Made by a program: the position numbers and the translations under genes. DNA of 63,794 nucleotides, taken from contig JACQPH010000126.1 of the NCBI GenBank assembly GCA_016207645.1, positions 1 through 63,794 of the forward strand, written 5' to 3'. The notes beneath the pieces were generated by a model. It was not told the DNA's origin, did not search any database, and saw only the letters and a list, made by a program, of their open reading frames with translations. Origin of the DNA: Elusimicrobiota bacterium (GTDB taxonomy: Bacteria > Elusimicrobiota > Elusimicrobia > Elusimicrobiales > UBA9959). Shown here one piece after another: positions 1 to 63,794 of the stretch (position 1 is the first letter of the stretch; the number at the start of each line of letters is the position of its first letter).

Positions 1-104
1 GTTTTGCCCCGCGAACCCCGGAAGATGGAAACCCTTGCGTCGGTTTCCCCCCGCCGGGCGGGGCCCCCCCTTCCGCAAGGGGTTCGCGAAACAAAACCCC
101 GGCC
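1..104. repeat. multi-branched inverted repeat
   Basis: Outer arms at 1-19 and 79-97 are complementary except for a three-base block (ccc versus ttt). Inside lie nested pairs at 20-24/70-74, 27-33/42-48 and 49-55/57-63, so the whole stretch can fold as a branched structure in DNA or RNA. The right arm (gggttttgtttcgcga on the complementary strand) recurs at 13911-13926, which marks it as a dispersed repeat. The left arm may continue beyond the window edge. Confidence 0.6.
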
Positions 105-175
105 AACCCTCCACTACCTGAGTAGTTACAGTAAAATAATATAGTTACGATAATACGCCGGCTGGCCTCCTCCGT

Positions 176-205
176 AAAAAAGGCCGGGCAAGCCCGGCCT
201 TTTTT
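176..205. terminator. bidirectional intrinsic terminator
   Basis: The stem ggccgggc/gcccggcc (182-189 and 192-199) is flanked by an A-run on the left and a T-run on the right, so it can terminate in either direction. It lies just after the stop of the leftward gene ending at 219. Confidence 0.8.
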
Positions 206-218
206 ATTTAAGCGGCTA

Positions 219-1325
219 TTAGTGCGGCTGCGGTGTCGGATTAATTTGCTGCCAGGTCATCACCAGGGCGGTGATGGCGGCTATAACTTCTTTCGGGTAG
301 AGCTTCGTGTCCACGTCGCCGCTGATGCCGCGGCGGTCTATGTCGAGGCGGATGCCGTCCTCCCAGAGGTAGAAGGAGCCGTCGCCGAAGCGGTCGCGCA
401 GTTCCAGCCTTACGCCCTTCTCGCCGGTCTCGGCGCCCTGCGTTTCCACGGTGCCGGTTATTTCCCAGCGGCCGGCCCATTCCTCCATGCGGAGGTCGGT
501 GCGCCCGGCGCGCAGCTCCAGGCGGCGGGAGAAGAAGCCGCTTACCCTGCCCCACTGGCGGTTATTATTGGTCTTGATCTCGGCGTCGTATTCCTTGTCG
601 AATAGCTTCCTGAGGCCCACTTCTATGCGGGCGAAGGGATCGCTGGCTTCCACGGTGTTCCAGCCGAAGCCGGGGCGGATGGTGAGCCAGATCCGCTCGG
701 TGTTCTTAACGGCTTTCTGTTCCGGTTTGGGCTGGCCCTTTTCCACCTGCACGGCTAGTATCAGCGAGGTAACCGCGGCCACGGCTTTCTTCGAGAAGCG
801 GTCCGGGTCGTAATTGCCGTTCATCGAATTCCTGTCGGTGAAGAGGTTCAGGCCCATGCCGAACACGTTATAGGAGAAATCGTCGAAGCGCCTGCTGACA
901 TTGACGCTGACCTGGGTAATTTTCCCGTTCTCGGTGACGGTGCCGTTGATGAAGTAGGAGCCGTTGGAGCCGCTCATGTTGAGGAACAGGCCCGAGCCGG
1001 AGAGGCTGTAGTAGCTGCCGGTCTTGCGTATGGAGGCCCAGGAATGATCGTTGTCCGCGCGCAGATCGACGTTGTAGCTGTCCTTGAAGGATTCCCTGAC
1101 GCGGGCTTCTATGCGGGCGCCCCAGTCATTGGCCTCGGCTTCTTTCCAGGACGGGTTATTACGCACGCTCATCCACAGGAACTGGCTGGCCGCTTTGGCG
1201 GAGGCCGGGGCGGAGACCGCGGCGGGTTCCATGGCTTTTATCACGGAGACGTCTACTGACTGCAGGTCGAACGAGAAGGCCGGCGAGGCCGAAAAGGCCA
1301 ACAGCAGGGCTGACAGTATTTTCAT
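219..1325 (-). CDS. secreted protein with two tandem divergent copies of one domain
   Basis: I do not recognise the family. The 368-residue protein starts with a Sec signal peptide (MKILSALLLAFSASPAFS). The chosen ATG at 1325 has a G-rich Shine-Dalgarno; a longer reading frame upstream adds 34 residues without signal-peptide character. Two roughly 150-residue halves align by eye. Each begins with ARIE, then a K/R-rich F-D-Y segment, a W-containing strand region, a GTV turn and an aspartate-rich segment, and ends in a K-x-V-x-A-x-T-x-L-x-x-x-Q helix. The beta-rich pattern suggests an envelope or extracellular protein. It is divergent from the amylase at 1453 and ends at a strong terminator. 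Confidence 0.75.
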   Translation of the reverse strand: MKILSALLLAFSASPAFSFDLQSVDVSVIKAMEPAAVSAPASAKAASQFLWMSVRNNPSWKEAEANDWGARIEARVRESFKDSYNVDLRADNDHSWASIRKTGSYYSLSGSGLFLNMSGSNGSYFINGTVTENGKITQVSVNVSRRFDDFSYNVFGMGLNLFTDRNSMNGNYDPDRFSKKAVAAVTSLILAVQVEKGQPKPEQKAVKNTERIWLTIRPGFGWNTVEASDPFARIEVGLRKLFDKEYDAEIKTNNNRQWGRVSGFFSRRLELRAGRTDLRMEEWAGRWEITGTVETQGAETGEKGVRLELRDRFGDGSFYLWEDGIRLDIDRRGISGDVDTKLYPKEVIAAITALVMTWQQINPTPQPH

Positions 1326-1442
1326 TATAAAACCCCCATTAAGGAAACCATCCCTTATATTATAAATACCTTTGGCTTGCCGCGTAAGGGCCGGCGGGCC
1401 TATGCCGCCTGCGGGTCTTTCGGGCAAGCGGTTTTGCTAAAC

Positions 1443-1448
1443 TATAAC
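1443..1448 (+). promoter_or_regulatory. -10 box (TATAAC) of the amylase gene
   Basis: TATAAC ends four bases before the ATG at 1453, and there is no Shine-Dalgarno between them. The expected transcription start falls at or just inside the start codon, which suggests a leaderless mRNA. No good -35 is visible. Confidence 0.4.
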
Positions 1449-1452
1449 TGAT

Positions 1453-2985
1453 ATGAAGAAGAACGCTATCTTTATAGCGCTTTTACTGGCTGCCGCGCCC
1501 GCCCCGGCCGGGGATTTCAGGGACGAGACCATCTACTTCGTGGTGACCGACCGCTTCGCGGACGGCGACCCCTCCAATAATAATATCTACGGCGACGAAT
1601 ATAAGCCCGGGGACCTGAAATATTACCAGGGCGGGGACTTCCGCGGCCTGATGGACAACCTGGACCATATAAAGGACCTGGGTTTCTCCGCCGTCTGGAT
1701 AACCCCTCCGGTGATGCAGCCGCCGGGGCGTTACGTGAACAGCTCGCAGACTTACGACGCGGCCGGCTACCACGGCTACTGGGCCTGGGACTTTTCCAAG
1801 ATAGACCCGCATTTAGAATCGAAAGGCGCGGCTTACCCGGACCTGATAAAGGCCGTCCATGGCCAAGGGATGAAACTGATACAGGATATAGTGGCCAACC
1901 ATGGGCACGGCGGCGACACGCACCCTTCCGTGAAATGGCACGCCGACCGCGGCAAAGTGCGCGGGCTCGGCCGGGAATACGACTATTACGCCGATGACAA
2001 GGACTGGTTCAACAGGAAGGGCCCTGTACTGGCCGACCTGCTGGATTTCAACGACGAGAACCCGGAAGCAAGAAAATGGCTGACTGGGATCTACCTGAAA
2101 TACCAGGCCCTGGGCGTAGACGCTTTCCGGGTGGATACCCTGGTCTGGATGAGAAACGAATTCTGGCGGGACTTCGCCGCGGCTCTGCATGCCGGTAAAA
2201 AAGATTTCTTCATGTTCGGCGAGGCCTGGACCAATGACGATTTCGGCCTGCTGGGCGGCTATACGAAACTTTCACCCGGCGACCCCATGAACAGCGCTAT
2301 GAGCGTGGTGGATATGCCCTTGTCCTCCATGGGCAACTGGGGGCCGATGGAAAAGGTTTTCAAGGGCGGGGATTATTCGCGGGCCGACGAGATATTGAAG
2401 CACGACGGGGAATATAAGGACGCCACTTACCTGGTAACTTACCTGGACAACCATGATAAGCCGCGCTTCAACGGGGCTGAGAACGACGGCACCCCGGCCA
2501 CTACGGAACAGTATTTTGACGCGCTGAACTTTTACTTCACCGCGCGGGGCATCCCCTGCGTTACCTACGGCACCGAACTGCGCCTGCCCGGCGGCAGCGA
2601 CCCCGACAACCGGCGCGTCCTCGGCCCGGAGGGGATAAAAAAGTCCAAGGCCGACCCGGTATACGCGCAATTGAAGAAGCTCAACGCCATAAGAAGGTCA
2701 GCCGCGCCGCTCAGGAAAGGCGTTCAGACCCGGCTGCTGGCCGCCCCGCATCAGTACGCTTTCCGCCGGGACTACGGAGGGGAGACCGCGGCGGTCTTCC
2801 TGAACAAGGACGAAAAATCCGCGCTGCTGAAAGTCGCCGGCCTGCCCGACGGCGGCTACCGCGAGCTCTATACCGGCTTGAAAATAAAAGTAAAAGGCGG
2901 CGTAATAGAGGCTGAAGTGCCGGCCCACGGCCTGCGGGTTTTCATGAAAGGTAAAGTTAAAGGCAGCCCCTGGGCTTACCGTTAA
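1453..2985 (+). CDS. secreted alpha-amylase family protein (GH13)
   Basis: This 510-residue glycoside hydrolase has a Sec signal peptide cleaved near residue 19-20, so it acts outside the cytoplasm on alpha-glucans. The GH13 conserved regions are all present: region I (DIVANHG, near 144-150), region II GVDAFRVDT with nucleophile Asp228, region III MFGEAW with acid/base Glu257, and region IV DNHDK with Asp335. A short C-terminal beta domain follows. The exact substrate (starch, pullulan, cyclodextrin) cannot be read from motifs. A second GH13 enzyme without a signal peptide is at 60143. The gene stands alone and is probably leaderless. Confidence 0.9.
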   Translation: MKKNAIFIALLLAAAPAPAGDFRDETIYFVVTDRFADGDPSNNNIYGDEYKPGDLKYYQGGDFRGLMDNLDHIKDLGFSAVWITPPVMQPPGRYVNSSQTYDAAGYHGYWAWDFSKIDPHLESKGAAYPDLIKAVHGQGMKLIQDIVANHGHGGDTHPSVKWHADRGKVRGLGREYDYYADDKDWFNRKGPVLADLLDFNDENPEARKWLTGIYLKYQALGVDAFRVDTLVWMRNEFWRDFAAALHAGKKDFFMFGEAWTNDDFGLLGGYTKLSPGDPMNSAMSVVDMPLSSMGNWGPMEKVFKGGDYSRADEILKHDGEYKDATYLVTYLDNHDKPRFNGAENDGTPATTEQYFDALNFYFTARGIPCVTYGTELRLPGGSDPDNRRVLGPEGIKKSKADPVYAQLKKLNAIRRSAAPLRKGVQTRLLAAPHQYAFRRDYGGETAAVFLNKDEKSALLKVAGLPDGGYRELYTGLKIKVKGGVIEAEVPAHGLRVFMKGKVKGSPWAYR

Positions 2986-3036
2986 CCCGGATACTCCAGT
3001 CGAAGTTTCCGGGCCGATCGCCGCGCCGCGGGCGCG

Positions 3037-3855
3037 CTAGCGCATTATTTTCGCGGCGAAGGAGTCGACTTCGCGGAGCTTTCCGGGTCGGGGAAGGTCT
3101 CCCGGACGCTCGCGGCCGAATTGAAGCGGCGGGATATCGTCAAGTTTCCTTTCGCCCGTTCCCCATTTCCCGAGCCATGCCTCAAGGTCCGCGGTTCTTT
3201 TCTCGGCCCAGTTTACACCGAGCATGGAGGCGGCGTAATCGTCATAATCGCAGGAATTCCCTTCCTGCTGCGAATCATGGCTTTCCTTGCGCGCGGCGGC
3301 GGCGCGCGCCACATTATAGCCGTAGGCTAGATCAAGGTACGCGGCATAGGTAAAATGCAGCGCAAGGTCCTGGCGTTCCTGGAATCCGACCGCACCTCCT
3401 GCGCCGGAAAGATAGGACATAATTCCGCGCAGCATCGCGCGGGTATGCGTCCGGGGATCCCGCTTAAACCCGGGGTGGGCCAGGCAGGCGCCGGCCATGG
3501 CCCTCAGCAGGAGGTCCAGTTTCCCTTTGTGGTCCGCTCCGGCCGCTAAAACGGCGTATTCCCCGGAAAGCGGCGTTTCGGGCATAAGGTCGAACCTGTC
3601 GCCCCGCCCCGCCAGGGCCAGCGCCTTGTCGGCGTTTTCAACTATACGGAGCTCTTCGGGAGCGAGTTCCGCGGCGTCGTTCTCCGGCGCGGCCGCCCGC
3701 GCCGCCGGGTTAACGGGCGGCGGAATTTGCGTACGGTAAGCCGCGCCCGCCGCGGAGAGTTCCGCCGGAAATTCCGCGGCCGGTGGTTCAGCCCCGGCCG
3801 GGACGCAGGCGAAAACACACAGAGCGGAAAATAAAGCGGCTGGCGGTATTCTCAT
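3037..3855 (-). CDS. secreted protein of unknown function
   Basis: I do not recognise this 272-residue protein. It has an N-terminal signal peptide ending near AGAEPP, a low-complexity Ala/Pro/Glu linker to about residue 60, then a mostly helical domain with scattered charged residues and a CDYDDYAASMLGVNW segment near residue 205. There is no lipobox. It is convergent with the upstream amylase and its promoter side faces a decayed intergenic region. A TACACT -10-like box lies 12 bases before the ATG and no Shine-Dalgarno is visible. Confidence 0.65.
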   Translation of the reverse strand: MRIPPAALFSALCVFACVPAGAEPPAAEFPAELSAAGAAYRTQIPPPVNPAARAAAPENDAAELAPEELRIVENADKALALAGRGDRFDLMPETPLSGEYAVLAAGADHKGKLDLLLRAMAGACLAHPGFKRDPRTHTRAMLRGIMSYLSGAGGAVGFQERQDLALHFTYAAYLDLAYGYNVARAAAARKESHDSQQEGNSCDYDDYAASMLGVNWAEKRTADLEAWLGKWGTGERKLDDIPPLQFGRERPGDLPRPGKLREVDSFAAKIMR

Positions 3856-3970
3856 GGTTTATTCAACAGTGTAGCGCATTGCGGGCCGCCCCGACAGGCG
3901 CCAAGGACCCGTATGCCGGATGGCAAATGGCGGCCGCGGCTTAGGACGTATGGGTTCCGGAAGAATAACC
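3856..3970. other. intergenic stretch with no recognised gene
   Basis: This is the promoter side of the leftward gene starting at 3855. I see no convincing coding sequence. Confidence 0.5.
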
Positions 3971-4070
3971 GCCGTTAAAAATCCCTGAGCCTGGTGATCT
4001 TGCCCTCCACCATGAACAGGGCGGACTTTTCGGTCTTTTCGGTCACGGCGCAGGTCTGCGCCGTGGAGAT
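3971..4070 (-). pseudogene. duplicated 3' end of the regulator gene at 5449-6300
   Basis: About 100 bases match 5446-5545 with only a few mismatches, in the same orientation. The matched part encodes the last 30 or so codons and stop of the gene at 5449-6300 (a segment with TYAVTEKTEKSALFMVEGK). The match ends abruptly at 4070 (gagatc then actcactga), so no start or N-terminal part survives. It is either a partial duplication or the remnant of a second full copy. Confidence 0.75.
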
Positions 4071-4239
4071 CACTCACTGAAACAGGTCCAGGTTTGATGT
4101 TGGCGCACGCCAACAAAAATTCCGACTATGGGTAGTAGGGTTCGGATTGGTGAGATTTGCACCCCCAAAAACTGGGTCCAGGTATGTAGGATCTGGTACC
4201 GCTAAACTGCGCTAAGTGTGTGGACGGAACAAGCCTGCG

Positions 4240-4375
4240 CCAGCTTATCCTTTTGCTTGTGCCTGCCAGCGCGAAGTTGCCCGCAATGGTAGCCGTAGGA
4301 GTGCTAATCCTCTGGCTTGCCGGTGCGAAGTTGGCCGCAAAAATAGCTGTAGGAATACTACTCATCTGGCTGACT
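4240..4375. repeat. degenerate 54-bp tandem repeat
   Basis: Two clear units start at 4271 and 4325 (both gcgaagttg), with a third, more degenerate part-unit upstream around 4243-4270. The units share the order gcgaagttg, ccgcaa, agc(c/t)gtagga, atcctctggctt. The reverse strand is open across the repeat (18-codon period), but composition and lack of a start signal make a real gene unlikely. Confidence 0.6.
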
Positions 4376-4440
4376 TCTTGAGTTTTTAGTTATAGCCCAA
4401 AATCGGCCAGTCAAATGTAAAGCTATTTGCGGGACACTAC

Positions 4441-4587
4441 ACTAGCAATGCCTCGTGTTCATCGGTCCATTTGCCATATTGGCTGGCAAAACCATCTTCA
4501 TCGGGCGGGCCACGTTCAGCGGCGAACAAGGACTGTCCCGGGGCGGCGGACTTTGCTGTCAATTTCCGGCTGGATTATTTCAGCGCC
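4441..4587 (-). other. possible gene remnant without start codon
   Basis: The reverse strand has an open frame of about 45 codons ending at a TAG near 4440, containing DEDGFASQYGKWTDEHEALL. It has no start codon and begins after an in-frame TAA. I do not recognise it; it may be the tail of a lost gene next to the nucleotidyltransferase pair. Confidence 0.25.
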
Positions 4588-4878
4588 CTAAATTATCTCG
4601 CGGTGGGATTCTATTATTTTTTTGAATTCCGGCGAGAGCGAGGCCCAGTCAAGGACGTCCACGCGGAAAGGCAGGACGGACTCTTCAAAATCCATCTTAA
4701 TGTTTCCCAGCACGGCAAAATCCAGTCTGCCGTCCGCTTTCAGGGCCAGGTCAAGGTCCGATTGCGGCACGGCGGTACCGGCCACGCGGGAGCCGAAAGC
4801 GATGGCCACGGCTCCGGGGACGCGTTTTTTCAGGATTTCCCTTATTACCGCCAGATCCTCTTCTTTAACGTCAAGCAT
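4588..4878 (-). CDS. MNT-type nucleotidyltransferase domain protein
   Basis: This 96-residue minimal nucleotidyltransferase carries the family signature GSRVAG followed by SDLDLAL, and a third acidic position in RVDVLDW, so the catalytic triad looks intact. MNT proteins pair with HEPN partners, and several such pairs act as toxin-antitoxin modules in which MNT AMPylates the HEPN toxin. The gene is second in its operon: its ATG overlaps the end of the HEPN-like gene by 8 bp, indicating coupled translation. Antitoxin function is inferred from the family, not shown here. Confidence 0.85.
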   Translation of the reverse strand: MLDVKEEDLAVIREILKKRVPGAVAIAFGSRVAGTAVPQSDLDLALKADGRLDFAVLGNIKMDFEESVLPFRVDVLDWASLSPEFKKIIESHREII

Positions 4879-5290
4879 TCCGCTTCTCCAACTCCTCCAT
4901 GAATTTTCCGGCGTCCGCCAGGAACTTACCGGAAACCTCGAATATCTCGTCCGCTTTGGCGGAATTATAAGTGTGCGAGGTGTCGTTCCGGGCCTGATGG
5001 TAGCCCATCCAGGCGTCCACGTCCGCGATCAGTTGATTCTCCCTGGCCATGCGGAAGAGTTCGCGCCGCGGCACACCCTCGCCGTAGGCGCGGCCGATAT
5101 TAACCTCCAGCCAGCGGCGCATATACTTCCAGCACAGCTCATAGGTAAATTCAAAATTCTGTATAACCCCGGCCTTGACGACTCTTTTTTCCGCCTCGCT
5201 GAACCCGGGGAATTTTCCTGCCCCGGCCACTTGCAGGGCCTCCTCCAGAGAAGCGACTCCCTTTCTTAAGCTGCCAAGATCCAAAGCCAT
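4871..5290 (-). CDS. HI0074-family HEPN-like partner of nucleotidyltransferase
   Basis: This 139-residue all-helical protein belongs to the HI0074 (nucleotidyltransferase substrate-binding) family. The diagnostic parts are the NFEFTYELCWKYM helix around residue 45-57 and the ARNDTSHTYN segment around residue 98-107, which supplies the R-x4-H type HEPN motif. It is encoded first in the pair, with a strong GGGGAGG Shine-Dalgarno and a TATAAT -10 box upstream. A 12-bp palindrome at the predicted transcription start suggests autoregulation. A toxin role is plausible but some family members are not toxic. Confidence 0.85.
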   Translation of the reverse strand: MALDLGSLRKGVASLEEALQVAGAGKFPGFSEAEKRVVKAGVIQNFEFTYELCWKYMRRWLEVNIGRAYGEGVPRRELFRMARENQLIADVDAWMGYHQARNDTSHTYNSAKADEIFEVSGKFLADAGKFMEELEKRNA

Positions 5291-5312
5291 AGCGACCTCC
5301 CCGGCATAAACC

Positions 5313-5324
5313 TGTTCCCGAACA
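5313..5324. promoter_or_regulatory. palindromic operator candidate for the HEPN/MNT pair
   Basis: TGTTCCCGAACA is a perfect palindrome apart from its central two bases. It covers the transcription start expected from the -10 box at 5330-5335, a position typical for repression of a toxin-antitoxin promoter. Confidence 0.4.
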
Positions 5325-5329
5325 ATTAC

Positions 5330-5335
5330 ATTATA
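5330..5335 (-). promoter_or_regulatory. -10 box (TATAAT) of the HEPN/MNT operon
   Basis: A consensus TATAAT on the reverse strand lies about 40 bases before the HEPN start codon. No convincing -35 is visible. Confidence 0.5.
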
Positions 5336-5367
5336 GCAGACCGCCGCGCCCGCCGCTGCCGCGAATC

Positions 5368-5438
5368 GGGATCAAGTCTTGATTCTTGACCCGTACTTGC
5401 GAGCCCGGATCCGAAAGGTCAAAAGTAAAGACCTGACC
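5368..5438. repeat. two REP-like hairpins
   Basis: GGGATCAAG (5368-5376) pairs imperfectly with CTTGACCC (5385-5392), and GGTCA (5417-5421) pairs with TGACC (5434-5438). The wording of both (gtcaag/cttgac, gacctgacccc) resembles REP elements found near RAYT transposases in many genomes. A third similar hairpin is at 13749-13767. Confidence 0.45.
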
Positions 5439-5448
5439 CCTTCCGCTT

Positions 5449-6300
5449 TTAAAAACCCCTGAGCTTGGTGATCTTGCCCTCCACCATGAACAGGGCGGAC
5501 TTTTCGGTCTTTTCGGTCACGGCGTAGGTCTGCGCCGTGGAGATGTTGACGCCCATCACGGGGAAGAAGCTCCGGAAAACGGTTTCGTCGGCCCGGATGA
5601 TCCCGCTGCGCGTCCACACCGGGGCGCCGGTCGCTACCAGTTCGTCGTCGTAGCCGCGCACTTTCTTCAGCAGCCCCGGCTTCAGGGTGGCCAGGTGCGG
5701 GTACTCCACCATGGCGCCGGCCAACGGGCATTTATAGACGTTCTTTTTCACTTCCTTCACTATCTTCGCGCCGGCCAGCGCTTTCAGCGCCTTTTCGGCC
5801 CTGGGCCTGGCCAGGCCCAGCCGGGCGGCGAATTCCTTGCTGGTCCAGGCGCCGGTGTCGTTAGACAGGGCGAGATAGCAGAGGTAGTTGTCGCGCGTGG
5901 CGAACATCACCTCGATCTGTTCCGGAGTGAGGTAATACTTTCTCGTGTCCAGGGCTTTCTTCATGGCTTTCTGCATGGGGGAGAAACCGGGAGTGTCCTG
6001 CTTGGCCGTTATGAGCGGTTCTATTATTTCCCTGAAGTTCTCCTCTCCCGCCATGGTCTTGAGCCAGGCCGCGACGAAAGCGTTCGCCTCGGCGCTCTTG
6101 TTGACTATGCGCAGCGCGAACAGGAAAATGCCGAGCCTTTCCAGCACCGGCAGGATCCTGCCCTGCTCTATCAGCAGGTATTTCCGGTACGAGATCTTAA
6201 GCACCTCCCTGCCGCCGTTGTCGTGGTAGAACCGGTAGGCGGTGTCGAAGCCTGCGTCCTTCCGCAACTGTTTGAGCATCTTCGAGAATATTGTTTCCAT
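5449..6300 (-). CDS. putative DNA-binding regulator (HTH N-terminus, winged-helix middle)
   Basis: This is a 283-residue cytoplasmic protein. The first 60 residues (LKQLRKDAGF, SYRKYLLIEQGR) look like an XRE-type helix-turn-helix. Residues about 155-200 (TSKEFAARLGLARPRAEKAL followed by a basic wing) look like a winged helix that follows a DNY-rich helical linker. The C-terminal 60 residues may form a sensing domain. I cannot name its target. A nearly identical copy of its 3' end lies at 3971-4070. There is no Shine-Dalgarno at the ATG. The family assignment is by motif only. Confidence 0.6.
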   Translation of the reverse strand: METIFSKMLKQLRKDAGFDTAYRFYHDNGGREVLKISYRKYLLIEQGRILPVLERLGIFLFALRIVNKSAEANAFVAAWLKTMAGEENFREIIEPLITAKQDTPGFSPMQKAMKKALDTRKYYLTPEQIEVMFATRDNYLCYLALSNDTGAWTSKEFAARLGLARPRAEKALKALAGAKIVKEVKKNVYKCPLAGAMVEYPHLATLKPGLLKKVRGYDDELVATGAPVWTRSGIIRADETVFRSFFPVMGVNISTAQTYAVTEKTEKSALFMVEGKITKLRGF

Positions 6301-6491
6301 ATAGTGTAGTGACCTGCCGGGTCTCCTTTTCCCTTATTTTAGTATCAATTTGAACCTGAGTCAAAGGGGAAAACCGGCTAGTCCGAATAAGCGCCGGTCC
6401 CTGGGCACGGGGCCTCAGGCCCGGAACTCCTGCCGCTGCTATGATATAGACGAGACGCGGGTTGCGCGTAAACGAGGGTATGGAGGATAAC

Positions 6492-7463
6492 ATGAAATCG
6501 ACAGGGGAAAAACGGCCGGCGAAAAAAGCAGGCATCTTGGCGGTTCTGTGCGCGCTGATGTTCACGGCCGCCGGGGCGCGGGCAGGCTCTAACAATGGAG
6601 AATTCACGGAGGCCGGCTTCACGAAGCAGCTGGCCGAGCTCTCCCGGGCGCTGAAGGCTTCTTCGGCCGACCTGAGGGATAGAAATCTGAACATGAACGA
6701 GCTCCTCGACCTGCTGGACGACCGCGAGCCGGCCGTCAGGAAGGCCGCCGTCAAAAGCTCCAGGAACCTTATCCAGAACAGCCGGGTTTACGAAAGGGTG
6801 ATGGAAATGATGGAGAACTCCGCCGAGCGGACCGATGTCAGGGTGGAGGCCGCGCGCGCTCTTTCCTACGCGGCGCATTACAACAGGGTGCAGGAGGGCC
6901 TGGCCCGGACCGCGCAATACGGTTCCGCGCCGGTAGAGCTCAGGGTGATGGCCTATAAAGCCCTCTGGAGCGCCGCGAACGGCCAGCCGAGGGCGCAGGA
7001 ATTCCTTATAGAAGCGGTCAGGTACAACGAGAAGGACCCCGCCGCCAGGCGCGCAGCCATCTGGGCGCTGTTCGACGCTGCCCGGAACAACAGGCCGCGG
7101 GAACTGCTGACGGAACTGCTGAGCTACGGCAACGAGGAGGAGAGCGTCAGGATAGAGGCTATCAAAAGCCTTTATAACGGCATCGGCTATCCGGCGCCGC
7201 GGGAGCTGATGCTCTCCATCGCCCGGGACACCTCGGAGACGAAACAGGTCAGGAGCGCCGCGCTGCTGGCGCTTTCCGGTGCCGCCGGTTATTCCTCCGT
7301 GCGCGACCTGTTCGAAACGATGATACGCTACGAGACCGACCCGGAGCTGAGGGCTGTCGCGGTGGAAGCGTCTTCACCTTCCCTGGAAAAGATACGGGAG
7401 TATTTCCACCTGGGTTACAATGCCGTGTCCGGCGGCTTCATGAACCCGATAGAGCGGGAATAA
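6492..7463 (+). CDS. secreted HEAT-repeat protein
   Basis: This 323-residue protein has an N-terminal basic region and signal peptide (AGILAVLCALMFTAAGARAG). It then carries at least five roughly 38-residue helical pairs of HEAT/PBS-lyase type, recognised by recurring R-x-A-A-x-x-A-L patterns (for example VRSAALLALSGAAG). Such repeats form protein-binding solenoids. The start at 6492 is chosen because GGAGG lies five bases upstream; an ATG at 6462 has none. It is followed after 27 bp by another exported repeat protein, so the two may form one transcript. Confidence 0.8.
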   Translation: MKSTGEKRPAKKAGILAVLCALMFTAAGARAGSNNGEFTEAGFTKQLAELSRALKASSADLRDRNLNMNELLDLLDDREPAVRKAAVKSSRNLIQNSRVYERVMEMMENSAERTDVRVEAARALSYAAHYNRVQEGLARTAQYGSAPVELRVMAYKALWSAANGQPRAQEFLIEAVRYNEKDPAARRAAIWALFDAARNNRPRELLTELLSYGNEEESVRIEAIKSLYNGIGYPAPRELMLSIARDTSETKQVRSAALLALSGAAGYSSVRDLFETMIRYETDPELRAVAVEASSPSLEKIREYFHLGYNAVSGGFMNPIERE

Positions 7464-7490
7464 GGAAAGCGTCAGGCCGAGAGGAAGATC

Positions 7491-8189
7491 ATGATAAAAG
7501 TTATGGCAGTCGTTCTTCTTTCCCTGGCGCCGGCAGCCGCCGCCCCGCTTTCAGCGGGGGCGGCGGACTTCGCCGGCGAATTGGGCGGCGGCTACAGGTT
7601 ATTGAGCGAAACCGCCCTCGTCAGCGCGGCCGTCGGCGGCCCGGAGCCTGGCGCGGCCCGGCTGGCTGCCGGGGGACTGAGCGGCCTTGCCAACGGGGCC
7701 GAGGTAGAACTCAGTGTCTATGGGAACGGCATCTTCGGGAGAGCCAACGGGGCCGAGGTGGAGCTCCAGACTTACGCCAACGGCGTCTTCGGGAAAGCCA
7801 ACGGGGCCGTAGTAGAGCTCCAGACCTACGCCAACGGCGTCTTCGGCAAAGCCAACGGGGCCGAGGTGGAGCTCCAGACTTACGCCAACGGCGTCTTCGG
7901 CAGGGCTAACGGGGCCGTGGTAGAGCTCCAAACCTACGCCAACGGAGTTTTCGGCAGGGCCAACGGTGCCGAGGTGGAGCTCCAAACCTACGCCAACGGA
8001 GTTTTCGGCAAAGCCAACGGGGCCGAGGTGGAACTCCAGGTCTACGCCAACGGCGTCCGGGGAAAAGCCAACGGCCGCGAAGTCGAGCTGCGCACCTGGG
8101 GGACAGTGAATATCTGGCGCGCGCTGGACGCACTTATCCTGAACCTTCCGGCACCCGCGCTGGACCGGGAAAAAATTCCGGGAAAATAA
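7491..8189 (+). CDS. exported protein made of 18-residue tandem repeats
   Basis: The 232-residue protein has a signal peptide (residues 1-18, ending AAAA) and a variable region to about residue 67. Seven exact-length 18-residue repeats (68-193) follow, with consensus NGAEVELQTYANGVFGKA, then a part-repeat and a 35-residue tail ending basic. The regular V-E-L-x-x-Y and N-G-V-F-G-x-A strands and turns suggest a beta-solenoid or beta-roll. I know no named family with this unit. The repeats are nearly identical in DNA (54-bp period), which implies recent expansion. It is probably co-transcribed with the HEAT protein before it. A surface or adhesive role is only a guess. Confidence 0.75.
   Translation: MIKVMAVVLLSLAPAAAAPLSAGAADFAGELGGGYRLLSETALVSAAVGGPEPGAARLAAGGLSGLANGAEVELSVYGNGIFGRANGAEVELQTYANGVFGKANGAVVELQTYANGVFGKANGAEVELQTYANGVFGRANGAVVELQTYANGVFGRANGAEVELQTYANGVFGKANGAEVELQVYANGVRGKANGREVELRTWGTVNIWRALDALILNLPAPALDREKIPGK
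7692..8099 (+). repeat. 54-bp tandem repeat array (7 units plus part)
   Basis: In-frame units start at 7692 and repeat every 54 bp to 8069, followed by a partial unit. Differences between units are mostly silent or E/V and K/R swaps. There are no spacers, so this is a coding microsatellite-like array prone to slippage, not CRISPR. Confidence 0.9.
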
Positions 8190-8232
8190 CACAACTTTCC
8201 GGCCGCCTGATACTGCGCTCCCGCAAGTATTG

Positions 8233-8238
8233 TATTAT
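8233..8238 (+). promoter_or_regulatory. -10 box (TATTAT) before the pirin gene
   Basis: TATTAT ends eight bases before the ATG at 8247 and no Shine-Dalgarno intervenes, so the transcript probably has almost no leader. Confidence 0.4.
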
Positions 8239-8246
8239 TACTTGAA

Positions 8247-9122
8247 ATGGAAAACATAAAGCGGGCGCTGAAAAACAGAAAGCTCAAGACTGTCCTCGAA
8301 GGCAACTGGGTGGTGGAAGGCGCCGGCGTGAAGCTGAAGCGCCTCTTCGGCTTCGGGGACACGGAGCTGACCGACCCCTTCCTGCTCCTGGATAACTTCG
8401 GCTCGGAGAACCCGGAGGACTATACAGCCGGCTTCCCCTGGCATCCGCACCGCGGCATCGAGACCATCACCTATATGATAGAGGGAGTGGTGGAGCACGG
8501 CGATTCCCTCGGGAACTCCGGCGTCATCAGGACCGGGCAGGTGCAGTGGATGACGGCGGGCTCCGGCATAATCCACCAGGAGATGCCGCAGGCTTACGAG
8601 GGGACTATGCGCGGCTTCCAGCTCTGGGCCAACCTGCCCAGGAAAGATAAAATGACCAGCCCGCGCTACCGGGACCTCAAAGCGGAGGATATGCCGGAGT
8701 ACAGCGGCAGGGGCTATAAGATAAAGCTGATCTGCGGCGATTACGGCGGGGTCAGCGGCCCGGCGCAGGATATAATAATAAAGCCCTGGTTCTTCGACGT
8801 GCAGGCCAAGCCCGGCGCGAACTTCTCCCTCAAGGTGCGGCCGGAGGACAATGTGCTCTGCTGCGTTTTCGAAGGCTCCGGTTTCCTGGACAAAGAAAAA
8901 ACACGCGCCATTGTGCCGGGCCAACTGGCCTTGCTGGAGGAGGGGGACAGGGTTTCCTGCACGGCCGGCGAGAACGGTCTGCGCTTCCTGCTGATAGCCG
9001 GCAAGCCGCTCAAAGAGCCGGTGGCCTGGCGCGGGCCTATAGTGATGAACACGGAGGCGGAATTGAAAAGGGCCTTCGAGGAATACCGGAAAGGCACTTT
9101 CATCAAAACCCCCCGCTACTGA
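8247..9122 (+). CDS. pirin family bicupin protein
   Basis: This is a 291-residue cytoplasmic protein with two cupin domains. The N-terminal cupin keeps the pirin iron ligands in canonical spacing: His66 and His68 in WHPHRGIE, and His110 and Glu112 in GIIHQEMP. Bacterial pirins either oxidise flavonols such as quercetin or act as redox-sensing partners of other proteins, and sequence alone does not decide. The gene stands alone and ends at a terminator shared with the convergent PLD gene. It is likely leaderless. Confidence 0.92.
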   Translation: MENIKRALKNRKLKTVLEGNWVVEGAGVKLKRLFGFGDTELTDPFLLLDNFGSENPEDYTAGFPWHPHRGIETITYMIEGVVEHGDSLGNSGVIRTGQVQWMTAGSGIIHQEMPQAYEGTMRGFQLWANLPRKDKMTSPRYRDLKAEDMPEYSGRGYKIKLICGDYGGVSGPAQDIIIKPWFFDVQAKPGANFSLKVRPEDNVLCCVFEGSGFLDKEKTRAIVPGQLALLEEGDRVSCTAGENGLRFLLIAGKPLKEPVAWRGPIVMNTEAELKRAFEEYRKGTFIKTPRY

Positions 9123-9155
9123 AGGTCCGCCGTAAATTCCCTCGGACTGCCGAAT

Positions 9156-9183
9156 AAAAAACCCCGCCGCGGCGGGGTTTTTT
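9156..9183. terminator. bidirectional intrinsic terminator
   Basis: AACCCCGCCGCGGCGGGGTT flanked by A6 and T6 sits between two converging genes and can serve both. Confidence 0.85.
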
Positions 9184-9199
9184 GCGCTCCTTGCCGGCC

Positions 9200-10897
9200 T
9201 TATAGCTGGCTGAACATATAGCGGCGCACTATGAAATTGAGCGGCGACTTGAAATCGCCGAGCTCTTTAGTATCCATTATCCTGCGCGCCTGCCCTATGT
9301 CCCTTTTAAATGTCTCCGCCATTTCCGCGGCGAAGGAGCCGTCCAGCACGTTGAGCGTTATCTCCCGCTCATGCCTGATGCTCTTAGGATGAAAGTTATA
9401 TGAACCCACGGTGGCGAAAGTCCCGTCCACCGTCATGAACTTGGAGTGCAGGGTCTCCCCTTCCTTCACGTAGACTTCCGCGCCTGCTTCGGCCATCTCG
9501 GCGAGGCTCTCCATCATTATGCCGGTCAGAATCGGCTCGTTATTGCTCTCGGCCGAGTTGGAAAGGATGGTCACCTTCACGCCGCGCGCGAGGGCGTCGG
9601 CGAGGGCGGTCTTCAGCGAGGGGATGGTGACGAAATAGGCGTTCTCTATGTTTATGCCGGAGCTGGCGCCGTACATGGCCTTCAGCATGGAGAGGTAGAT
9701 GACAGGCTCTCGGTCGGCCCGCTGGTAGACCAGGGAGGCCCTGGCCGGGCCCTTCTGCTGCGGCGAGGGCTTGGCCTCGTCGACGCGGGAAAGGCCCTGC
9801 AGGGCGGCCTGCTCGTTCCAGTTCACGGCGAAGATCCCGGCGGCTTCCGCGGCGGAGGGGCCTGAGAAAAGCACGTCGGTGTCGCGCCATTTATGCGCCG
9901 AAGGGTTCAGATGCGAATACTTGTCGCCGATGTTCATGCCGCCGGTGATGGCGTACTCGCCGTCGATCACCAACAGCTTGGCGTGCATGCCGTCGTACTT
10001 GCGGGCGGGGTCGCGGAAGCGGGACACTTCTATTCCCGCTTCGGAAAGGGCCCGGAGCGAGGCCATGCCGATGAAGTTGGAGATATTCCCGTCCACCATC
10101 ACCTTCACGTCCAGCCCCTCTTTCTTTTTGGCTATAAGCAGGTCGCGATAGCGCTCGCCGGTGACGTCGTCGTAATAGCCCCAGACCATCATGTACACGC
10201 ATTTCCGGGCTCCCGATATCAGCCTTTCGCGCTCGGCGAAGGCGGCGGCCCCGTCGATAAGCGGGGTCACCGCGTTGCCGCCGCGGAAAGGGATGCCGGA
10301 GAGGTTCTCGAATTCGGTCAGGAAGGCCGGCTCGGCGAAGAGGGAAGGCTGGCCGGCGCCGCGCGGGGCGAAGGCGGAGGCCTTGACCAGGGCGAGGTGG
10401 CGCTTCGACATTTCTTTCCAGGCTTCGAAGCCGTCCACGCCGTCCACGAAGCCGGTGCCTTCCACCTGGGCGGCCACCATCTTGGGGAACTTCTTGATAT
10501 AGTCCTGCTTCTTGGCGGGCGGGGCGGGGATGAAGCGCTGCATCAGCCGGCTGCCCAGCATCCGTTCCAGGGCCGGCTCCAGTTCGCCTTTCTCGTGGGC
10601 GCGGGCCATTATCTTCACTATGCGCCGCTCGATGAAGTTCAGCGAGCCGGTATTGCCCCTGCTCCCGCCGTGCCGGGAGGCAAGCTCGGCCAGCTCGTCG
10701 CCGGCGAAGGCCGGCTCGTCGTACTCGGGGCCCAGCTCTTCCTCGGAGGGGCCGGGGGCCGCCGGTACGGCTGCCGGCAGCCGGGAAATGTCGCCGGCGC
10801 CCAGCCTCTGCAGGCCTCCGGTCCCGGTAGCGCCGTACTGCGCGAAAGCCGCGGCGGGGAGAATGAATACAAATACAGAAAAAATTATTTTTATCAT
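9200..10897 (-). CDS. exported phospholipase D-like protein
   Basis: This 565-residue protein has a signal peptide (MIKIIFSVFVFILPAAAFAQ) and two PLD catalytic HKD motifs: HAKLLVIDGEYAITGG around residue 305 and HSKFMTVDGTFATVGS around residue 480. Paired HKD motifs define the PLD superfamily (phosphatidyl transfer or hydrolysis, cardiolipin synthase, some nucleases). The long N-terminal region (about 200 residues) before the first catalytic half has no assignment. The start at 10897 is preferred over a longer frame because the signal peptide begins there and AGCAGG precedes it. Its export suggests action in the periplasm or outside. Substrate unknown. Confidence 0.85.
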   Translation of the reverse strand: MIKIIFSVFVFILPAAAFAQYGATGTGGLQRLGAGDISRLPAAVPAAPGPSEEELGPEYDEPAFAGDELAELASRHGGSRGNTGSLNFIERRIVKIMARAHEKGELEPALERMLGSRLMQRFIPAPPAKKQDYIKKFPKMVAAQVEGTGFVDGVDGFEAWKEMSKRHLALVKASAFAPRGAGQPSLFAEPAFLTEFENLSGIPFRGGNAVTPLIDGAAAFAERERLISGARKCVYMMVWGYYDDVTGERYRDLLIAKKKEGLDVKVMVDGNISNFIGMASLRALSEAGIEVSRFRDPARKYDGMHAKLLVIDGEYAITGGMNIGDKYSHLNPSAHKWRDTDVLFSGPSAAEAAGIFAVNWNEQAALQGLSRVDEAKPSPQQKGPARASLVYQRADREPVIYLSMLKAMYGASSGINIENAYFVTIPSLKTALADALARGVKVTILSNSAESNNEPILTGIMMESLAEMAEAGAEVYVKEGETLHSKFMTVDGTFATVGSYNFHPKSIRHEREITLNVLDGSFAAEMAETFKRDIGQARRIMDTKELGDFKSPLNFIVRRYMFSQL

Positions 10898-11053
10898 ATA
10901 GCCTGCTTTTATTTTAGGAAAAGCGCGCCGCCGCAAATAGAAGCTAAGGGCCCAGCCGCGCGCAGGCATTAGGCCGCTTCGCGGCTAGGACTATCAGGCT
11001 ATTATGGTTAACTGCAACTCTCGGGTTAAGGTTAATGCCGGGTCACTTAAGAG

Positions 11054-11150
11054 TTCCTTCCCCCCTTGTGGGGGAAGGTTAGGATGGGGGGAAAGGGGCG
11101 CTCCGTCGAACCCCCCACCTCAATCCTCCCCCACAAGGGGGGAGGAAGCC
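11054..11150. repeat. dispersed inverted repeat, copy A
   Basis: A G/C-run palindromic element of about 100 bp: ccttccccccttgtgggggaagg, an AGGATGGGGGG core, then CCCCCCACCTCAATCCTCC and a closing arm ccacaaggggggaggaag. The same order occurs at 34846-34985 (copy B, interrupted) and partly at 21454-21560 (copy C). It looks like a non-autonomous mobile repeat. Confidence 0.7.
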
Positions 11151-11160
11151 TGTAGGGAGT

Positions 11161-12393
11161 TCAGAATCTGCCGACGGAGGCCTTGTTTATCATCCTGAGG
11201 GCAGGGGCCAGCATGGCGGCCCAGTCCGCGGCCTTCGCTTCGCGGCCGCCGAAGCGTTTCTCCAGCCAGCCGGGCAGGTCCAGCGAAACGGTGTCCGAGA
11301 CTAGCTCGTCGAGCCGCGCGGCCGTCATGCCGCCGGCACGGGAGGCCAGGTCCAGGGCCAGCATGCGCCCCGTCAGGCAGACGAAATCGTCGAAGGGCTC
11401 CTCCGGATCGTAGAACCTCTCCGCGCGCATCCAGAAACGCGCGCCTTCCGGCTCCAGGCCGAACCATTTCCCGAAGAGCTCTTTTTCGGCTTTCTCCACG
11501 CTCTCCGCCGTAAGCCCGCCGCTCAGGGCCAGGGCCGTGGCGGCTTCCTCCAGCTCCAGCCTGGCCGGAACGAGCAGGAAGTCGGCGGCCAGATGCCCCA
11601 GCCTGGCCAGCGGCAGGTCGATCCGCCCGGAAGAGTGCCCGTTCCCGTCGCAGATACGCGCCCAGGCCAGCTCCTCGAAAAGCTGGCTAAGCGTCTCGGC
11701 GAATAAGTGGTTGAAGCTTTTGCCGGGCGACAGCCGCGCGGCCGCGTCGCAGTGCAGGGCATGGCCCAGTTCATGCGCTATCACGGGGAGGTCGGAGGGA
11801 TAAACACCGCTGTAGCGCTCAGGCAGGTAGACCACGGCCTGGGCGCCGGGCTCCGGCTGCAGGCAATGCGGGTGCTCTCCTTCCAGGAACAGCCGCCCGC
11901 CGGGGAAGAATTCCATCACGAAACCGCGGCCGCCTTCCAGCGCTGCCCCGAAAATTTCGCCCAGCAGCCGCAGGCCCTCGGCCAGCGGCATGGGCATGGC
12001 CTCTTCGGAAGGCAGGCGTGCCAGGAGGTCGCTGTAGGCGAACCTCCCGGTTCCAACACGGCCGGCTTTCACTTCCAGGGCTTTCAGCAGAGGTTCGCGC
12101 AGTGTCCAGGCCGCTTCCAGCAACGGGGCGGAAGCCGCGCCGAAAGCGTCTTTGGTTCCGGTGAAACCTTTCGAGAGGCAGGTTTTGCCGAGGAGGGGGG
12201 CCAGCGCCGGGCCTTTCCCCGCCCAGGCCCCGCAGAACATCTGCCAGGCGCGGCTGCGGATGGTCGGGTCCGGGGACCGCAGTTCTTCAGCCAGCCCGTC
12301 CCGGGAGAGCTTCCTGCCGTTCACGTCGGTATAGCGCAATCCGTCGCGTATGAGCAGGTATTCCTTGAAGATGTTCTTATCCGGTCCGGCCAT
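11161..12393 (-). CDS. M3-like zinc metallopeptidase (short form)
   Basis: This 410-residue cytoplasmic peptidase carries HELGHALH with zinc ligands His207 and His211 and catalytic Glu208, and a downstream FAETLSQLFEE helix that supplies a likely glutamate ligand (Glu233). The H-E-x-G-H-x-x-H form is that of M3 oligopeptidases (oligoendopeptidase F, thimet type). The protein is shorter than the usual 580-700 residues and lacks most of the N-terminal helical half, so the peptide channel may differ. The start at 12393 is chosen because a TTGACT/CAGAAT promoter overlaps the seven codons upstream. M32 or another gluzincin family is the main alternative. Confidence 0.75.
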   Translation of the reverse strand: MAGPDKNIFKEYLLIRDGLRYTDVNGRKLSRDGLAEELRSPDPTIRSRAWQMFCGAWAGKGPALAPLLGKTCLSKGFTGTKDAFGAASAPLLEAAWTLREPLLKALEVKAGRVGTGRFAYSDLLARLPSEEAMPMPLAEGLRLLGEIFGAALEGGRGFVMEFFPGGRLFLEGEHPHCLQPEPGAQAVVYLPERYSGVYPSDLPVIAHELGHALHCDAAARLSPGKSFNHLFAETLSQLFEELAWARICDGNGHSSGRIDLPLARLGHLAADFLLVPARLELEEAATALALSGGLTAESVEKAEKELFGKWFGLEPEGARFWMRAERFYDPEEPFDDFVCLTGRMLALDLASRAGGMTAARLDELVSDTVSLDLPGWLEKRFGGREAKAADWAAMLAPALRMINKASVGRF

Positions 12394-12398
12394 GCCAT

Positions 12399-12427
12399 AT
12401 TCTGGCAGACGCATAAGGCAAAGTCAA
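12399..12427 (-). promoter_or_regulatory. promoter of the metallopeptidase gene
   Basis: TTGACT (12422-12427) and CAGAAT (12399-12404) on the reverse strand are 17 bp apart. The -10 box ends five bases before the ATG at 12393, predicting a leaderless mRNA. Confidence 0.55.
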
Positions 12428-12436
12428 CTGCCCAAA

Positions 12437-12464
12437 ATAAAAACCCCGCAGTTAAGCGGGGTTT
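12437..12464 (-). terminator. intrinsic terminator
   Basis: AAACCCCGC (12441-12449) pairs with GCGGGGTTT (12456-12464). Read leftward it is followed by a T-rich run and ends the two-gene unit 13726-12486. Confidence 0.75.
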
Positions 12465-12485
12465 TCGGTCCGGGGAAAGCGCAGG

Positions 12486-13163
12486 TCAGCGGCAGCCGGC
12501 CTTTCCGGCGTAAAGAGCGCCTTTCACCTTGCCGGGGATATTCTCGTAATAGCAGAGCTCGGCGCCTTCGGGCGTCTTCAGGGAGATTATCCTCTCGGTG
12601 CGCTCCGTCACTTGCCTCACCCAGCCGAAGCCGGTAATGCCCGCCGCGAACACATAGTCCACTTTGGGCAGCTTCCACTTGTAATGGACCAGCGAGGTCT
12701 CGAAGCCGGTAAGCAGTTCGAAAGGGGCCCGCTCGCCCTCTTTCAGCGCGGCCGGGTCCAGGTTCATCGTGCCCAGGCGGAAATCGCCGGCGTCCCGTAT
12801 CGAAGCGTATAGGTCCCGCGACCTGAGGGAGTACTTGTGAAGGCCGGTGAAGTTTTCCAGCAAATAACTTTCACCCTTATGGGTGAAATAGAGGTTGGAG
12901 GAGATATGAAAAACCCCTTCCACTTTAGCGAGGTAGCCGTTCACCGGGTTCCGCTCCGCTGTCTGTTCCGCGGCTATAGATACTTTTTCCGGCGCGGAGG
13001 CTTTCGGAAGCTCCGCTCCGCCGGCGCGCAGGCCGCTTACCAGGCCGCGCACCGTGCCGTCCCCGCCGCCGAAATAACCGCCGGCTCCGGAAGCCGCCGA
13101 GGCGGGGAGGGCCGAAAGACAGACCGAGAAGAACAGGAGAAAAGCCGGGAGAGTTCTGTTCAT
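12486..13163 (-). CDS. secreted protein of unknown function
   Basis: This 225-residue protein has a clear signal peptide (residues 1-23, ending ASAA). Its mature part is beta-rich with a Gly-rich start (GAGGYFGGGDG), a segment with VHYKWKLPKVDYVF near residue 160, and paired cysteines near the end. I do not recognise a family. Its ATG overlaps the stop of the DUF1566 gene by 4 bp, so they are translationally coupled and likely act together. An intrinsic terminator follows. Confidence 0.7.
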   Translation of the reverse strand: MNRTLPAFLLFFSVCLSALPASAASGAGGYFGGGDGTVRGLVSGLRAGGAELPKASAPEKVSIAAEQTAERNPVNGYLAKVEGVFHISSNLYFTHKGESYLLENFTGLHKYSLRSRDLYASIRDAGDFRLGTMNLDPAALKEGERAPFELLTGFETSLVHYKWKLPKVDYVFAAGITGFGWVRQVTERTERIISLKTPEGAELCYYENIPGKVKGALYAGKAGCR

Positions 13164-13726
13164 GGGCGCACCGTCCGCACGCAGCGGACATAGTTCATGC
13201 CGGTGCTGGCTATATTATAGGTGCTGCCTACGCCGAACATCAGGCTCCAGGCGAAAGTGGCGCTGACAACGGGGTGGGCGGAGGTCCAGTACCTGGTCCG
13301 CGGGTTCAGGAAATAACCGTTATTCCCGGGATAAGGCCCGTTCACGTTTATTATCGAGGTCAGTTCCGAAGGTTTCGGCAGACGCCAGTCGCTGTAGCCC
13401 GCGTAAACCAGGTCGCCGCAGGCCGCTATAGCGCCTTTCCTGTCATAGGTGCCGCCTATGCCGGCGTCGTTGGGATTGGTCAGCCACATGAGGTCGGTGC
13501 GGTTGGAGACGGTCACCGAAGAGAGGCCCACGGGGTTGTAGACCGCGTACTCCGGTCCGGCGGGGGGTTTCTTCTCCGTCAGGTCGGCGGGAAGCGCGGC
13601 TTCCGGCACGGAGCCGGCCGAGGCGGCCACGTCTCCCGCTTTAAGAGAGCTCAGCCCGAATGAGTCGGCCGCTGAAACCAGGCGCGGCGCTAAACCCAGG
13701 ATAAGAAGTAGTATAAGCTTTTTCAT
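13160..13726 (-). CDS. secreted DUF1566 domain protein
   Basis: This 188-residue protein has a signal peptide (MKKLILLLILGLAPRLVSAA), a 50-residue linker, and a DUF1566 (Lcl C-terminal-like) domain. Diagnostic parts are LMWLTNP, the A-I-A-A-C motif, YSDWRLPKPSEL, RYWTSAHPV and the closing YVRCVRTVR. Such domains occur in surface and secreted proteins, with a fold related to formylglycine-generating enzyme and C-type lectins. No enzymatic role is implied. It starts a two-gene unit with the protein at 12486 and has a GGAGGG Shine-Dalgarno. Confidence 0.85.
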   Translation of the reverse strand: MKKLILLLILGLAPRLVSAADSFGLSSLKAGDVAASAGSVPEAALPADLTEKKPPAGPEYAVYNPVGLSSVTVSNRTDLMWLTNPNDAGIGGTYDRKGAIAACGDLVYAGYSDWRLPKPSELTSIINVNGPYPGNNGYFLNPRTRYWTSAHPVVSATFAWSLMFGVGSTYNIASTGMNYVRCVRTVRP

Positions 13727-13748
13727 TAATTCCCTCCGCTATGCTATG

Positions 13749-13767
13749 GGGTCAAGAGCACCCTTGA
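13749..13767. repeat. REP-like hairpin
   Basis: TCAAG (13752-13756) pairs with CTTGA (13763-13767) within ggggtcaagagcacccttga, the same wording as the REP-like hairpin at 5368. Confidence 0.35.
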
Positions 13768-13803
13768 TAAATTATACAGGGCGGGGGAAGAAATGATAAG
13801 GGG

Positions 13804-13933
13804 CTTTGTGCCCAGCGAAGGGAAGAAATTGGGCCCACAGGGCCCTGGGCACAAAGAGCGGGAGAAATACAGGCGGGTTTTGTAACTGTTCAGGTGCTGG
13901 AGGTGGTGGCCGGGTTTTGTTTCGCGACCCCGG
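13804..13933. repeat. 12-bp inverted repeat and dispersed gggttttgt repeats
   Basis: CTTTGTGCCCAG (13804-13815) pairs perfectly with CTGGGCACAAAG (13846-13857). Downstream, gcgggttttgt (13874-13884) and cgggttttgtttcgcgaccccgg (13911-13933) repeat the arm of the element at 1-104. This fills the gap between two leftward genes; no coding sequence is evident. Confidence 0.5.
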
Positions 13934-13952
13934 CGTGCAGAGTGGTTTTATC

Positions 13953-14357
13953 TTATTCCCCGGTCAGGCCTTTGTAGATCCAGCCGGTGTCGGTTTTCGC
14001 CATCAGGATGGCGCCTTTCACCGACGCGCTGCGGCCGGCTTTCGCTTCCCGCCCCAGCCTGGAGGCCGCATAGGTCATTTTGCCGAGGTATTCCTGGGCG
14101 TCGCGGGCCGCCCCTTTCTGCGAAAGGGCTTCATCCAGCGTGAGCCACTTTATCTCGCTTTCAAAGCGGACGATGGCGGACCTGCCGCCCGGCGCTTCTT
14201 TTTCCTCGGCGGCCAGCTCCCGGTAGCTCAATACCTCGCCCACGGCTTTCAGGTCCTGGCGGAGACCGTATTCGGCCGCGTTCGACACCAGCCCGGTCGA
14301 GTTGCAGCCCGCAAGGCAAAAAGCCGCGGTAAAGGCGGATAATAGCGTTATTTTCAT
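13953..14357 (-). CDS. small lipoprotein of unknown function
   Basis: The 134-residue product has a lipoprotein signal peptide with lipobox LAGC (Cys18), so it should be lipidated and membrane-anchored. The mature domain is alpha/beta with an REAKAGRSASVKGAILMAK segment and a closing GWIYKGLTGE motif, resembling small domains that test kinetics of secretion or binding but matching no family I know. GGGGGG precedes the ATG. It lies after the terminator of the protease gene, so it has its own promoter. Confidence 0.7.
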   Translation of the reverse strand: MKITLLSAFTAAFCLAGCNSTGLVSNAAEYGLRQDLKAVGEVLSYRELAAEEKEAPGGRSAIVRFESEIKWLTLDEALSQKGAARDAQEYLGKMTYAASRLGREAKAGRSASVKGAILMAKTDTGWIYKGLTGE

Positions 14358-14415
14358 TCAGCCCCCCAATCCTTGGATATAGGCTATTAAATTCCGGCCA
14401 TAAAATCAAATCGGC

Positions 14416-14448
14416 AAAAAAAAGAACCCCGCTTTCGGCGGGGTTCTT
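14416..14448 (-). terminator. intrinsic terminator of the S1 protease gene
   Basis: AAGAACCCCGC (14422-14432) pairs with GCGGGGTTCTT (14438-14448). Read leftward it is followed by a T8 run. Confidence 0.85.
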
Positions 14449-14465
14449 CTTTCAAGCGGCTGCGC

Positions 14466-15491
14466 TTAGAAGCTTATCCTGCGGGAGAGCTCTTCGTTCG
14501 CGCCGGGAGCCTGGTCCACCTTTACGTCGCGGATCTCCGGCGCCGCGGCCTTGGAGGAGCCTATCTCCGGGATATGCTTCTGCAGCATGGAGATCTTGGT
14601 GACGGCCTCGCCCCTGCCTTCGTTCTGGCCGGACTTGAGCTGCACTTTGCAGCCGGCCGGGCTGTCCACGAAGTCGGTGCCGCCCCGCACCAGGATGCCC
14701 TCTATCTTGTTGGTGGAGGCGTTGAACACCGCGGAGCCCGAGTTGCCGCCGAAGGTGTCCAGGTCGGTGGTGAAGAAGGCTTTGCGCCCGGCGTCGCGCA
14801 CGGAGGCTTCCCCGGCGACTTTGACAGGCAGGCCCACGGGATGGCCTATCACGAAGATCTTCGTGCCGGCCCGAAGGTCCTTCTCCCTGTTGACCGGCAG
14901 GGGCTTGCGGCCTTCCACTTTGCGGTCGAGCTGCACCAGGGCGTAGTCGGGGCCCGCCCTGTTCAGCAGGGCGTTGAGGATGGCCCAGCCGGTGCCGATC
15001 AGGCCGGAAGCCTGCTTGTCCAGGTCGCGCTTGATTATGCTCTTGCAGCCGTAGATATCTTTTTCCGTTACGGCGGTGCGGGCCTTCCCGCCGTCGGTGT
15101 CGATGTTGTAGCCGAAAACGAACCTGGTGTCGGCGCACTTGGCCTCGTCGGTTATGCAGTGCCCGGCCGTCATCACTATGTCCTCGCCGACCAGGGTGCC
15201 GGAACAAAAGGCGCCGACGGGCTGCTCGCGGAACTTCTCGCCGGGGCAGAGGTTCAGGGCCTCGCCGAAGCTTATGGTGGCCAGTTTATATTCGCCGAGC
15301 TCGAGCTTGACCTGCCTGGAGGGCCAGAGCGACACCACGGAATCGGCCAGCTCGCGCATGGCCGCGGGGGCCTCGAAGTAATCCAGGCGGTTGTCGTCGC
15401 CGTAGATGCTCTTCACCCCGGCGTTAGCGAAGGACGGCAGCAGCGCCGCCGCGGCCGCCAGTATCGAAACCGATCTTGAAAGTTTATTCAT
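14466..15491 (-). CDS. secreted trypsin-like serine protease (S1)
   Basis: This 341-residue exported protease has signal peptide residues 1-24 (ending ANA) and an intact S1 triad: His111 in TAGHC, Asp182 in PDYALVQLD and Ser251 in GGNSGSAV. Several cysteines could form disulfides. The C-terminal 50 residues beyond the protease domain are charged and of unknown role. Bacterial relatives include glutamyl-endopeptidase-like (V8) and HtrA-like enzymes, but no PDZ domain is present. It has its own GGAGG Shine-Dalgarno and its own terminator. Specificity cannot be stated. Confidence 0.9.
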   Translation of the reverse strand: MNKLSRSVSILAAAAALLPSFANAGVKSIYGDDNRLDYFEAPAAMRELADSVVSLWPSRQVKLELGEYKLATISFGEALNLCPGEKFREQPVGAFCSGTLVGEDIVMTAGHCITDEAKCADTRFVFGYNIDTDGGKARTAVTEKDIYGCKSIIKRDLDKQASGLIGTGWAILNALLNRAGPDYALVQLDRKVEGRKPLPVNREKDLRAGTKIFVIGHPVGLPVKVAGEASVRDAGRKAFFTTDLDTFGGNSGSAVFNASTNKIEGILVRGGTDFVDSPAGCKVQLKSGQNEGRGEAVTKISMLQKHIPEIGSSKAAAPEIRDVKVDQAPGANEELSRRISF

Positions 15492-15544
15492 AAGGCCTCC
15501 TGCTTATCAGTTGTAGATATTATGGCTGAGGATAGACAGGCGCA

Positions 15545-15564
15545 CAAAGGCCCTAGGGCCCTTT
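15545..15564. repeat. short near-palindrome upstream of the protease gene
   Basis: aaaggccctagggcccttt is nearly self-complementary with one bulge. It lies in the shared upstream region between the leftward protease and the rightward aconitase genes and could be an operator or a 5'-UTR hairpin. Confidence 0.3.
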
Positions 15565-15726
15565 ATCTTATAGGCCTTAAGGGAGGTCTTGATTTTCGGT
15601 GTTTCCTAAAGTTAATATAGTGGTATCGGGGGGACTGCGGCAGGTACCCGCTCTCAATCAGGCCAGGGGTACTTTCGGACGGTTTTCGCTCTCCAGCCCT
15701 GAAGCATGTTTTTTCCGGAGGATAAA

Positions 15727-18462
15727 ATGGGGAACAGCTCTGCACGTTCGAATTCTTTCGGCTCGCGCTCCGTCCTTCCTTTGTCGGAAGGCGGCATACC
15801 TTATTACCGGCTTTCCGCCCTTTCCGGGACGGAAGGCGTGGACCTGCAAAGCCTGCCTTTCACCATAAAGATATTGCTCGAGGGCGCCCTGCGCTGCGAG
15901 AACGGCCTGGAGGTGAGGTCCGAGGACGTGCTCAATATAGCCAGGTATAAAGCCAAAGCGCCGGCCGACGTGGAGATACCGTACATGCCGGTGCGCGTGC
16001 TGATGCAGGACTTCACCGGCGTGCCGGCGCTCACCGACCTGGCGGCGCTGCGCGGCGCGCTGGACCGGCTCGGCCTGGACCCGCAGAAGATAAACCCCCG
16101 CATACCGGTGGACCTGATCATAGACCACAGCGTGCAGGTGGACGCCTACGGCAGCCGCGAGGCCCTGGCCGTGAACGCGCGCAGGGAGTTCGAGCGCAAC
16201 CGCGAGCGCTACGAATTCCTGCACTGGGGCCAGAAGGTCTTCTCGAATTTCAAGGTGGTCCCGCCCGCTTCCGGCATCTGCCACCAGGTGAACCTGGAAT
16301 ACCTCGGGAAAGTGGTCTGGCGCGTGAAAGAGGACGGCGGGGAGATAGCCTGCCCGGACACTTTGGTGGGCACCGATTCGCATACCCCGATGATAAACGG
16401 CCTGGGGGTGCTGGGCTGGGGCGTGGGCGGCATCGAGGCCGCGGCGGCCATGCTCGGCCAGCCCGTGCTCTTCAATATGCCCGAGGTGATAGGGGTGCGC
16501 TTTACCGGCGCGCTGCCCGCCGGCTCCACGGCCACCGACCTGGTGCTCACCGTCACCCAGAGGCTCCGCAAAAAAGGCGTCGTCGGGAAATTCGTGGAAT
16601 ATTTCGGGCCGGGCCTCTCGGCCCTTACCGTGGCGGACCGGGCCACCGTGGCCAATATGACGCCGGAATACGGGGCTACCTGCGGCTTTTTCCCGGTGGA
16701 CGCCGAGACCCTGCGCTATCTGCGCGCCACAGGCCGCACCGAAGCCGAAATAGACCTGGCCGGGCGCTACTGCAAAGAGCAGGGCCTGTTCAGGACGGAT
16801 TCCACGCCGGACCCGGTTTTTTCCGACACGGTCGAGGTGGACCTTTCCGGGATCGTCCCCAGTCTGTCCGGGCCTTCCCGTCCTCAGGACCGTATTCCGC
16901 TGAACGAAGCCAAGGCCTCCTGGCGGAGCATACTCACCTCTCCCCCCGGGCCGCAGGGCCTGGGCGTGCCGGAGACCGAGGCCTGCAGGATAGCGGCGAT
17001 AACCTTCCCCGATGGGTCGAAGCAGAACGTAGTGCACGGCGCTGTAGCCATAGCCGCCATCACCAGCTGCACCAATACCAGCAATCCGAAGGTCATGATA
17101 GGCGCCGGCGTTATGGCCAGAAAGGCCGTGGAAGCCGGGCTGAAGGCGAAGCCCTGGGTGAAGACCAGCCTGGCGCCGGGCTCCATGGCCGTGACCCGCT
17201 ACCTGGACGCCGCCGGGCTCACGCCCTACCTCGAGAAGCTGGGTTTCCACACGGTCGGCTACGGCTGCACCACCTGCATAGGCAACAGCGGTCCGCTGCC
17301 GGACCACGTAGTGCCGGCCGCGGAAGCCCTGTCCATGGTGGCGGTGCTGTCGGGCAACAGGAATTTCGGCGGGCGGATAAACCCGCACTGCAAGGGCTCC
17401 TTCCTGACCTCGCCGCCGCTGGTGCTGGCCTACGCCCTTTCCGGCGGCATGGATTTCGATTTCGAGACGGAACCGCTCGGTACCGGCGGGGACGGCCGCA
17501 AGGTCTTCCTGAAGGATATCTGGCCCGCCGAGGCCGAGGTCCGGGCGCACCTGGACCTGGCCGAGGACCCGAAGTCTTTCCGCGAGGCTTATTCCACCCT
17601 TTATACCGGCAACGCCACCTGGAACGGGATCAAGGGCAAGGACTCTCCCCTTTATCCCTGGGACCCGCTTAGCACTTATCTGAAGGAGCCGACGTTCTTC
17701 AAGGGTATGACCAGGGAGCCGCGGCCTTTCGCGTCCATCCGCAAGGCCCGCGTGCTGGCGATGTTCGGCGGGTCCATCTCCACCGACCATATCAGCCCGG
17801 CGGGCGCCATAGCCTCCGACAGCCCGGCCGGCCAGTACCTGCTCGGCAAAGGCGTCATGGCGGCGGACTTCAACACCTACGGGACCAGGCGCGGCAACGC
17901 CGAGGTAATGACGCGCGGCACCTTCGCCAACAGGCGGCTGCGCAACCTCCTGACGCCGGATACCGAGGGCGGGGTGACGCTGCACCGGCCTTCCGGAGAG
18001 AAAATGACCATCTTCGACGCGGCCGAGCGCTACCTGGAGGAGGGCGTACCCCTGGTCCTGCTCGCCGGGCCGGATTACGGGATAGGCTCCAGCCGCGACT
18101 GGGCGGCCAAGGGCGTTTTCCTGCAGGGCGTGCGCGCGGTGCTGGCCGAATCCTTCGAGCGCATCCACCGCTGCAACCTGGTCGGCATGGGCGTGCTCCC
18201 CCTGCAGTTCCTGCCCGGCGAAGGGATAGGGCCGCTGAAGCTGACCGGCCTGGAGACCTTCACCATAGAACTCGACGAGACCCTGGCCCCCGCGAAAACG
18301 GTGAAAGTGGCCGTGGAGGGCGGCGGCGGCGCTCCCCGGCATTTCGAAGCTCTTTGCCGCATCGACACCCCGGTGGAGCTGGAATATTTCCGGCACGGAG
18401 GCATACTGCATTACGTGCTGCGCGGCATAATAAAGGAAACTGAGCCGCGGAAAGCGGCCTGA
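15727..18462 (+). CDS. acnA: aconitate hydratase
   Basis: This 911-residue enzyme isomerises citrate to isocitrate in the TCA cycle using a [4Fe-4S] cluster. The ligand cysteines are Cys448 (TSCTNTSNP) and Cys514 and Cys517 (GYGCTTCIGNSGP). The length and the C-terminal swivel domain with GSSRDWAAKG fit the AcnA/IRP-type family. The start at 15727 is chosen for CCGGAGG six bases upstream; an ATG at 15706 lacks one. It is the first gene of an apparent operon with the two KOR subunits, only 4 bp from the next gene. Confidence 0.95.
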   Translation: MGNSSARSNSFGSRSVLPLSEGGIPYYRLSALSGTEGVDLQSLPFTIKILLEGALRCENGLEVRSEDVLNIARYKAKAPADVEIPYMPVRVLMQDFTGVPALTDLAALRGALDRLGLDPQKINPRIPVDLIIDHSVQVDAYGSREALAVNARREFERNRERYEFLHWGQKVFSNFKVVPPASGICHQVNLEYLGKVVWRVKEDGGEIACPDTLVGTDSHTPMINGLGVLGWGVGGIEAAAAMLGQPVLFNMPEVIGVRFTGALPAGSTATDLVLTVTQRLRKKGVVGKFVEYFGPGLSALTVADRATVANMTPEYGATCGFFPVDAETLRYLRATGRTEAEIDLAGRYCKEQGLFRTDSTPDPVFSDTVEVDLSGIVPSLSGPSRPQDRIPLNEAKASWRSILTSPPGPQGLGVPETEACRIAAITFPDGSKQNVVHGAVAIAAITSCTNTSNPKVMIGAGVMARKAVEAGLKAKPWVKTSLAPGSMAVTRYLDAAGLTPYLEKLGFHTVGYGCTTCIGNSGPLPDHVVPAAEALSMVAVLSGNRNFGGRINPHCKGSFLTSPPLVLAYALSGGMDFDFETEPLGTGGDGRKVFLKDIWPAEAEVRAHLDLAEDPKSFREAYSTLYTGNATWNGIKGKDSPLYPWDPLSTYLKEPTFFKGMTREPRPFASIRKARVLAMFGGSISTDHISPAGAIASDSPAGQYLLGKGVMAADFNTYGTRRGNAEVMTRGTFANRRLRNLLTPDTEGGVTLHRPSGEKMTIFDAAERYLEEGVPLVLLAGPDYGIGSSRDWAAKGVFLQGVRAVLAESFERIHRCNLVGMGVLPLQFLPGEGIGPLKLTGLETFTIELDETLAPAKTVKVAVEGGGGAPRHFEALCRIDTPVELEYFRHGGILHYVLRGIIKETEPRKAA

Positions 18463-18466
18463 CATT

Positions 18467-20188
18467 ATGAACCACATCAATGTCGTGATAGCCGGGGCGG
18501 CCGGCCAGGGCGTGCAGTCCGCCGGGGATATCCTCGGGAAGACGCTGCTCAGGCTGGGCTACCAGGTTTTCATCGCCCAGGATTACCAGTCCCGCGTAAG
18601 GGGCGGCCATAACTTCATCAGCGTCAGGTTCTCGGACGAGCCGCTGGCGGCGCCTGTGCGCCGGGCGGATTACCTGCTGGCCCTGAACGAGGAGAGCGTG
18701 GGGCTGCGCCTGGGGGAACTCGCGCCCGAAGGCCTCGCTTTCTGCCTGGAAGCCGCCAAGGGCTCCCGGACCGACCAGCGCCTGCGGGCGCTGCCCGACT
18801 CCGTAGGACCGGAGGCCGCGCGCGGCGAGAAGTTCGCGGCGGTGAAGCTGCTTTCCATGCTTTTCGCCGGCCTCGGCTTCAAGCCGGAGGTCCTGGCCGG
18901 TTCCGTGAAGAAAATATTCGAAGGCCGCCTGAAGCCGGAGCTCCTGCGGGCCAACCTGGACGCCGTCGCGGCCGTAGCCGCTTTTATCGAGGCGAAGGAC
19001 GTGAGGGCCCCCGCTTTTCAGCCTAAGGCGGCCGCGCGGGGCGGTCCTTCCGCCGGCCGGCTGCTGGTCTCGGGGAACGACGCCGTCTCTCTCGGTATGG
19101 CCGCCGCCGGAGCGGGCGTCTATGCCGGTTATCCGATGACGCCGTCCACCAGCATCCTGAACACGCTTGGCACGGCCGGGCCCAGGCTCGGTATAGCCGT
19201 GGAGCAGGCGGAGGACGAGATAGCCGCGCTGAATATCGCCATAGGCGGCTCCTACGCCGGGGTCCGGTCGGCCTGCGGCTCATCGGGGGCCGGCCTGAGC
19301 CTGATGGCGGAGAGCATCGGCCTGGCCGGCATCACCGAGACGCCGGTGGTCATCTACGACGGGCAGCGCGCCGGCCCGGCCATAGGCATGGCGACGCGCA
19401 CGGAGCAGAGCGACCTGCTGCCGCTGGTCCATTCCTCCCACGGGGAATTCCCGCGGGCCGTTATTTCGCCGGCCGACCATTATGACAGTTTTTATCTCGC
19501 GGCCGAGGCTTTCAATATCGCCGACGCCTGGCAGGTCCCGGTCTTCTTCGTGAACGACCTGGGCCAGGCCGGCTCGGAGCGCAGCGTGGAGGAATACGAC
19601 CTTTCCCGCGTACGCGTGGACCGGGGCCTGTTCGCCCCCGAGCCCGCCGGGACCGCGATGCTGGCGCGCTACGCGGTCACCGAGTCCGGGGTCTCGCCGC
19701 GCGCGGTGCCGGCGCTGTCGAACTGGCTGGTCTCCTGCGACAGCCACGAGCACGACGAGAACGGCCGTCTCACCGACGACAAGGACAACCGCGTCCGCCA
19801 GCAGGCCAAGCGCATGCGCAAGCTGGCCGGCATGGCCGCCTCTTTCCCCGGCCCGGAAATTCTCAACCCCGGCAAGCCCGACTGCCTGCTGGCCTGGGGC
19901 TCCACCGTCGGGCCGCTGCTGGAGGCCGTAAATATGAGGGGCGCGGCGTTCTCGGTGGCGGTCTTCCGCTATCTCTTCCCGCTCGACCCGGAGAAAGTGC
20001 GGCGGGCGCTGGCGGGTTTTTCCAGGCTTATCACCGTGGAGCAGAATTATACCGGCCAGCTCGGGAAGCTGCTGGCCATGGACTGCGGCCTCAGGATGCA
20101 TTCCCACCTGGGGAAATACGACGGGCGGAACCTGACGGTGGAGGACGCCCTGGAGCTGCTGGGCTCTCTGGAAGGGGGGAAGCCATGA
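18467..20188 (+). CDS. korA: 2-oxoacid:ferredoxin oxidoreductase, fused gamma-alpha subunit
   Basis: This 573-residue cytoplasmic subunit joins a gamma domain (residues 1-185; GAAGQGVQSAGDILGK, QSRVRGGHN) to an alpha domain (from about 195; GYPMTPSTS, EQAEDEIAALN, SGAGLSLM). This gamma-alpha arrangement is typical of 2-oxoglutarate:ferredoxin oxidoreductases, which make succinyl-CoA, reduced ferredoxin and CO2 reversibly. The next gene encodes the TPP-binding beta subunit with a 4-bp ATGA overlap. The aconitase neighbour favours 2-oxoglutarate over pyruvate or branched oxoacids as substrate, but this is inference. Confidence 0.9.
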   Translation: MNHINVVIAGAAGQGVQSAGDILGKTLLRLGYQVFIAQDYQSRVRGGHNFISVRFSDEPLAAPVRRADYLLALNEESVGLRLGELAPEGLAFCLEAAKGSRTDQRLRALPDSVGPEAARGEKFAAVKLLSMLFAGLGFKPEVLAGSVKKIFEGRLKPELLRANLDAVAAVAAFIEAKDVRAPAFQPKAAARGGPSAGRLLVSGNDAVSLGMAAAGAGVYAGYPMTPSTSILNTLGTAGPRLGIAVEQAEDEIAALNIAIGGSYAGVRSACGSSGAGLSLMAESIGLAGITETPVVIYDGQRAGPAIGMATRTEQSDLLPLVHSSHGEFPRAVISPADHYDSFYLAAEAFNIADAWQVPVFFVNDLGQAGSERSVEEYDLSRVRVDRGLFAPEPAGTAMLARYAVTESGVSPRAVPALSNWLVSCDSHEHDENGRLTDDKDNRVRQQAKRMRKLAGMAASFPGPEILNPGKPDCLLAWGSTVGPLLEAVNMRGAAFSVAVFRYLFPLDPEKVRRALAGFSRLITVEQNYTGQLGKLLAMDCGLRMHSHLGKYDGRNLTVEDALELLGSLEGGKP

Positions 20189-21036
20189 CCTGCAACTATG
20201 ACTTCCACCAGCCGCAGTGGTGCCCCGGCTGCGGCAATTTCGACCTCCTGGTCTGCGTGAAGGACGCCTTGTGCGGCGCGAACCTGGGCCCGCGCGATTT
20301 CATCATGGTGACCGGCATCGGCCAGGCCTCCAAGCTCGGCTTCTCGGTGAAATGCAATCTGTTCAACGGGCTGCACGGCCGCGCTCTGCCGCTGGCCACC
20401 GGCGTGAACATGGCCAACCACAAGGTCAAGCTCATCTCGGTTTCCGGCGACGGGGACTATTACGCCGAAGGCGGCAATCACTTCATCCACGCCGCGCGCC
20501 GCAACCTGAACATAGCCGTATTCGCCGGAGACAACCGCGTTTACGGCCTTACCAAGGGCCAGGCCTCCCCTACCGCCTCGCCGGAATTTACCACGCCCAT
20601 CCACCCGGAGGGCGTGGGGGGCAAGCCGCTCAACCCGGCCCTGCTGGCGCTGGCTTCCGGCGCCACTTTCGTGGCCCGGTCTTTTACGGGGAATAAGGAA
20701 GAGCTGACCGGGCTGATGAAGCAGGCCATAGCCCACAGGGGCTTCGCGCTGGTGGATATCATGTCCCCGTGCATTACTTTTAATAAGACCAATACTTTCG
20801 GCTGGTTCAAACAGCGGGCGAAGCCGGTGGGGCCGGAGCACGACGCCTCCAGCTTCGACGCCGCGGTGAGTCTCGTCTCGCGCGAGCAGGAGACCATCCC
20901 CACCGGCCTGCTCTACAAGGCCGACCGGCCGGTCTATTCCGACCGCTTTTCGGCCCTGAAAGGCGAAGCCCTGGCGCGCCTGGCGCCGGCCTATTCCCCG
21001 GACAGGGTGAAACCGCTCTTCGAAAAGTATAAATAA
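20185..21036 (+). CDS. korB: 2-oxoacid:ferredoxin oxidoreductase beta subunit
   Basis: The 283-residue beta subunit binds thiamine diphosphate and an Fe-S cluster. WCPGCGNFDLL near the start supplies two cluster cysteines, and GDGDYYAEGGNHF is the TPP/Mg motif, followed by VYGLTKGQASPTA, which is characteristic of the family. It works with the fused gamma-alpha subunit encoded just upstream. No separate delta (ferredoxin) subunit gene is present here, as usual for two-gene KOR systems. A response regulator gene follows 12 bp later. Confidence 0.93.
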   Translation: MTCNYDFHQPQWCPGCGNFDLLVCVKDALCGANLGPRDFIMVTGIGQASKLGFSVKCNLFNGLHGRALPLATGVNMANHKVKLISVSGDGDYYAEGGNHFIHAARRNLNIAVFAGDNRVYGLTKGQASPTASPEFTTPIHPEGVGGKPLNPALLALASGATFVARSFTGNKEELTGLMKQAIAHRGFALVDIMSPCITFNKTNTFGWFKQRAKPVGPEHDASSFDAAVSLVSREQETIPTGLLYKADRPVYSDRFSALKGEALARLAPAYSPDRVKPLFEKYK

Positions 21037-21048
21037 GAGGTCCGAACC

Positions 21049-21411
21049 ATGAAAAAAAAGCTGCTGCTCATCGACGACGACATTGAGATCTCGAGCATTC
21101 TCCAGGAGGCGCTCGAAGCCGCCGGCTATCAGTTCAAGCTCTGCGATAACGGCGGGGAAGCGCTGAAAGCCATACTCGAGTATAAGCCGGACCTGCTGCT
21201 GCTGGACGTCATGCTCCCGGGCCTGGACGGTTATTCCCTGGCCGTCCGGATAACGGGGGACGCCGCCACCAGGGACCTCCCCATCATAGTCCTGTCCGGG
21301 CTTGAGCCCTCCGGCGTCATGTTCAAACAGTTCCCGCAGGTAGCCGCTTTCATGACCAAGCCGTTCGATCCCGCCGAGCTGCTGGAGGCGGTCAGGAAAG
21401 CGCTGCCCTGA
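21049..21411 (+). CDS. single-domain response regulator
   Basis: A 120-residue CheY-like receiver with no output domain. The acidic pocket is LIDDD, the phosphorylation site Asp is in LLLDVMLPG (near residue 52), the conserved switch residue is in VLSG, and the lysine is in MTKPFDP. It should pass a signal by protein contact. It sits 12 bp after korB with a GAGGT Shine-Dalgarno, so it may be read through from the aconitase-KOR operon. Its kinase is not adjacent. Confidence 0.92.
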   Translation: MKKKLLLIDDDIEISSILQEALEAAGYQFKLCDNGGEALKAILEYKPDLLLLDVMLPGLDGYSLAVRITGDAATRDLPIIVLSGLEPSGVMFKQFPQVAAFMTKPFDPAELLEAVRKALP

Positions 21412-21416
21412 AAGAG

Positions 21417-21438
21417 GCCGGACTTTAACAAAGTCGGC
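21417..21438 (+). terminator. hairpin after the response regulator gene
   Basis: GCCGGACTTT pairs with AAAGTCGGC with one bulge, but there is no T-run. It may be a factor-dependent terminator or an mRNA-stabilising hairpin. Confidence 0.35.
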
Positions 21439-21453
21439 TCATGACGGGATAGC

Positions 21454-21560
21454 ATGGGTAGGATGGGGGGAACGGTGAAGGACAAAGCAAAGCATCTCAT
21501 GGCCTATATTATCCCCCCGCCTCGATCCTCCCTTACAAGGGGGGAGGAGGGGAATAGGGG
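21454..21560. repeat. dispersed inverted repeat, copy C (partial)
   Basis: gggtaggatggggggaa and the right arm cgatcctcccttacaagggg ggaggagg match copies A (11054) and B (34846); the left arm is missing. The open frame of the downstream amidohydrolase runs back into this element. Confidence 0.6.
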
Positions 21561-22695
21561 AGGCAACCCGTCGAAGCCTGACGCTCCGCCCCGGCCCGCT
21601 AGGAAATGGCGCATCCTGTTCGCTTCAGTGGCCGTCCTTCCCGGCGCTTTGTTCTACTCCTTTGTCTTCGCGGGGTCCTCCCGTCCGGCGGAACCCCCTC
21701 CGGCCGGGATCATAGACATGCACAGCCACGTGGCCGGCCTGGGCGGCGGGGGGAGCGGCTGTTTCGTTTCGGAGAAACTGCGCGACAACTGGCGTTTTAA
21801 TATCTACCTGCGGAGCTTCGGAGTCAAGCGGAAGGAGTTGGAGGAACACGGGGACAGTTTGCTGGTGGAGCGCATTGCCGGCGAGCTTGCAAAAAGCGAA
21901 TTCGTCGCCAAAGCCGTGCTGCTCGCCATGGACGGCGTGATAGCCGCCGACGGCTCCCTGGACCTGAAGAGAACGGAAATATATGTCCCCGACGAGTTCG
22001 TGGCGGAGGCCGCGGCGAAGTATCCGAACCTGTTGTTCGGCGCTTCGGTGAATCCTTACCGGAAGGACGCGCTGCAGCGGCTGGACCGGGCTAAAAAGCG
22101 CGGCGCGGTGCTGGTGAAATGGCTCCCTTCCATCATGGACATAGACCCGGCCGACCCGAAGCTGGCCCCTTTTTACAAAAAGCTGGTCGAGTTGAAGCTC
22201 CCGCTGCTTACCCATGCCGGCCAGGAACGTTCTTTTTCCTCTTCCGACGACGAGCTCTGCGATCCGGAGAAGCTGAGGCTGCCGCTGAGCCTGGGCGTCA
22301 CGGTGATAGCGGCGCATATAGCTTCCACGGGGAAGTATCACGGCGAAAAGAGCATGGAGCGGCTGGCGCGGCTGATGGGGGAATACCCCAACCTTTATTC
22401 CGATATCTCTTCGCTGACCCAGCTGAACAAGCTGTCGTACATGAAAAAGGCGCTGACCCGCGGGGAATTCTCCGGCCGGCTGCTGTACGGTTCGGATTTC
22501 CCCCTTATTAATACGGCGCTGGTCTCGCCATTGTATTACGGCTTCAGGCTTTCGCCGAAGAAACTCTTCTCCATTTTAAGGGTGAAGAACCCCTGGGACA
22601 GGGACGTGCTGCTGAAGCGGGCGCTGGGAACGCCGGCTGAGATCTTCGACCGCCCGCGGAAGCTGTTGGCGGCGGGGACGGCCGTCAGGCCTTAA
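21454..22695 (+). CDS. membrane-anchored amidohydrolase (amidohydrolase_2 type)
   Basis: A TIM-barrel metal-dependent hydrolase. After a basic segment and one membrane span (RILFASVAVLPGALFYSF, about 58-75) the barrel begins with IIDMHSHVAG (metal-binding His pair). Later motifs are LVKWLPS, LPLLTHAG, VIAAHIASTG and LLYGSDFPL, whose final Asp is the usual catalytic acid. Substrate unknown. The start is uncertain: the first 35 or so codons are encoded by a dispersed repeat and are unlikely to be native. A GTG at 21628 or a non-standard start may be the real one. The catalytic domain probably faces the periplasm. Confidence 0.75.
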   Translation: MGRMGGTVKDKAKHLMAYIIPPPRSSLTRGEEGNRGGNPSKPDAPPRPARKWRILFASVAVLPGALFYSFVFAGSSRPAEPPPAGIIDMHSHVAGLGGGGSGCFVSEKLRDNWRFNIYLRSFGVKRKELEEHGDSLLVERIAGELAKSEFVAKAVLLAMDGVIAADGSLDLKRTEIYVPDEFVAEAAAKYPNLLFGASVNPYRKDALQRLDRAKKRGAVLVKWLPSIMDIDPADPKLAPFYKKLVELKLPLLTHAGQERSFSSSDDELCDPEKLRLPLSLGVTVIAAHIASTGKYHGEKSMERLARLMGEYPNLYSDISSLTQLNKLSYMKKALTRGEFSGRLLYGSDFPLINTALVSPLYYGFRLSPKKLFSILRVKNPWDRDVLLKRALGTPAEIFDRPRKLLAAGTAVRP

Positions 22696-23155
22696 GTTTT
22701 ACGAACCACTTGGCCATCAGCCCGGAGACGGCGGCCTGCTCTTCTTTGGTCAGCCGGCCGGCGAGCTTTTTGACGGTCCCGTCGTAGCCGTCCCAGAGCG
22801 AAGCCAGGAGTTTTTTCGCTTTGCCGGTTATTTTTATCAGGTTCACCCGGCGGTCGGTCTTGTGCGGATGACGCTCTATCAAACCTTCTTTCTCCATTCT
22901 CTCCAGCAGCCGGGCCATATTGGAGGCCGTGATTATGACTTTCCTGCTCAACTCCACCTGGCTCAGTCCCTCCGGCCTGCCCTGGTATTCCAGCACCGCC
23001 AGTACGTTGAACTTGGTCACGCTGAGCCCGAACGGCCCCAGGTACTTCGCGACCGCGTTATCGAGCAGCCTGTACACGAGCGCCACGCCCAGGACCGGGA
23101 GCTCGTACTGCCTGTATACCTCGGGGTCCATACCGAAAAGCTCGTACTCTTTCAT
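22685..23155 (-). CDS. MarR family transcriptional regulator
   Basis: A 156-residue winged-helix regulator. The recognition region (LSQVELSRKVIITASNMARL) and the wing (HKTDRRVNLIKIT) are typical MarR features, preceded by the dimerising N-terminal helices. The ATG at 23155 has GGAGG eight bases upstream. It is divergent from the lipid-remodelling fusion gene at 23267, sharing a 111-bp intergenic region, so it is likely to control that gene and itself. Its 3' end overlaps the convergent amidohydrolase gene by 11 bp. The ligand is unknown; a fatty acid or lipid is plausible. Confidence 0.92.
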   Translation of the reverse strand: MKEYELFGMDPEVYRQYELPVLGVALVYRLLDNAVAKYLGPFGLSVTKFNVLAVLEYQGRPEGLSQVELSRKVIITASNMARLLERMEKEGLIERHPHKTDRRVNLIKITGKAKKLLASLWDGYDGTVKKLAGRLTKEEQAAVSGLMAKWFVKLKA

Positions 23156-23199
23156 AATACCTCCGGCCGCGGGATAAAGGAATGATACCAAAGTAACAC

Positions 23200-23228
23200 T
23201 TGACAAATCAATAGTTGCAATGTAAACT
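23200..23228 (+). promoter_or_regulatory. promoter of the MFS-acyltransferase fusion gene
   Basis: TTGACA (23200-23205) and TAAACT (23223-23228) are spaced 17 bp apart. The spacer holds CAAATCAATAGTTG, an imperfect palindrome that could be the MarR operator. Confidence 0.6.
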
Positions 23229-23266
23229 ATATCCGACAGCGGCAGACCGGAGCGACGGGAGGCTTT

Positions 23267-26200
23267 ATGAACGACGTCAAGATAAGCACGGGCAGCGCGG
23301 GTTTCATCAACCTGCTGATAACCGAAAGCCTGGGGGCCTTGAACGACAACGCCTTCAAGTTCTTCATCACGCTGATGGCGGCCGCCGCGCTGCCTATGGA
23401 GCAGGCCGCGAAGATCATCGCGCTGGCGGGGTTCTGCTTCGTTCTGCCCTTCATCCTGTTCTCCAGCTTCGCCGGGACCATGGCGGACAGGTTCGGCAAG
23501 AAGAGGATAATAGTCATCCTTAAACTGGCGGAGCTGGCCCTGATGCTGCTCAGCTTCGTTCCTATCTATTACGGGAACGTCCCGGCCATGCTGTTCGTGC
23601 TTTTCCTGATGGGGATACACAGCGCCTTTTTCGGGCCGGTCAAGCTGGCGATAGTCCCCGAGCTGGTGGCCGACAAGGACCTCTCCCACGGCAACGGCCT
23701 GATGGCGATGATGGCCTTTTTCGGCATTATCCTCGGCGCCGCCTCGGCCGGGGTACTGATGTCCCTGGTGCAAGGGCGCTACCACCTGGCCGTGCCTTTC
23801 TTCGCCGCCGTGGCGCTGACGGGGGTCGTCTCCAGCCTCTTCATCCGGGACGTGGAGGCCGCCGGCTCCGCCGAAGGCTTCAGGCTCAATGTCCTCGCCA
23901 AGATCCTCTCCGATGTGAAGGACCTGCAGGGCTATCTCGGCGTCTACCGCTCGCAGATGGCGGCCGCCTATTTCTGGTTCGTGGGCGCGATGTTCCAGAT
24001 GAACATCCTGATCTACGGGAAAGAGCTGCTGAAGGCCGGGGATACCATGCTGAGCGTTTTCCAGGTGATGGTCGCGCTCGGCATCGGCCTCGGCAGCTTC
24101 GTGGCCGGCAGGCTTTCCAAGAACAAGGTGGAACTGGGGCTGGTCCCGGTCGGGGCGCTGGGGATGGTGCTGTTCTCCCTCGCGCTGGCCTTCAGCATCG
24201 GTTCTACGGCGAAGACCAACGCCTATTTGTTCTTCCTGGGTTTCAGCTGCGGCCTTTTCATCCTGCCGCTGACGGCCTTCGTCCAGCACCGCAGCCCGGC
24301 GGAGAAGAGGGGAAAGTTCATAGCCGTCGGGAATATCCTGGCCTTCACCGGCGTGCTCATCGCCTCGGGCTTCCTGTGGCTGACCAGCGGCTATTTCAAG
24401 CTGGACCCGGCGCAGATCTTCCTCGTCCTGGCGGTAATGACCCTGGCCGTGGCCGCCTATATCAGCACGGTGGTGCCGGAATTCCTGCTCAGGCTCTGCG
24501 TCTACCCCGTGGCGAACATCGTCTACCGCATCAAAGTGCAGGGCGAAGAGCATGTCCCCGTGAACAGCGGCGCGCTGCTGGTCTCCAACCATATGTCCTT
24601 CGTGGACGCGATACTGCTGATCGGGGCTTCCGAGCGGCCGGTGCGCTTCCTGATGCACAGGAAGTTCTACGACCTGCCCCTGCTGAAATATTTCTTCAGG
24701 CTGGCCGGCTGCATCCCGATAAGGCACAATGCCGGCGCGCACGAGCTGTCCGGCTCGCTGGACGCGGCGCGGCAGGCCCTGCTGAAAGGGGACCTGGTCT
24801 GCATCTTCATCGAAGGCGAGATCTCGCGCCACGGGCAGATGCTCCGCTTCAGGAAAGGCTACGAACATATAGTGAAAGGGCTGGAGGTACCGATCATACC
24901 TGTCCACCTCGACGGCATCTGGGGACGGATGTTCAGCTTCGAGCGCGGCCGCGCCCTGTTCAAGTGGCCGAAAAGGCTGGGCTATCCGGTCACCGTCAGC
25001 TTCGGTACTCCCCTGCCTTCGGATACCGGCATCAGCCGCATCCGTTTCGTGATGCAGGAGATAAGCGCCGAGGCTTTCAAGAACCGCCTCGCCGCCAAGC
25101 TGCCGCTGCCGCTGGCTTTCGCCGAGGAGGCGAAAAAACACTGGTTCAGGTTCTCGCTGGCCGACTCCAGCGGGAGAAAGCTATCGCTGGGAACAGCCCT
25201 CACCGGGGCGGTGATGCTCTCGAAAGTCCTGGAGAAGGCGCTGCCGCGGGCCAGGAACGTCGGGCTGCTGGTGCCGCCGTCCGCCGGCGGGGCTTTGGCG
25301 AACGTCGCCGTGTCCCTGCTCGGGAAAGTGCCGGTCAACCTGAACTACACCAACCCGTTCGAGAGCATACTGCTCTGCGCCAAGAAGGCCGGGATAGAGA
25401 AAATAATAGTCTCAAAGAAGCTGGCCGAGAAAATGGTCTGGCCGGTGTCCGAACAGATGATCTTTATCGAAGATATAGCGGCGGGCATCTCCAAACCGGA
25501 CGCGCTGCTGACCGCCGCCGCCCTGTTCTTCACGCCGATGTTCGCGCTGAAGCGGTCCGTCCTCAGGAAAGCGGACGTCCCGCTCGACGAGACCGCGACC
25601 ATCATCTTCACCAGCGGCTCCACCGGCGAGGCCAAAGGCGTGATGCTGTCGCACGCCAATATCCACGCCAATATCGAGGCGGTGGCGCAGATCTACCAGA
25701 CCACCCCCGACGACAGGCTGCTCGGCATTTTGCCTTTCTTCCATTCTTTCGGCTACACCGTCACGCTCTGGCTGCCGCTGATAGTCGGCTTCGGGGCGGT
25801 GTACCATTACAACCCGCTGGAGGCGCAGGTGGTCGGCAGGCTGGCCGGGAAATACCGGGCCACGATGCTGCTGGCCACGCCCGGCTTCCTGGCCTCCTAT
25901 ATCCGCCGCGTCGGGCCGGAGCAGTTCAAATGGCTGCGCGTAGTGGTGGCCGGCGCCGAGAAACTGCGCGAGGAGGTGGCCGCCGCCTTCAAGGAGAAAT
26001 TCGGCCTGCTGCCGCTGGAAGGCTACGGCTGCACGGAGCTTTCCCCGGTGGCCTCGCTGAACACCCCGGACGTGGACATAGACGGGGTAAAACAGAAAGG
26101 CGGGAAATCGGGCACCATCGGCAGGCCTATGCCCGGGATAGCGATGAAAGTGGTGGCCCCGGAGACCTTCGAGCAGCTCGGCCCGGACACCCCCGGGCTG

Positions 26201-26692
26201 CTGCTGGTCAAAGGCCCCAATGTGATGAAAGGCTACCTGGACGACGAGGCCAAAACGGCGGAGGTAATGCGGGATGGCTATTATATCACCGGCGACATCG
26301 CCGCCATTGACGACGACGGCTTCGTCACCATCACCGACAGGCTGAGCCGTTTCAGCAAGATAGCGGGCGAGATGGTCCCTCATATCAGGATAGAAGAGAA
26401 GCTCCACCAGCTCGCTGGCGTCATAGACCGGACTTTCGCGGTCACGGCGGTGCCCGACCTGAAGCGAGGGGAAAAAATAACCATCCTGCACACCTTTGAC
26501 GGGAACCTGGACGAGCTTTACGGGCGGCTCGCGGATTCCGGCCTACCCAACCTCTGGGTACCGGAAAAAAGAAGTTTCCACAGGCTGGAAGCGCTCCCCC
26601 TGCTGGGCTCCGGCAAGCTGGACATGGCCGGGCTGAAAAAACTCGCGCTGGAGCTGGAAACGGCCCCTGCGGCCGGGGCGGGGGAGTTATGA
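23267..26692 (+). CDS. fused lysophospholipid transporter / acyltransferase / acyl-ACP synthetase
   Basis: A 1141-residue inner-membrane protein with three parts. Residues 1-410 form an MFS transporter like LplT, which flips lysophospholipid. Residues about 425-620 form a PlsC-type acyltransferase with NHMSFVD (His442, Asp447) and an EGEISRHG motif. Residues about 640-1141 form an AMP-dependent acyl-ACP synthetase with FTSGSTGEAKG near residue 778 and YGCTELSPV. E. coli has lplT and aas as two genes; the one-piece form is known in other phyla. Role: re-acylating lysophospholipids. It follows a MarR-type promoter and overlaps the next gene by 4 bp. Confidence 0.92.
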   Translation: MNDVKISTGSAGFINLLITESLGALNDNAFKFFITLMAAAALPMEQAAKIIALAGFCFVLPFILFSSFAGTMADRFGKKRIIVILKLAELALMLLSFVPIYYGNVPAMLFVLFLMGIHSAFFGPVKLAIVPELVADKDLSHGNGLMAMMAFFGIILGAASAGVLMSLVQGRYHLAVPFFAAVALTGVVSSLFIRDVEAAGSAEGFRLNVLAKILSDVKDLQGYLGVYRSQMAAAYFWFVGAMFQMNILIYGKELLKAGDTMLSVFQVMVALGIGLGSFVAGRLSKNKVELGLVPVGALGMVLFSLALAFSIGSTAKTNAYLFFLGFSCGLFILPLTAFVQHRSPAEKRGKFIAVGNILAFTGVLIASGFLWLTSGYFKLDPAQIFLVLAVMTLAVAAYISTVVPEFLLRLCVYPVANIVYRIKVQGEEHVPVNSGALLVSNHMSFVDAILLIGASERPVRFLMHRKFYDLPLLKYFFRLAGCIPIRHNAGAHELSGSLDAARQALLKGDLVCIFIEGEISRHGQMLRFRKGYEHIVKGLEVPIIPVHLDGIWGRMFSFERGRALFKWPKRLGYPVTVSFGTPLPSDTGISRIRFVMQEISAEAFKNRLAAKLPLPLAFAEEAKKHWFRFSLADSSGRKLSLGTALTGAVMLSKVLEKALPRARNVGLLVPPSAGGALANVAVSLLGKVPVNLNYTNPFESILLCAKKAGIEKIIVSKKLAEKMVWPVSEQMIFIEDIAAGISKPDALLTAAALFFTPMFALKRSVLRKADVPLDETATIIFTSGSTGEAKGVMLSHANIHANIEAVAQIYQTTPDDRLLGILPFFHSFGYTVTLWLPLIVGFGAVYHYNPLEAQVVGRLAGKYRATMLLATPGFLASYIRRVGPEQFKWLRVVVAGAEKLREEVAAAFKEKFGLLPLEGYGCTELSPVASLNTPDVDIDGVKQKGGKSGTIGRPMPGIAMKVVAPETFEQLGPDTPGLLLVKGPNVMKGYLDDEAKTAEVMRDGYYITGDIAAIDDDGFVTITDRLSRFSKIAGEMVPHIRIEEKLHQLAGVIDRTFAVTAVPDLKRGEKITILHTFDGNLDELYGRLADSGLPNLWVPEKRSFHRLEALPLLGSGKLDMAGLKKLALELETAPAAGAGEL

Positions 26693-29600
26693 AAGAAGAG
26701 AACGAGAGTGAAGTTAAGCTCCTTCGACAGGCCATTGCCCGGTTATCCGACCGCATGGAGCAAATGGAACAAACGCTCCGTAAAATAGAGCGCGTCCAGG
26801 CTCAGCCGGCCAGGCTGGCGCAGAGCGATCTCATGGCGCCCCGAGAGCCGGTCGTGCAAACGCCGCCCGCTCCCGTAAGCGTTCAGGTGGAAAGTACGTC
26901 AGCTTTTTCCGGAATCCCGGAGTTCCCGACGGCAAAACCCGTTCCGCCGCCGCCCCCTATGCCGGACGCACCGCTAATACCGCCTGCACCGCCCATGCCG
27001 CATCCCCCGGCTGTGGAAAGAACGCCCGTAGTGCCGCCCGAGCCTGTCGCGCCCGCTCCTGTCCCCGCCGATATCCCTGCTAGCCCGGTCGCGGCGGCTG
27101 TCCCGGCCAGCCCGGAAGTCCGTCATAAGGAAAAACCCCGCCGGGACATAGAGCTCAATATCGGCAAATACTGGCTTAATAAAATAGGTATAGGAGTGTT
27201 CGTGCTGGGCGTGGGTTTCCTTATCGCGTATTCTTCCCGCTACTTCGGGCATTTCGGCCCCTGGGGCAAGATCCTGACCGGCTATTTGGTCAGCGCGGCT
27301 CTTTTTTTCACGGGCTGGAAATTGAGGCGGAAGGAAATGATGGCGAATTACGGTCATGTTCTCACAGGCGGGGCCTGGGCCCTGGCCTACTTCACCACTT
27401 TCGCCATGCATCACTTCCCGCAGTCACGCGTATTGGACAGCCAAGGCGCTGACCTTGTGCTTTTGGGAGCGGTGGCCGCCGGCATGCTGGTGCACTCGCT
27501 GAAATACCGTTCCGAAGCGCTCTCCGGCGTGGCTATTTTCGTCGGTTATGCGACGGCGACCATAGGCGACGTGCGTTTCTTCACCCTGCTCAGCTGCGCC
27601 ATAGAGTCCTTAGTGATACTGGTGCTGGTTTACCGGTTCAAATGGCTGCGCATGCTGTTCATGGGAATTTTAATGACCTACGGAGCGCATTTCCTCTGGG
27701 TTATGAGGAATATGCATGGTATCCCGGACGCGGACCCGCTGTTTACGGCAAGAAGTTTCTTCCTGCTTAACGCGACGTTCCTTACACTCTACTGGGCCGT
27801 TTTTACCGCCGGCGTGCATCTCCTGCGCAAGCCGGATGACGAGGCGCTGGAGGGCAGCCTGTCCGCGGCTAATATCGGGAACGCTTTATTCTACTTCCTG
27901 CTGCTCTACCCGGATGTGACCAGGCTGTTCCCGGGCCAGAGGTTCAGCTTCCTGCTCGCGCTGGGCTCCGCCTTTCTGCTGCTCGGGGCCTATCTGTACG
28001 GTTCCGGTAAAGGCAAACTTTTTGTTTGCGACGTCCTGCTGGGGATAGGCCTGCTGACGGCCGCTGTCCCCGTAAAATATCTGCCGCTCGATACGGCTCT
28101 GATCTGGATAGCCGAACTCCCGCTCCTGTATTACGCCGGCCTCCGGCTTAAAAGCGGGAGTATCAGGCTGGCCGCTTTCCTGCTGTCCGCGTGGATAATC
28201 CTGCATCATTTCTATTTCCTCCCGGGGAGCAGCGGTATGGTGCAGTTGCTCGGAGCGGGCGCCATCCCTGTGCGCGCCTTCACCGCTTTCGCCGCGGCGC
28301 TGTCATTTGCCGGGGTATACACCATGCTGAAACAGGCTGTTGGCCGCGGCGAAATAGGCTCAGGCGAACGTAAAACCGGGCTGGCCTTCCCCGCCGCCGC
28401 GGCGGCCTTCCTCTCCATCGGCACCTCGCTCTCTTCCTCCCCGCAGAATCTCACGCTCTGGATCTTCCTGGACGCCCTGGCCTTGTTCGGGTGGGGATAT
28501 TTTGCCGACGAGCCTTCCGTCAGGGTTTATTCCCTGCTGTTCCTGGGCTGGGGGAGCGCCCGGTTCCAGGGGGTGGACGACTATCTGCGTTTAGGCGCGC
28601 TGCGGCGCTGGTCCTATATCGCGTGGGAGATAGTGTGCAGTTATGTCATATATTTCCTGTACCGCGGCCTGAGGACCCGACGCCTGTTGGGGGAAATTGA
28701 GAGCCTCCTCGTTACCGGCGTAGCCGTATCGTCCGGGCTGCTGGTAATGGCCGCGGTATTCCGCTATGTGCCTGAAAATCTGATAACGTTCGCGCTCGCG
28801 GGACTTTCGGCCGTCACTTTCGGGATCGGCTATCTGTCGGATTCCCGTTCGCTCCGGGCCAGCGCCCTGGCCGGCTCCGCGCTTGCGGCCGTAAGGTTTG
28901 TTTTCATAGATTCTTTCCCATCCGCTACCCCGGCGGACTGGGCAGTGATAGTCTTTCCGTCCTTGTGCATGGCCGGCATCTACTTCCTTTACAGGAAACT
29001 TCGCGCCGACGGAAAATTGCCTGCCGCGGAAAAGACATTCCCTGATATCGAATACCTGCTTTTCCAGGGAGCCCTGATGGCGGCTGTTCTTCGTTATGTC
29101 CCGGACGGGAGAATAACGCCGGCCCTAGCCCTGCTGAACCTGGTCCTGTTCGCGGGCGGGTGCCTGCTCCGCGAAAAATTCGCGCGCTGCGCCTCGCTTC
29201 TGGTGCTGCCGCCGGTCCTGTACCGTTTCGCCTTCCTGGACAACTACGCGCCCGGAGCGAGGCTCTGGCCCGTTACTGCAGTGCTGGGCGCCGACTACCT
29301 GCTGGTCTGGCTGTACAAAAAAGCCGGCGCCGCGGGCTTGCTGGACGAAGATGAACGCCCTGTAACACACCTGGCTTTCGCGGCGGCGGCTTTCCTTACC
29401 GCCGTGGCGCTCTGGAGATACGCCCCGGCCGCCTGGGCGGGCTCGTTCCTTGCGCTGGCCGGCCTTGGAACGTTCCTGTTCGGCTATTTCCAGGATTCCA
29501 GGGATATGCGGGTCTCCGGAAGCGCGCTGCTGGGCGTTGCCCTGTTCCGGGCGGTGCTTTGGGACGATTACTCGGGTATGGGAAATTTAATGCGCTGGCT

Positions 29601-31020
29601 TCCGCCCGCCATACAGGCCCTGAGCTACGGGGCCGTCTACGGCCTGTACAGGGAACTGAGGCTTGGCGCTAAACTGTCCGCGGCGGAAGCGCGCCTCCCG
29701 CAAGCCGTTTTTGCCGGCTTCGCTGTAATAACTGCGGTCTCGGTCCTGCGTTACTGCCCGCAATTCTGGGCGTCCGCCGCGCTGGCCGCGCTGGCGGCGG
29801 CGATGTTCTTTGCGGGAATTGCGCTGAAAGAGGAATTCGTGCGCGTTTGTTCCTGCTTCGTTTTCGGCGGAGTCGCCGCCAGGGCCTTTATAGCCGCCGA
29901 ACCTTATGAAGCTCTCGGCAGGCTGCGCTGGCTGCCGATAGGCGCGCAGCTTGCCCCGCTGCTGGCCGTATATCTCCCGTACAGGCGGCTGACGAAGAAT
30001 ATGTCCGCCGACGATCCGGAGAAGCCGGCGCCGCTGGCTATATATATCTTGCTCCTGTCCCTCATGGTATTCTTTGTCGTGACTTACGGCGCGGCGCCAG
30101 CCCGCCCGATAGTCTTAACCGCGGCGTACCTGGCGTTCTTCGCTTTGGGCGTTCTGTCCGGGGATATCCCGCTGCGGGCCGGCTGGCTGGCGCTCGTGCC
30201 TGCCGCCGCTTTTACTTACTTTATACTGCCGCAATCGGCGCACGGTACCTTTTACCGGTTGACATATGCGGCCGCGGTGTGCGGCGGTATGTATGCCGTT
30301 TATACTTATTACATCGGTCATATAGAGGCCGGGATTTCCGGAGTAGAGAAGCGCTATCTTCCGGCATTGTGTCTATTGGCGGGCCTTGTAGCGCTGCTTT
30401 CTGTGGAGCGCTGTGTGCCGGAGGTTTATAGAACGGCCGCAGCCTCGGCGGCGCTGGCGGCCCTGTACCTGGGCGGGACGGCGTTCAGGGACGAGGTGCT
30501 GGCGCTCAGCGCCGGCCTCTTTATGCCGTATATCTTCGTGCGGAGACTTGGCAATGAGGAATATGCCGCTTTAGGTGGCCTGCTTAAATGGACGGCGGTT
30601 TTGTCGGCCCCCGCCGCTTTTTTCTCAGCGCATCTCGCCGGAGTAAAATATCCAGGGCGGATCTTCCGTGGCGCGCCCCGCCGGCTGCTGTCCTATGCGG
30701 GGATGCTGCCGGGAACCCTGCTGCTGCTTCACGGCATCTTCTTCTATTCCTCGGCGTCCATGATAACGCTCTCGCTGGGGATGGCGGGCCTGGCGTTTTT
30801 CGCGCCCGGGTTTTATTTCAAGGACCAGCCGCTGCGCTATGCCGGGCTGTTGATGTTCGCCGTGTCGGTGCTGCATATAGGCGTGGTGGACATAGCCGGG
30901 CTGGCTATCATCTACAAGATCATCAGCTTCATTTTGATGGGTCTGATACTACTGGGCGTTTCCTATATTTACACGCGTTTCATGACCGAGGAACCTCCCC
31001 AACCAGAGCGGCGTTCATAA
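26689..31020 (+). CDS. giant multi-pass DUF2339 membrane protein
   Basis: 1443 residues. The N-terminus is a short coiled coil (residues 4-35), then a Pro/Ala-rich linker to about 150. It is followed by a DUF2339 core beginning ELNIGKYWLNKIGIGVFVLG and continuing with some 35-40 hydrophobic segments to the end. DUF2339 proteins are very large integral membrane proteins with no established function, often proposed to act in the cell envelope. The start overlaps the lipid-remodelling gene by ATGA, so the two are co-translated, which suggests an envelope-related role. The sequence is less GC-rich than the preceding gene. Confidence 0.85.
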   Translation: MKEENESEVKLLRQAIARLSDRMEQMEQTLRKIERVQAQPARLAQSDLMAPREPVVQTPPAPVSVQVESTSAFSGIPEFPTAKPVPPPPPMPDAPLIPPAPPMPHPPAVERTPVVPPEPVAPAPVPADIPASPVAAAVPASPEVRHKEKPRRDIELNIGKYWLNKIGIGVFVLGVGFLIAYSSRYFGHFGPWGKILTGYLVSAALFFTGWKLRRKEMMANYGHVLTGGAWALAYFTTFAMHHFPQSRVLDSQGADLVLLGAVAAGMLVHSLKYRSEALSGVAIFVGYATATIGDVRFFTLLSCAIESLVILVLVYRFKWLRMLFMGILMTYGAHFLWVMRNMHGIPDADPLFTARSFFLLNATFLTLYWAVFTAGVHLLRKPDDEALEGSLSAANIGNALFYFLLLYPDVTRLFPGQRFSFLLALGSAFLLLGAYLYGSGKGKLFVCDVLLGIGLLTAAVPVKYLPLDTALIWIAELPLLYYAGLRLKSGSIRLAAFLLSAWIILHHFYFLPGSSGMVQLLGAGAIPVRAFTAFAAALSFAGVYTMLKQAVGRGEIGSGERKTGLAFPAAAAAFLSIGTSLSSSPQNLTLWIFLDALALFGWGYFADEPSVRVYSLLFLGWGSARFQGVDDYLRLGALRRWSYIAWEIVCSYVIYFLYRGLRTRRLLGEIESLLVTGVAVSSGLLVMAAVFRYVPENLITFALAGLSAVTFGIGYLSDSRSLRASALAGSALAAVRFVFIDSFPSATPADWAVIVFPSLCMAGIYFLYRKLRADGKLPAAEKTFPDIEYLLFQGALMAAVLRYVPDGRITPALALLNLVLFAGGCLLREKFARCASLLVLPPVLYRFAFLDNYAPGARLWPVTAVLGADYLLVWLYKKAGAAGLLDEDERPVTHLAFAAAAFLTAVALWRYAPAAWAGSFLALAGLGTFLFGYFQDSRDMRVSGSALLGVALFRAVLWDDYSGMGNLMRWLPPAIQALSYGAVYGLYRELRLGAKLSAAEARLPQAVFAGFAVITAVSVLRYCPQFWASAALAALAAAMFFAGIALKEEFVRVCSCFVFGGVAARAFIAAEPYEALGRLRWLPIGAQLAPLLAVYLPYRRLTKNMSADDPEKPAPLAIYILLLSLMVFFVVTYGAAPARPIVLTAAYLAFFALGVLSGDIPLRAGWLALVPAAAFTYFILPQSAHGTFYRLTYAAAVCGGMYAVYTYYIGHIEAGISGVEKRYLPALCLLAGLVALLSVERCVPEVYRTAAASAALAALYLGGTAFRDEVLALSAGLFMPYIFVRRLGNEEYAALGGLLKWTAVLSAPAAFFSAHLAGVKYPGRIFRGAPRRLLSYAGMLPGTLLLLHGIFFYSSASMITLSLGMAGLAFFAPGFYFKDQPLRYAGLLMFAVSVLHIGVVDIAGLAIIYKIISFILMGLILLGVSYIYTRFMTEEPPQPERRS

Positions 31021-31056
31021 AAACCCTGGAGCTATTAGGCTGTCTTACTGGAATAT

Positions 31057-33264
31057 ATGAGAGCCATTGCGCTATTTCCCCTCTTGTTCAGCTTTCCCGG
31101 CTTATGTCTGGCCGGAAATTACCGTGACGTAAAGTTCGGAACATATACAGACTCATTGACAGAAGGAAAACTGACCGAAAATTTAGCGGATCTAGTAGAT
31201 AACTATAGGGGGGACAAACTGCCGGAGATTTATGTCACCGGTGCCAGGCGCTCTCTCGCCTTTGAAGAACGAATTGCGGGAGTAAGCACTGTTACGATCA
31301 CAGGCCCGTATGGAGTGGTATATAATCATGTTTTTGCTCCACCTATACCGAGCACAGGATTGGTATTCATTAATCTTCCGCCCGGGTCTTACAAAATTCA
31401 ATCCTATAACAGCGTCGGTGGCAAAACTGAGAACTTGCTGAAAGTCGCTGAAGTCGAGCCGGAGATTTTGAGCGACAGATCCCATGTTTCATACGACGCA
31501 GCGGGCAATGTCTTTAATGTTAAATTGTCTGTAAATGCAAGGGCTAGCGAGGGAATTCATAAGCTGGAGTTAATTCAAAACGGTAAAATTGCGGGAGTGC
31601 TTTTAGGAAAAGGAACGACGATGGTGTCGGAGTTCCAGACCAGGGTTCCGACTTCATCCGCGCAGTCGCGCCTGATAGTTCAACTATCGGATTTAAAAGG
31701 CAATTGCCGGCAAATACGGTTCTATCTGGACATAGAAAGCCTTTCCCGGATGGTCGCTAACGGTTCTCCCGCTTACTTTAACAAATACACGCTCGACCCC
31801 GGGCCCAGCCGGCCGTGGCGCACTATTCCGGAAGGAAAGCGCTACTCCCTACAAATGGGGAACGGAATAGAGATGGCGTTTGAAAATGTAATAAAAACCG
31901 GGGAAATTTCATACACTTGGACAACTTCGCGCCCACCTAACGGGTATTTCGACGCTTTTGGGGCGGCAGTGATTTTAAAAGGGTGGAACGGCTTGGAATT
32001 CGGGAGTGCGGAAGTATCGATGGGCTATGGAGGAAAAGCTCTTACCCCCGATCAGATCTCCGCGCTTAAGATCGTCCGGGTTGAAGATCCCCGGAATGGA
32101 ATTTATTCCGAAATGCCGGCGAAGAACAGTCCGAAGAAACACGAGATAACCGCCAAAGTGCAAGGCCCTGGTAAATTTATGCTTGTCGCGCAGGAATATT
32201 CTTCCGGACACACTGCTTCAGGCCGGATCCTTGTAGCAGAAAAGCCGGAAATAGACTTTCTTTCAGGCTTGGCGGGAAAGACCGAGGTTTTCGATCTTAA
32301 GAGCGAGGCCGGTTTAAAGTTCACCCGTGCATTGAAGCAGATGAACAAGCTTCCGGTAAGCACTGTTTACAGGATATGGCCGGAGAACACGGCACTGGAG
32401 CCGTCAGGCGCCCTGAAGATGCGGTATTCAGACAAAGTAGTCGCCTCTCTTGGGATCAAAGAGGACACATTAGCGCTATACACGTTCGCTCTCGACGGTG
32501 AGTCCAACAGGCAGCTACCATACCTCACACTTGATAAAGAGGGAAATGTCCTGACCGCGAGAGTTCCACAAACCCATCAGCTTTTTGCGATTGTCGGTAG
32601 TTCTGTACAGGCTGAAAATATTCCCCCGCTATTTTATCCGGACGGAATATCCCCTGTTTCCCGGATATCCTTCAGCGGCTCCAAAGATGGGCTATTCATT
32701 TCCACCCGAACACTGGTAGTCCTAACCGCGGAAGATCCGCAGGTGCCGGATGTGCTGACTTCCGAAGTCGCTAATATATTTTATTTCCTGCAAACAGACC
32801 GGAACATAAATGATAACGTACAGATTTCCACTTACACTCAGCCGTTCACAATAGAGGAGGGAAGCCGTACTATTATATATATGGCTTTGGATAAAGCCGG
32901 AAATTATGAATTTCCACGATCCACCATCGTATACGCGGACGGAACAGCCCCTAAAACAACTGCCGCAATAGAAGGAAAAAATATAGAACCCGGTGAGACG
33001 GTCCATATAACTGAAGCCGACCGGATCACGCTGGCTTCGAGCGACCCTCTTTCGAACGGAGTAAGTTCCCGGGTTCACTCGTTATTTTATTCTATTGATA
33101 ATATACCGGCTGATTCCAAATCCGCCCGTGTTTATTCAAATCCATTCAACTTAATAAAGGGGACTCACATTGTTTACTACATGAGCTTAGACAATGTCGG
33201 AAACTTGGAAATGATAAATTCAATAACGGCAATAGTCTCGCCGGGTAAGCTAAAACGCAAATAA
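31057..33264 (+). CDS. large secreted protein with C-terminal beta-sandwich repeats
   Basis: 735 residues with a signal peptide (residues 1-19, ending CLAG). The middle is beta-rich and unassigned. The C-terminal 200 residues hold at least two repeats of an Ig-like/OmpL47-type module, seen as TIIYMALDKAGNYE and HIVYYMSLDNVGNLE, each preceded by a Ser/Asp-rich strand and separated by a TAPKTTAAIEG linker. Such modules display or anchor extracellular proteins. Codon use is clearly more A/T-rich than in neighbouring genes, which suggests transfer or relaxed selection. The Shine-Dalgarno is weak. Confidence 0.75.
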   Translation: MRAIALFPLLFSFPGLCLAGNYRDVKFGTYTDSLTEGKLTENLADLVDNYRGDKLPEIYVTGARRSLAFEERIAGVSTVTITGPYGVVYNHVFAPPIPSTGLVFINLPPGSYKIQSYNSVGGKTENLLKVAEVEPEILSDRSHVSYDAAGNVFNVKLSVNARASEGIHKLELIQNGKIAGVLLGKGTTMVSEFQTRVPTSSAQSRLIVQLSDLKGNCRQIRFYLDIESLSRMVANGSPAYFNKYTLDPGPSRPWRTIPEGKRYSLQMGNGIEMAFENVIKTGEISYTWTTSRPPNGYFDAFGAAVILKGWNGLEFGSAEVSMGYGGKALTPDQISALKIVRVEDPRNGIYSEMPAKNSPKKHEITAKVQGPGKFMLVAQEYSSGHTASGRILVAEKPEIDFLSGLAGKTEVFDLKSEAGLKFTRALKQMNKLPVSTVYRIWPENTALEPSGALKMRYSDKVVASLGIKEDTLALYTFALDGESNRQLPYLTLDKEGNVLTARVPQTHQLFAIVGSSVQAENIPPLFYPDGISPVSRISFSGSKDGLFISTRTLVVLTAEDPQVPDVLTSEVANIFYFLQTDRNINDNVQISTYTQPFTIEEGSRTIIYMALDKAGNYEFPRSTIVYADGTAPKTTAAIEGKNIEPGETVHITEADRITLASSDPLSNGVSSRVHSLFYSIDNIPADSKSARVYSNPFNLIKGTHIVYYMSLDNVGNLEMINSITAIVSPGKLKRK

Positions 33265-33316
33265 TCCCTGTGCAGGGTTTATCACAAGTAAATCTTCCGG
33301 CGGGGAAGCTTTGTAA

Positions 33317-33343
33317 AAAAAGCGCAAAAAACTTCCGCTTTTT
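33317..33343 (+). terminator. weak hairpin after the secreted protein gene
   Basis: AAAAAGCG (33317-33324) pairs with CGCTTTTT (33336-33343). The AT-rich stem with a built-in T-run could end the upstream transcript. A GC hairpin (33360-33375, gcggccgtagggccgc) follows in the leader of the next gene. Confidence 0.4.
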
Positions 33344-33412
33344 GTTATTATAGCGGTAGGCGGCCGTAGGGCCGCTTTATTGGAGAGAATAACGACCGAG
33401 AGTGTAAAAGCC

Positions 33413-34843
33413 ATGAACCGAAATAAACGCTTTCAGCGCAGAGCAAAAACCGCCGGGAAGAGCGCCATGCGCGTGGAAAAAGATTCCATCGGGGAATTCC
33501 GGGTGCCGGTCGGGGCCTATTGGGGCATAAACGCCGGCCGGGCCGCGGAAAATTTCCCCATCAGCGGGCGGAAGATCAACCCCGGGCTGATAGACGCTTA
33601 CTGCCGGATCAAGAAAGCCGCCGCCGCGGTCAATCTGCGGGCCGGGCTGCTGACCAAAGCCAAGGCCAAAGCCATAAGCCGCGCCGCGGACGAGGTGCTG
33701 GCCGGGAAGCTCCGCGGCGAGTTCGTAGTGGACAGGTTCCAGGCCGGGGCCGGGACCAGCACCAATATGAACGTGAACGAAGTGCTCTGCAACCGCGCGC
33801 TGGAGCTGCTGGGTTATAAGAAAGGGCGTTACGATATCCTGTCCCCGAACGACCATGTGAATATGGGGCAGTCCACCAATGACACCTACCCGACGGCGGC
33901 CCACCTGGCCGCTCTCGCGGCGCTTGAAGGGCTCGGGACCGAAGCCGGCCGGCTGGCCGCTTCGCTGGCCGGGCGCGGAAAAAAATTCGCGAAGGTCCTG
34001 AAAAGCGGGAGGACGCATCTGCAGGACGCCGTCCCGGTGCTGCTGGGGCGGGAATTCTCGGCCTATGCCGCGGCCGTGCGCGCTTCCCTGCGGCATGTCC
34101 TGCGCACGGCGGGGGACCTGCGGGAGCTGGGGATAGGCGGGTCGGCCGCCGGCACGGGGATGAACACCCACCCGGCTTTCTCGCGGCGCATGGTGAAGGA
34201 ACTTTCAAGGCTGACAGGCTTCAGGCTGAAAAAAGCGGCGGACCTGATGCACGCCATGCAGTCGCAGGCGCCGCTGGCCAGGACCTCCTCGGCCCTGCGT
34301 GATCTTGCCGTCGAGCTCGGCCGGATCTCCAATGACCTGCGGCTGCTCTCTTCCGGCCCGGCCACCGGGCTGGCGGAGATAAAACTGCCGGAGGTGCAGG
34401 CCGGGAGTTCCATCATGCCGGGGAAGGTCAATCCTTCCGTCCCGGAAATGGTCAATATGGTCTGCTTCCGCGCCATCGGCAGCGACCTGGGAGTCTCCCT
34501 CGCGGCGGCCGCCGGCCAACTGGAGCTCAATGTGATGATGCCGCTGCTGGCCGAGAACCTGCTCGAATCCATAGAATTGCTCACGGCGGCCTGCCGGCAG
34601 CTTGCGCTGCGCTGCGTGGACGGTATAACCGCCGACGCCGGGCGCTGCCGGGATTATGCGCACCGCTCGATGGGGCTGGCCACCGCGCTGGCCCCGTCCA
34701 TAGGCTACCTGGCCGCCGCCGGCGTGGCCAAGCGCGCCCTGGCCGCCGGTAAGACTATTTCAGGGCTGCTGGAAGAGGAAGGCGGCCTTTCCCCGGCCGA
34801 GCTGAAGCGCCTGCTGGACCCGGCCCGCATGGCCGTCTCTTAA
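33413..34843 (+). CDS. aspA: aspartate ammonia-lyase
   Basis: A 476-residue member of the fumarase/aspartase superfamily. GSSIMPGKVNP (residues about 328-338) holds the catalytic serine loop. Features that favour aspartase over fumarase are NPDHVN-like SPNDHVNMGQSTNDTYPT, the sequence after the signature (SVPEMVNMVCFRAIGSD), and GQLELNVMMPLLAENLLESI. It would convert aspartate to fumarate and ammonia, feeding the TCA segment. The start is uncertain: ATG 33413 is used. A TTG at 33380 and an ATG at 33467 (MRVEKDSIGEF, the usual family start) are alternatives. Confidence 0.85.
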   Translation: MNRNKRFQRRAKTAGKSAMRVEKDSIGEFRVPVGAYWGINAGRAAENFPISGRKINPGLIDAYCRIKKAAAAVNLRAGLLTKAKAKAISRAADEVLAGKLRGEFVVDRFQAGAGTSTNMNVNEVLCNRALELLGYKKGRYDILSPNDHVNMGQSTNDTYPTAAHLAALAALEGLGTEAGRLAASLAGRGKKFAKVLKSGRTHLQDAVPVLLGREFSAYAAAVRASLRHVLRTAGDLRELGIGGSAAGTGMNTHPAFSRRMVKELSRLTGFRLKKAADLMHAMQSQAPLARTSSALRDLAVELGRISNDLRLLSSGPATGLAEIKLPEVQAGSSIMPGKVNPSVPEMVNMVCFRAIGSDLGVSLAAAAGQLELNVMMPLLAENLLESIELLTAACRQLALRCVDGITADAGRCRDYAHRSMGLATALAPSIGYLAAAGVAKRALAAGKTISGLLEEEGGLSPAELKRLLDPARMAVS

Positions 34844-34845
34844 GT

Positions 34846-34985
34846 ACCTTCCCCCCTTGTGGGGGAAGGCTAGGATGGGGGGGAAAGGGCGCTCCGTAGA
34901 ACCCCCACCTTAATCCTCCCCCAGAGCCCTCTGGGCCTGCCGTATCAAGCGCCCTGCGCCTCAGACGGCCAAGGGGGTAGGAAGC
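34846..34985. repeat. dispersed inverted repeat, copy B, with nested insert
   Basis: The first 75 bp match copy A (11054) closely. The right arm is split by about 48 bp (34923-34970). The reverse complement of 34933-34970 matches the 46-bp tandem repeat at 48392, sharing ggccgtctga, gcgca, gcgct and tacggca in order. So one repeat family has inserted into, or recombined with, another. Confidence 0.7.
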
Positions 34986-35006
34986 CTGCAAGAAGCGGAG
35001 ATAATT

Positions 35007-36419
35007 ATGAACACACCGGGCGCACCCAGGGCCGTCTCTCCCGCCGACAAAGCGATGCGGATAAACCTCGACAAGAGGTTCTACGGCACCTTCGCCGAGA
35101 TAGGCGCGGGCCAGGAGGTCGCGCGCTGGTTCTTCAAGGTCGGCGGCGCCTCCGGGGCGCTGGCCAAGACCATCTCCGCCTACGACATGGCTTTCTCCGA
35201 CGCCATCTACGGGAAGGACGAGCGCTATGTGAGCCAGGCGCGCCTTAACAAGATGCTGGACTACGAACTGGACCTGCTGGTGGAGCGCCTGGGCTCGGTG
35301 CGCGGCGATAACGACTCTTTCTTCGCTTTCGCGGATACCGTGGCCGCGCGGACCTACCTGGGGACCGATCAATGCCATGGCTGGATGGGGATAAAATTCC
35401 AGGCGCAGCCCCAGGCCGTGCCGTCGGTGATCATCCTGCACGTCAATATGCTCGATAGGGAGAACGTGCAGCAGCAGGAAGCGCTCGGCATCATCGGCGT
35501 GAACCTGGCCTACGGCGCTTTCTACCTCAACGCCGAGCCCGAGAAGCTGATAGCCTCGCTGCTCGACAGCCTCTCCACCGACCGCCTGGAAGTGGACATG
35601 ATAAAGTTCAGCGGGCCCTGCTTCGGCGGCGTGGACAACCGGCTGATGAGTCTGCAGCTCGTCGCGCAGGGGCTGACGGGCGCGGCGCTGATAGGCGCCG
35701 GTGGCGAGGTGCTGCAGCCCTACGAGGTGCTCCGCAAGAAGAATATCCTGCTGGAGCGCGGCAGCTTCTGCCCCGTCACCAGGGTGAACCTGGACATGCT
35801 GGACGGGGCGCGCACCCAGTTCCGCCGGCAGCCGGGGGTGGGCCAGGGCGAGATAGTGGAGCTGATGGAGATCACGATGAGCAATCTGCTCAGCTCCGGC
35901 GAGATAGACCACTGCGACTTCCTCGCCCGCGCGGACACTATAAACGCGGTCGGCAAGATGGTGCTGATCTCCGACTACGCGCAGTATTACAAGCTGGCCG
36001 GCTACCTGCAGCGCTTCACCAAAGGCCGTATCGGGATCGTGCTCGGCGTGCCCAACCTCAGGGAGCTCTTCGACGTGAAATATTACGACGCGCTGGAGGG
36101 CGGCATCCTGGAATCGTTCGGCCGCCTCTTTAAGAACCACCTCAAGCTCTATGTCTATCCGGCCCGCGACTCCGAGACGGGCAGAACGATCGCCGCCGAC
36201 GACCTGGCCATACCGCAGTCCCTGGAGCACCTCTTCCGCCATCTTAAGGAGAACGGCGGTATCGAGGCCATCTCGCAGTTCCACAAGGAATACCTGGGGA
36301 TCTATCCCAAGGACGTGCTCTGCAAGATCGGCGCCAGCGACGGCTCCTGGGAGCAGATGGTGCCCTGCGAGGTAGCCGAATGCATAAAGAAGCGCCGCTT
36401 TTTCGGCTATAAGTCGTAG
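35007..36419 (+). CDS. conserved cytoplasmic protein of unknown function
   Basis: 470 residues, no signal peptide or membrane span. It opens with NLDKRFYGTFAEIGAGQEVA and RWFFKVGGASGALAKTISAY, segments I associate with a strongly conserved bacterial family of unproven function that databases have given unreliable names. Other conserved-looking parts are TDQCHGWMGIKFQ, VDMIKFSGPCFGG, FCPVTRVNLDML, and YLGIYPKDVLCKIGAS at the end. The strong conservation suggests an enzyme, but I see no known nucleotide or metal motif. It is followed by zapB/zapA-like genes. GGAG precedes the ATG. Confidence 0.75.
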   Translation: MNTPGAPRAVSPADKAMRINLDKRFYGTFAEIGAGQEVARWFFKVGGASGALAKTISAYDMAFSDAIYGKDERYVSQARLNKMLDYELDLLVERLGSVRGDNDSFFAFADTVAARTYLGTDQCHGWMGIKFQAQPQAVPSVIILHVNMLDRENVQQQEALGIIGVNLAYGAFYLNAEPEKLIASLLDSLSTDRLEVDMIKFSGPCFGGVDNRLMSLQLVAQGLTGAALIGAGGEVLQPYEVLRKKNILLERGSFCPVTRVNLDMLDGARTQFRRQPGVGQGEIVELMEITMSNLLSSGEIDHCDFLARADTINAVGKMVLISDYAQYYKLAGYLQRFTKGRIGIVLGVPNLRELFDVKYYDALEGGILESFGRLFKNHLKLYVYPARDSETGRTIAADDLAIPQSLEHLFRHLKENGGIEAISQFHKEYLGIYPKDVLCKIGASDGSWEQMVPCEVAECIKKRRFFGYKS

Positions 36420-36425
36420 GTTTAC

Positions 36426-36431
36426 TATAAT
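36426..36431 (+). promoter_or_regulatory. -10 box (TATAAT) of the zapB/zapA pair
   Basis: A consensus TATAAT ends six bases before the ATG at 36438, with no Shine-Dalgarno. The predicted transcription start is the A of the ATG, so a leaderless mRNA is likely. Confidence 0.5.
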
Positions 36432-36437
36432 TTAGCT

Positions 36438-36707
36438 ATGCACAACCCCTTGAAGCGCCTTGAAGAACAGGTGAACGGCGCTTCCGAACTTGTCGCCAAA
36501 CTGAAGGAGGAGAACAGGGTGCTGAAGCAGCAGGTGGAACTGCTCGGCGCCGCCCGCAACAAGGCCGCCTCCAATACCGCCGCCGCGCGCGACCTGGCCG
36601 ACTTCAAGGCCAAAGTGCGCCGCCGCCTGGAGCGCATCTGCGCGAAGATAGAAAAGGCCAACGACCTGCAGCCCGGCCTCTTCGAGGACGACGAAGATGC
36701 AGAATAA
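36438..36707 (+). CDS. small coiled-coil protein, ZapB-like
   Basis: An 89-residue protein. Residues 1-45 form a heptad coiled coil (LKRLEEQVNGASELVAKLKE, LKQQVELL) and a second basic helix follows (residues 55-78), ending in an acidic tail. Its adjacency to a ZapA gene (11-bp overlap) and its ZapB-like architecture suggest a divisome role, cross-linking FtsZ-associated ZapA. Coiled coils are easily mimicked, so the name is tentative. Confidence 0.7.
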   Translation: MHNPLKRLEEQVNGASELVAKLKEENRVLKQQVELLGAARNKAASNTAAARDLADFKAKVRRRLERICAKIEKANDLQPGLFEDDEDAE

Positions 36708-36990
36708 CGAGTTCGAGGCCAAGGTCAAGGGCCGCCTGCTGAAGTTCCCTTCCGTGGACGGGATGTCCGAGCTCGAGATGAGCACGGTCGTCGGACAGGT
36801 GGAGGAAAAAATAGACGAGATAGAAGAGAAGCTCAATATCCACGACTCCTCCAAGCTCGCCATCCTGGCGGCCTACGATTTCGCCGTGAAGCTTTACCAC
36901 CTGAAGCAGAGGTCCGAAACCAACCGCGAGGCCGACACGAAGAAGATCGAGGAGTTGGTGGAGAAGCTGGCTAGAACCCTGGAAGAATGA
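36697..36990 (+). CDS. zapA: cell division protein ZapA
   Basis: A 97-residue protein with the ZapA layout: a short N-terminal strand region, then SSKLAILAAYDFAVKLYHLK (residues about 51-70), which is the family signature, and a C-terminal coiled coil rich in E/K. ZapA binds FtsZ and bundles its filaments at the Z-ring. It is read after the ZapB-like gene with which it overlaps by 11 bp. A TTAATCC-type hairpin element follows the stop. Confidence 0.85.
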   Translation: MQNNEFEAKVKGRLLKFPSVDGMSELEMSTVVGQVEEKIDEIEEKLNIHDSSKLAILAAYDFAVKLYHLKQRSETNREADTKKIEELVEKLARTLEE

Positions 36991-37049
36991 GGATTAAGGA
37001 TTAAGCGCTAAGGATTAAGGTTTACTTACAACTTACCGCTTAATCCTTA
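36991..37049. repeat. TTAATCC palindromic element, copy 1
   Basis: TAAGGATTAAGCG (36995-37007) pairs perfectly with CGCTTAATCCTTA (37037-37049). The loop holds ttacttacaacttac. The complementary wording occurs in the element at 58917-58984. Confidence 0.65.
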
Positions 37050-37061
37050 CCACTGGCAGTT

Positions 37062-38393
37062 ATGCCCGAATCCCTTTTCGACGAAAAACCTGCGGCGCCG
37101 GAGCCCGAGGGCGGCCCGGCCTATGCCCCGCTGGCGGCCCGGCTGGCCCCCAAAGACCTGGCGGATTTCTCGGGGCAGGAGCATATCCTGGGCCCGGGGA
37201 AGCTTCTGCGCCGGGCGATAGAATCCGACAATCTCAAGTCAGCCGTCTTCTTCGGCCCGCCGGGAGCGGGGAAGACGGCCCTGGCCCGCTATATAGCCTC
37301 CCGCGCCAATGCCAAGACCTTCGACCTGAACGCGGTGATGGCCGGAGTGGCCGACTTAAAAAAGATCATCGAGTACTCCCGCGGCCTCGGCGGCGGGCTG
37401 GCGGAGAACCAGCGCGTGCTGCTGGTCCTCGACGAGATACACCATTTCAACCGCACGCAGCAGGACGTGCTGCTGCCTTCCGTGGAGAAGGGCGAGATCA
37501 TCCTGATAGGGATGACCACGGAGAACCCTTTCTTCTATATCAATCAGGCGCTGCTTTCCCGGTTCATCGTGGTCGAGTTCAAGCAGCTGAAGGTGGAACA
37601 CCTCTCCGATATCTTCGACCGCGCGCTGACGCATACGGAGGGGCTGAAGACCCTGAAGCCCGAAGTGACCCCCGAAGCGAAGCGCTACCTGATAGAGAAT
37701 TCCTCCGGCGACGCGCGCCGGCTGCTGAACGCGCTGGAACTGGCGGTCATCACCACCACTCCGGGCACTGACGGGAAGCGCCTGATAGACGAAGCCGTGG
37801 CCCGCGAATCCATCCAGCGCCGCAGCCTGCGCTACGACCGCAGCTCCGACGAGCATTACGACCATATCTCCGCTTTCATCAAGAGCATGCGCGGCTCGGA
37901 CCCGGACGCCGCAGTCTACTGGCTGGCCAAGATGCTGGAGGCCGGAGAGGACCCCCGCTTCGTGGCGCGCCGCATTCTGATCTGCGCCTCGGAGGACGTG
38001 GGTAACGCCAACCCGATGGCGCTGGTGCTGGCGGAGAGCGCCTTCAAGTCCGCCGAGGTGCTCGGCATGCCCGAGGCGCGCATCATCCTGGCGCAGGCGG
38101 CCATCTACGTGGCCTGCTCGCCCAAGTCCAACGCTTCCTACCTGGCCGTGAACGAGGCCCAGGCCGAGGTTAACAGCGGCGTGGAGCGCGCCGTGCCCCT
38201 GCACTTGCGCGACGCCTCCAAGGACGGCAAAGCCCTCGGCCACGGCAGGGGCTACAAGTACCCCCACGATTTCGAGAACCACTACGTGAAGCAGGAATAC
38301 ATGCCCGACCCGAAGCTCTTCTACCGCCCCGCCGACCAGGGCTTCGAGATAGAAATTTCCAAGCGCCTGAAGCGCCTGCGGGGCGAAAAATGA
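37062..38393 (+). CDS. rarA: replication-associated recombination protein A (AAA+ ATPase)
   Basis: 443 residues. Walker A GPPGAGKTALA is near residue 66, Walker B is LVLDEIHHFNRTQQD, and sensor-type GMTTENPFFYINQALLSR follows. The C-terminal half holds the RarA/MgsA clamp-loader-like domain with EDVGNANPMALVLAE and the closing HLRDASKDGKALGHGRGY motif. RarA acts at stalled replication forks together with RecA and SSB. No Shine-Dalgarno precedes the ATG, and the gene begins just after the TTAATCC element. Confidence 0.95.
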   Translation: MPESLFDEKPAAPEPEGGPAYAPLAARLAPKDLADFSGQEHILGPGKLLRRAIESDNLKSAVFFGPPGAGKTALARYIASRANAKTFDLNAVMAGVADLKKIIEYSRGLGGGLAENQRVLLVLDEIHHFNRTQQDVLLPSVEKGEIILIGMTTENPFFYINQALLSRFIVVEFKQLKVEHLSDIFDRALTHTEGLKTLKPEVTPEAKRYLIENSSGDARRLLNALELAVITTTPGTDGKRLIDEAVARESIQRRSLRYDRSSDEHYDHISAFIKSMRGSDPDAAVYWLAKMLEAGEDPRFVARRILICASEDVGNANPMALVLAESAFKSAEVLGMPEARIILAQAAIYVACSPKSNASYLAVNEAQAEVNSGVERAVPLHLRDASKDGKALGHGRGYKYPHDFENHYVKQEYMPDPKLFYRPADQGFEIEISKRLKRLRGEK

Positions 38394-38397
38394 TTTC

Positions 38398-38450
38398 AAT
38401 CCGGTGACATAATACCTATTTCCTTGATTTAAGTATTATGTCACTGGATT
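38398..38450. repeat. GGTGACA palindromic element, copy 1
   Basis: The 18-bp arms AATCCGGTGACATAATAC (38398-38415) and its complement at 38433-38450 differ at one position. The 17-base loop is AT-rich. The second copy is at 46168-46214, with the same outer GGTGACA/TGTCAC ends but a different inner stem. Confidence 0.75.
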
Positions 38451-38478
38451 ACACAAAATAAAACAACTTTTTGAACTG

Positions 38479-38508
38479 GCGGGCTTTCTGGCCCGCATTT
38501 TATATAAT
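38479..38508 (+). promoter_or_regulatory. hairpin followed by -10 box of the second nucleotidyltransferase pair
   Basis: A GCGGGC/GCCCGC hairpin (38479-38496) is followed by TATAAT (38503-38508), which ends six bases before the ATG at 38515. The predicted start point is the A of that ATG. Confidence 0.4.
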
Positions 38509-38514
38509 ACGGGG

Positions 38515-38703
38515 ATGGGGTCCAGACCGAATAAATACCCTTCCAGGCTTAATCACGAGGAGCTGGACTGGCTTCGCCTTTCTCCCTCGCAGCGGATGAT
38601 CCAGTCCGCGAAGTTGTGGAAGTTTTTCCTGGCGATAGGAGGGAAACTTGACTCTCAGCCCGATCCTCAAAGTCCTTTCAACTTTCCGAAAGCAAAGAGT
38701 TAA
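38515..38703 (+). CDS. small protein preceding a nucleotidyltransferase gene
   Basis: A 62-residue protein with LSPSQRMIQSAKLWKFFLAI followed by GGKLDSQPDPQSPF. This L-S-P-x-x-R, S-x-x-L-W, G-G-x-L-D-x-x-P-D-P-Q-S-P-F layout recurs in small genes placed just before nucleotidyltransferase genes, so it is probably one half of a two-gene module (possibly toxin-antitoxin). It overlaps the next gene by 56 bp in another frame. Function unknown. Confidence 0.7.
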   Translation: MGSRPNKYPSRLNHEELDWLRLSPSQRMIQSAKLWKFFLAIGGKLDSQPDPQSPFNFPKAKS

Positions 38704-39418
38704 ATCCCTGCTGATAGGCGGGCAGGCTTGTATCGTATACGGAGCTGCGGAATTCAGCCGTGATTCCGATTTCGTCGTACTGGCTTCGCCGGCGAACCTT
38801 AAGGCCTTGTCCGGCGCGTTGAAAGTATTGAAAGCTGTTCCGGTATATTTCCCGGAATTGACGCTCCGGTACCTGCTTAAGGGCCACGCCTGTCATTTTC
38901 GCTGCGGCGCGCGCGGGGTGGCCGGTTTGCGGGTGGATGTTATGTCGAAGTTGAAAGGTTGCGACGCATTCGGAAAACTCTGGGAAAGGCGTAACAGCGT
39001 TAAGATCCCCGGGTTGGGCGCTGTGGACATAATTTCGCTTGAAGATCTTGTTCAAAGCAAAAAAACTCAGCGCGATAAGGACTGGCTGATGCTGAACCGC
39101 CTTGTGGAAAACGATATTTTCCTGAACGAAGGCTCCGGCTCCGCCGCCAAGGTCAAATGGTGGCTGGCCCAGGGCCGGGTGCCGGAAACGCTTGCGCGGC
39201 TTTGCGCCGATCATCCGCGGCAGGCGCGCGGAAGCCTCGCGCGCAGACCGCTTTTACGCGAGGCCCTGAAAAATAATCTTAAAAAATTGTCCGTCCTGCT
39301 CAAAAAAGAAGAAGCCGCGGAAAGGACAAAAGACTTAAGATACTGGCTCCCGTTAAAAAAAGAACTGGAGAAACTCCGTCTTTCCCGGGAACGCCGGGTT
39401 AAAGAACCCGGGACTTAA
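38648..39418 (+). CDS. nucleotidyltransferase-fold protein
   Basis: A 256-residue protein. LIGGQACIVYGAAEFSRDSD near residue 24 contains the G-G, G and D-x-D type active site of nucleotidyltransferases, and RVDVMSKLKG supplies the third acid. The long helical C-terminus (from about 130) may contact its partner. The start is a TTG at 38648, chosen because GGAGGG lies four bases upstream. It overlaps the small upstream gene by 56 bp. Together they may form a nucleotidyltransferase-based toxin-antitoxin or abortive-infection module, unlike the MNT/HEPN pair at 4588. Confidence 0.75.
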   Translation: MTLSPILKVLSTFRKQRVKSLLIGGQACIVYGAAEFSRDSDFVVLASPANLKALSGALKVLKAVPVYFPELTLRYLLKGHACHFRCGARGVAGLRVDVMSKLKGCDAFGKLWERRNSVKIPGLGAVDIISLEDLVQSKKTQRDKDWLMLNRLVENDIFLNEGSGSAAKVKWWLAQGRVPETLARLCADHPRQARGSLARRPLLREALKNNLKKLSVLLKKEEAAERTKDLRYWLPLKKELEKLRLSRERRVKEPGT

Positions 39419-39421
39419 TTC

Positions 39422-40705
39422 ATGGACCCAAAGGTTTATACCGTCAGCGAGCTGAGCCAGGGGATCAAGTACCTGCTGGAGAGCTCTTTCCGCGAGGTCT
39501 GGGTGGAGGGGGAGCTCTCGGGGCTGAAGGTCTCTTCGCTGGGGCATACTTATTTCGACCTGAAGGACGCGACTTCCAATATCTCCGGCGTGCTGTTCCG
39601 CGGTTTCGGCGCTAACCTGAAATTCGACCTGCAGAACGGGCTTCTGGTGCGGGTGCGCGGGAACATCACCACTTACGACAAGCAGAGCAAGTACCAGCTG
39701 ATGGCGAAGGAAGTGGTGCCTGCCGGCATAGGGCCGCTGCAGTTGGCTTTCGAGCAGCTTAAGAAGAAACTCCAGGCCGAGGGGCTCTTCGACCAGACCC
39801 GCAAGCGGCCCATCCCCGCCCTGCCCCAGAAAATAGCCGTGGTCACTTCCCCGACGGGCGCGGCCATCCGGGACATCCTTTCCATACTCAAGCGGCGCTA
39901 TGCCAATATGCATATCATTGTGGCCCCGGTGAAGGTGCAGGGCCAGGGTTCGAAAGAGGAAATAGCCCAGGCCATCAAAGACCTGAACGAAGGCTTTCCC
40001 GATATAGACGTGCTGCTGGTCGGGCGGGGCGGCGGCTCGATGGAGGACCTCTGGGCCTTCAACGAGGAAATAGTGGCGCGGGCCATAGCGGGCTCGAAGA
40101 TCCCCGTCATTTCCTGTGTCGGGCATGAGACCGATTTTACGATAGCGGACTTTGTGGCGGATATGCGGGCTCCTACTCCTTCCGCCGCCGCCGAGCTGGT
40201 GGTGAAATGCAAGGTGGAGCTGGCGGCTAATATAGCCGGGCTGGAGCGGCGGCTGCTGCAGAGCCTGCGCATCTACTACGAGAACCTGCAGGGCAAGTTC
40301 CACAGGCTTATCTCCAGCCGGCCCATGGTGAACCCGCTGGTGCTGCTGGAGCGGCCGACCCGCAGGCTGGACGAGGCGGTGGAGGAGCTGTTATTCACCC
40401 TGGCCGACAAGGTGCGCCATGCCGGCGAGAGATTGAATCTGCAGTCGGAAAAGCTGAAGGCCCTGAGCCCGCTTTTCCCGCTGAAGAAAGGCTACGCCAT
40501 AGTGAAGGACATGAAGGGCAAAGCCGTGAAAACGGCGGCCGGGCTGGCCCCGGGGGACCGGCTTTCCCTGCAGTTCGCCGAGGGCAGGGCCGAGGCCGAG
40601 GTGCTGAACGCGGGTAACGGCGGCGCCGGGAGCGCAGCGGAAGGGAAAAAGCGGAAGCCTGAAGCTAAAGGCGGGGCGGGGCCCCAACAGGAGACTTTAT
40701 GGTAA
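39422..40705 (+). CDS. xseA: exodeoxyribonuclease VII large subunit
   Basis: A 427-residue protein. The N-terminal OB-fold (residues 5-100; VYTVSELSQGIKYLLE, WVEGELSG) is followed by the catalytic domain with AVVTSPTGAAIRDIL, LVGRGGGSMEDLWAFN and ISCVGHETDFTIADFVADMR. These are hallmark XseA motifs. The enzyme degrades single-stranded DNA from both ends. It overlaps xseB by 7 bp. The start lies only 3 bp after the nucleotidyltransferase gene and has no Shine-Dalgarno, so translation may be coupled. Confidence 0.97.
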   Translation: MDPKVYTVSELSQGIKYLLESSFREVWVEGELSGLKVSSLGHTYFDLKDATSNISGVLFRGFGANLKFDLQNGLLVRVRGNITTYDKQSKYQLMAKEVVPAGIGPLQLAFEQLKKKLQAEGLFDQTRKRPIPALPQKIAVVTSPTGAAIRDILSILKRRYANMHIIVAPVKVQGQGSKEEIAQAIKDLNEGFPDIDVLLVGRGGGSMEDLWAFNEEIVARAIAGSKIPVISCVGHETDFTIADFVADMRAPTPSAAAELVVKCKVELAANIAGLERRLLQSLRIYYENLQGKFHRLISSRPMVNPLVLLERPTRRLDEAVEELLFTLADKVRHAGERLNLQSEKLKALSPLFPLKKGYAIVKDMKGKAVKTAAGLAPGDRLSLQFAEGRAEAEVLNAGNGGAGSAAEGKKRKPEAKGGAGPQQETLW

Positions 40706-40947
40706 AGAAAGCCAATGCCGGCGGTTTCGAGGAGAAGCTCGGGAAGCTGGAAGAGATAGTGGCCAGGCTCGAGGACGAAACTACGCCCATCGAGGAATCC
40801 CTTTCCCTCTTCGAGGAAGGCGTGGGCATTTCCAGGGAACTCTCGGTGAAGCTGGAAGAAGTGAAGCGCAAAATAGAGGTGCTCCGCAAGGACGCCGAGG
40901 GCAAACTGAAACTGGAACCCTTCGAGGACGAAACGAACGAGCAATAG
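40699..40947 (+). CDS. xseB: exodeoxyribonuclease VII small subunit
   Basis: An 82-residue XseB with the family core FEEKLGKLEEIVARLEDE and SLSLFEEGVGISRE. Several copies coat one XseA to form the holoenzyme. AGGAG precedes the ATG within the end of xseA. Confidence 0.95.
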   Translation: MVKKANAGGFEEKLGKLEEIVARLEDETTPIEESLSLFEEGVGISRELSVKLEEVKRKIEVLRKDAEGKLKLEPFEDETNEQ

Positions 40948-40960
40948 TCCCGGCAGCCGG

Positions 40961-41059
40961 GCCGCCGGTGACGGCGTATCCCTCCGCCCGCAGCATTTCG
41001 GAAAGCTCCTCTCACGGTTCGGCGTCGTCGTCCACCACCAGGATATGTTCGGTTTTCAT
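40961..41059 (-). pseudogene. dead response regulator N-terminus
   Basis: Read leftward from the ATG at 41059, the frame gives MKTEHILVVDDDAEP, an in-frame TGA, then EELSEMLRAEGYAVTGG. This is the first 33 residues of a receiver domain, including the D-D-D acidic pocket. After that homology is lost and the xseB gene begins. The rest of the gene, including the phosphorylation site, is missing. It lies back-to-back with the histidine kinase at 41242, so it may be the former partner of that kinase. Confidence 0.75.
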
Positions 41060-41160
41060 CTTGAGCGCCCGTTGCGCGGGCTGCGCGGTTTCTCCGCGCG
41101 GGGGTTCCTCGTGGCGGTCATGATTTTTGCGACTTTTAGGATTTTAATTGTTTTCCCGGC

Positions 41161-41183
41161 GGAAATAATATATCATTATTTCC
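41161..41183. promoter_or_regulatory. 9-bp inverted repeat upstream of the histidine kinase
   Basis: GGAAATAAT and ATTATTTCC pair perfectly around a five-base loop, about 60 bp before the kinase ATG. It could be an operator or a leader hairpin. Direct agggttaagggttaag repeats follow. Confidence 0.4.
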
Positions 41184-41241
41184 AGGGTTAAGGGTTAAGT
41201 TAGTTCCGCATTCTATTCTCTTTTTTCGGGGCGGGGGGGGG

Positions 41242-42393
41242 ATGAAGCGAATCTTCGCGGGCCGGCCTTTGCCGGGGAAGCTCTTTCCCGCGCTTCTCGG
41301 TGCGGGCGCGCTCGCCGGCCTTTACGCCGGCGCGCGGGGCGCCCGCCCGCCGGAACTTCTCGGCGCGCTGGCCGCCCTGGTCCTTTTCCTCCTGGCCTGG
41401 AACGCGCGGCGCCGGGCCTCTTCCGGCCGCGGCGTTTTCTTTTCGCTGGCCGGGGCCGCCCTGGCCTTCCTTGCCGCGGAGCTTTGCTTTACGCGGTACG
41501 CGGGGGCTTGCGGCGGCGCCGCCGGGGACGGCCGGCTGCTGCAGCTCGCCGCCACGCTCCTGCTCTGCCGCGCCCTGGCGCTGACCGGGGCCGCCGGGCC
41601 TTCCCGGCCGCCGTCCGGGGGCGGAGCGCCGGACTCCGGGTCCCCGCTGAAAACGCGCGAGGAGCGGGAGGCGCCGGCGCGCGGGGGGACCGCGGACCTG
41701 GAAAGGTCGAAACGCCTTTCGGACATAGGGACGCTGGCGTCCACCGTGGCGCACGAGCTGCGCAACCCGCTCACGGCCATCCGCGTGGCGGCGCGCAACA
41801 TAAAGAAGAAAGCCCCGGACCCCGGCCTCGCCCGCCACCTGGCCAGCATAGACAGGAAGATAGCCGAGAGCAGCCAGATCATCGACAACCTGCTTTTTTA
41901 TTCCCGCCTCAGGCCGCCGCAGCATGAAAGCGTGGATATTTTCAGGGAGCTTTCGGACTGCGTGGAAGACCTGCGGGAAAGCTGCGGCTGGGGGATAGCG
42001 GTCACCGGCGACTTCGACGCCCTGAAGGGCGCGCGGCTGGAGGCCGACCCGGTGCAGCTCAGGGAAGTGCTGAACAACGTGCTGAACAACGCCCGCGACG
42101 CGGCGCCGCCGGCGGGGGGGAAGGTGCTGGTGGAGGGGCTTCGGCGCGGCGGCCGCGTGGTGGTGACGGTGCGGGATAACGGGCCCGGCCTGGACGGCGA
42201 GACCCTGGCTAAGGCCTTCGACCCGTTCTTCACCACCAAGGCGAAGGGCACCGGCCTGGGGCTCACGGTCTGCCGCGAGATAGCGGCCTTCCACGGCGGC
42301 TCGATAAAAATGCGCAGCGCCCCCGGCGCCGGGACCGCCGTCGTCGTCAGCCTGCCGGAGCGCAGGACCGGCCCCGCCGCGGCCCCGCCGTGA
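41242..42393 (+). CDS. membrane histidine kinase
   Basis: 383 residues. The N-terminal 130 residues hold about four hydrophobic segments and no large extracellular sensor. After a Pro/Gly linker come HisKA (SDIGTLASTVAHELRNP, phospho-acceptor His171) and HATPase_c (NNVLNNARDAA as the N box, VRDNGPGLDG as G1, GTGLGLTVCREI as G2). The stretch ERSKRLSDIGTLA is shared with the CheB-CheR kinase at 42770, so the two are related. Its own response regulator is not obvious; the intact one at 42403 is translationally coupled to the other kinase. A G-run Shine-Dalgarno precedes the ATG. Confidence 0.9.
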   Translation: MKRIFAGRPLPGKLFPALLGAGALAGLYAGARGARPPELLGALAALVLFLLAWNARRRASSGRGVFFSLAGAALAFLAAELCFTRYAGACGGAAGDGRLLQLAATLLLCRALALTGAAGPSRPPSGGGAPDSGSPLKTREEREAPARGGTADLERSKRLSDIGTLASTVAHELRNPLTAIRVAARNIKKKAPDPGLARHLASIDRKIAESSQIIDNLLFYSRLRPPQHESVDIFRELSDCVEDLRESCGWGIAVTGDFDALKGARLEADPVQLREVLNNVLNNARDAAPPAGGKVLVEGLRRGGRVVVTVRDNGPGLDGETLAKAFDPFFTTKAKGTGLGLTVCREIAAFHGGSIKMRSAPGAGTAVVVSLPERRTGPAAAPP

Positions 42394-42402
42394 GGCGCGG
42401 TT

Positions 42403-42777
42403 TCAGCCGGCCCCGGCTTCTACGGCGGTCTTGATCTTCCGCAGCAGTTCGTCCACGTCGAAGGGCTTGGTGATGATGCCGGCCACCAGGTCCGAGACCC
42501 GCTCCTCTTTCGCCAGCGTTTCTATGCCCGCCCTGCCCGAGACCAGGAACACCGCGCAGGCCGGGTTCAGCCCCTTGGCCAGCTTCAGCAGGTCTATCCC
42601 GTTCAGGCCCCGCATCTTGTAGTCGAAGACCGCCACGTCATAATTGTTCTTCTTGATCAGGACCGAGCCCTCCGCGCTGTCGGAGGTGCTGTCCACCAGG
42701 TAGCCTTCCTCCCGGAAGGTCTCGGCCAGCTCGGCGCAAAGTTCCGCGTCGTCGTCTATCAGTAAGAGTTTACGCAT
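42403..42777 (-). CDS. single-domain response regulator
   Basis: A 124-residue receiver. Motifs: LLIDDDAEL (acidic pocket), AVFDYKMRG (phosphorylation Asp, near residue 52), LVSGRAG (switch Ser) and IITKPFDVDE (Lys). No output domain. Its ATG overlaps the end of the CheB-CheR-kinase gene by 8 bp, so the two are translated together and form a cognate pair. GGAGG precedes the ATG. Confidence 0.93.
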   Translation of the reverse strand: MRKLLLIDDDAELCAELAETFREEGYLVDSTSDSAEGSVLIKKNNYDVAVFDYKMRGLNGIDLLKLAKGLNPACAVFLVSGRAGIETLAKEERVSDLVAGIITKPFDVDELLRKIKTAVEAGAG

Positions 42778-45700
42778 CTATCCTCCTGCGGAGCGGCAGC
42801 GTGACGCGCGCCGTGGTCCCTTTCCCCTTCTCGCTCTCGAGCTCTATCTTCCCGTCGTGCAGCAGCAGGATCTGGCTGCAGACCGCGAGCCCGAGCCCGG
42901 TGCCTTTGGCCTTGGTGGTGTAGAACGGGTCCAGCGTCCTCTTCAGGTCCTCCCCGGCTATCCCTTCGCCGTTGTCCCTTACCGAGACCGAGACCTGCGC
43001 GTCTCCGAGCCCCGTCTCCAGGGAGATGGTGCCGGCGTCCTTGTCTATCGAGTCCAGCGCGTTGTTCAGGAGATTGGAGAAAACTTCGTTCAGCTGTACC
43101 GGGTCGGCTTCCAGCCGCAGCCCCCCGGTGGGGGCCAGGGCGCTGGAGAAAGTTATGCTCCTGCCCCTGGCCCGCTCTTTCGCCTCCTCGACGCAGACCG
43201 CGAGGAGGGCGTTCAGGTCCACGGCCTCGAAACGGGAGGTCTTGATCCTGGAGTAGGAGAGCACGTTGCCGATTATCCGCTCGCCCTCCGCTATTTTCCT
43301 GGCGATATTCGCCAGGCTGGCCAGGGCGCGGGGGTGCTTCGCGTTCCTCCGGATATTATAGGCGGCGGTGTTGATCGCGGCCAGGGTGTTGCGGAGCTCG
43401 TGCGCGACGGTGGCGGCCAGGGTCCCGATATCCGAGAGCCGTTTGGACCTTTCCAGCTTGCCCTGGAGGTCCAGCAGTTCCCGCGAGCGCTCCCTGACGA
43501 TCTTTTCCAGGCCGGCGTTGTCGCGTTTTATGATGGCGTCGGCCTTTTTGCGCTCGGTCGCGTCCTCTATGACCAGCAGGATCAGCGGCGCGTCGCCGGC
43601 CGGCTTCACCAGGCGCGCGTTCAGCAGCATCGTCTTGCGCCCGGCTCCGGGCAGGTCGAAGGAGAGCTCGAAGTTGTCCCGGGTCCCGCCCCGGAGGATC
43701 TTCCCGAGCAGCTCCCGCACCCGCGGCAGGTCCCACTGCCCGTCGTTAAGTTCGTAGAGCCGCCGGCGCTCCGCTTTCTGCCCGGCCAGGCCGAAGACCT
43801 CGCGGAAGGACCTGTTCACGGTCAGCACGCGCGCGTCCTTGTCCAGCAGCGCCAGCGGCTCCCGCATGGTGTCGATGACGTCCCTGACGTAGTCCAGGGC
43901 CAGGTGGGACGCTTCCTGCACGCGCTTCATCGCGTCTATGTCGTACAGCGCGATCAGCGCGCCGTCTATCCGGTTGTCCAGGGTGCGGTAGGGCCGCACG
44001 TGCACCGAATGCCAGCGCCCCTCCCCGTCCCGCACCTCGGCCTCCTTCGGGACCATGTCCTCGACTACCTCCAGGATCATCTTTTCCAGGTCGGGGACGG
44101 CCAGGTTCGGCCTGATATCCCCTATCGGGCGGCCCAGGTCGGAGGGGATCAGGTTCATCACCTTCCGCGCGGTGGGCGTGAAGCGCTTTATGCGCAGGTC
44201 GCCGCCCACTATGATCAGCGGGATATTGGTGCTGGCGAAAACGTTGTTGAGGTCGCTGTTCAGGCGGGTCAGCTCCTCGTTCTTGTTCTGGAGCTCCTCG
44301 TTCAGGGTCAGCAGCTCCTCGTTGGTGGACTGCAGCTCCTCCTTGGAGGTCTCCAGCTCCTCGTTCGTGCTCTGCAGCTCCTCGTTGCTGGACTGGATCT
44401 CCTCGTTGGCGGCCTTCAGCTCCTCGTTGAAGGTGTCCTTGTCCTCGTTGAGCGCGTTCAGCCGCTCCACCGTCCGGGCGAATTCTTTTTTCAGCTTCCC
44501 GATATCGTCGCCGGCATAGGGCGCGGGCGGGGCCTCTTTGCGCGCTCCCGGCTTTCCCGCGGCGGCGGCCGCCGCTTTCCGCCTGGTCCGCCCCGGGGCG
44601 GCTTTCCCGGCCGGCCCGCGCGCCCCGGCCGCGGCGAAGAGCTCCGCGGGCCTGGCCGCCGGCGCCGGTTTCCCGTAAGCCGGGTGCCTGGTGTAGACTT
44701 TCCGCTTCGGGTCCACCGCCGTGAAAAGGCCTGGTGCGGCCGAGACTGATTCCGCGGAGCTGAGCGCGAGGAAGCCCGCGGGCTTCAGGGCGTAATGCAG
44801 CGTGGCCAGCGCTTTCCGCTGCAGGACCGGGTCGAGGTAGATCAGCAGGTTGCGGCAGCTTACCAGGTCCATGTTGGAGAGCGGCGGGGAGGCGAGGATG
44901 TCGTGCCGGGCGAAGATGCAGAGGTCGCGGACGTGCTTGGCGATCTTGTAGCCGCCCGCCGGGGTCTTCGTGAAGAAACGGCGCAGCCGCTCCGGGGAGA
45001 CGAGGGCGGAGATCTCCTCCGGGTAGAAGCCGGCGCGGGCTTTCGCTATGACCGCCTCGCTCAGGTCGGTGCCGAAGACCTGGAGATAAGGCTTGAGGTT
45101 CCTCTCCTCCAGGAACTCGCAGAGGGCGATGGCCAGGGAATAGACCTCCTCCCCGGAGGAGCAGGCCGGCACCCACAGCCGGACCGGGTTCTGCGGCCGG
45201 CGCCGGACGGCCAGCAGCGGGAACACCTTTTTCTTCAGGACGGCGAAGGTGCCGGGCTCCCGGAAGAAGGAGGTGACCGAGATCAGGAGGTCCTTGCGGA
45301 GCAGTTCGGCTTCGGCCGGGTTCGTTCTGAGGAAATTATAATAAGAGGAGTATTTGGCCAGGTTGTGCAGCGTCATCCTCTTGGCGATGCGGCGGCTTAT
45401 GGTGGTATGCTTGTAATGCAGGAAATCCACCCCGGTGAGGTCCCGCAGCAGCAGCAGGATCCGGTCCAGGGTTTCCTTCGGCCCGGGGCCGGGGGGCCGC
45501 TCTCCCGCGCCGGGCGCTCCGGCGGCTTTCAGGCCCGCCAGCTTCCGCGCTATTCCGGCCGGGGGCAGGACGAAGTCCGCCGAGCCGGCGGCTATCACGC
45601 TGCCGGGCATGCCGAAGTATTTGGCCGTCCTTTCGTTCTGCGCGAACACCAGACCGCCGGCTTCCTTGACGGCCTGCGCGCCCCGGGTCCCGTCCGAGCC

Positions 45701-46105
45701 GGTGCCCGAAAGGATGACCCCGACCGCCTTTTCGCCCTGGTCCCCGGCCAGCGAGGCCAGGAAGAAGTCTATCGGCAGGTACCGGCCTTCCGCCCGGCGC
45801 TTCAGGCGGGAGGTGAGCCTGAGCCTGCCGCCGGAGATGGACAGCAGCGTATTGGGCGGGATCACGTAGACGTGGGCCGGCTCCACTTCGGCGTTGTTCC
45901 TCGCTTCGCGGATATCCAGGGAGGTCTCCCGGCCGAGGATCTCGGCCAGCGCGCTTTTGTGCAGGGGCTCCAGGTGCTGGATCAGCACGAAGCCCATGTC
46001 TATATCGCCGGGCAGGGCGCGCAGGAACTCGGTCAGCGCCTCGAGGCCGCCGGCGGAGGCGCCGACGCAGGCTATGCGGCCGGGGGGCTTGCGCGCTTTG
46101 GTCAT
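42770..46105 (-). CDS. CheB-CheR-PAS hybrid histidine kinase
   Basis: A 1111-residue soluble protein. CheB methylesterase (residues 1-190) has its triad: Ser17 in VGASAGG, His44 in LIQHLEP and Asp138 in GTGSDG. A CheR-type methyltransferase domain follows (about 210-480; SVTSFFREPG, VPACSSGEEVYSLA). Then come an S/N-E-E-L heptad coiled coil (about 555-630), two PAS-like domains (640-880), HisKA (TLAATVAHELRN, His near 902) and HATPase_c (NNALDSID, GTGLGLAVCSQI). It belongs to the CheB/CheR two-component hybrid family, whose function is still poorly defined. No MCP or CheA lies nearby. A TATAAT box lies just before the ATG. Confidence 0.93.
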   Translation of the reverse strand: MTKARKPPGRIACVGASAGGLEALTEFLRALPGDIDMGFVLIQHLEPLHKSALAEILGRETSLDIREARNNAEVEPAHVYVIPPNTLLSISGGRLRLTSRLKRRAEGRYLPIDFFLASLAGDQGEKAVGVILSGTGSDGTRGAQAVKEAGGLVFAQNERTAKYFGMPGSVIAAGSADFVLPPAGIARKLAGLKAAGAPGAGERPPGPGPKETLDRILLLLRDLTGVDFLHYKHTTISRRIAKRMTLHNLAKYSSYYNFLRTNPAEAELLRKDLLISVTSFFREPGTFAVLKKKVFPLLAVRRRPQNPVRLWVPACSSGEEVYSLAIALCEFLEERNLKPYLQVFGTDLSEAVIAKARAGFYPEEISALVSPERLRRFFTKTPAGGYKIAKHVRDLCIFARHDILASPPLSNMDLVSCRNLLIYLDPVLQRKALATLHYALKPAGFLALSSAESVSAAPGLFTAVDPKRKVYTRHPAYGKPAPAARPAELFAAAGARGPAGKAAPGRTRRKAAAAAAGKPGARKEAPPAPYAGDDIGKLKKEFARTVERLNALNEDKDTFNEELKAANEEIQSSNEELQSTNEELETSKEELQSTNEELLTLNEELQNKNEELTRLNSDLNNVFASTNIPLIIVGGDLRIKRFTPTARKVMNLIPSDLGRPIGDIRPNLAVPDLEKMILEVVEDMVPKEAEVRDGEGRWHSVHVRPYRTLDNRIDGALIALYDIDAMKRVQEASHLALDYVRDVIDTMREPLALLDKDARVLTVNRSFREVFGLAGQKAERRRLYELNDGQWDLPRVRELLGKILRGGTRDNFELSFDLPGAGRKTMLLNARLVKPAGDAPLILLVIEDATERKKADAIIKRDNAGLEKIVRERSRELLDLQGKLERSKRLSDIGTLAATVAHELRNTLAAINTAAYNIRRNAKHPRALASLANIARKIAEGERIIGNVLSYSRIKTSRFEAVDLNALLAVCVEEAKERARGRSITFSSALAPTGGLRLEADPVQLNEVFSNLLNNALDSIDKDAGTISLETGLGDAQVSVSVRDNGEGIAGEDLKRTLDPFYTTKAKGTGLGLAVCSQILLLHDGKIELESEKGKGTTARVTLPLRRRIDA

Positions 46106-46114
46106 TTCAAGGTT

Positions 46115-46120
46115 ATTATA
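46115..46120 (-). promoter_or_regulatory. -10 box (TATAAT) of the CheB-CheR kinase gene
   Basis: Consensus TATAAT on the reverse strand ends nine bases before the ATG at 46105. The leader would be two or three bases and no Shine-Dalgarno is present. Confidence 0.5.
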
Positions 46121-46167
46121 GCCAAATTCCGCGGGCGTTGCGCAACCCCCGGCGCGCCGGGGAGCTC

Positions 46168-46214
46168 ATTAAGGTGACACACAACTTAATTCGAAATTAA
46201 GTTGTGTGTCACTT
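46168..46214. repeat. GGTGACA palindromic element, copy 2
   Basis: aaggtgacacacaacttaat and its complement attaagttgtgtgtcactt flank a short central loop, making a near-perfect 19-bp palindrome. It shares its GGTGACA/TGTCAC ends with copy 1 at 38398 but has a different inner stem, as expected for a repeat family. Confidence 0.75.
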
Positions 46215-46269
46215 TAATTTTAATTGCGGGGATTGCGGAAACTGGACCCTAGAATGGGCGGGAAATACA

Positions 46270-46298
46270 TTGCCGGACCCCGGCGCTTGCCGTATACT
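46270..46298 (+). promoter_or_regulatory. promoter of the HEAT-repeat gene
   Basis: TTGCCG (46270-46275) and TATACT (46293-46298) lie 17 bp apart. The leader is about 40 bases and ends with a G-rich Shine-Dalgarno before the ATG at 46347. Confidence 0.5.
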
Positions 46299-46346
46299 AT
46301 CTTATAGGCGGCGGGCGCGGAGCGGCGGCTTTATCGTGGGGGGATC

Positions 46347-47303
46347 ATGGAAGAAAAGGGAAGGAGCGGAATTGACTGGTGGCTTTCCCGGCTGAAAGAT
46401 AAGGCCCCGGAAGTCAGAAGGGGAGCGGTTCACGCCCTGGGCGAGATAAAGGGCGCCAGGGCGCTCAAACCTCTGGCGGCCGCGCTTAAGGACGCGGACG
46501 CTTCGGTGCGCGCCTACGCGGTCATGGCGCTCGCGCGGCTCAGGGACGCGGCCGCCTGGAAATACGTAGCGGGCGCGCTTGGCGATACCGCGGACGAAGT
46601 CAGGAAATGCGCCGCGCTCGCGCTCGGCGCGACGGGGGACGTCTCCGCGGCCGGCCCGCTGGCCGGCGCCCTCAAAGACGCCAACGCCGAAGTCCGCAGC
46701 CTGGCGGCCATCGCGCTCCGGAGGACGCGAGACGCCGGCGCGGTGGAGGCGCTGATCGCCGCGCTCTGCGACGGGGACGAGCACGTCCGCGTCTCCGTGA
46801 TCGAAACCCTGGGAGCGATAAAGGACGCCAGGGCCGGAGAGCCCCTGGTCTCCGCCCTCAGCGATAAGAACCCCGAGATCAGGAAAGCCGCGGTCTCGGC
46901 GCTGATGCGGATGGGCGCGGGTTCCGCCGGCGCTTTGGTCCTGGCGCTCAAGGATGAGGACGGGAATATCCGCTACCTGGCGGCCGGAGCGCTCGGCGTA
47001 GTGGGGGACGAGAGGGCGGTAGATCCTTTGTGCGCCGCGCTTAAGGACATGAGCTCTACCGTCAGGTTCGCGGCGGCGGAGGCCCTGGGAGCTATACGGG
47101 ACGCCAGGGCGGTCGAGTATCTGAGCGCGGCGCTGGCGGACAGGAGCGCCCTGGTCCGGATCGCCGCGGCGGAAGCGCTGGGAAAAATACACGACGACAG
47201 GGCGGCCGGGCCCTTGACCGGCATGCTTAACGACGCCGACGCGCATGCCAGGACCTTCGCGGCGGCGGCGCTCGAAAAGCTGGCCGTACGCCGGGCCGCC
47301 TGA
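46347..47303 (+). CDS. cytoplasmic HEAT-repeat (PBS-lyase-like) protein
   Basis: 318 residues without a signal peptide, built of about nine 31-residue HEAT repeats. The repeat signature is V-R-x-x-A-A-x-A-L-G-x-I-x-D-x-R-A-x-x-P-L, for example VRFAAAEALGAIRDARAVEY. The pattern matches PBS-lyase HEAT-like repeats, which bind partner proteins in many settings. Unlike the exported HEAT protein at 6492, this one is cytoplasmic. The DNA is repetitive, though less so than the array at 7692. Partner unknown. Confidence 0.85.
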   Translation: MEEKGRSGIDWWLSRLKDKAPEVRRGAVHALGEIKGARALKPLAAALKDADASVRAYAVMALARLRDAAAWKYVAGALGDTADEVRKCAALALGATGDVSAAGPLAGALKDANAEVRSLAAIALRRTRDAGAVEALIAALCDGDEHVRVSVIETLGAIKDARAGEPLVSALSDKNPEIRKAAVSALMRMGAGSAGALVLALKDEDGNIRYLAAGALGVVGDERAVDPLCAALKDMSSTVRFAAAEALGAIRDARAVEYLSAALADRSALVRIAAAEALGKIHDDRAAGPLTGMLNDADAHARTFAAAALEKLAVRRAA

Positions 47304-47667
47304 CCGGCGGCCGCGTCCTCGCGGCCCCGGGCCGGCCGGGAGTCGCGGCGGGAACGGGAACCGGGAGGCCGGCGCCCCGCGCCGGCCGGAGGAACAGGCC
47401 GCTATGGAAGGAGAATGCCGTTTCAGGGACGAATGGCTGCTGCAGGCCGCGCGCCGCCTTCCCCGCGCCACGGAGGCGGCTATCGAGACGCTGCGGGGCG
47501 AGCGCCCTCCCTACCTCTCCCAGGCCCTGATCAAGGCGGGCCTGTCGCTTTCCGCGCAAAATTTTGTAGTATGGGGAGCAGGGGGATAGTTCCTGTCCCG
47601 GATATTCGGAATAAAGCAAAGCCGCCGCGCCGGTAAGCGCGGCAGCCGTTCGCCATAAGGGGGAAAA
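47304..47667. other. 364-bp gap with one doubtful small frame
   Basis: The gap holds a possible 61-codon frame (see 47404) and otherwise G/C-rich sequence. I see no RNA gene or recognised repeat. Confidence 0.4.
47404..47589 (+). CDS. doubtful small protein
   Basis: A 61-codon frame with a GGAGG 11 bases before its ATG and strongly G/C-ending codons in the first 48 codons. It contains WLLQAARRLPRATEAAIETL and ends VVWGAGG. I do not recognise it. The tail looks non-coding (AT-rich, promoter-like), so this may be the truncated start of a lost gene. Confidence 0.3.
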   Translation: MEGECRFRDEWLLQAARRLPRATEAAIETLRGERPPYLSQALIKAGLSLSAQNFVVWGAGG

Positions 47668-48297
47668 ATGAACAAGAACACTGCATCGGAAGCCAAGCAT
47701 TTCTACGCGCAGGCATACGCGGATTACCTGCGCAGCGGGAACCTGGAGGACGCGACGCGGGAGGTGGCGCAGCAGCTCTACCTTAACCGGGGGAGCAGGC
47801 CCGGCACGCCGCAGGAAGACTGGCAGGCGGCGGAGAGGATAACCCAGGAGTGGCCGCGCACCATCACCGAGGCCTCGGAGTCGCATCTGTACGACAAGGC
47901 CATGTCCAAGACGCGGATCTGGCTGAAGGAGATAGAGGCGGAGCTGGGTTTCGACAATCCCAACGACGCCTACCGCGCTCTGCGGGCCGTGCTGCACGCG
48001 GTGCGGGACAGGCTGCCGGTGAGGGAGAGCACGGAGTTCGCCTCGCAGCTGCCCATGCTCATAACAGGCATGTACTACAACGGCTGGACGCCGCTGGATA
48101 AACCGGTGAAGATGCGCACCATGGACGAGTTCCTGGACCGCGTCCAGGAGCAGCTGCCGAAAGGCATGGACCCTATGCGCATCACCGTGGGCATCATCAA
48201 AGTGCTGGAGCGGCATGTCACCGCCGGCGAGATGAAGGACGTGCGCAGGAATTTCCCGGAGAAGCTCGACGAGATCTGGGAAGAAGCCCGCCGTTAA
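47668..48297 (+). CDS. DUF2934-DUF2267 protein
   Basis: 209 residues. The N-terminal segment (residues 20-60; YLNRGSRPG, DWQAAERITQ) resembles DUF2934. The C-terminal 130 residues are DUF2267: NDAYRALRAVLHAVRDRLPV, FASQLPMLITGMYYNGW and a closing R-R-N-F-P motif. Neither domain has an established role; DUF2267 is common in stress-related and small cytoplasmic proteins. AAGGGGG precedes the ATG and a long-stem terminator follows. Confidence 0.85.
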   Translation: MNKNTASEAKHFYAQAYADYLRSGNLEDATREVAQQLYLNRGSRPGTPQEDWQAAERITQEWPRTITEASESHLYDKAMSKTRIWLKEIEAELGFDNPNDAYRALRAVLHAVRDRLPVRESTEFASQLPMLITGMYYNGWTPLDKPVKMRTMDEFLDRVQEQLPKGMDPMRITVGIIKVLERHVTAGEMKDVRRNFPEKLDEIWEEARR

Positions 48298-48315
48298 AAG
48301 ACCCCGGGCGGTCTG

Positions 48316-48390
48316 AAAGGGACTCTTTACCGAGCCTCGCGCGGATAATGGCCGCGCCGGCGGTTCGGCGGGGAGTCCCTTTTTTATTTT
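48316..48390 (+). terminator. long-loop intrinsic terminator
   Basis: AAAGGGACTC (48316-48325) pairs perfectly with GAGTCCCTTT (48373-48382), followed by T-rich sequence. The 47-base loop is itself GC-rich and can form an inner hairpin. Confidence 0.7.
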
Positions 48391-48391
48391 C

Positions 48392-48483
48392 AGGCCGTCT
48401 GATGCGCATAGCGCTCGTTACGGCACAAACATAGTTTAGGCCGTCCGATGCGCATAGCGCTTGTTACGGCACAAACATAGTTT
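48392..48483. repeat. 46-bp direct tandem repeat, two units
   Basis: Units 48392-48437 and 48438-48483 are identical except at two positions. Each starts aggccgtc(t/c)gatgcgcatag and ends cacaaacatagttt. A third, more diverged copy lies inverted inside the element at 34933-34970. They lie directly before tlyA and may supply its promoter. Confidence 0.8.
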
Positions 48484-48498
48484 AGTAACATATTCAGG

Positions 48499-49233
48499 AT
48501 GAAAACCCGCCTGGACCTGGCCTGCGTGGAGAACGGGCTTTTCGAGAGCCGCGAGAAGGCCCTGCGCGCCATCATGGCGGGGCTGGTGACCGTCAACGGG
48601 CGCCCTGCCGACAAGGCCGGGCAGCAGGTGAAGGAAGACGATATTCTGGAGTTGGTCAAAAGCGACTGCCCTTATGTCTCTCGCGGCGGGCTGAAGCTGA
48701 AGGGCGCTCTGGACGCTTTCAGGGTCCCGGTCAAAGGGCGGGTCTGCCTCGATGTGGGCGTGGCCACCGGCGGCTTCACCGACTGCTTCCTGCGGGAGGG
48801 TGCGCTGAAGGTCTACGCCGTGGACGTGGGGGAAGGCCAGCTCCACGAGAAGATAAAGAACGATCCGCGCGTGGTCTTTATGCCGCGGACCAATGCGCGT
48901 TTCCTCAAGCCGGAATTGTTCCCGGAAAAGCCGGGGCTTTGCGCCATCGACGTCTCTTTTATTTCGCTGCGGCTTATACTCGGCCCTGTTCTCGGCGCGC
49001 TGGCCGCCGGCGGGGACGTGATAGCTCTGGTGAAGCCGCAGTTCGAGCTGGCTCCCGGCGACCTGAAGCGCGGCATAGTCAGGACCGAGGAACTGCGGCG
49101 GAAAGCCATGGAGAATATGCGGGCCTTCCTGAAAACGGCCCTGCCGGGCGTCGAGGAAAAAGGCCTGATGGACTCGCCTATTAAAGGCGCTAAAGGCAAC
49201 CTGGAGTTCCTCTGGCTGCTGAAGAAGAATTAA
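48499..49233 (+). CDS. tlyA: TlyA family rRNA 2'-O-methyltransferase
   Basis: A 244-residue protein. The S4 RNA-binding domain (residues 1-60; LDLACVENGLFESREKALRA, GLVTVNGRPADK) precedes a Rossmann SAM-binding methyltransferase with VCLDVGVATGGFTDCFL and IDVSFISLRLILG, then LVKPQFE. TlyA methylates ribose 2'-OH of cytidines in 16S/23S rRNA; older names call it hemolysin A. Its stop overlaps the next start by one base (TAATG). There is no clear Shine-Dalgarno, and the gene starts 15 bp after the tandem repeats. Confidence 0.93.
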   Translation: MKTRLDLACVENGLFESREKALRAIMAGLVTVNGRPADKAGQQVKEDDILELVKSDCPYVSRGGLKLKGALDAFRVPVKGRVCLDVGVATGGFTDCFLREGALKVYAVDVGEGQLHEKIKNDPRVVFMPRTNARFLKPELFPEKPGLCAIDVSFISLRLILGPVLGALAAGGDVIALVKPQFELAPGDLKRGIVRTEELRRKAMENMRAFLKTALPGVEEKGLMDSPIKGAKGNLEFLWLLKKN

Positions 49234-50942
49234 TGGAAGAAGAACGCTATTCCCCGAGCGGGAAGCTCTGGCTGGCCGCCGGCATGGTTATGGCGCTGGG
49301 AGCCATAGCCATGCCGGTGCTGAACCCGGACCTGTACTGGCATCTTTCGGCGGGGAAGTTCATGGTCCGGAACCTGCGCCTCCCGGCGGCGGATTTCCTG
49401 TCCTGGACCGAGCAGGGCGCGCCCTGGGCCGATTTCGAATGGCTGGCGCAGCTGGTTTACTATGCGGTCTATTCGCTGGCGGGTAAGGCCGGCTTTTTCG
49501 CGCTGAAGCTTGCAGTGCTTTCGGCGACCTTCCCGGTATTTTACGCCATCCTTTCCCTTAACGGCCGGAAGCGCGCCGCTTTTTTCGCCCTGCCCGTCTG
49601 GGCCCTCGCGCTGATGGCCAATTCCGACCTGCGGCCGGAGAATTTCAGCGTGCTGTTCTTCTCGCTCCTGCTTTACCGGCTCGAGGCCGCGCGCATCTCC
49701 GGGAAAGCCTGGCCGGCTTCGCCGGGAGCCTTAGCCGGTCTCGCCTTTTTCTTCGCGCTCTGGGCCAATCTGCACGCCGGTTTCGCCTACGGGCTGCTGC
49801 TTCTGGTATTTTACCCGGCCGGCGCCTGGGCGGACCGGAAGCTCTGGCCCTCCGCGGGGCGGACGCCGGACCGGCTGCCCGCGCTGGCCGTGTGCGCGGC
49901 GGCCGCCGGCTCCCTGCTGAATCCCTTCGGCTATAAGCTGTACGCCATACTCCTGCAGCATGCGGCGCAGGCCGGCTCCATGTCGCGCTACCTGGCCGAA
50001 TGGGCCCCTCCCTCCTTTACTAATAAATGGCATTGGCCTTTCATGGTATTTTTACTGGCCTCTTTTTCGCTCCTGCTGAAAAGGTTCCTCAAGGAACGCT
50101 CGCTACCGCTGGCGCAGCTGCTTACGCTGGGCTGGCTGGCCTTCGAGGCCTCGCGGCATACGCGGCATATAGTGTTCTTTTCGATGGCGGCGGCCGTTTA
50201 TTCTTTCGACGCCGCCGCGCGCCTTTGGGAACCGGCCGTTCTGCGCCGCCGCGGGCGCGGCATTTTCGCCCTGGCCCTGGTCTACCTTTCCCTGCTGGTC
50301 TGGCCGAGCTACTTCGCTTTCAAGGTGGACCTGGGCGAGGAAGCGGCCGGCGCGGCGGCCTATCTTAAGGCTAATGTCGGCGGGCTGGGCGGAAGGAAGC
50401 TCTACAACCCCTGGACCTGGGGCGGCTACCTGGGCTGGGCGCTGAACCCGGATTACAAGGTCTTTACCGACGGGAGGTACATCTTCCACAAATACCTGGA
50501 GCCGCTCAGCGCCGCCATGGAGGACCAGGATACCTGGGAGAAGTTCGCCGCGGAGCGCGGCTTCGAGCTGGCGCTTTTCCGGCGGGATAACCGGCTGCTG
50601 GAATTCGAGCAGATAGACCGGAAAGGGGGAAGCGCGAAAGTGTTAAGGCCCTCCTACCTGGTATTCATGCCGGAGGAGAAATGGGCGCTGGTCTACTGGG
50701 ACGTTTTCTCCGTACTTTTCGCGCGAAGGGTAAAGCCGGTGGCGGCCGAGTTCAGGATCATCCGCCCCGGAGACTTCGAAAGCGTGAAGCTCGCTCTTTG
50801 CTCCGGCGACCTCGCCAGGAAGGCGGCGGAGGACGAGCTGGGGCTTTATTACCGGGCCGCCGCCGGAGCGCGCTCCAGGAAGGAGGCCGACGCCTTCTCC
50901 GCCTGGCTCTCCTCCTTCCCCGCCGCCTGCCCGCGCCGGTAA
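49233..50942 (+). CDS. multi-pass membrane protein of unknown function
   Basis: 569 residues. About ten hydrophobic helices run from residue 12 to 385, then a soluble C-terminal domain of some 180 residues. The N-terminal loop has NPDLYWHLSAGKFMV and PWADFEWLAQLVYY, with LRPENFSVLFF later. A D-x-x-x-H loop after the first helix and D/E-W-L motifs recall GT-C-type glycosyltransferase membrane families, though I cannot show catalysis. It is translationally coupled to tlyA by a TAATG overlap, which does not itself imply a shared role. Confidence 0.75.
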   Translation: MEEERYSPSGKLWLAAGMVMALGAIAMPVLNPDLYWHLSAGKFMVRNLRLPAADFLSWTEQGAPWADFEWLAQLVYYAVYSLAGKAGFFALKLAVLSATFPVFYAILSLNGRKRAAFFALPVWALALMANSDLRPENFSVLFFSLLLYRLEAARISGKAWPASPGALAGLAFFFALWANLHAGFAYGLLLLVFYPAGAWADRKLWPSAGRTPDRLPALAVCAAAAGSLLNPFGYKLYAILLQHAAQAGSMSRYLAEWAPPSFTNKWHWPFMVFLLASFSLLLKRFLKERSLPLAQLLTLGWLAFEASRHTRHIVFFSMAAAVYSFDAAARLWEPAVLRRRGRGIFALALVYLSLLVWPSYFAFKVDLGEEAAGAAAYLKANVGGLGGRKLYNPWTWGGYLGWALNPDYKVFTDGRYIFHKYLEPLSAAMEDQDTWEKFAAERGFELALFRRDNRLLEFEQIDRKGGSAKVLRPSYLVFMPEEKWALVYWDVFSVLFARRVKPVAAEFRIIRPGDFESVKLALCSGDLARKAAEDELGLYYRAAAGARSRKEADAFSAWLSSFPAACPRR

Positions 50943-50974
50943 GCCGCCGGCTGGGGGAGAACTTCCGCAAAATA

Positions 50975-50983
50975 TGCTATAAC
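50975..50983 (+). promoter_or_regulatory. extended -10 promoter of bacterioferritin
   Basis: TGCTATAAC (TG at 50975-50976 before TATAAC) is an extended -10. The predicted leader of about 50 bases ends with GAGAGGTG before the ATG at 51042. Confidence 0.5.
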
Positions 50984-51041
50984 AGACCCATGGGGCGGGT
51001 CGTACGACTATTCAGCTAATCAATAACGAGAGGTGAAATCA

Positions 51042-51512
51042 ATGAAAGGGAATGTTGAACTCATAAAGACGATGAATTCTCTGCTGGCCGACGAACTGAC
51101 GGCCATAAACCAGTACATAGTGCATGCGGAGATGAACGCCAACTGGGGCTACGAAAAGCTGCACAAGCATTTCGAGAAGCGCGCCATCACGGAAATGAAG
51201 CACGCCTCCAAGCTGATCGGGCGCATACTCTTCCTCGAGGGGATACCCACGGTCAGCCTGCTCAGGAAGATCTCGATAGGTTCCGACGTGACCAAGCAGC
51301 TGGCCAACGACCACGCCGCCGAGGCGGGCGCGGTAAAGTCCTACAACGAAGCCATAATCCAGGCCGGAGAGGTCAAGGATCACGCCACCCGCGATATGCT
51401 GCAGGCTATCCTCAACGACGAGGACGGCCACATCGACGGGATAGAGGAGCTGCAGGACCAGGTCGGGCAGATGACCCTGCCGGTATTCCTCGCCACCCAG
51501 GTGAAGGAATAG
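51042..51512 (+). CDS. bfr: bacterioferritin
   Basis: A 156-residue four-helix iron store. With the start at 51042 the ferroxidase ligands fall at the canonical positions Glu18, Glu51, His54, Glu94, Glu127 and His130, and the heme-binding Met is Met52. A GTG nine bases upstream would shift the numbering, so the ATG is preferred; GAGAGGTG serves as Shine-Dalgarno. Twenty-four subunits oxidise and store iron as ferrihydrite. The gene stands alone. Confidence 0.96.
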   Translation: MKGNVELIKTMNSLLADELTAINQYIVHAEMNANWGYEKLHKHFEKRAITEMKHASKLIGRILFLEGIPTVSLLRKISIGSDVTKQLANDHAAEAGAVKSYNEAIIQAGEVKDHATRDMLQAILNDEDGHIDGIEELQDQVGQMTLPVFLATQVKE

Positions 51513-51606
51513 AAGACCGAACCTAACAACTTTCCGGCTTGCGTACGCAGCGGAGCTTTTTCGGGCTTCCGGGCGACGGCGCGGCCGATATCCGCCGATT
51601 TTTAGG

Positions 51607-51612
51607 TATAAT
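51607..51612 (+). promoter_or_regulatory. -10 box (TATAAT) of the secreted protease cassette
   Basis: Consensus TATAAT; the leader is about 27 bases and contains AGGGGAG before the ATG at 51646. No convincing -35 is visible, so an activator may be needed. Confidence 0.5.
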
Positions 51613-51645
51613 TGTCGTGTAGTCACTTTAAACAGGGGAGATCAA

Positions 51646-52425
51646 ATGAAAAAACTAGTTATTCTCGCCGTCCTGGCGTCCATGCTGCCGCTGTCGGCTC
51701 ATTGCCAGGAAACGGCTTCGGCCTTCAGCAAGGCCGAGATAGACGCCGCCCAGGCGGACCCGCTGCGCTATACCTTGGACCCGGAATCCGTCACCGTGGA
51801 ACTCATCTCGGTCAGCGCTCCCGCGGCGCGGGAAGAGCGCGGCGTGATAGGCGGCATCATCACCATCATCAATATCGCCAACAAGATCTGGGGCGTCATA
51901 AAGGACAATGTCCCGGTGGTGGAAGTGGAGACCAAGTACGCGGCGGCCGTCCCCGAGGGCGCCGCCTCGCCCAACCAGCTTTATGAATGGAAAGGGCCTT
52001 CCACCTACGAATACAAGCTCCGCGCCAAGAACCTGTACGGCGCCGAGACCGTGTCCGTGGTCTACAAGGTGGTCTTCTCCTACGGCGGCAAGTTCGACGG
52101 CAAGGGCCGCTACCTGACCGGCGTGACCATAGTGCCCGGCGCGGTGAACGTGAGCTGGGGCTACAAGCTGGGCATGGCCGCTTTCGTGCCCGACACCACC
52201 ATCACCAATCTCGGCACCTACGAGGACCCCCTGGCGGCGATGCAGCTGAAGCTGTCCACCAAGATAGCCAGTGTGCTCAAGGAATGGAACGGCAACAGCG
52301 TCTACCTTATAAGGGGCGACGGCGCCATGAAGGAAATAGTCAGCCCCTTTCCCGCCGCCGCGAAGGCCGGCGATACCGCCGTCTCCGCGCAGCTGCTCGA
52401 CCCGGCCGCCGTGTTCGCGCGCTAA
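51646..52425 (+). CDS. secreted cassette protein 1 (paralogue of 52439)
   Basis: 259 residues with a signal peptide (residues 1-19, ending AHC-Q). Beyond a 50-residue variable N-terminus there is a hydrophobic IGGIITIINIANKIWGVIKD helix. The core has VPVVEVETKYAAAVP, QLYEWKGPS, GKGRYLTGVTIVPG, a WGYKL tract, a VPDTTITNLG tract and RGDGAMKEI. The same order occurs in the next protein, so they are paralogues. I know no family name. The gene starts the operon ahead of the clostripain protease and is 13 bp from the next gene. A substrate, inhibitor or partner role is inferred only from position. Confidence 0.75.
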   Translation: MKKLVILAVLASMLPLSAHCQETASAFSKAEIDAAQADPLRYTLDPESVTVELISVSAPAAREERGVIGGIITIINIANKIWGVIKDNVPVVEVETKYAAAVPEGAASPNQLYEWKGPSTYEYKLRAKNLYGAETVSVVYKVVFSYGGKFDGKGRYLTGVTIVPGAVNVSWGYKLGMAAFVPDTTITNLGTYEDPLAAMQLKLSTKIASVLKEWNGNSVYLIRGDGAMKEIVSPFPAAAKAGDTAVSAQLLDPAAVFAR

Positions 52426-52438
52426 TGAGGAATATAAG

Positions 52439-53191
52439 ATGAAAGCATCTATCAAACTGCTGCTCGCGGCGGCGCTGCTGCTGCCCGCCGTCGGAGCGAC
52501 GGCGCGGGAGGCCGCCGTCATAGACGAGGCCTCCCTGATGATAATCCCGGCCGAGCCCGGCGCCGCGGCGCTGCTCCGGCCTTCCGCCTCCGGCGACGGC
52601 CCGCTGGACCAGCTCAAGGACATAGTGAACCTGGCGATGAAGATCTACAAGATCATCATGAAGAACCGGCCGGTGGTGAACATAGAGACCGACTATTCCA
52701 ACGCCGTGCCCGCGGCGGCGACCCACTGGACGCAGCTGACCGGCTGGCAGGGCCCGGAGTCGAAGCTCTACACCTTCAAGGCTGATAATGTCGGCGGCCT
52801 GCCGGCCGTCACCGCCGCCTATAAGGTGCATTATGTCTGGGGCGGCAGCTTCCGCGGGAAGGGGAAGTACCTGACCGGCGTGACCATAGAGCCCGTCAGC
52901 ATAACCACGGCCTGGGGCTGCAAGCTGGACGTGGACGCCGACGTGCCCGACGCCTCGATAGTTAATGTCGGCAGCGCCGAGGCCCCCCTGGCGCAGATGG
53001 ACGTGAGGATCAATTGGCACCTCAAGACCTTCACCCAGCACATCGAACATGAGTCCGTCTACCGCGTGCGCGGCGACGGGGCGCTCCAGGAAATGGGCGT
53101 GCTGTTCTCGCGCGGCCGCGAGGCGCTCAAGCTGGAAGCCGCGGAGCGGGCCGTGAAAAGCTCCGGCTTATACGCGGAGGTGGCGAAATGA
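52439..53191 (+). CDS. secreted cassette protein 2 (paralogue of 51646)
   Basis: 250 residues with a signal peptide (residues 1-22, ending VGATA). It shares with the protein at 51646 the amphipathic helix, NRPVVNIETDYSNAVP, QLTGWQGPE, GKGKYLTGVTIEP, a WGCKL tract, VPDASIVNVG and VYRVRGDGALQEM. The overall identity is moderate, so the duplication is not recent. Its stop overlaps the protease start by 4 bp (ATGA), which ties expression of the two tightly. A regulatory or substrate relation to the protease is likely but unproven. Confidence 0.75.
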   Translation: MKASIKLLLAAALLLPAVGATAREAAVIDEASLMIIPAEPGAAALLRPSASGDGPLDQLKDIVNLAMKIYKIIMKNRPVVNIETDYSNAVPAAATHWTQLTGWQGPESKLYTFKADNVGGLPAVTAAYKVHYVWGGSFRGKGKYLTGVTIEPVSITTAWGCKLDVDADVPDASIVNVGSAEAPLAQMDVRINWHLKTFTQHIEHESVYRVRGDGALQEMGVLFSRGREALKLEAAERAVKSSGLYAEVAK

Positions 53192-54561
53192 AGAATATCC
53201 TTATAGCGGCGCTGCTGCTGGCGCCCGCGGCGGCTTCGGCGCAGGGCTTCGACCTGAACTCGGTCTCCGCCGGCGCCGTGGCTTCCTATTCCGAACTGGC
53301 GGGCGCCCCGGCCCTGCCCGAGGCGTCGAAGGACGGCCTCAAGGACTGGACCGTCATGGTGTTCATGAACGCCAAGAACAACCTCGACGACAGCCTGCTC
53401 TACGGCATCTCCGGCAAATGGGCGCAGAAGGACATCAAGGAGATGCAGAAGGTGGGCACCACCGGCAAGGTGAACGTGCTGCTGGAATACGGCATGAGCG
53501 GCCAGGGCTCGAAGCGCGTGCGCGTGGAGAAGGACGGCGAGACGCTGTTCTCCGCCGACCCCGCCGGCGACATGGGCGACTACAAGCGCGTGATAGACTT
53601 CGTGAAATGGGCCAAGACCGAATATCCGGCGAAGCGCTATATGCTGGTGCTGTGGAACCACGGTATCGGCTGGATAGACCCGGTGATAAAGAACTACGCC
53701 GACGGCTCGGTGCCGGTCTCCAAGGGCATCCTGTTCGACGACGAGACCAAGAACTATGTCCGCACGCGGCAGCTGGGCGAGATCCTGCGCCAGGCCGGCT
53801 ACGTGGACGTGTTCGTGCAGAACGCCTGCCTGCAGCAGATGGCCGAGATCGGCTACGAGGTGAAGGACGGCGCGGGACTGATGGTGGGCTCCGAGGAGAC
53901 GATGCTGGCCTACGGCTATGATTACACCAAGCTGCTGAACTTCCTCAACGCCAGCCCCGGCGCCAGCCTCGAGCAGGTCAGCGACTTCTTCATCAACTGG
54001 GAGAAGGATTTCTTCGCCCACGGCGCGCCGATAATCGGCCCGATAAACATCCCGCTGTCCGCCATAGCGGCGACGATGTCCGCGGTGCGGCCGCAGGCCC
54101 TCGGCGACCTGCCGCCCTACCTGGACGCCTTCGCGAAGGCCGCGATGAAGAACAACGAGACCGAGGCCGTGAAGTACGCCATCGAGAACGCCGTGCGCTT
54201 CTCCAGCCTGGACCCGAAGAACGACAAGAAGAAGCACATCGCCCCCTACGTCGACCTCTACGACTTCGCCAAGACCTTCAGCATGGTCTGCGGCTTCGAG
54301 ACGGCGCAGGCGGCCGAGCGGCTGATGAAATTCATAAGGACCAAGGTGGTAGTGGGCAATGTCGGCCTGAACAAGGACGCCGTGAACGGCTACGACTATA
54401 CGAAAGTGGGCGGCATAGCCATCGGCATGACCATGAAGGCGAAGCCCCTGCCGCCCGGGCTCGGCAACCTGTACGAGACCAAGTACGGCGACCTGTCGCT
54501 GTCGAAGGCCTCCCAGTGGGACGAGTTCGTGGCCTGGGCCGACAAGGCCTGGCTTAAGTAA
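53188..54561 (+). CDS. secreted clostripain-family cysteine protease (C11)
   Basis: 457 residues with a signal peptide (MKNILIAALLLAPAAASAQ). The caspase-like fold of clostripain is shown by WTVMVFMNAKNNLDD, catalytic His158 in LVLWNHGIGW and Cys214 in VQNACLQQMAEI. Clostripains cleave after Arg/Lys and are made as zymogens; the 30-residue segment after the signal peptide could be a propeptide. It is last in a three-gene cassette, coupled by ATGA to paralogue 2, and ends at a strong terminator. Confidence 0.9.
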   Translation: MKNILIAALLLAPAAASAQGFDLNSVSAGAVASYSELAGAPALPEASKDGLKDWTVMVFMNAKNNLDDSLLYGISGKWAQKDIKEMQKVGTTGKVNVLLEYGMSGQGSKRVRVEKDGETLFSADPAGDMGDYKRVIDFVKWAKTEYPAKRYMLVLWNHGIGWIDPVIKNYADGSVPVSKGILFDDETKNYVRTRQLGEILRQAGYVDVFVQNACLQQMAEIGYEVKDGAGLMVGSEETMLAYGYDYTKLLNFLNASPGASLEQVSDFFINWEKDFFAHGAPIIGPINIPLSAIAATMSAVRPQALGDLPPYLDAFAKAAMKNNETEAVKYAIENAVRFSSLDPKNDKKKHIAPYVDLYDFAKTFSMVCGFETAQAAERLMKFIRTKVVVGNVGLNKDAVNGYDYTKVGGIAIGMTMKAKPLPPGLGNLYETKYGDLSLSKASQWDEFVAWADKAWLK

Positions 54562-54579
54562 CACCGCCTGCGGTCATAA

Positions 54580-54615
54580 GGAGCCCGTCCTGAAGCGGAC
54601 GGGTTCCTTTTTTTT
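54580..54615 (+). terminator. intrinsic terminator of the protease cassette
   Basis: GGAGCCCGTCC (54580-54590) pairs with GGACGGGTTCC with one mismatch, followed by T8. Confidence 0.85.
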
Positions 54616-54675
54616 GGTGCCCGGCAGACGGTATGCCGCGCGGCGGTCCCCCTTATATTGTAAAATTCTAATTAT

Positions 54676-56016
54676 ATGTTCAGGCCCAACGCTTTCGCAA
54701 AGGTTGCCGGCCCGGCCGCCATCGCGGGCGCGCTCGGCTGGTCGCTCTGGCTGTGGCCTTCGCATTTCCTCTGGATCTTCCCGGCCAGCGGCTCTCTTTT
54801 CCTCTGGTTTTTCTGGGCCGGCGAGAAAGAGGTCAAATATATCTTCCTCTTCCTCGTGACCGTCGCCGGCTTCCTGCTGCCCAGGCTTTCCGGCGCGGGG
54901 GACTCCGTCTACCTGACGGCCGGGGCCCTGGCCGAAGTGCTCTGCCTCTGGCTGCTTTTTTTCGCTTTGTCCCATTCCGAGACTTCCCGCGCCGCGGCGC
55001 GGGAGAAGCTGGCTTCGGAAGAGGCCGCCGCCGCGGCCAGGGTGAAGGGGCTGGAGGACGAACTGGCCCGCTACCGCCTGCATCTGGACAGCACGCTGGC
55101 GCGCATCAGGGACAAGGGCGCCCTCTCCTCCGCCCTGCAGGACATGGGGTCCGCCTCCAGCCCCGACGAAGTGAGGGCGCGCCTGGAAGCCCTGCTCAAT
55201 AAATATTTCCCCGGCGCGCGCGTGGAGCTGCGCTCCGGCGCCCCGCGCGATTTCGCCGACAAGTGGGTGGCCGAGCGCAAGATCCCGCTGCTGGTGCGCA
55301 ATTCCGAGACCGACAGCCGCTTCGCCCGCGGCTTCTTCGGGCCGGCCGAGCGCTCCTTCATGGCCCTGCCGCTGCACCTGTTCGGCCGGCTGGTGGGTTT
55401 TGTCCGGGCTTCGGCCGCCGAGCCGGACCGGTTCAAAGCCGAGGACCTGCGCGGCGCGGAGCTGGCCTGCACTTTGGCCGGGGTCAGCATGGAGAACATC
55501 CACCTGTTCGAGAAGGTGAACGAGCTGGCCATCAAGGACGGACTCACCGGGCTCTACACCCACCGCGCCTTCCAGTCCAGGCTGGAGGAGGAGATACTGC
55601 GCTCCGCCCGCGCCAGGGCGCCCTTCTCCGTGGTGATGTCGGACATAGACCATTTTAAATCCTATAACGACACCTTCGGCCACCAGGCCGGAGACGCGGT
55701 GCTGAAGGCCGTGTCGGAGACCGTGGCCGCGGGGGTGCGGGAAGTGGATTTCGCCGCCCGCTACGGCGGGGAGGAATTCGCCCTGGTCATCACCGGCGCC
55801 GGCAAGGCGCAGGCCGCCGCCGCGGCGGAGAGCATCCGCCGCGCGCTCGAGGCGCGCTCCTTTAATTTCGGCGGCAGGGCGTCCGGCGTGACGGCCAGTT
55901 TCGGTGTGGCCGAATTCCCGGCCGAGGCCTCGGCCGCCGGCCAGCTGGTGCGCCTGGCCGACGAGCGCCTCTTCCGCGCCAAGCAGGAAGGCCGCAACAG
56001 GGTGGTGTCCGCGTGA
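54676..56016 (+). CDS. membrane diguanylate cyclase (GAF-GGDEF)
   Basis: 446 residues. Three or four hydrophobic segments (residues 8-105), a coiled coil, a GAF-like domain (about 140-275) and a GGDEF domain (about 290-446) starting DGLTGLYTHRAF. The active site is RYGGEEF and the product-inhibition I-site REVD lies five residues before it. So it should make c-di-GMP and be feedback-inhibited. The next gene is a second cyclase, overlapping by GTGA. No Shine-Dalgarno; a TATATT or TAAAAT -10 lies close to the ATG. Confidence 0.92.
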   Translation: MFRPNAFAKVAGPAAIAGALGWSLWLWPSHFLWIFPASGSLFLWFFWAGEKEVKYIFLFLVTVAGFLLPRLSGAGDSVYLTAGALAEVLCLWLLFFALSHSETSRAAAREKLASEEAAAAARVKGLEDELARYRLHLDSTLARIRDKGALSSALQDMGSASSPDEVRARLEALLNKYFPGARVELRSGAPRDFADKWVAERKIPLLVRNSETDSRFARGFFGPAERSFMALPLHLFGRLVGFVRASAAEPDRFKAEDLRGAELACTLAGVSMENIHLFEKVNELAIKDGLTGLYTHRAFQSRLEEEILRSARARAPFSVVMSDIDHFKSYNDTFGHQAGDAVLKAVSETVAAGVREVDFAARYGGEEFALVITGAGKAQAAAAAESIRRALEARSFNFGGRASGVTASFGVAEFPAEASAAGQLVRLADERLFRAKQEGRNRVVSA

Positions 56017-57260
56017 ATAGCCCCGAGTTCTGGACGGCCGCCGCGGCGGCTTCGCCGCTGCTCTCTTATTTCCTGGGCAGGTTCAACCGCTGGGCCGGCC
56101 TGGCCGCCGGCGCGGCGCTTTTCGCTTTCGCCTCCTGCATGCTGACCGGGGAGATAGCGGCCGGCGCGCCCTACGCGGCCCTGGCGCTCTGGACGGCGGC
56201 GGCCCTTACCCATTCCGCGGTACTGAACGGCGGCGCCGGCTCGGCGCCGGACCGCTCCGGCCTGGATAAGCAGCTCGGCCGCGCGGCCAGGCTGGAGGCG
56301 GAGCTTACCCTGATCAAGACCATGACGGCGCTGAACGCCGCCGGGGAGAAAAGGTCCCTGGCGGTATATTCGGCCGTGAAGCTGCTTTCGGAAACGGTGG
56401 AGCCGCAGTCGGCGGCCAAGCAGCTGGGAAAATACCTGTCCGATTATTTCGAGACGGAAGAGGTTTCGCTCTATATGGCGGAGAATTCCCCCGGCGGGGC
56501 CGGGATGGAGCTTTTCTCCCAGGGCGCTAAAGGTTCCGCTCTCCCGGGCTACTCCGAACTGCTGACCCTCGCCGGCGGCTTCCCGGAGCAAGCGCTGGCC
56601 GCTTCCGGCCTGGTGCTGGCCCCGGTCTCGGCCGGCGGCGGACCGCTGGGCCTGATAGCGCTCCGCGGCGGCAGCCAGGACGCGGAGTCGGCCGGCAGGT
56701 TCGCCGCCGAGATCTCCTTCGCGCTCAAGCGCGTGCTCCTGTTCCGTCAGGTGGAATGGCTGTCGCTCACCGACGGGCTCACCGGGCTGTGGCGCCGCAA
56801 CGCCCTGGACGAGAAGATCCGCGAGGAGCTGCGCCGGGCCGCCGCCTTCAAGACCACGATGGGCTTCATGATAGCGGACATAGACCATTTCAAGCACCTC
56901 AACGACACCTACGGCCACCAGTTCGGCGACGCCGTGCTCAGGCGGGTGGCGCAGCTGCTGAAGGACGGCGTCTACGAAACTGACTTCGTGGGGCGCTACG
57001 GAGGCGAGGAGTTCGGCATCGTGCTGCCGCGCGCCGATTCCGCCGGGTTGCTGCGCAAGGCCGAGACCATCAGGGCGCGTATAGAGGCCGAGGTCTTCCC
57101 GCAGGGCCTCGAGAAAGTGCGCCTGACGGTGTCCATAGGCATAGCGCATTTCCCGCGCGACGGGCGGGCCCCGGAGGAGATAATCGGCCGGGCCGACGCC
57201 GCGCTTTACGCCGCCAAGGAAGGCGGCCGCAACAGGGTGCTCGACGCCGGCAGTCTGTAG
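56013..57260 (+). CDS. diguanylate cyclase (GGDEF) without intact I-site
   Basis: 415 residues starting with GTG (overlaps the upstream stop as GTGA). Two or three N-terminal hydrophobic segments are followed by a GAF-like region and a GGDEF domain with LTDGLTGLWRRNAL and RYGGEEF. The residues at the I-site position are YETD instead of R-x-x-D, so product inhibition is probably lost. The next gene, sppA, begins about 53 bp later. Confidence 0.9.
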   Translation: MNSPEFWTAAAAASPLLSYFLGRFNRWAGLAAGAALFAFASCMLTGEIAAGAPYAALALWTAAALTHSAVLNGGAGSAPDRSGLDKQLGRAARLEAELTLIKTMTALNAAGEKRSLAVYSAVKLLSETVEPQSAAKQLGKYLSDYFETEEVSLYMAENSPGGAGMELFSQGAKGSALPGYSELLTLAGGFPEQALAASGLVLAPVSAGGGPLGLIALRGGSQDAESAGRFAAEISFALKRVLLFRQVEWLSLTDGLTGLWRRNALDEKIREELRRAAAFKTTMGFMIADIDHFKHLNDTYGHQFGDAVLRRVAQLLKDGVYETDFVGRYGGEEFGIVLPRADSAGLLRKAETIRARIEAEVFPQGLEKVRLTVSIGIAHFPRDGRAPEEIIGRADAALYAAKEGGRNRVLDAGSL

Positions 57261-57313
57261 CGGCGGGCGGCTTTACGTTTCAGCTGAATATTTCGGGACG
57301 GTCGGAGGACTAA

Positions 57314-58360
57314 ATGGAAGAACAGAATATCGGCGGAGCGGCGGGTCCCGGGGCCCGGCCCCCGGAGGCGCAGCCGGCTCCCGCGGCGGCCAGGCGCGGC
57401 GCGGCCCTGTGGCTGAAGATAATAGCGGCGCTTTACGTCCTTTCCCTGCTGGCCGCTTACGCGGTGATCGGCAAGGCCGACGCGGCCCGCAAGCTGAAGC
57501 CGAAGGACCTGGATATCTCCAAGTTCGCCGGCCTCGGCAAGGAAAAGAAGGACGCCGTGGCGGTGATACCGCTTTACGGCGCCATCTCCCAGGGCGAATC
57601 CACCCGGTCCTGGGAGCGGGGCAGCCAGCAGCTGGCCAGGCGCATCAAGACCATGGCCGCCAAGAAGGAAGTGAAGGCTATAGTGCTGGACATCAATTCC
57701 CCCGGCGGCACCGTGGGCGCGGTGCAGGAGATCTACTCGGCCGTGCTGAAGGCCAAGGCCGAGACGAAGAAGCCCTTCATCGCCCGCTTCGGCGAGGTTT
57801 CCGCCAGCGGCGGGTACTACGTGGCCGCGGCCTGCGACCAGATAGTGTCCCATCCCGGCACGATAACCGGCTCCATAGGCGTGATCTTCAGCGTGGGGAA
57901 CTTCGAAGGCCTGATGAAGAAGATCGGCTACAAGAGCGAGGCGATAAAATCCGGCAAGTTCAAGGATATAGGTTCCATGACCCGCGAAATGACCCCTGAC
58001 GAGCGCAGGCTGCTGCAGGCGATGATAGACGACTCCTACGAGCAGTTCGTGAAGGCCGTGTCCGACGGGCGCAAGATGCCGGCGGAGCAGGTGAAGCTGC
58101 TGGCCGACGGCCGCATCTACACCGGCCGGCAGGCGAAAGAGGCCGGCCTGGTGGATATGCTGGGCGACCTGCAGGACGCCGTGGACAAGGCCGGGGAACT
58201 GGGCGGCCTGGGAAAGAACCCGCGCGTGCTCAGCGACACCGACCCCTTCGAGAACCTGTTCTCCCTGATCGACACCAAGCTTTCCTCGTTCGGGACTAAG
58301 TCCCTGGTCGACGCCGTGGACACGGCCCCCAGCCTGGAATACCGCTGGTACGGGAGGTAG
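57314..58360 (+). CDS. sppA: signal peptide peptidase SppA (S49)
   Basis: 348 residues. One N-terminal membrane anchor (ALWLKIIAALYVLSLLAAYA), then the S49 domain with NSPGGTVGAVQEI, nucleophile Ser165 in VSASGGYYVAAA, PGTITGSIGVIF, and the lysine-bearing KSGKFKD segment (212-218). The catalytic Ser/Lys pair degrades cleaved signal peptides in the membrane. This is the single-domain, 300-350 residue form. A CGGAGG Shine-Dalgarno precedes the ATG. Confidence 0.94.
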   Translation: MEEQNIGGAAGPGARPPEAQPAPAAARRGAALWLKIIAALYVLSLLAAYAVIGKADAARKLKPKDLDISKFAGLGKEKKDAVAVIPLYGAISQGESTRSWERGSQQLARRIKTMAAKKEVKAIVLDINSPGGTVGAVQEIYSAVLKAKAETKKPFIARFGEVSASGGYYVAAACDQIVSHPGTITGSIGVIFSVGNFEGLMKKIGYKSEAIKSGKFKDIGSMTREMTPDERRLLQAMIDDSYEQFVKAVSDGRKMPAEQVKLLADGRIYTGRQAKEAGLVDMLGDLQDAVDKAGELGGLGKNPRVLSDTDPFENLFSLIDTKLSSFGTKSLVDAVDTAPSLEYRWYGR

Positions 58361-58361
58361 A

Positions 58362-58907
58362 ATGAACCCTTTTACCGCCCTGGAGAACTTTCTGGAACGG
58401 CCGGAAATGCTGGCCGAGGAGCCGAGGCCGGCCGGCCTGGGCCGCACCGGCCTGCTGGGCTACTTCGCCGGCACGCTGGGGCTGTTCGCGGCGCTGCGCA
58501 TGTTCTCGGCCGTGCCGCCGGGCATCATGTCCTTCGCCGTGGTCCTGCTCTTCGTCCTGGCGCTCAACTACTTCCTCGCCTCGTCGATACACCTGTTCAT
58601 GGACTTCACCGGGGCCAGGGGCGGCGCGGGCGCGCTTTTCCTCGCCTTCGGCTATACCGACTACTTCCTGGCGCTGCTGGTGCCGCTGACCTTCTTCGCG
58701 AAGCTGGAAGTTCTCAACGGCTTCCTCTGGTTCTGCCTCTGCTTCCTGCTGGTGGTCTACGCCAGGGTGCGGCTGATCCGCGGGCTTTACCCGGTTTCCG
58801 CGAACAAGGCCCTGCTGTCGCTCTGCCTGCCGTACGCCGCGCTCGGCGCGGTGGGCTTCATGGCTTTCGTCTACTCCATAGCCTGGCTGGTCTGGCTGGT
58901 GGTCTAG
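58362..58907 (+). CDS. Yip1-like small membrane protein
   Basis: 181 residues with about five hydrophobic segments and a short soluble N-terminus (LENFLERPEMLAEEP). The topology resembles Yip1-type bacterial membrane proteins. It starts 2 bp after sppA, with GGGAGG inside the sppA stop region, so the two are co-expressed. Function unknown. Confidence 0.75.
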   Translation: MNPFTALENFLERPEMLAEEPRPAGLGRTGLLGYFAGTLGLFAALRMFSAVPPGIMSFAVVLLFVLALNYFLASSIHLFMDFTGARGGAGALFLAFGYTDYFLALLVPLTFFAKLEVLNGFLWFCLCFLLVVYARVRLIRGLYPVSANKALLSLCLPYAALGAVGFMAFVYSIAWLVWLVV

Positions 58908-58916
58908 GGGAGAGTA

Positions 58917-58984
58917 TTAAGGATTAAGTGGTAAGTAGTAAGTTGCAGTTTTGAGAGCTTAATCCTTAGAACTTAATCCTTAAT
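58917..58984. repeat. TTAATCC palindromic element, copy 2
   Basis: ATTAAGGATTAAG (58917-58929) pairs perfectly with CTTAATCCTTAAT (58972-58984). The inner text gtaagtagtaagttg is complementary in style to the loop of copy 1 at 36991, so the two share a family with an inverted core. Confidence 0.65.
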
Positions 58985-58996
58985 CCTTTCTGAACT

Positions 58997-59725
58997 ATGT
59001 CCAAGGTCCCGCAGGTCAAGGAATTCGGCGGTTTCCCGGTAGTGACCGCGGAGAAGATGAAGTACCTCGACAGCAAGGCTTCCCTCGAGTACGGCATACC
59101 TTCGCTTACCCTGATGGAGAACGCCGGCCGCGCCGTGGCGGAGGCCGCGCTCCAGTTCGCCGCCGCGGAGCTGGGAAAAAAGCCCGCCGGCCTCAAGGCC
59201 GCGGTCTGCTGCGGCAAGGGTAATAACGGGGGTGACGGGCTTGTTGCCGCCCGTTATCTGCTGCAGGCCGGGGCCGGGGTGAAAGTTTTCATACTGCCGC
59301 CGAAGGAAACCGGCTACGGCGAGCCGGTGGTGAAGAACCTGGAGGCCGCCAAGGCCGCCGGGCTGCCCGTGGCGATGACGCGCAAAGAGGAACTGGACGC
59401 CCTCGCGGCGGAGTTCTCCGCCGCCGACCTGCTGCTGGACTGCCTGCTGGGCGTCAGCGCGGTGGGTAAGCCTACCGGGCCGGTACACAGGGTCATCCAG
59501 TTGATGAACAAGAGCGGCAAGCCCATCATCGCCGTGGATATCCCCTCCGGCCTGAGCCCCGACACGGGCCACCACAGCGGCGTCTTTATCATGGCGAAAC
59601 TGACGCTGACGCTGGGCTTCGCGAAGACGGGGCTGATGGCGGCGCATGCCCAGAAGAACACCGGCGCGATCAGGGTGCTGCCCATAGGCTACCCGCAGGC
59701 GCTGATAGACGAGGCCGCGAAATGA
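58997..59725 (+). CDS. nnrE: NAD(P)H-hydrate epimerase
   Basis: 242 residues matching the YjeF N-terminal domain. Motifs are YGIPSLTLMENAGRA, GKGNNGGDGLVAARYL, LLDCLLGVS and IIAVDIPSGLSP. It interconverts R and S hydrates of NAD(P)H for repair by the dehydratase, which is not fused here and not next to it. The ATG lacks a Shine-Dalgarno. Its stop overlaps the next start by 4 bp. Confidence 0.93.
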   Translation: MSKVPQVKEFGGFPVVTAEKMKYLDSKASLEYGIPSLTLMENAGRAVAEAALQFAAAELGKKPAGLKAAVCCGKGNNGGDGLVAARYLLQAGAGVKVFILPPKETGYGEPVVKNLEAAKAAGLPVAMTRKEELDALAAEFSAADLLLDCLLGVSAVGKPTGPVHRVIQLMNKSGKPIIAVDIPSGLSPDTGHHSGVFIMAKLTLTLGFAKTGLMAAHAQKNTGAIRVLPIGYPQALIDEAAK

Positions 59726-60135
59726 ACGTTATCATCGCGGACGACGACCAGAACCTGCTGGCCATGCTGGTGCCCCACCTGGAACACTCGGGGCATAAGG
59801 CGGAGCTGGCCGCTAACGGCGGGGAACTCCTGAAAAAGATAAAGGAAAAGCGCTTCGACCTGATAATTTCCGACATAAACATGCCGGTCTTCGACGGGGT
59901 GGAGGTTTACTGCAAGGCGCGGGCCATGCATGAATACGCGGCTGCGCCGTTCATACTCTGGAGCGGGCTGGAGTCGGCTAAAGGCCAGGCGCTGGCTAAG
60001 GCGGACCACAAGCTGCGCTTCCTGAAAAAGCCTTTCAGCCTGGCCGCCCTGCACAAGGCCATAGACGAGATAACCGACCTGCCTTACTTCGGGGATTACG
60101 GTCCCGCCGGCGGCAAGCCGGGCATAAAACTGTAG
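59722..60135 (+). CDS. single-domain response regulator
   Basis: 137 residues. IIADDDQN (acidic pocket), LIISDINMPVFDG (phosphorylation Asp), ILWSG (switch Ser) and FLKKPFSLAAL (Lys) define a receiver, followed by a 25-residue Gly/Pro-rich tail and no output domain. It is coupled to nnrE and followed by an amylase 7 bp later. Its kinase is not in this part of the window. Confidence 0.92.
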   Translation: MNVIIADDDQNLLAMLVPHLEHSGHKAELAANGGELLKKIKEKRFDLIISDINMPVFDGVEVYCKARAMHEYAAAPFILWSGLESAKGQALAKADHKLRFLKKPFSLAALHKAIDEITDLPYFGDYGPAGGKPGIKL

Positions 60136-60142
60136 GAGGACC

Positions 60143-61948
60143 ATGCGTCCATTTAACGACAGCGTCATCTACTTCGCCGTGGTGGACAGGTTCCATAACG
60201 GGAACGCAGGGAACGACAAGGGCTTTTCACAGGCTTCCTTCGACGCTTCCCGCTCCGACTGGTTCAAGTACTGGGGGGGAGATCTGAGCGGGGTGATACA
60301 GAAACTGGATTATCTGAAGGAACTGGGCTGCTCCGCCGTCTGGCTGACGCCGCTTTTCGACCAGGCCGACGGGCTGGTGGACGTGGAAGGGCGCGGCATG
60401 GCCGCCTATCACGGCTACTGGGCCAAGGATTTCAAGCGTCTCGACGAGCATCTGGCCGGTTCGCCCGGGGACGTGCGCGTTTTCGCCTCGAACGATACCG
60501 TGGTGGACAGGCTGGTGAAGTCCATGCACGACAGGGAGCTGCGCCTGGTGCTGGACATAGTCTGCAACCATTCCAGCCCGGAGCAGAGAGTGGACAGCGG
60601 CGGGCGCCCCACGAAAGGCGAACTATACGATGACGGGAAGCTGCTGACCTCCTACGAGGACGACAAGCTCGGCTGGTACCACCGCAACGGCGGGGTGTGC
60701 GACTGGGGCAATAAGGGCCAGGTAGAGACCAGCGAGCTCTGCGGCCTGGCGGATTTCAACGAGTCCCATATCGGCTACCGGACCTACATCAAGGACGCGC
60801 TGCGGCTCTGGCTGAACAAGGGCGTGGACGGCTTCCGCGTGGATACCGTCAAGCATATGCCGCTCTGGTTCTGGCAGGAGTTCGTGTCCGACATGGTCTT
60901 CCACCGGCCTGACCTATATGTTTTCGGGGAATGGTTCCAGGGGGGCTGCTACGACGAGCAGTCGGTGCAGTTCGCCAATAAGAGCGGGATGGGCATGCTG
61001 GATTTCGCGCTGCAGCGCGGGCTCGAGGACTGCCTGGCCCGCGGGGCGGAGCAGGGGTTCGGGCTGGTGGATAAGGTCTTCGATAAGGACCCGCTTTTCG
61101 ACGACTGCCGCCACCTGGTGACCTTCCTGGACAACCACGACATGCCGCGCTTCATGTCGGCCGGCGCGTCGCCCGCGCGGGTGGACATGGGCCTGGCCCT
61201 GATCCTGACCTGCCGCGGCACGCCCTGCATCTATTACGGCACCGAGCAGTACCTGCATAACGACACCAATGGCGGGGCCGACCCCTACAACAGGCCGATG
61301 ATGGAGAACTGGGATACCGGTACACCGGCCTTCAAACTGGTCAAGAAGCTGGCGGCGGTGCGCAGGGAGAACAAAGCGGTGCAGAGCGGCAGCCACAGGA
61401 CCAAGGTCCTTTCGCCGGATGTTTACGCCTATACCCGCGTCTACCGGGACAATTGCTGCCTGGCCGCCTTCAACCGCGGGGCCGAGACGACCATGGACCT
61501 GGAAAACATAGAGCTGCCGGACGGCGTGTACAAGGACGTACTTTCGGACCGCGCCGTCTCGGTGAAGGCCGGCCGGATAAGCGGGCTTAAGCTGGAGCGG
61601 GACAGCTCTTTTGTCCTGTCCTATAGCGCCCCGGCCCGGGAAAAGACGGGGTTGGAGATCTCTTTCGTACTGAACGGCTACAACACGGCCTACGGCGAGC
61701 GCGTCAAGGTGACCGGCAACTGCCCCGAGCTGGGCAACTGGGACCTGGCGAAGTCTTTCCCGCTGGAGTACATAAACGAGAATATGTGGCTGGGCCACTT
61801 GCCGATAAAGGAAAGCGCCGGCAAGGCGATAGCCTATAAGTTCGTGGTGGAAAGGGAGAAAGACGGCGTCCTCTACGAGAACCGCCCCGCCCACGTCCGC
61901 CTCATGCCCGCCCAAGGCTCCCTGCAACAGCAGCACAAGTGGTCCTAA
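60143..61948 (+). CDS. cytoplasmic GH13 amylase with C-terminal CBM20
   Basis: 601 residues, no signal peptide. The GH13 barrel has region II GVDGFRVDT (Asp234), region III YVFGEWF (Glu263) and region IV LDNHDMPRF (Asp333). After a beta-sandwich C-domain, a CBM20 starch-binding module starts near residue 502 (SFVLNGYNT, KVTGNCPELGNWD). CBM20 domains bind starch or glycogen granules. Glycogen or maltodextrin hydrolysis in the cytoplasm is likely; cyclodextrin glucanotransferase-type activity is possible. GTAGGAGG precedes the ATG. Confidence 0.9.
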   Translation: MRPFNDSVIYFAVVDRFHNGNAGNDKGFSQASFDASRSDWFKYWGGDLSGVIQKLDYLKELGCSAVWLTPLFDQADGLVDVEGRGMAAYHGYWAKDFKRLDEHLAGSPGDVRVFASNDTVVDRLVKSMHDRELRLVLDIVCNHSSPEQRVDSGGRPTKGELYDDGKLLTSYEDDKLGWYHRNGGVCDWGNKGQVETSELCGLADFNESHIGYRTYIKDALRLWLNKGVDGFRVDTVKHMPLWFWQEFVSDMVFHRPDLYVFGEWFQGGCYDEQSVQFANKSGMGMLDFALQRGLEDCLARGAEQGFGLVDKVFDKDPLFDDCRHLVTFLDNHDMPRFMSAGASPARVDMGLALILTCRGTPCIYYGTEQYLHNDTNGGADPYNRPMMENWDTGTPAFKLVKKLAAVRRENKAVQSGSHRTKVLSPDVYAYTRVYRDNCCLAAFNRGAETTMDLENIELPDGVYKDVLSDRAVSVKAGRISGLKLERDSSFVLSYSAPAREKTGLEISFVLNGYNTAYGERVKVTGNCPELGNWDLAKSFPLEYINENMWLGHLPIKESAGKAIAYKFVVEREKDGVLYENRPAHVRLMPAQGSLQQQHKWS

Positions 61949-61988
61949 AAAGGAGGCATAAAAAGGAGGCAGGCACCTTTTGGCCTTT

Positions 61989-62732
61989 TTAGGGGAGGGT
62001 TTTGGAGAGTTTTTCGGAGAGGTCGCAGAGGTGTTCGCGCAGGCGGGGCTGTTTTTTGAGCATCAGGGGGAGCAGGGTTTTGCGGACCCAGTTGCGGGTG
62101 TAGTACTCGTCGTCGTTGGTGTGGTCCTTCCTGGAAGGCAGCCCGTTCGCTTTCAGATAAGCTTCTATCTCGCGCCTTGAAACGGCCAGCAGCGGCCGGA
62201 TCAGGGCCACCCGGGTCCTTCCTTTCCGGCAAAGCTCCCGCTTCGCGGGGATGCCCAGCAGGCCTTTCGGCTCCGTGCCTCGCAATAAGTTCAGGATGAT
62301 GGTCTCGGCGTGGTCGTCGGCGTGATGGGCGGTGGCTACCAGCCCGCACTTTTTCTTCAAAGCCGTTCCCGAAAGCAGCCTGTAGCGGGCGTTCCGGGCG
62401 GCATGCTCTATGCTGGTGCCGGAGCTCTTCGCCAGGGCCTTTACGTCCGCCGTGAGGATGGAAGTGTCTATCCCGTATTCCGCGCCCAGTTCTTTCACGA
62501 AAGCCGCGTCCGCGTCGGCCTGTCCGCCGCGCAGCTTATGGTTGATGTGGCAGATATAAAGCTTCAGCCGGCGCGAGCGCGCCTGGCCCGCGAAAAAATC
62601 CAGCATGGCCACGGAATCCGGCCCGCCTGAGACGGCGAGCAGTATCGAATCCCCGTCGGCAAAGAGCCGCCGGGCCCGCGCGCCGGCCAGCACCTTGTTC
62701 CACAGGCCCATCGTGACCGCCCTTTTGTTCAT
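61989..62732 (-). CDS. tilS: tRNA(Ile)-lysidine synthase
   Basis: 247 residues. The PP-loop is AVSGGPDSVAML, followed by YICHINHKLRGG, ARNARYRLL and TAHHADDHAETIILNLLRG, which are TilS landmarks. The protein lacks the usual C-terminal TilS domains, so it is the short form. It modifies C34 of tRNA-Ile2 to lysidine. The start at 62732 is chosen because the frame further upstream overlaps sixA and lacks similarity; ATG 62711 is possible. Confidence 0.93.
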   Translation of the reverse strand: MNKRAVTMGLWNKVLAGARARRLFADGDSILLAVSGGPDSVAMLDFFAGQARSRRLKLYICHINHKLRGGQADADAAFVKELGAEYGIDTSILTADVKALAKSSGTSIEHAARNARYRLLSGTALKKKCGLVATAHHADDHAETIILNLLRGTEPKGLLGIPAKRELCRKGRTRVALIRPLLAVSRREIEAYLKANGLPSRKDHTNDDEYYTRNWVRKTLLPLMLKKQPRLREHLCDLSEKLSKTLP

Positions 62733-62738
62733 CTCTGA

Positions 62739-62744
62739 ATTATA
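62739..62744 (-). promoter_or_regulatory. -10 box (TATAAT) of tilS
   Basis: TATAAT on the reverse strand ends six bases before the ATG at 62732, predicting a leaderless mRNA. A forward TATAAT (62741-62746) overlaps it and may serve sixA. Confidence 0.5.
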
Positions 62745-62813
62745 ATATAAATCGGCCTTCGGTCTTTTTTTGTTTGCTATCATATCCGCGTCAGCCGACA
62801 AGAGGGGGCATGT

Positions 62814-63317
62814 ATGAAATTGATATTCGTCCGGCACGGCCTCGCCGGGGATAAGGCGAAGTACGTTCTGAGCGGGAAGCCGGATCCGGGACGGCCGCTT
62901 ACCGCCAAGGGCGTAAGAAAAATGAAGACGGCCGCCGCCGGCCTGAAAAAAATAACCGGCGGGGCGGACGCCGTGGTTTCCAGCCCTTACCTGAGGGCGG
63001 TACAGACCGCGGAGATACTGGCGAGAAAGCTGGGGGTAAAGAAGCCGGGAAAGACAGTGTCGCTGGCTCCTGTCGGCAGACTGACGGACCTTTTGACTTA
63101 TCTTCGCAGATACCCCGCCGGCGCCGCCATCGTGCTGGCCGGCCATGAGCCGCATCTCGGAAATATCATTTCACAATTCCTGCGCGGGGCGGGAGAGGCA
63201 TTCGTCTCTCTCGGGAAAGGCGGCGCCTGCATGCTGGAATTCAAGGATAAACCCGCGCCCGGCAAGGCGGCGCTGGTCTGGCTGCTCCAGCCCGCCGAAT
63301 TGCAGAGGCTGGGCTGA
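62814..63317 (+). CDS. sixA: phosphohistidine phosphatase SixA
   Basis: 167 residues of the histidine phosphatase superfamily. The RHG motif (VRHGLAG, His8) is the nucleophile, and GHEPHLG supplies the second His. SSPYLRAVQTAEIL is typical of SixA. It removes phosphate from phospho-His in HPt domains. AGAGGGGG precedes the ATG. A CHAD gene follows after 18 bp; SixA/CHAD association is frequent in bacteria. Confidence 0.92.
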   Translation: MKLIFVRHGLAGDKAKYVLSGKPDPGRPLTAKGVRKMKTAAAGLKKITGGADAVVSSPYLRAVQTAEILARKLGVKKPGKTVSLAPVGRLTDLLTYLRRYPAGAAIVLAGHEPHLGNIISQFLRGAGEAFVSLGKGGACMLEFKDKPAPGKAALVWLLQPAELQRLG

Positions 63318-63335
63318 AGCTCTCATGGGCTTTTT

Positions 63336-63794
63336 ATGAAAGCTGATCTTTTCCTGCTGCCGGCCCGGGAAGGGGCACGCCGCCTGGTGCTGGGCCTTCT
63401 TCGTGAAGCGGAAGCGGCGGCGGCAAGGCTCGGACAGCGTGGGGACGCCGAAGCGCTGCACGACCTGAGGGTCGCCCTGCACCGGCTCGGCTGCTTTCTT
63501 CGGGACTACCGCAGACAGCTCTCTCAGGTCCCTTCTAGCCTGCGGAAAGGATTTAAAAAGCTAGCCACCGCTACCAATCCTGTACGTGACAAAGAGGCCG
63601 GGATAGAGCTTCTTAAAGCTTTCGCCGGTAATGCCGCGCCAGAGGAAAAGGCTTCGTTGCTTGCGGCCGCCGGACTGCTGAAGGCTCGCGGAAACCGCCG
63701 CGGCCAAGGCTTCGCGGCGGGAATAAAAAATGAACTGGCCCGTTTGGCCGCCGGACTGCGGACCGCCGTCTCCTCTGGAGCGCGCGGCGCCGCA
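63336..63794 (+). CDS. CHAD domain protein (cut by window end)
   Basis: 153 codons are visible before the window ends; the frame is still open. LHDLRVALHRLGCFLRDYR near residue 43 is the CHAD signature, with conserved His and Arg that bind polyphosphate. CHAD proteins localise to polyphosphate granules. The ATG at 63336 lies 18 bp after sixA. No signal peptide. The remaining C-terminal part, which may hold a second CHAD half, is outside the window. Confidence 0.85.
   Translation, partial: MKADLFLLPAREGARRLVLGLLREAEAAAARLGQRGDAEALHDLRVALHRLGCFLRDYRRQLSQVPSSLRKGFKKLATATNPVRDKEAGIELLKAFAGNAAPEEKASLLAAAGLLKARGNRRGQGFAAGIKNELARLAAGLRTAVSSGARGAA

Follow-up and report, generated by a model that had tools for sequence, protein, structure and literature searches.

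Exported proteins that are activated by C11 peptidases have been reported from Bacteroidota; they include both parts of a two-component CDCL pair as well as BcpT (PMC11169675; PMC9308784). In the CDCL pair, a C11 surface peptidase activates both components by a cut near the N-terminus, and the parts then assemble (PMC11169675). As for the C11 peptidases themselves, PmC11 cleaves itself after Lys147, and its Asp177 (Asp229 in clostripain) has been described as the main S1 residue, with Asp207 as a further one (PMC4850288).

Herein, we describe a three-gene cassette that resembles the two-component CDCL system (PMC11169675) in that two predicted secreted paralogues are encoded side by side. It differs in that the C11 gene belongs to the same unit, while the gene for the C11 that activates the CDCL pair lies elsewhere, even in the genome of the target cell. 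The cassette lies in a stretch of Elusimicrobiota DNA of 63,794 nucleotides, referred to as a whole as the window; coordinates are those of the window, and all features given with them are on its forward (+) strand. Gene A (51646-52425) codes for an exported paralogue of clade A (P0001, 259 aa), gene B (52439-53191) for an exported paralogue of clade B (P0002, 250 aa), and the third gene (53188-54561) for a peptidase of the clostripain family (P0003, 457 aa). In a pairwise alignment, A and B share 42% identity over 166 aa (1e-46). Genes A and B are 13 bp apart and the C11 gene starts inside the last codons of B with an ATGA overlap, just as had been read from the sequence alone. A Shine-Dalgarno-like AGGGGAG (51634-51640) can be read upstream of gene A, as can a possible -10 box, TATAAT (51607-51612), 33 bp before the first ATG; a sigma-70 scan called no full promoter at this box. 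The cassette is closed by a strong intrinsic terminator with a 13-pair stem followed by a T run (54578-54609). On inspection, the N-termini of all three proteins look like signal peptides with a signal-peptidase-I-like end. The predicted signal peptide of A (residues 1-20, 51646-51705) ends in A-H-C↓Q, and the cassette orthologues retain such an A-x-C/S↓Q-like end. Values of dN/dS between orthologues range from 0.07 to 0.48 for all three genes, where computable, which marks them as real genes maintained by purifying selection.

P0003 matches PF03415 at 6.4e-35 (121.8 bits, cut-off 25.8), over profile positions 10-356 of 359. With PmC11, fragipain and clostripain it shares the fold family, the His/Cys dyad, the basic end of loop L5 and an export signal. 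The catalytic residues His158 (53659-53661) and Cys214 (53827-53829), conserved in all seven cassettes described below, line up with the dyad in every intact C11. The sequence-only reading of the locus as two secreted paralogues and a C11 protease with an intact His158/Cys214 pair is therefore in agreement with the gene coordinates, the profile match and the dyad alignment. Loop L5 ends in [KR]-G at Lys179 (53722-53724), which occupies the usual C11 self-activation position (Lys147 in PmC11); nearly every C11 has an L5 loop that terminates in [KR]-G or [KR]-A. The S1 pocket, on which the sequence-only reading was silent, is different, as Asn212 (53821-53823) replaces the S1 aspartate, and Tyr242 (53911-53913), in the substrate-binding loop, replaces PmC11 Asp207. 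These replacements mark a subfamily of 27 C11s, composed of the seven cassette enzymes and 20 core relatives at 54-64% identity, which come from the same bacterial family and are not located beside A/B genes. Within this subfamily, the dyad is kept in 27/27 and [KR][GA] at the end of L5 in 7/7 cassette C11s and 20/20 core relatives. The S1 position is Asn in 27/27, compared with Asp in 50 of the 51 other C11s that these genomes encode (not counting antisense reading frames), and the Asp207 position is taken by Tyr in the seven cassette C11s and by Tyr or Gln in the 20 others. The 27 Asn-type C11s form one clade in the C11 tree (100/100), with the cassette C11s as one clade inside it (100/99). 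Because the S1 aspartate is gone, we file the cassette enzyme as a C11 peptidase but not as an Arg/Lys-specific one of the clostripain type, and the two changed positions imply that its specificity should differ from that of PmC11 and clostripain. Since the dyad and the basic L5 residue are kept while the S1 residues are changed, the alignments suggest that the cassette C11 probably retains activity, with an altered P1 preference.

Paralogues A and B are members of an undescribed exported family that is widespread in Elusimicrobiota, a membership that had escaped the sequence-only reading. The earlier statement that they belong to no known family holds for Pfam, NCBIfam, PHROGs and PADLOC, none of which gave a family match; a few weak Pfam hits of single family members look like chance or coiled-coil matches. 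The family profile produced a single weak hit against PDB sequences (E 0.09), and a phage or plasmid origin was rejected, as no relatives were found in viral contigs or plasmids. We define the family by a signal peptide, an amphipathic helix with I-x-N-x-x-x-K, a YLTGVT-type core and an xGDG end, and A and B fall within it both in the 125-member alignment and in the tree. The motifs VVxxET, GKG-YLTGVTI and RGDGA, noticed in the sequence-only reading, do occur in both proteins, but the RGD is not a family feature: the respective columns read xGDG/xGNG. An integrin-like role of RGDGA was likewise discarded, the motif not being conserved even among the seven cassettes.

The family is present in 56 of 101 relatives and in 74 of 295 genomes of the phylum, most of them named Elusimicrobia or Elusimicrobiota in public records. 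Its tree (78 members) is composed of two old clades, A and B, and the gene order is A then B wherever the pair exists. The usual, or core, A-B pair stands alone between two genes that we take, from reading their sequences, to be those for PFOR and, in convergent orientation, DnaJ; the window's own genome carries such a core pair too (locus L097). This core locus is like the cassette in having the same two-clade pair, order and domain plan, and unlike it in having no C11 within 10 kb, longer linkers and no [ED][KR]G motif. Endonuclease-I-like exported genes recur at up to 10 kb from the core pair (loci L143-L183), and tandem arrays of three or four family genes are found in some genomes (L118, L126 and L127). 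Four distant members (L207-L210) come from MAGs of Bdellovibrio and Bacteriovoracales, lineages known for predatory bacteria.

AlphaFold2 models of A and B (mean pLDDT 83.9 and 84.2, from alignments of 125 and 99 members, respectively) have the same order of strands and the same layout: first comes an N-terminal strand, next a linker of low confidence that contains a helix, and last a body of long antiparallel strands, which in A spans residues about 90-235 (51913-52350; pLDDT mostly >90). The helix is amphipathic, conserved and the segment of highest hydrophobic moment in each protein (A: residues 65-82, RGVIGGIITIINIANKIW, 51838-51891; B: residues 56-76, 52604-52666). Despite the low model confidence, I74, N76 and K80 of the A helix are nearly invariant in the family, as might be expected of a part that stays disordered until it joins a complex or meets a membrane. 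Foldseek returned no match at E<=0.001 for either model in the PDB or for the A model among viral models (BFVD). Recurring weak hits of B to LptE and CsgG (TM-scores about 0.16) were not used, and we gave up a likeness to animal actinoporins, in which an amphipathic helix precedes a beta body, as the searches turned up no fold of this type.

Across the 74 named loci, the window and L097, a C11 gene lies beside an A-B pair in exactly seven loci, namely, in the window and in L137-L142. None of the other named A/B loci has a C11 in the surrounding 10 kb, or as far as the contig extends. Of 20 additional loci, taken from other families of the class, a single one shows a C11 gene roughly 3 kb off, on the opposite strand; one more A/B-family member has a C11 5.7 kb away. 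In total, C11 adjoins the pair in 7/7 loci of one derived A-B subclade, versus two distant C11s near about 95 other family loci. The seven cassette A proteins are monophyletic (100/100), and so are the seven cassette B proteins (100/100). Such a topology, combined with adjacency in all seven, indicates that the link with C11 has a single origin, in a derived A-B copy, and persists in all seven known descendants; given this shared descent, the seven cases are not seven independent events. Pairwise distances correlate at 0.96 for B and C11 and at 0.85 for A and C11. Moreover, the cassette B and C11 trees have an identical branching order, and the A tree differs at one weakly supported fork. The core C11 subfamily is seen only in genomes with A-B, but many genomes have A-B without a core C11, so we did not take this co-occurrence to prove a link.

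Except for the close pair L137/L140, the neighbour genes of the seven cassette loci are unrelated. In the window, the cassette forms part of a segment (50943-54675) that also holds a ferritin-like gene (51033-51512), and the two genes flanking this segment are neighbours in relatives: in four of them, they are only 45-104 bp apart, the insertion site being empty. Thus, the 3.7-kb segment was most simply inserted here. The site is bordered by the gene for a 569-aa membrane protein without a Pfam family and by a tandem of two GGDEF genes, of which it adjoins the first; at the same spot (L299-L308), G018 has a different 2.2-kb insert and G027 a small methyltransferase-like gene. None of the other six cassettes has the ferritin gene beside it. 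Altogether, the unrelated flanks and the empty site in relatives suggest that the trio travels as a unit.

Its internal arrangement is less rigid. The ATGA overlap of B and C11, from which coupled translation had been proposed, recurs in four of the seven cassettes and is not universal: in L138, the C11 gene follows after a 21-bp gap, and in L141 and L142 it is convergent, 21 and 76 bp from B, and hence not co-transcribed with the pair there. Changes of location and of gene orientation have not split the trio, though it does not always form a single operon. That the cassette is a true unit, but a derived one, is well supported. The earlier proposal of a functional unit thus stands for one subclade, on the strength of adjacency, unrelated flanks, an empty site and near-congruent trees, and does not extend to a general rule. 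The wide occurrence of such paralogues without a neighbouring C11, which that proposal had named as speaking against it, is a fact for the family as a whole and not for the cassette subfamily.

What, then, might the peptidase do for the pair? The main reason to prefer a dedicated substrate over an inhibitor or chaperone, all of which were among the roles first suggested together with that of an activator, is a motif gained in the linker of A. In the window, this is E64-R65-G66 (51835-51843), at the edge of the low-confidence region of the model (residues 66-82). The form [E/D]-[R/K]-G is found immediately before the helix in 7/7 cassette A proteins versus 1/116 other family members, a contrast whose p-value is overstated given the shared descent of the cassettes; the linker is otherwise variable; none of the B proteins of the seven cassettes has an [ED][KR]G motif. 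It has the same [KR]-G/A form as the end of the C11 self-activation loop. To judge from motif conservation, A looks like it gained, along with its linked C11, a site resembling the C11 self-cleavage site, in the flexible linker, where a cut after R65 would release the conserved helix. We therefore consider processing of A by the linked C11, with subsequent A-B assembly, the most likely mechanism, while holding it tentatively, with somewhat less than even confidence. According to this scenario, A and B would belong as partners to an old, paired system of exported proteins, whose ancestral form works without a linked peptidase, and the C11 would be their dedicated processing enzyme. A duplicated A-B pair and a duplicated C11 would have become linked and would now move together. 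After export, cleavage within its own L5 loop would free the C11, which would then cut the flexible linker of A after Arg65 (E-R↓G), separating the N-terminal strand from the amphipathic helix and the beta body. The freed helix would allow A to assemble with B, either in the periplasm or outside the cell.

The lost S1 aspartate sits uneasily with this scenario: Asn in 27/27 speaks against a cut after Arg65, unless another acidic residue or another C11 of the cell takes over. Either some other residue reads the arginine, or a different cellular C11 makes the cut, or the motif has another use. The convergent C11 genes of L141 and L142 and the lack of a matching motif in B also count against the scenario. 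In the first alternative to be weighed, A and B form a complex for binding or docking, either on the cell surface or released, with the C11 as an enzyme delivered alongside, so that all three act on an outside target and neither A nor B needs to be cleaved. All three proteins are predicted to be exported and are kept together, the A-B pair exists without C11 and so must have a job of its own, and a changed S1 pocket fits a new substrate better than the old Arg/Lys one. Nonetheless, joint action on an outside target leaves the gain of the E/D-R/K-G motif in cassette A unexplained, and we regard it as unlikely, if worth keeping in mind.

Tight packing, with the ATGA overlap in 4/7 cassettes, could also mean that A, B or both inhibit or fold the C11, or hold it until export. 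Protease-inhibitor gene pairs are common in bacteria, and in staphopain-staphostatin operons, too, small genes are packed against a cysteine protease gene. However, staphostatins and the known partners of that kind stay in the cytoplasm, whereas A and B carry predicted export signals, are paralogous to each other and mostly occur without a protease. In a protease-inhibitor operon, inhibitor genes are found with the protease gene, while most of the A/B family has no adjacent C11. The A-B pair is far older and more widely distributed than its link with C11, standing alone in most genomes, and most C11s of the same subfamily have no A/B gene beside them. An inhibitor or chaperone role is thus less favoured than that of a substrate, and we find it rather improbable. 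We have similar doubts about mere linkage, in which a copy of the A-B pair and one of a C11 gene would happen to share an accessory island and travel side by side without acting on each other, although the single origin of the cassettes, the unrelated ferritin gene in the window's insert and the other inserts taken up by the same intergenic site would all agree with it. The ferritin gene is missing beside the other six cassettes, where A, B and C11 persist; the adjacency outlived a switch in orientation as well as several moves to new surroundings; and the distances of both A and B correlate with those of C11.

Returning to the processing of A by its own C11, it would make the cassette a self-contained version of the C11-activated paralogue pairs reported from Bacteroidota. 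The proteins themselves are not CDCL members, as A and B have neither a CDC/MACPF family match in Pfam nor a fold match in the PDB at E<=0.001, and the cassette C11 lacks the S1 Asp. It is tempting to go further and to suppose that A and B make up an exported two-component system of a new class, without structural match, in Elusimicrobiota and Bacteriovoracales, in which a freed amphipathic helix would drive assembly on or in membranes and the cassette would carry its own arming C11 with a rebuilt S1 pocket; this is a long shot. Even so, an undescribed exported family from a poorly known phylum, reaching into Bacteriovoracales, gains a genetic partner here, and with it a first handle on its job.

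The C11 branch deserves attention in its own right. Having lost the presumed Arg/Lys-specificity residue and kept the dyad, it makes the link between this residue and specificity directly testable. Outside the Asn subfamily, the sole other C11 seen without the S1 Asp is one of the window genome (L006, C64), which has Met at this position. Finally, C11 peptidases are unusually expanded in the relatives of the window genome (G001-G058), where a single genome can have as many as 18 of them.
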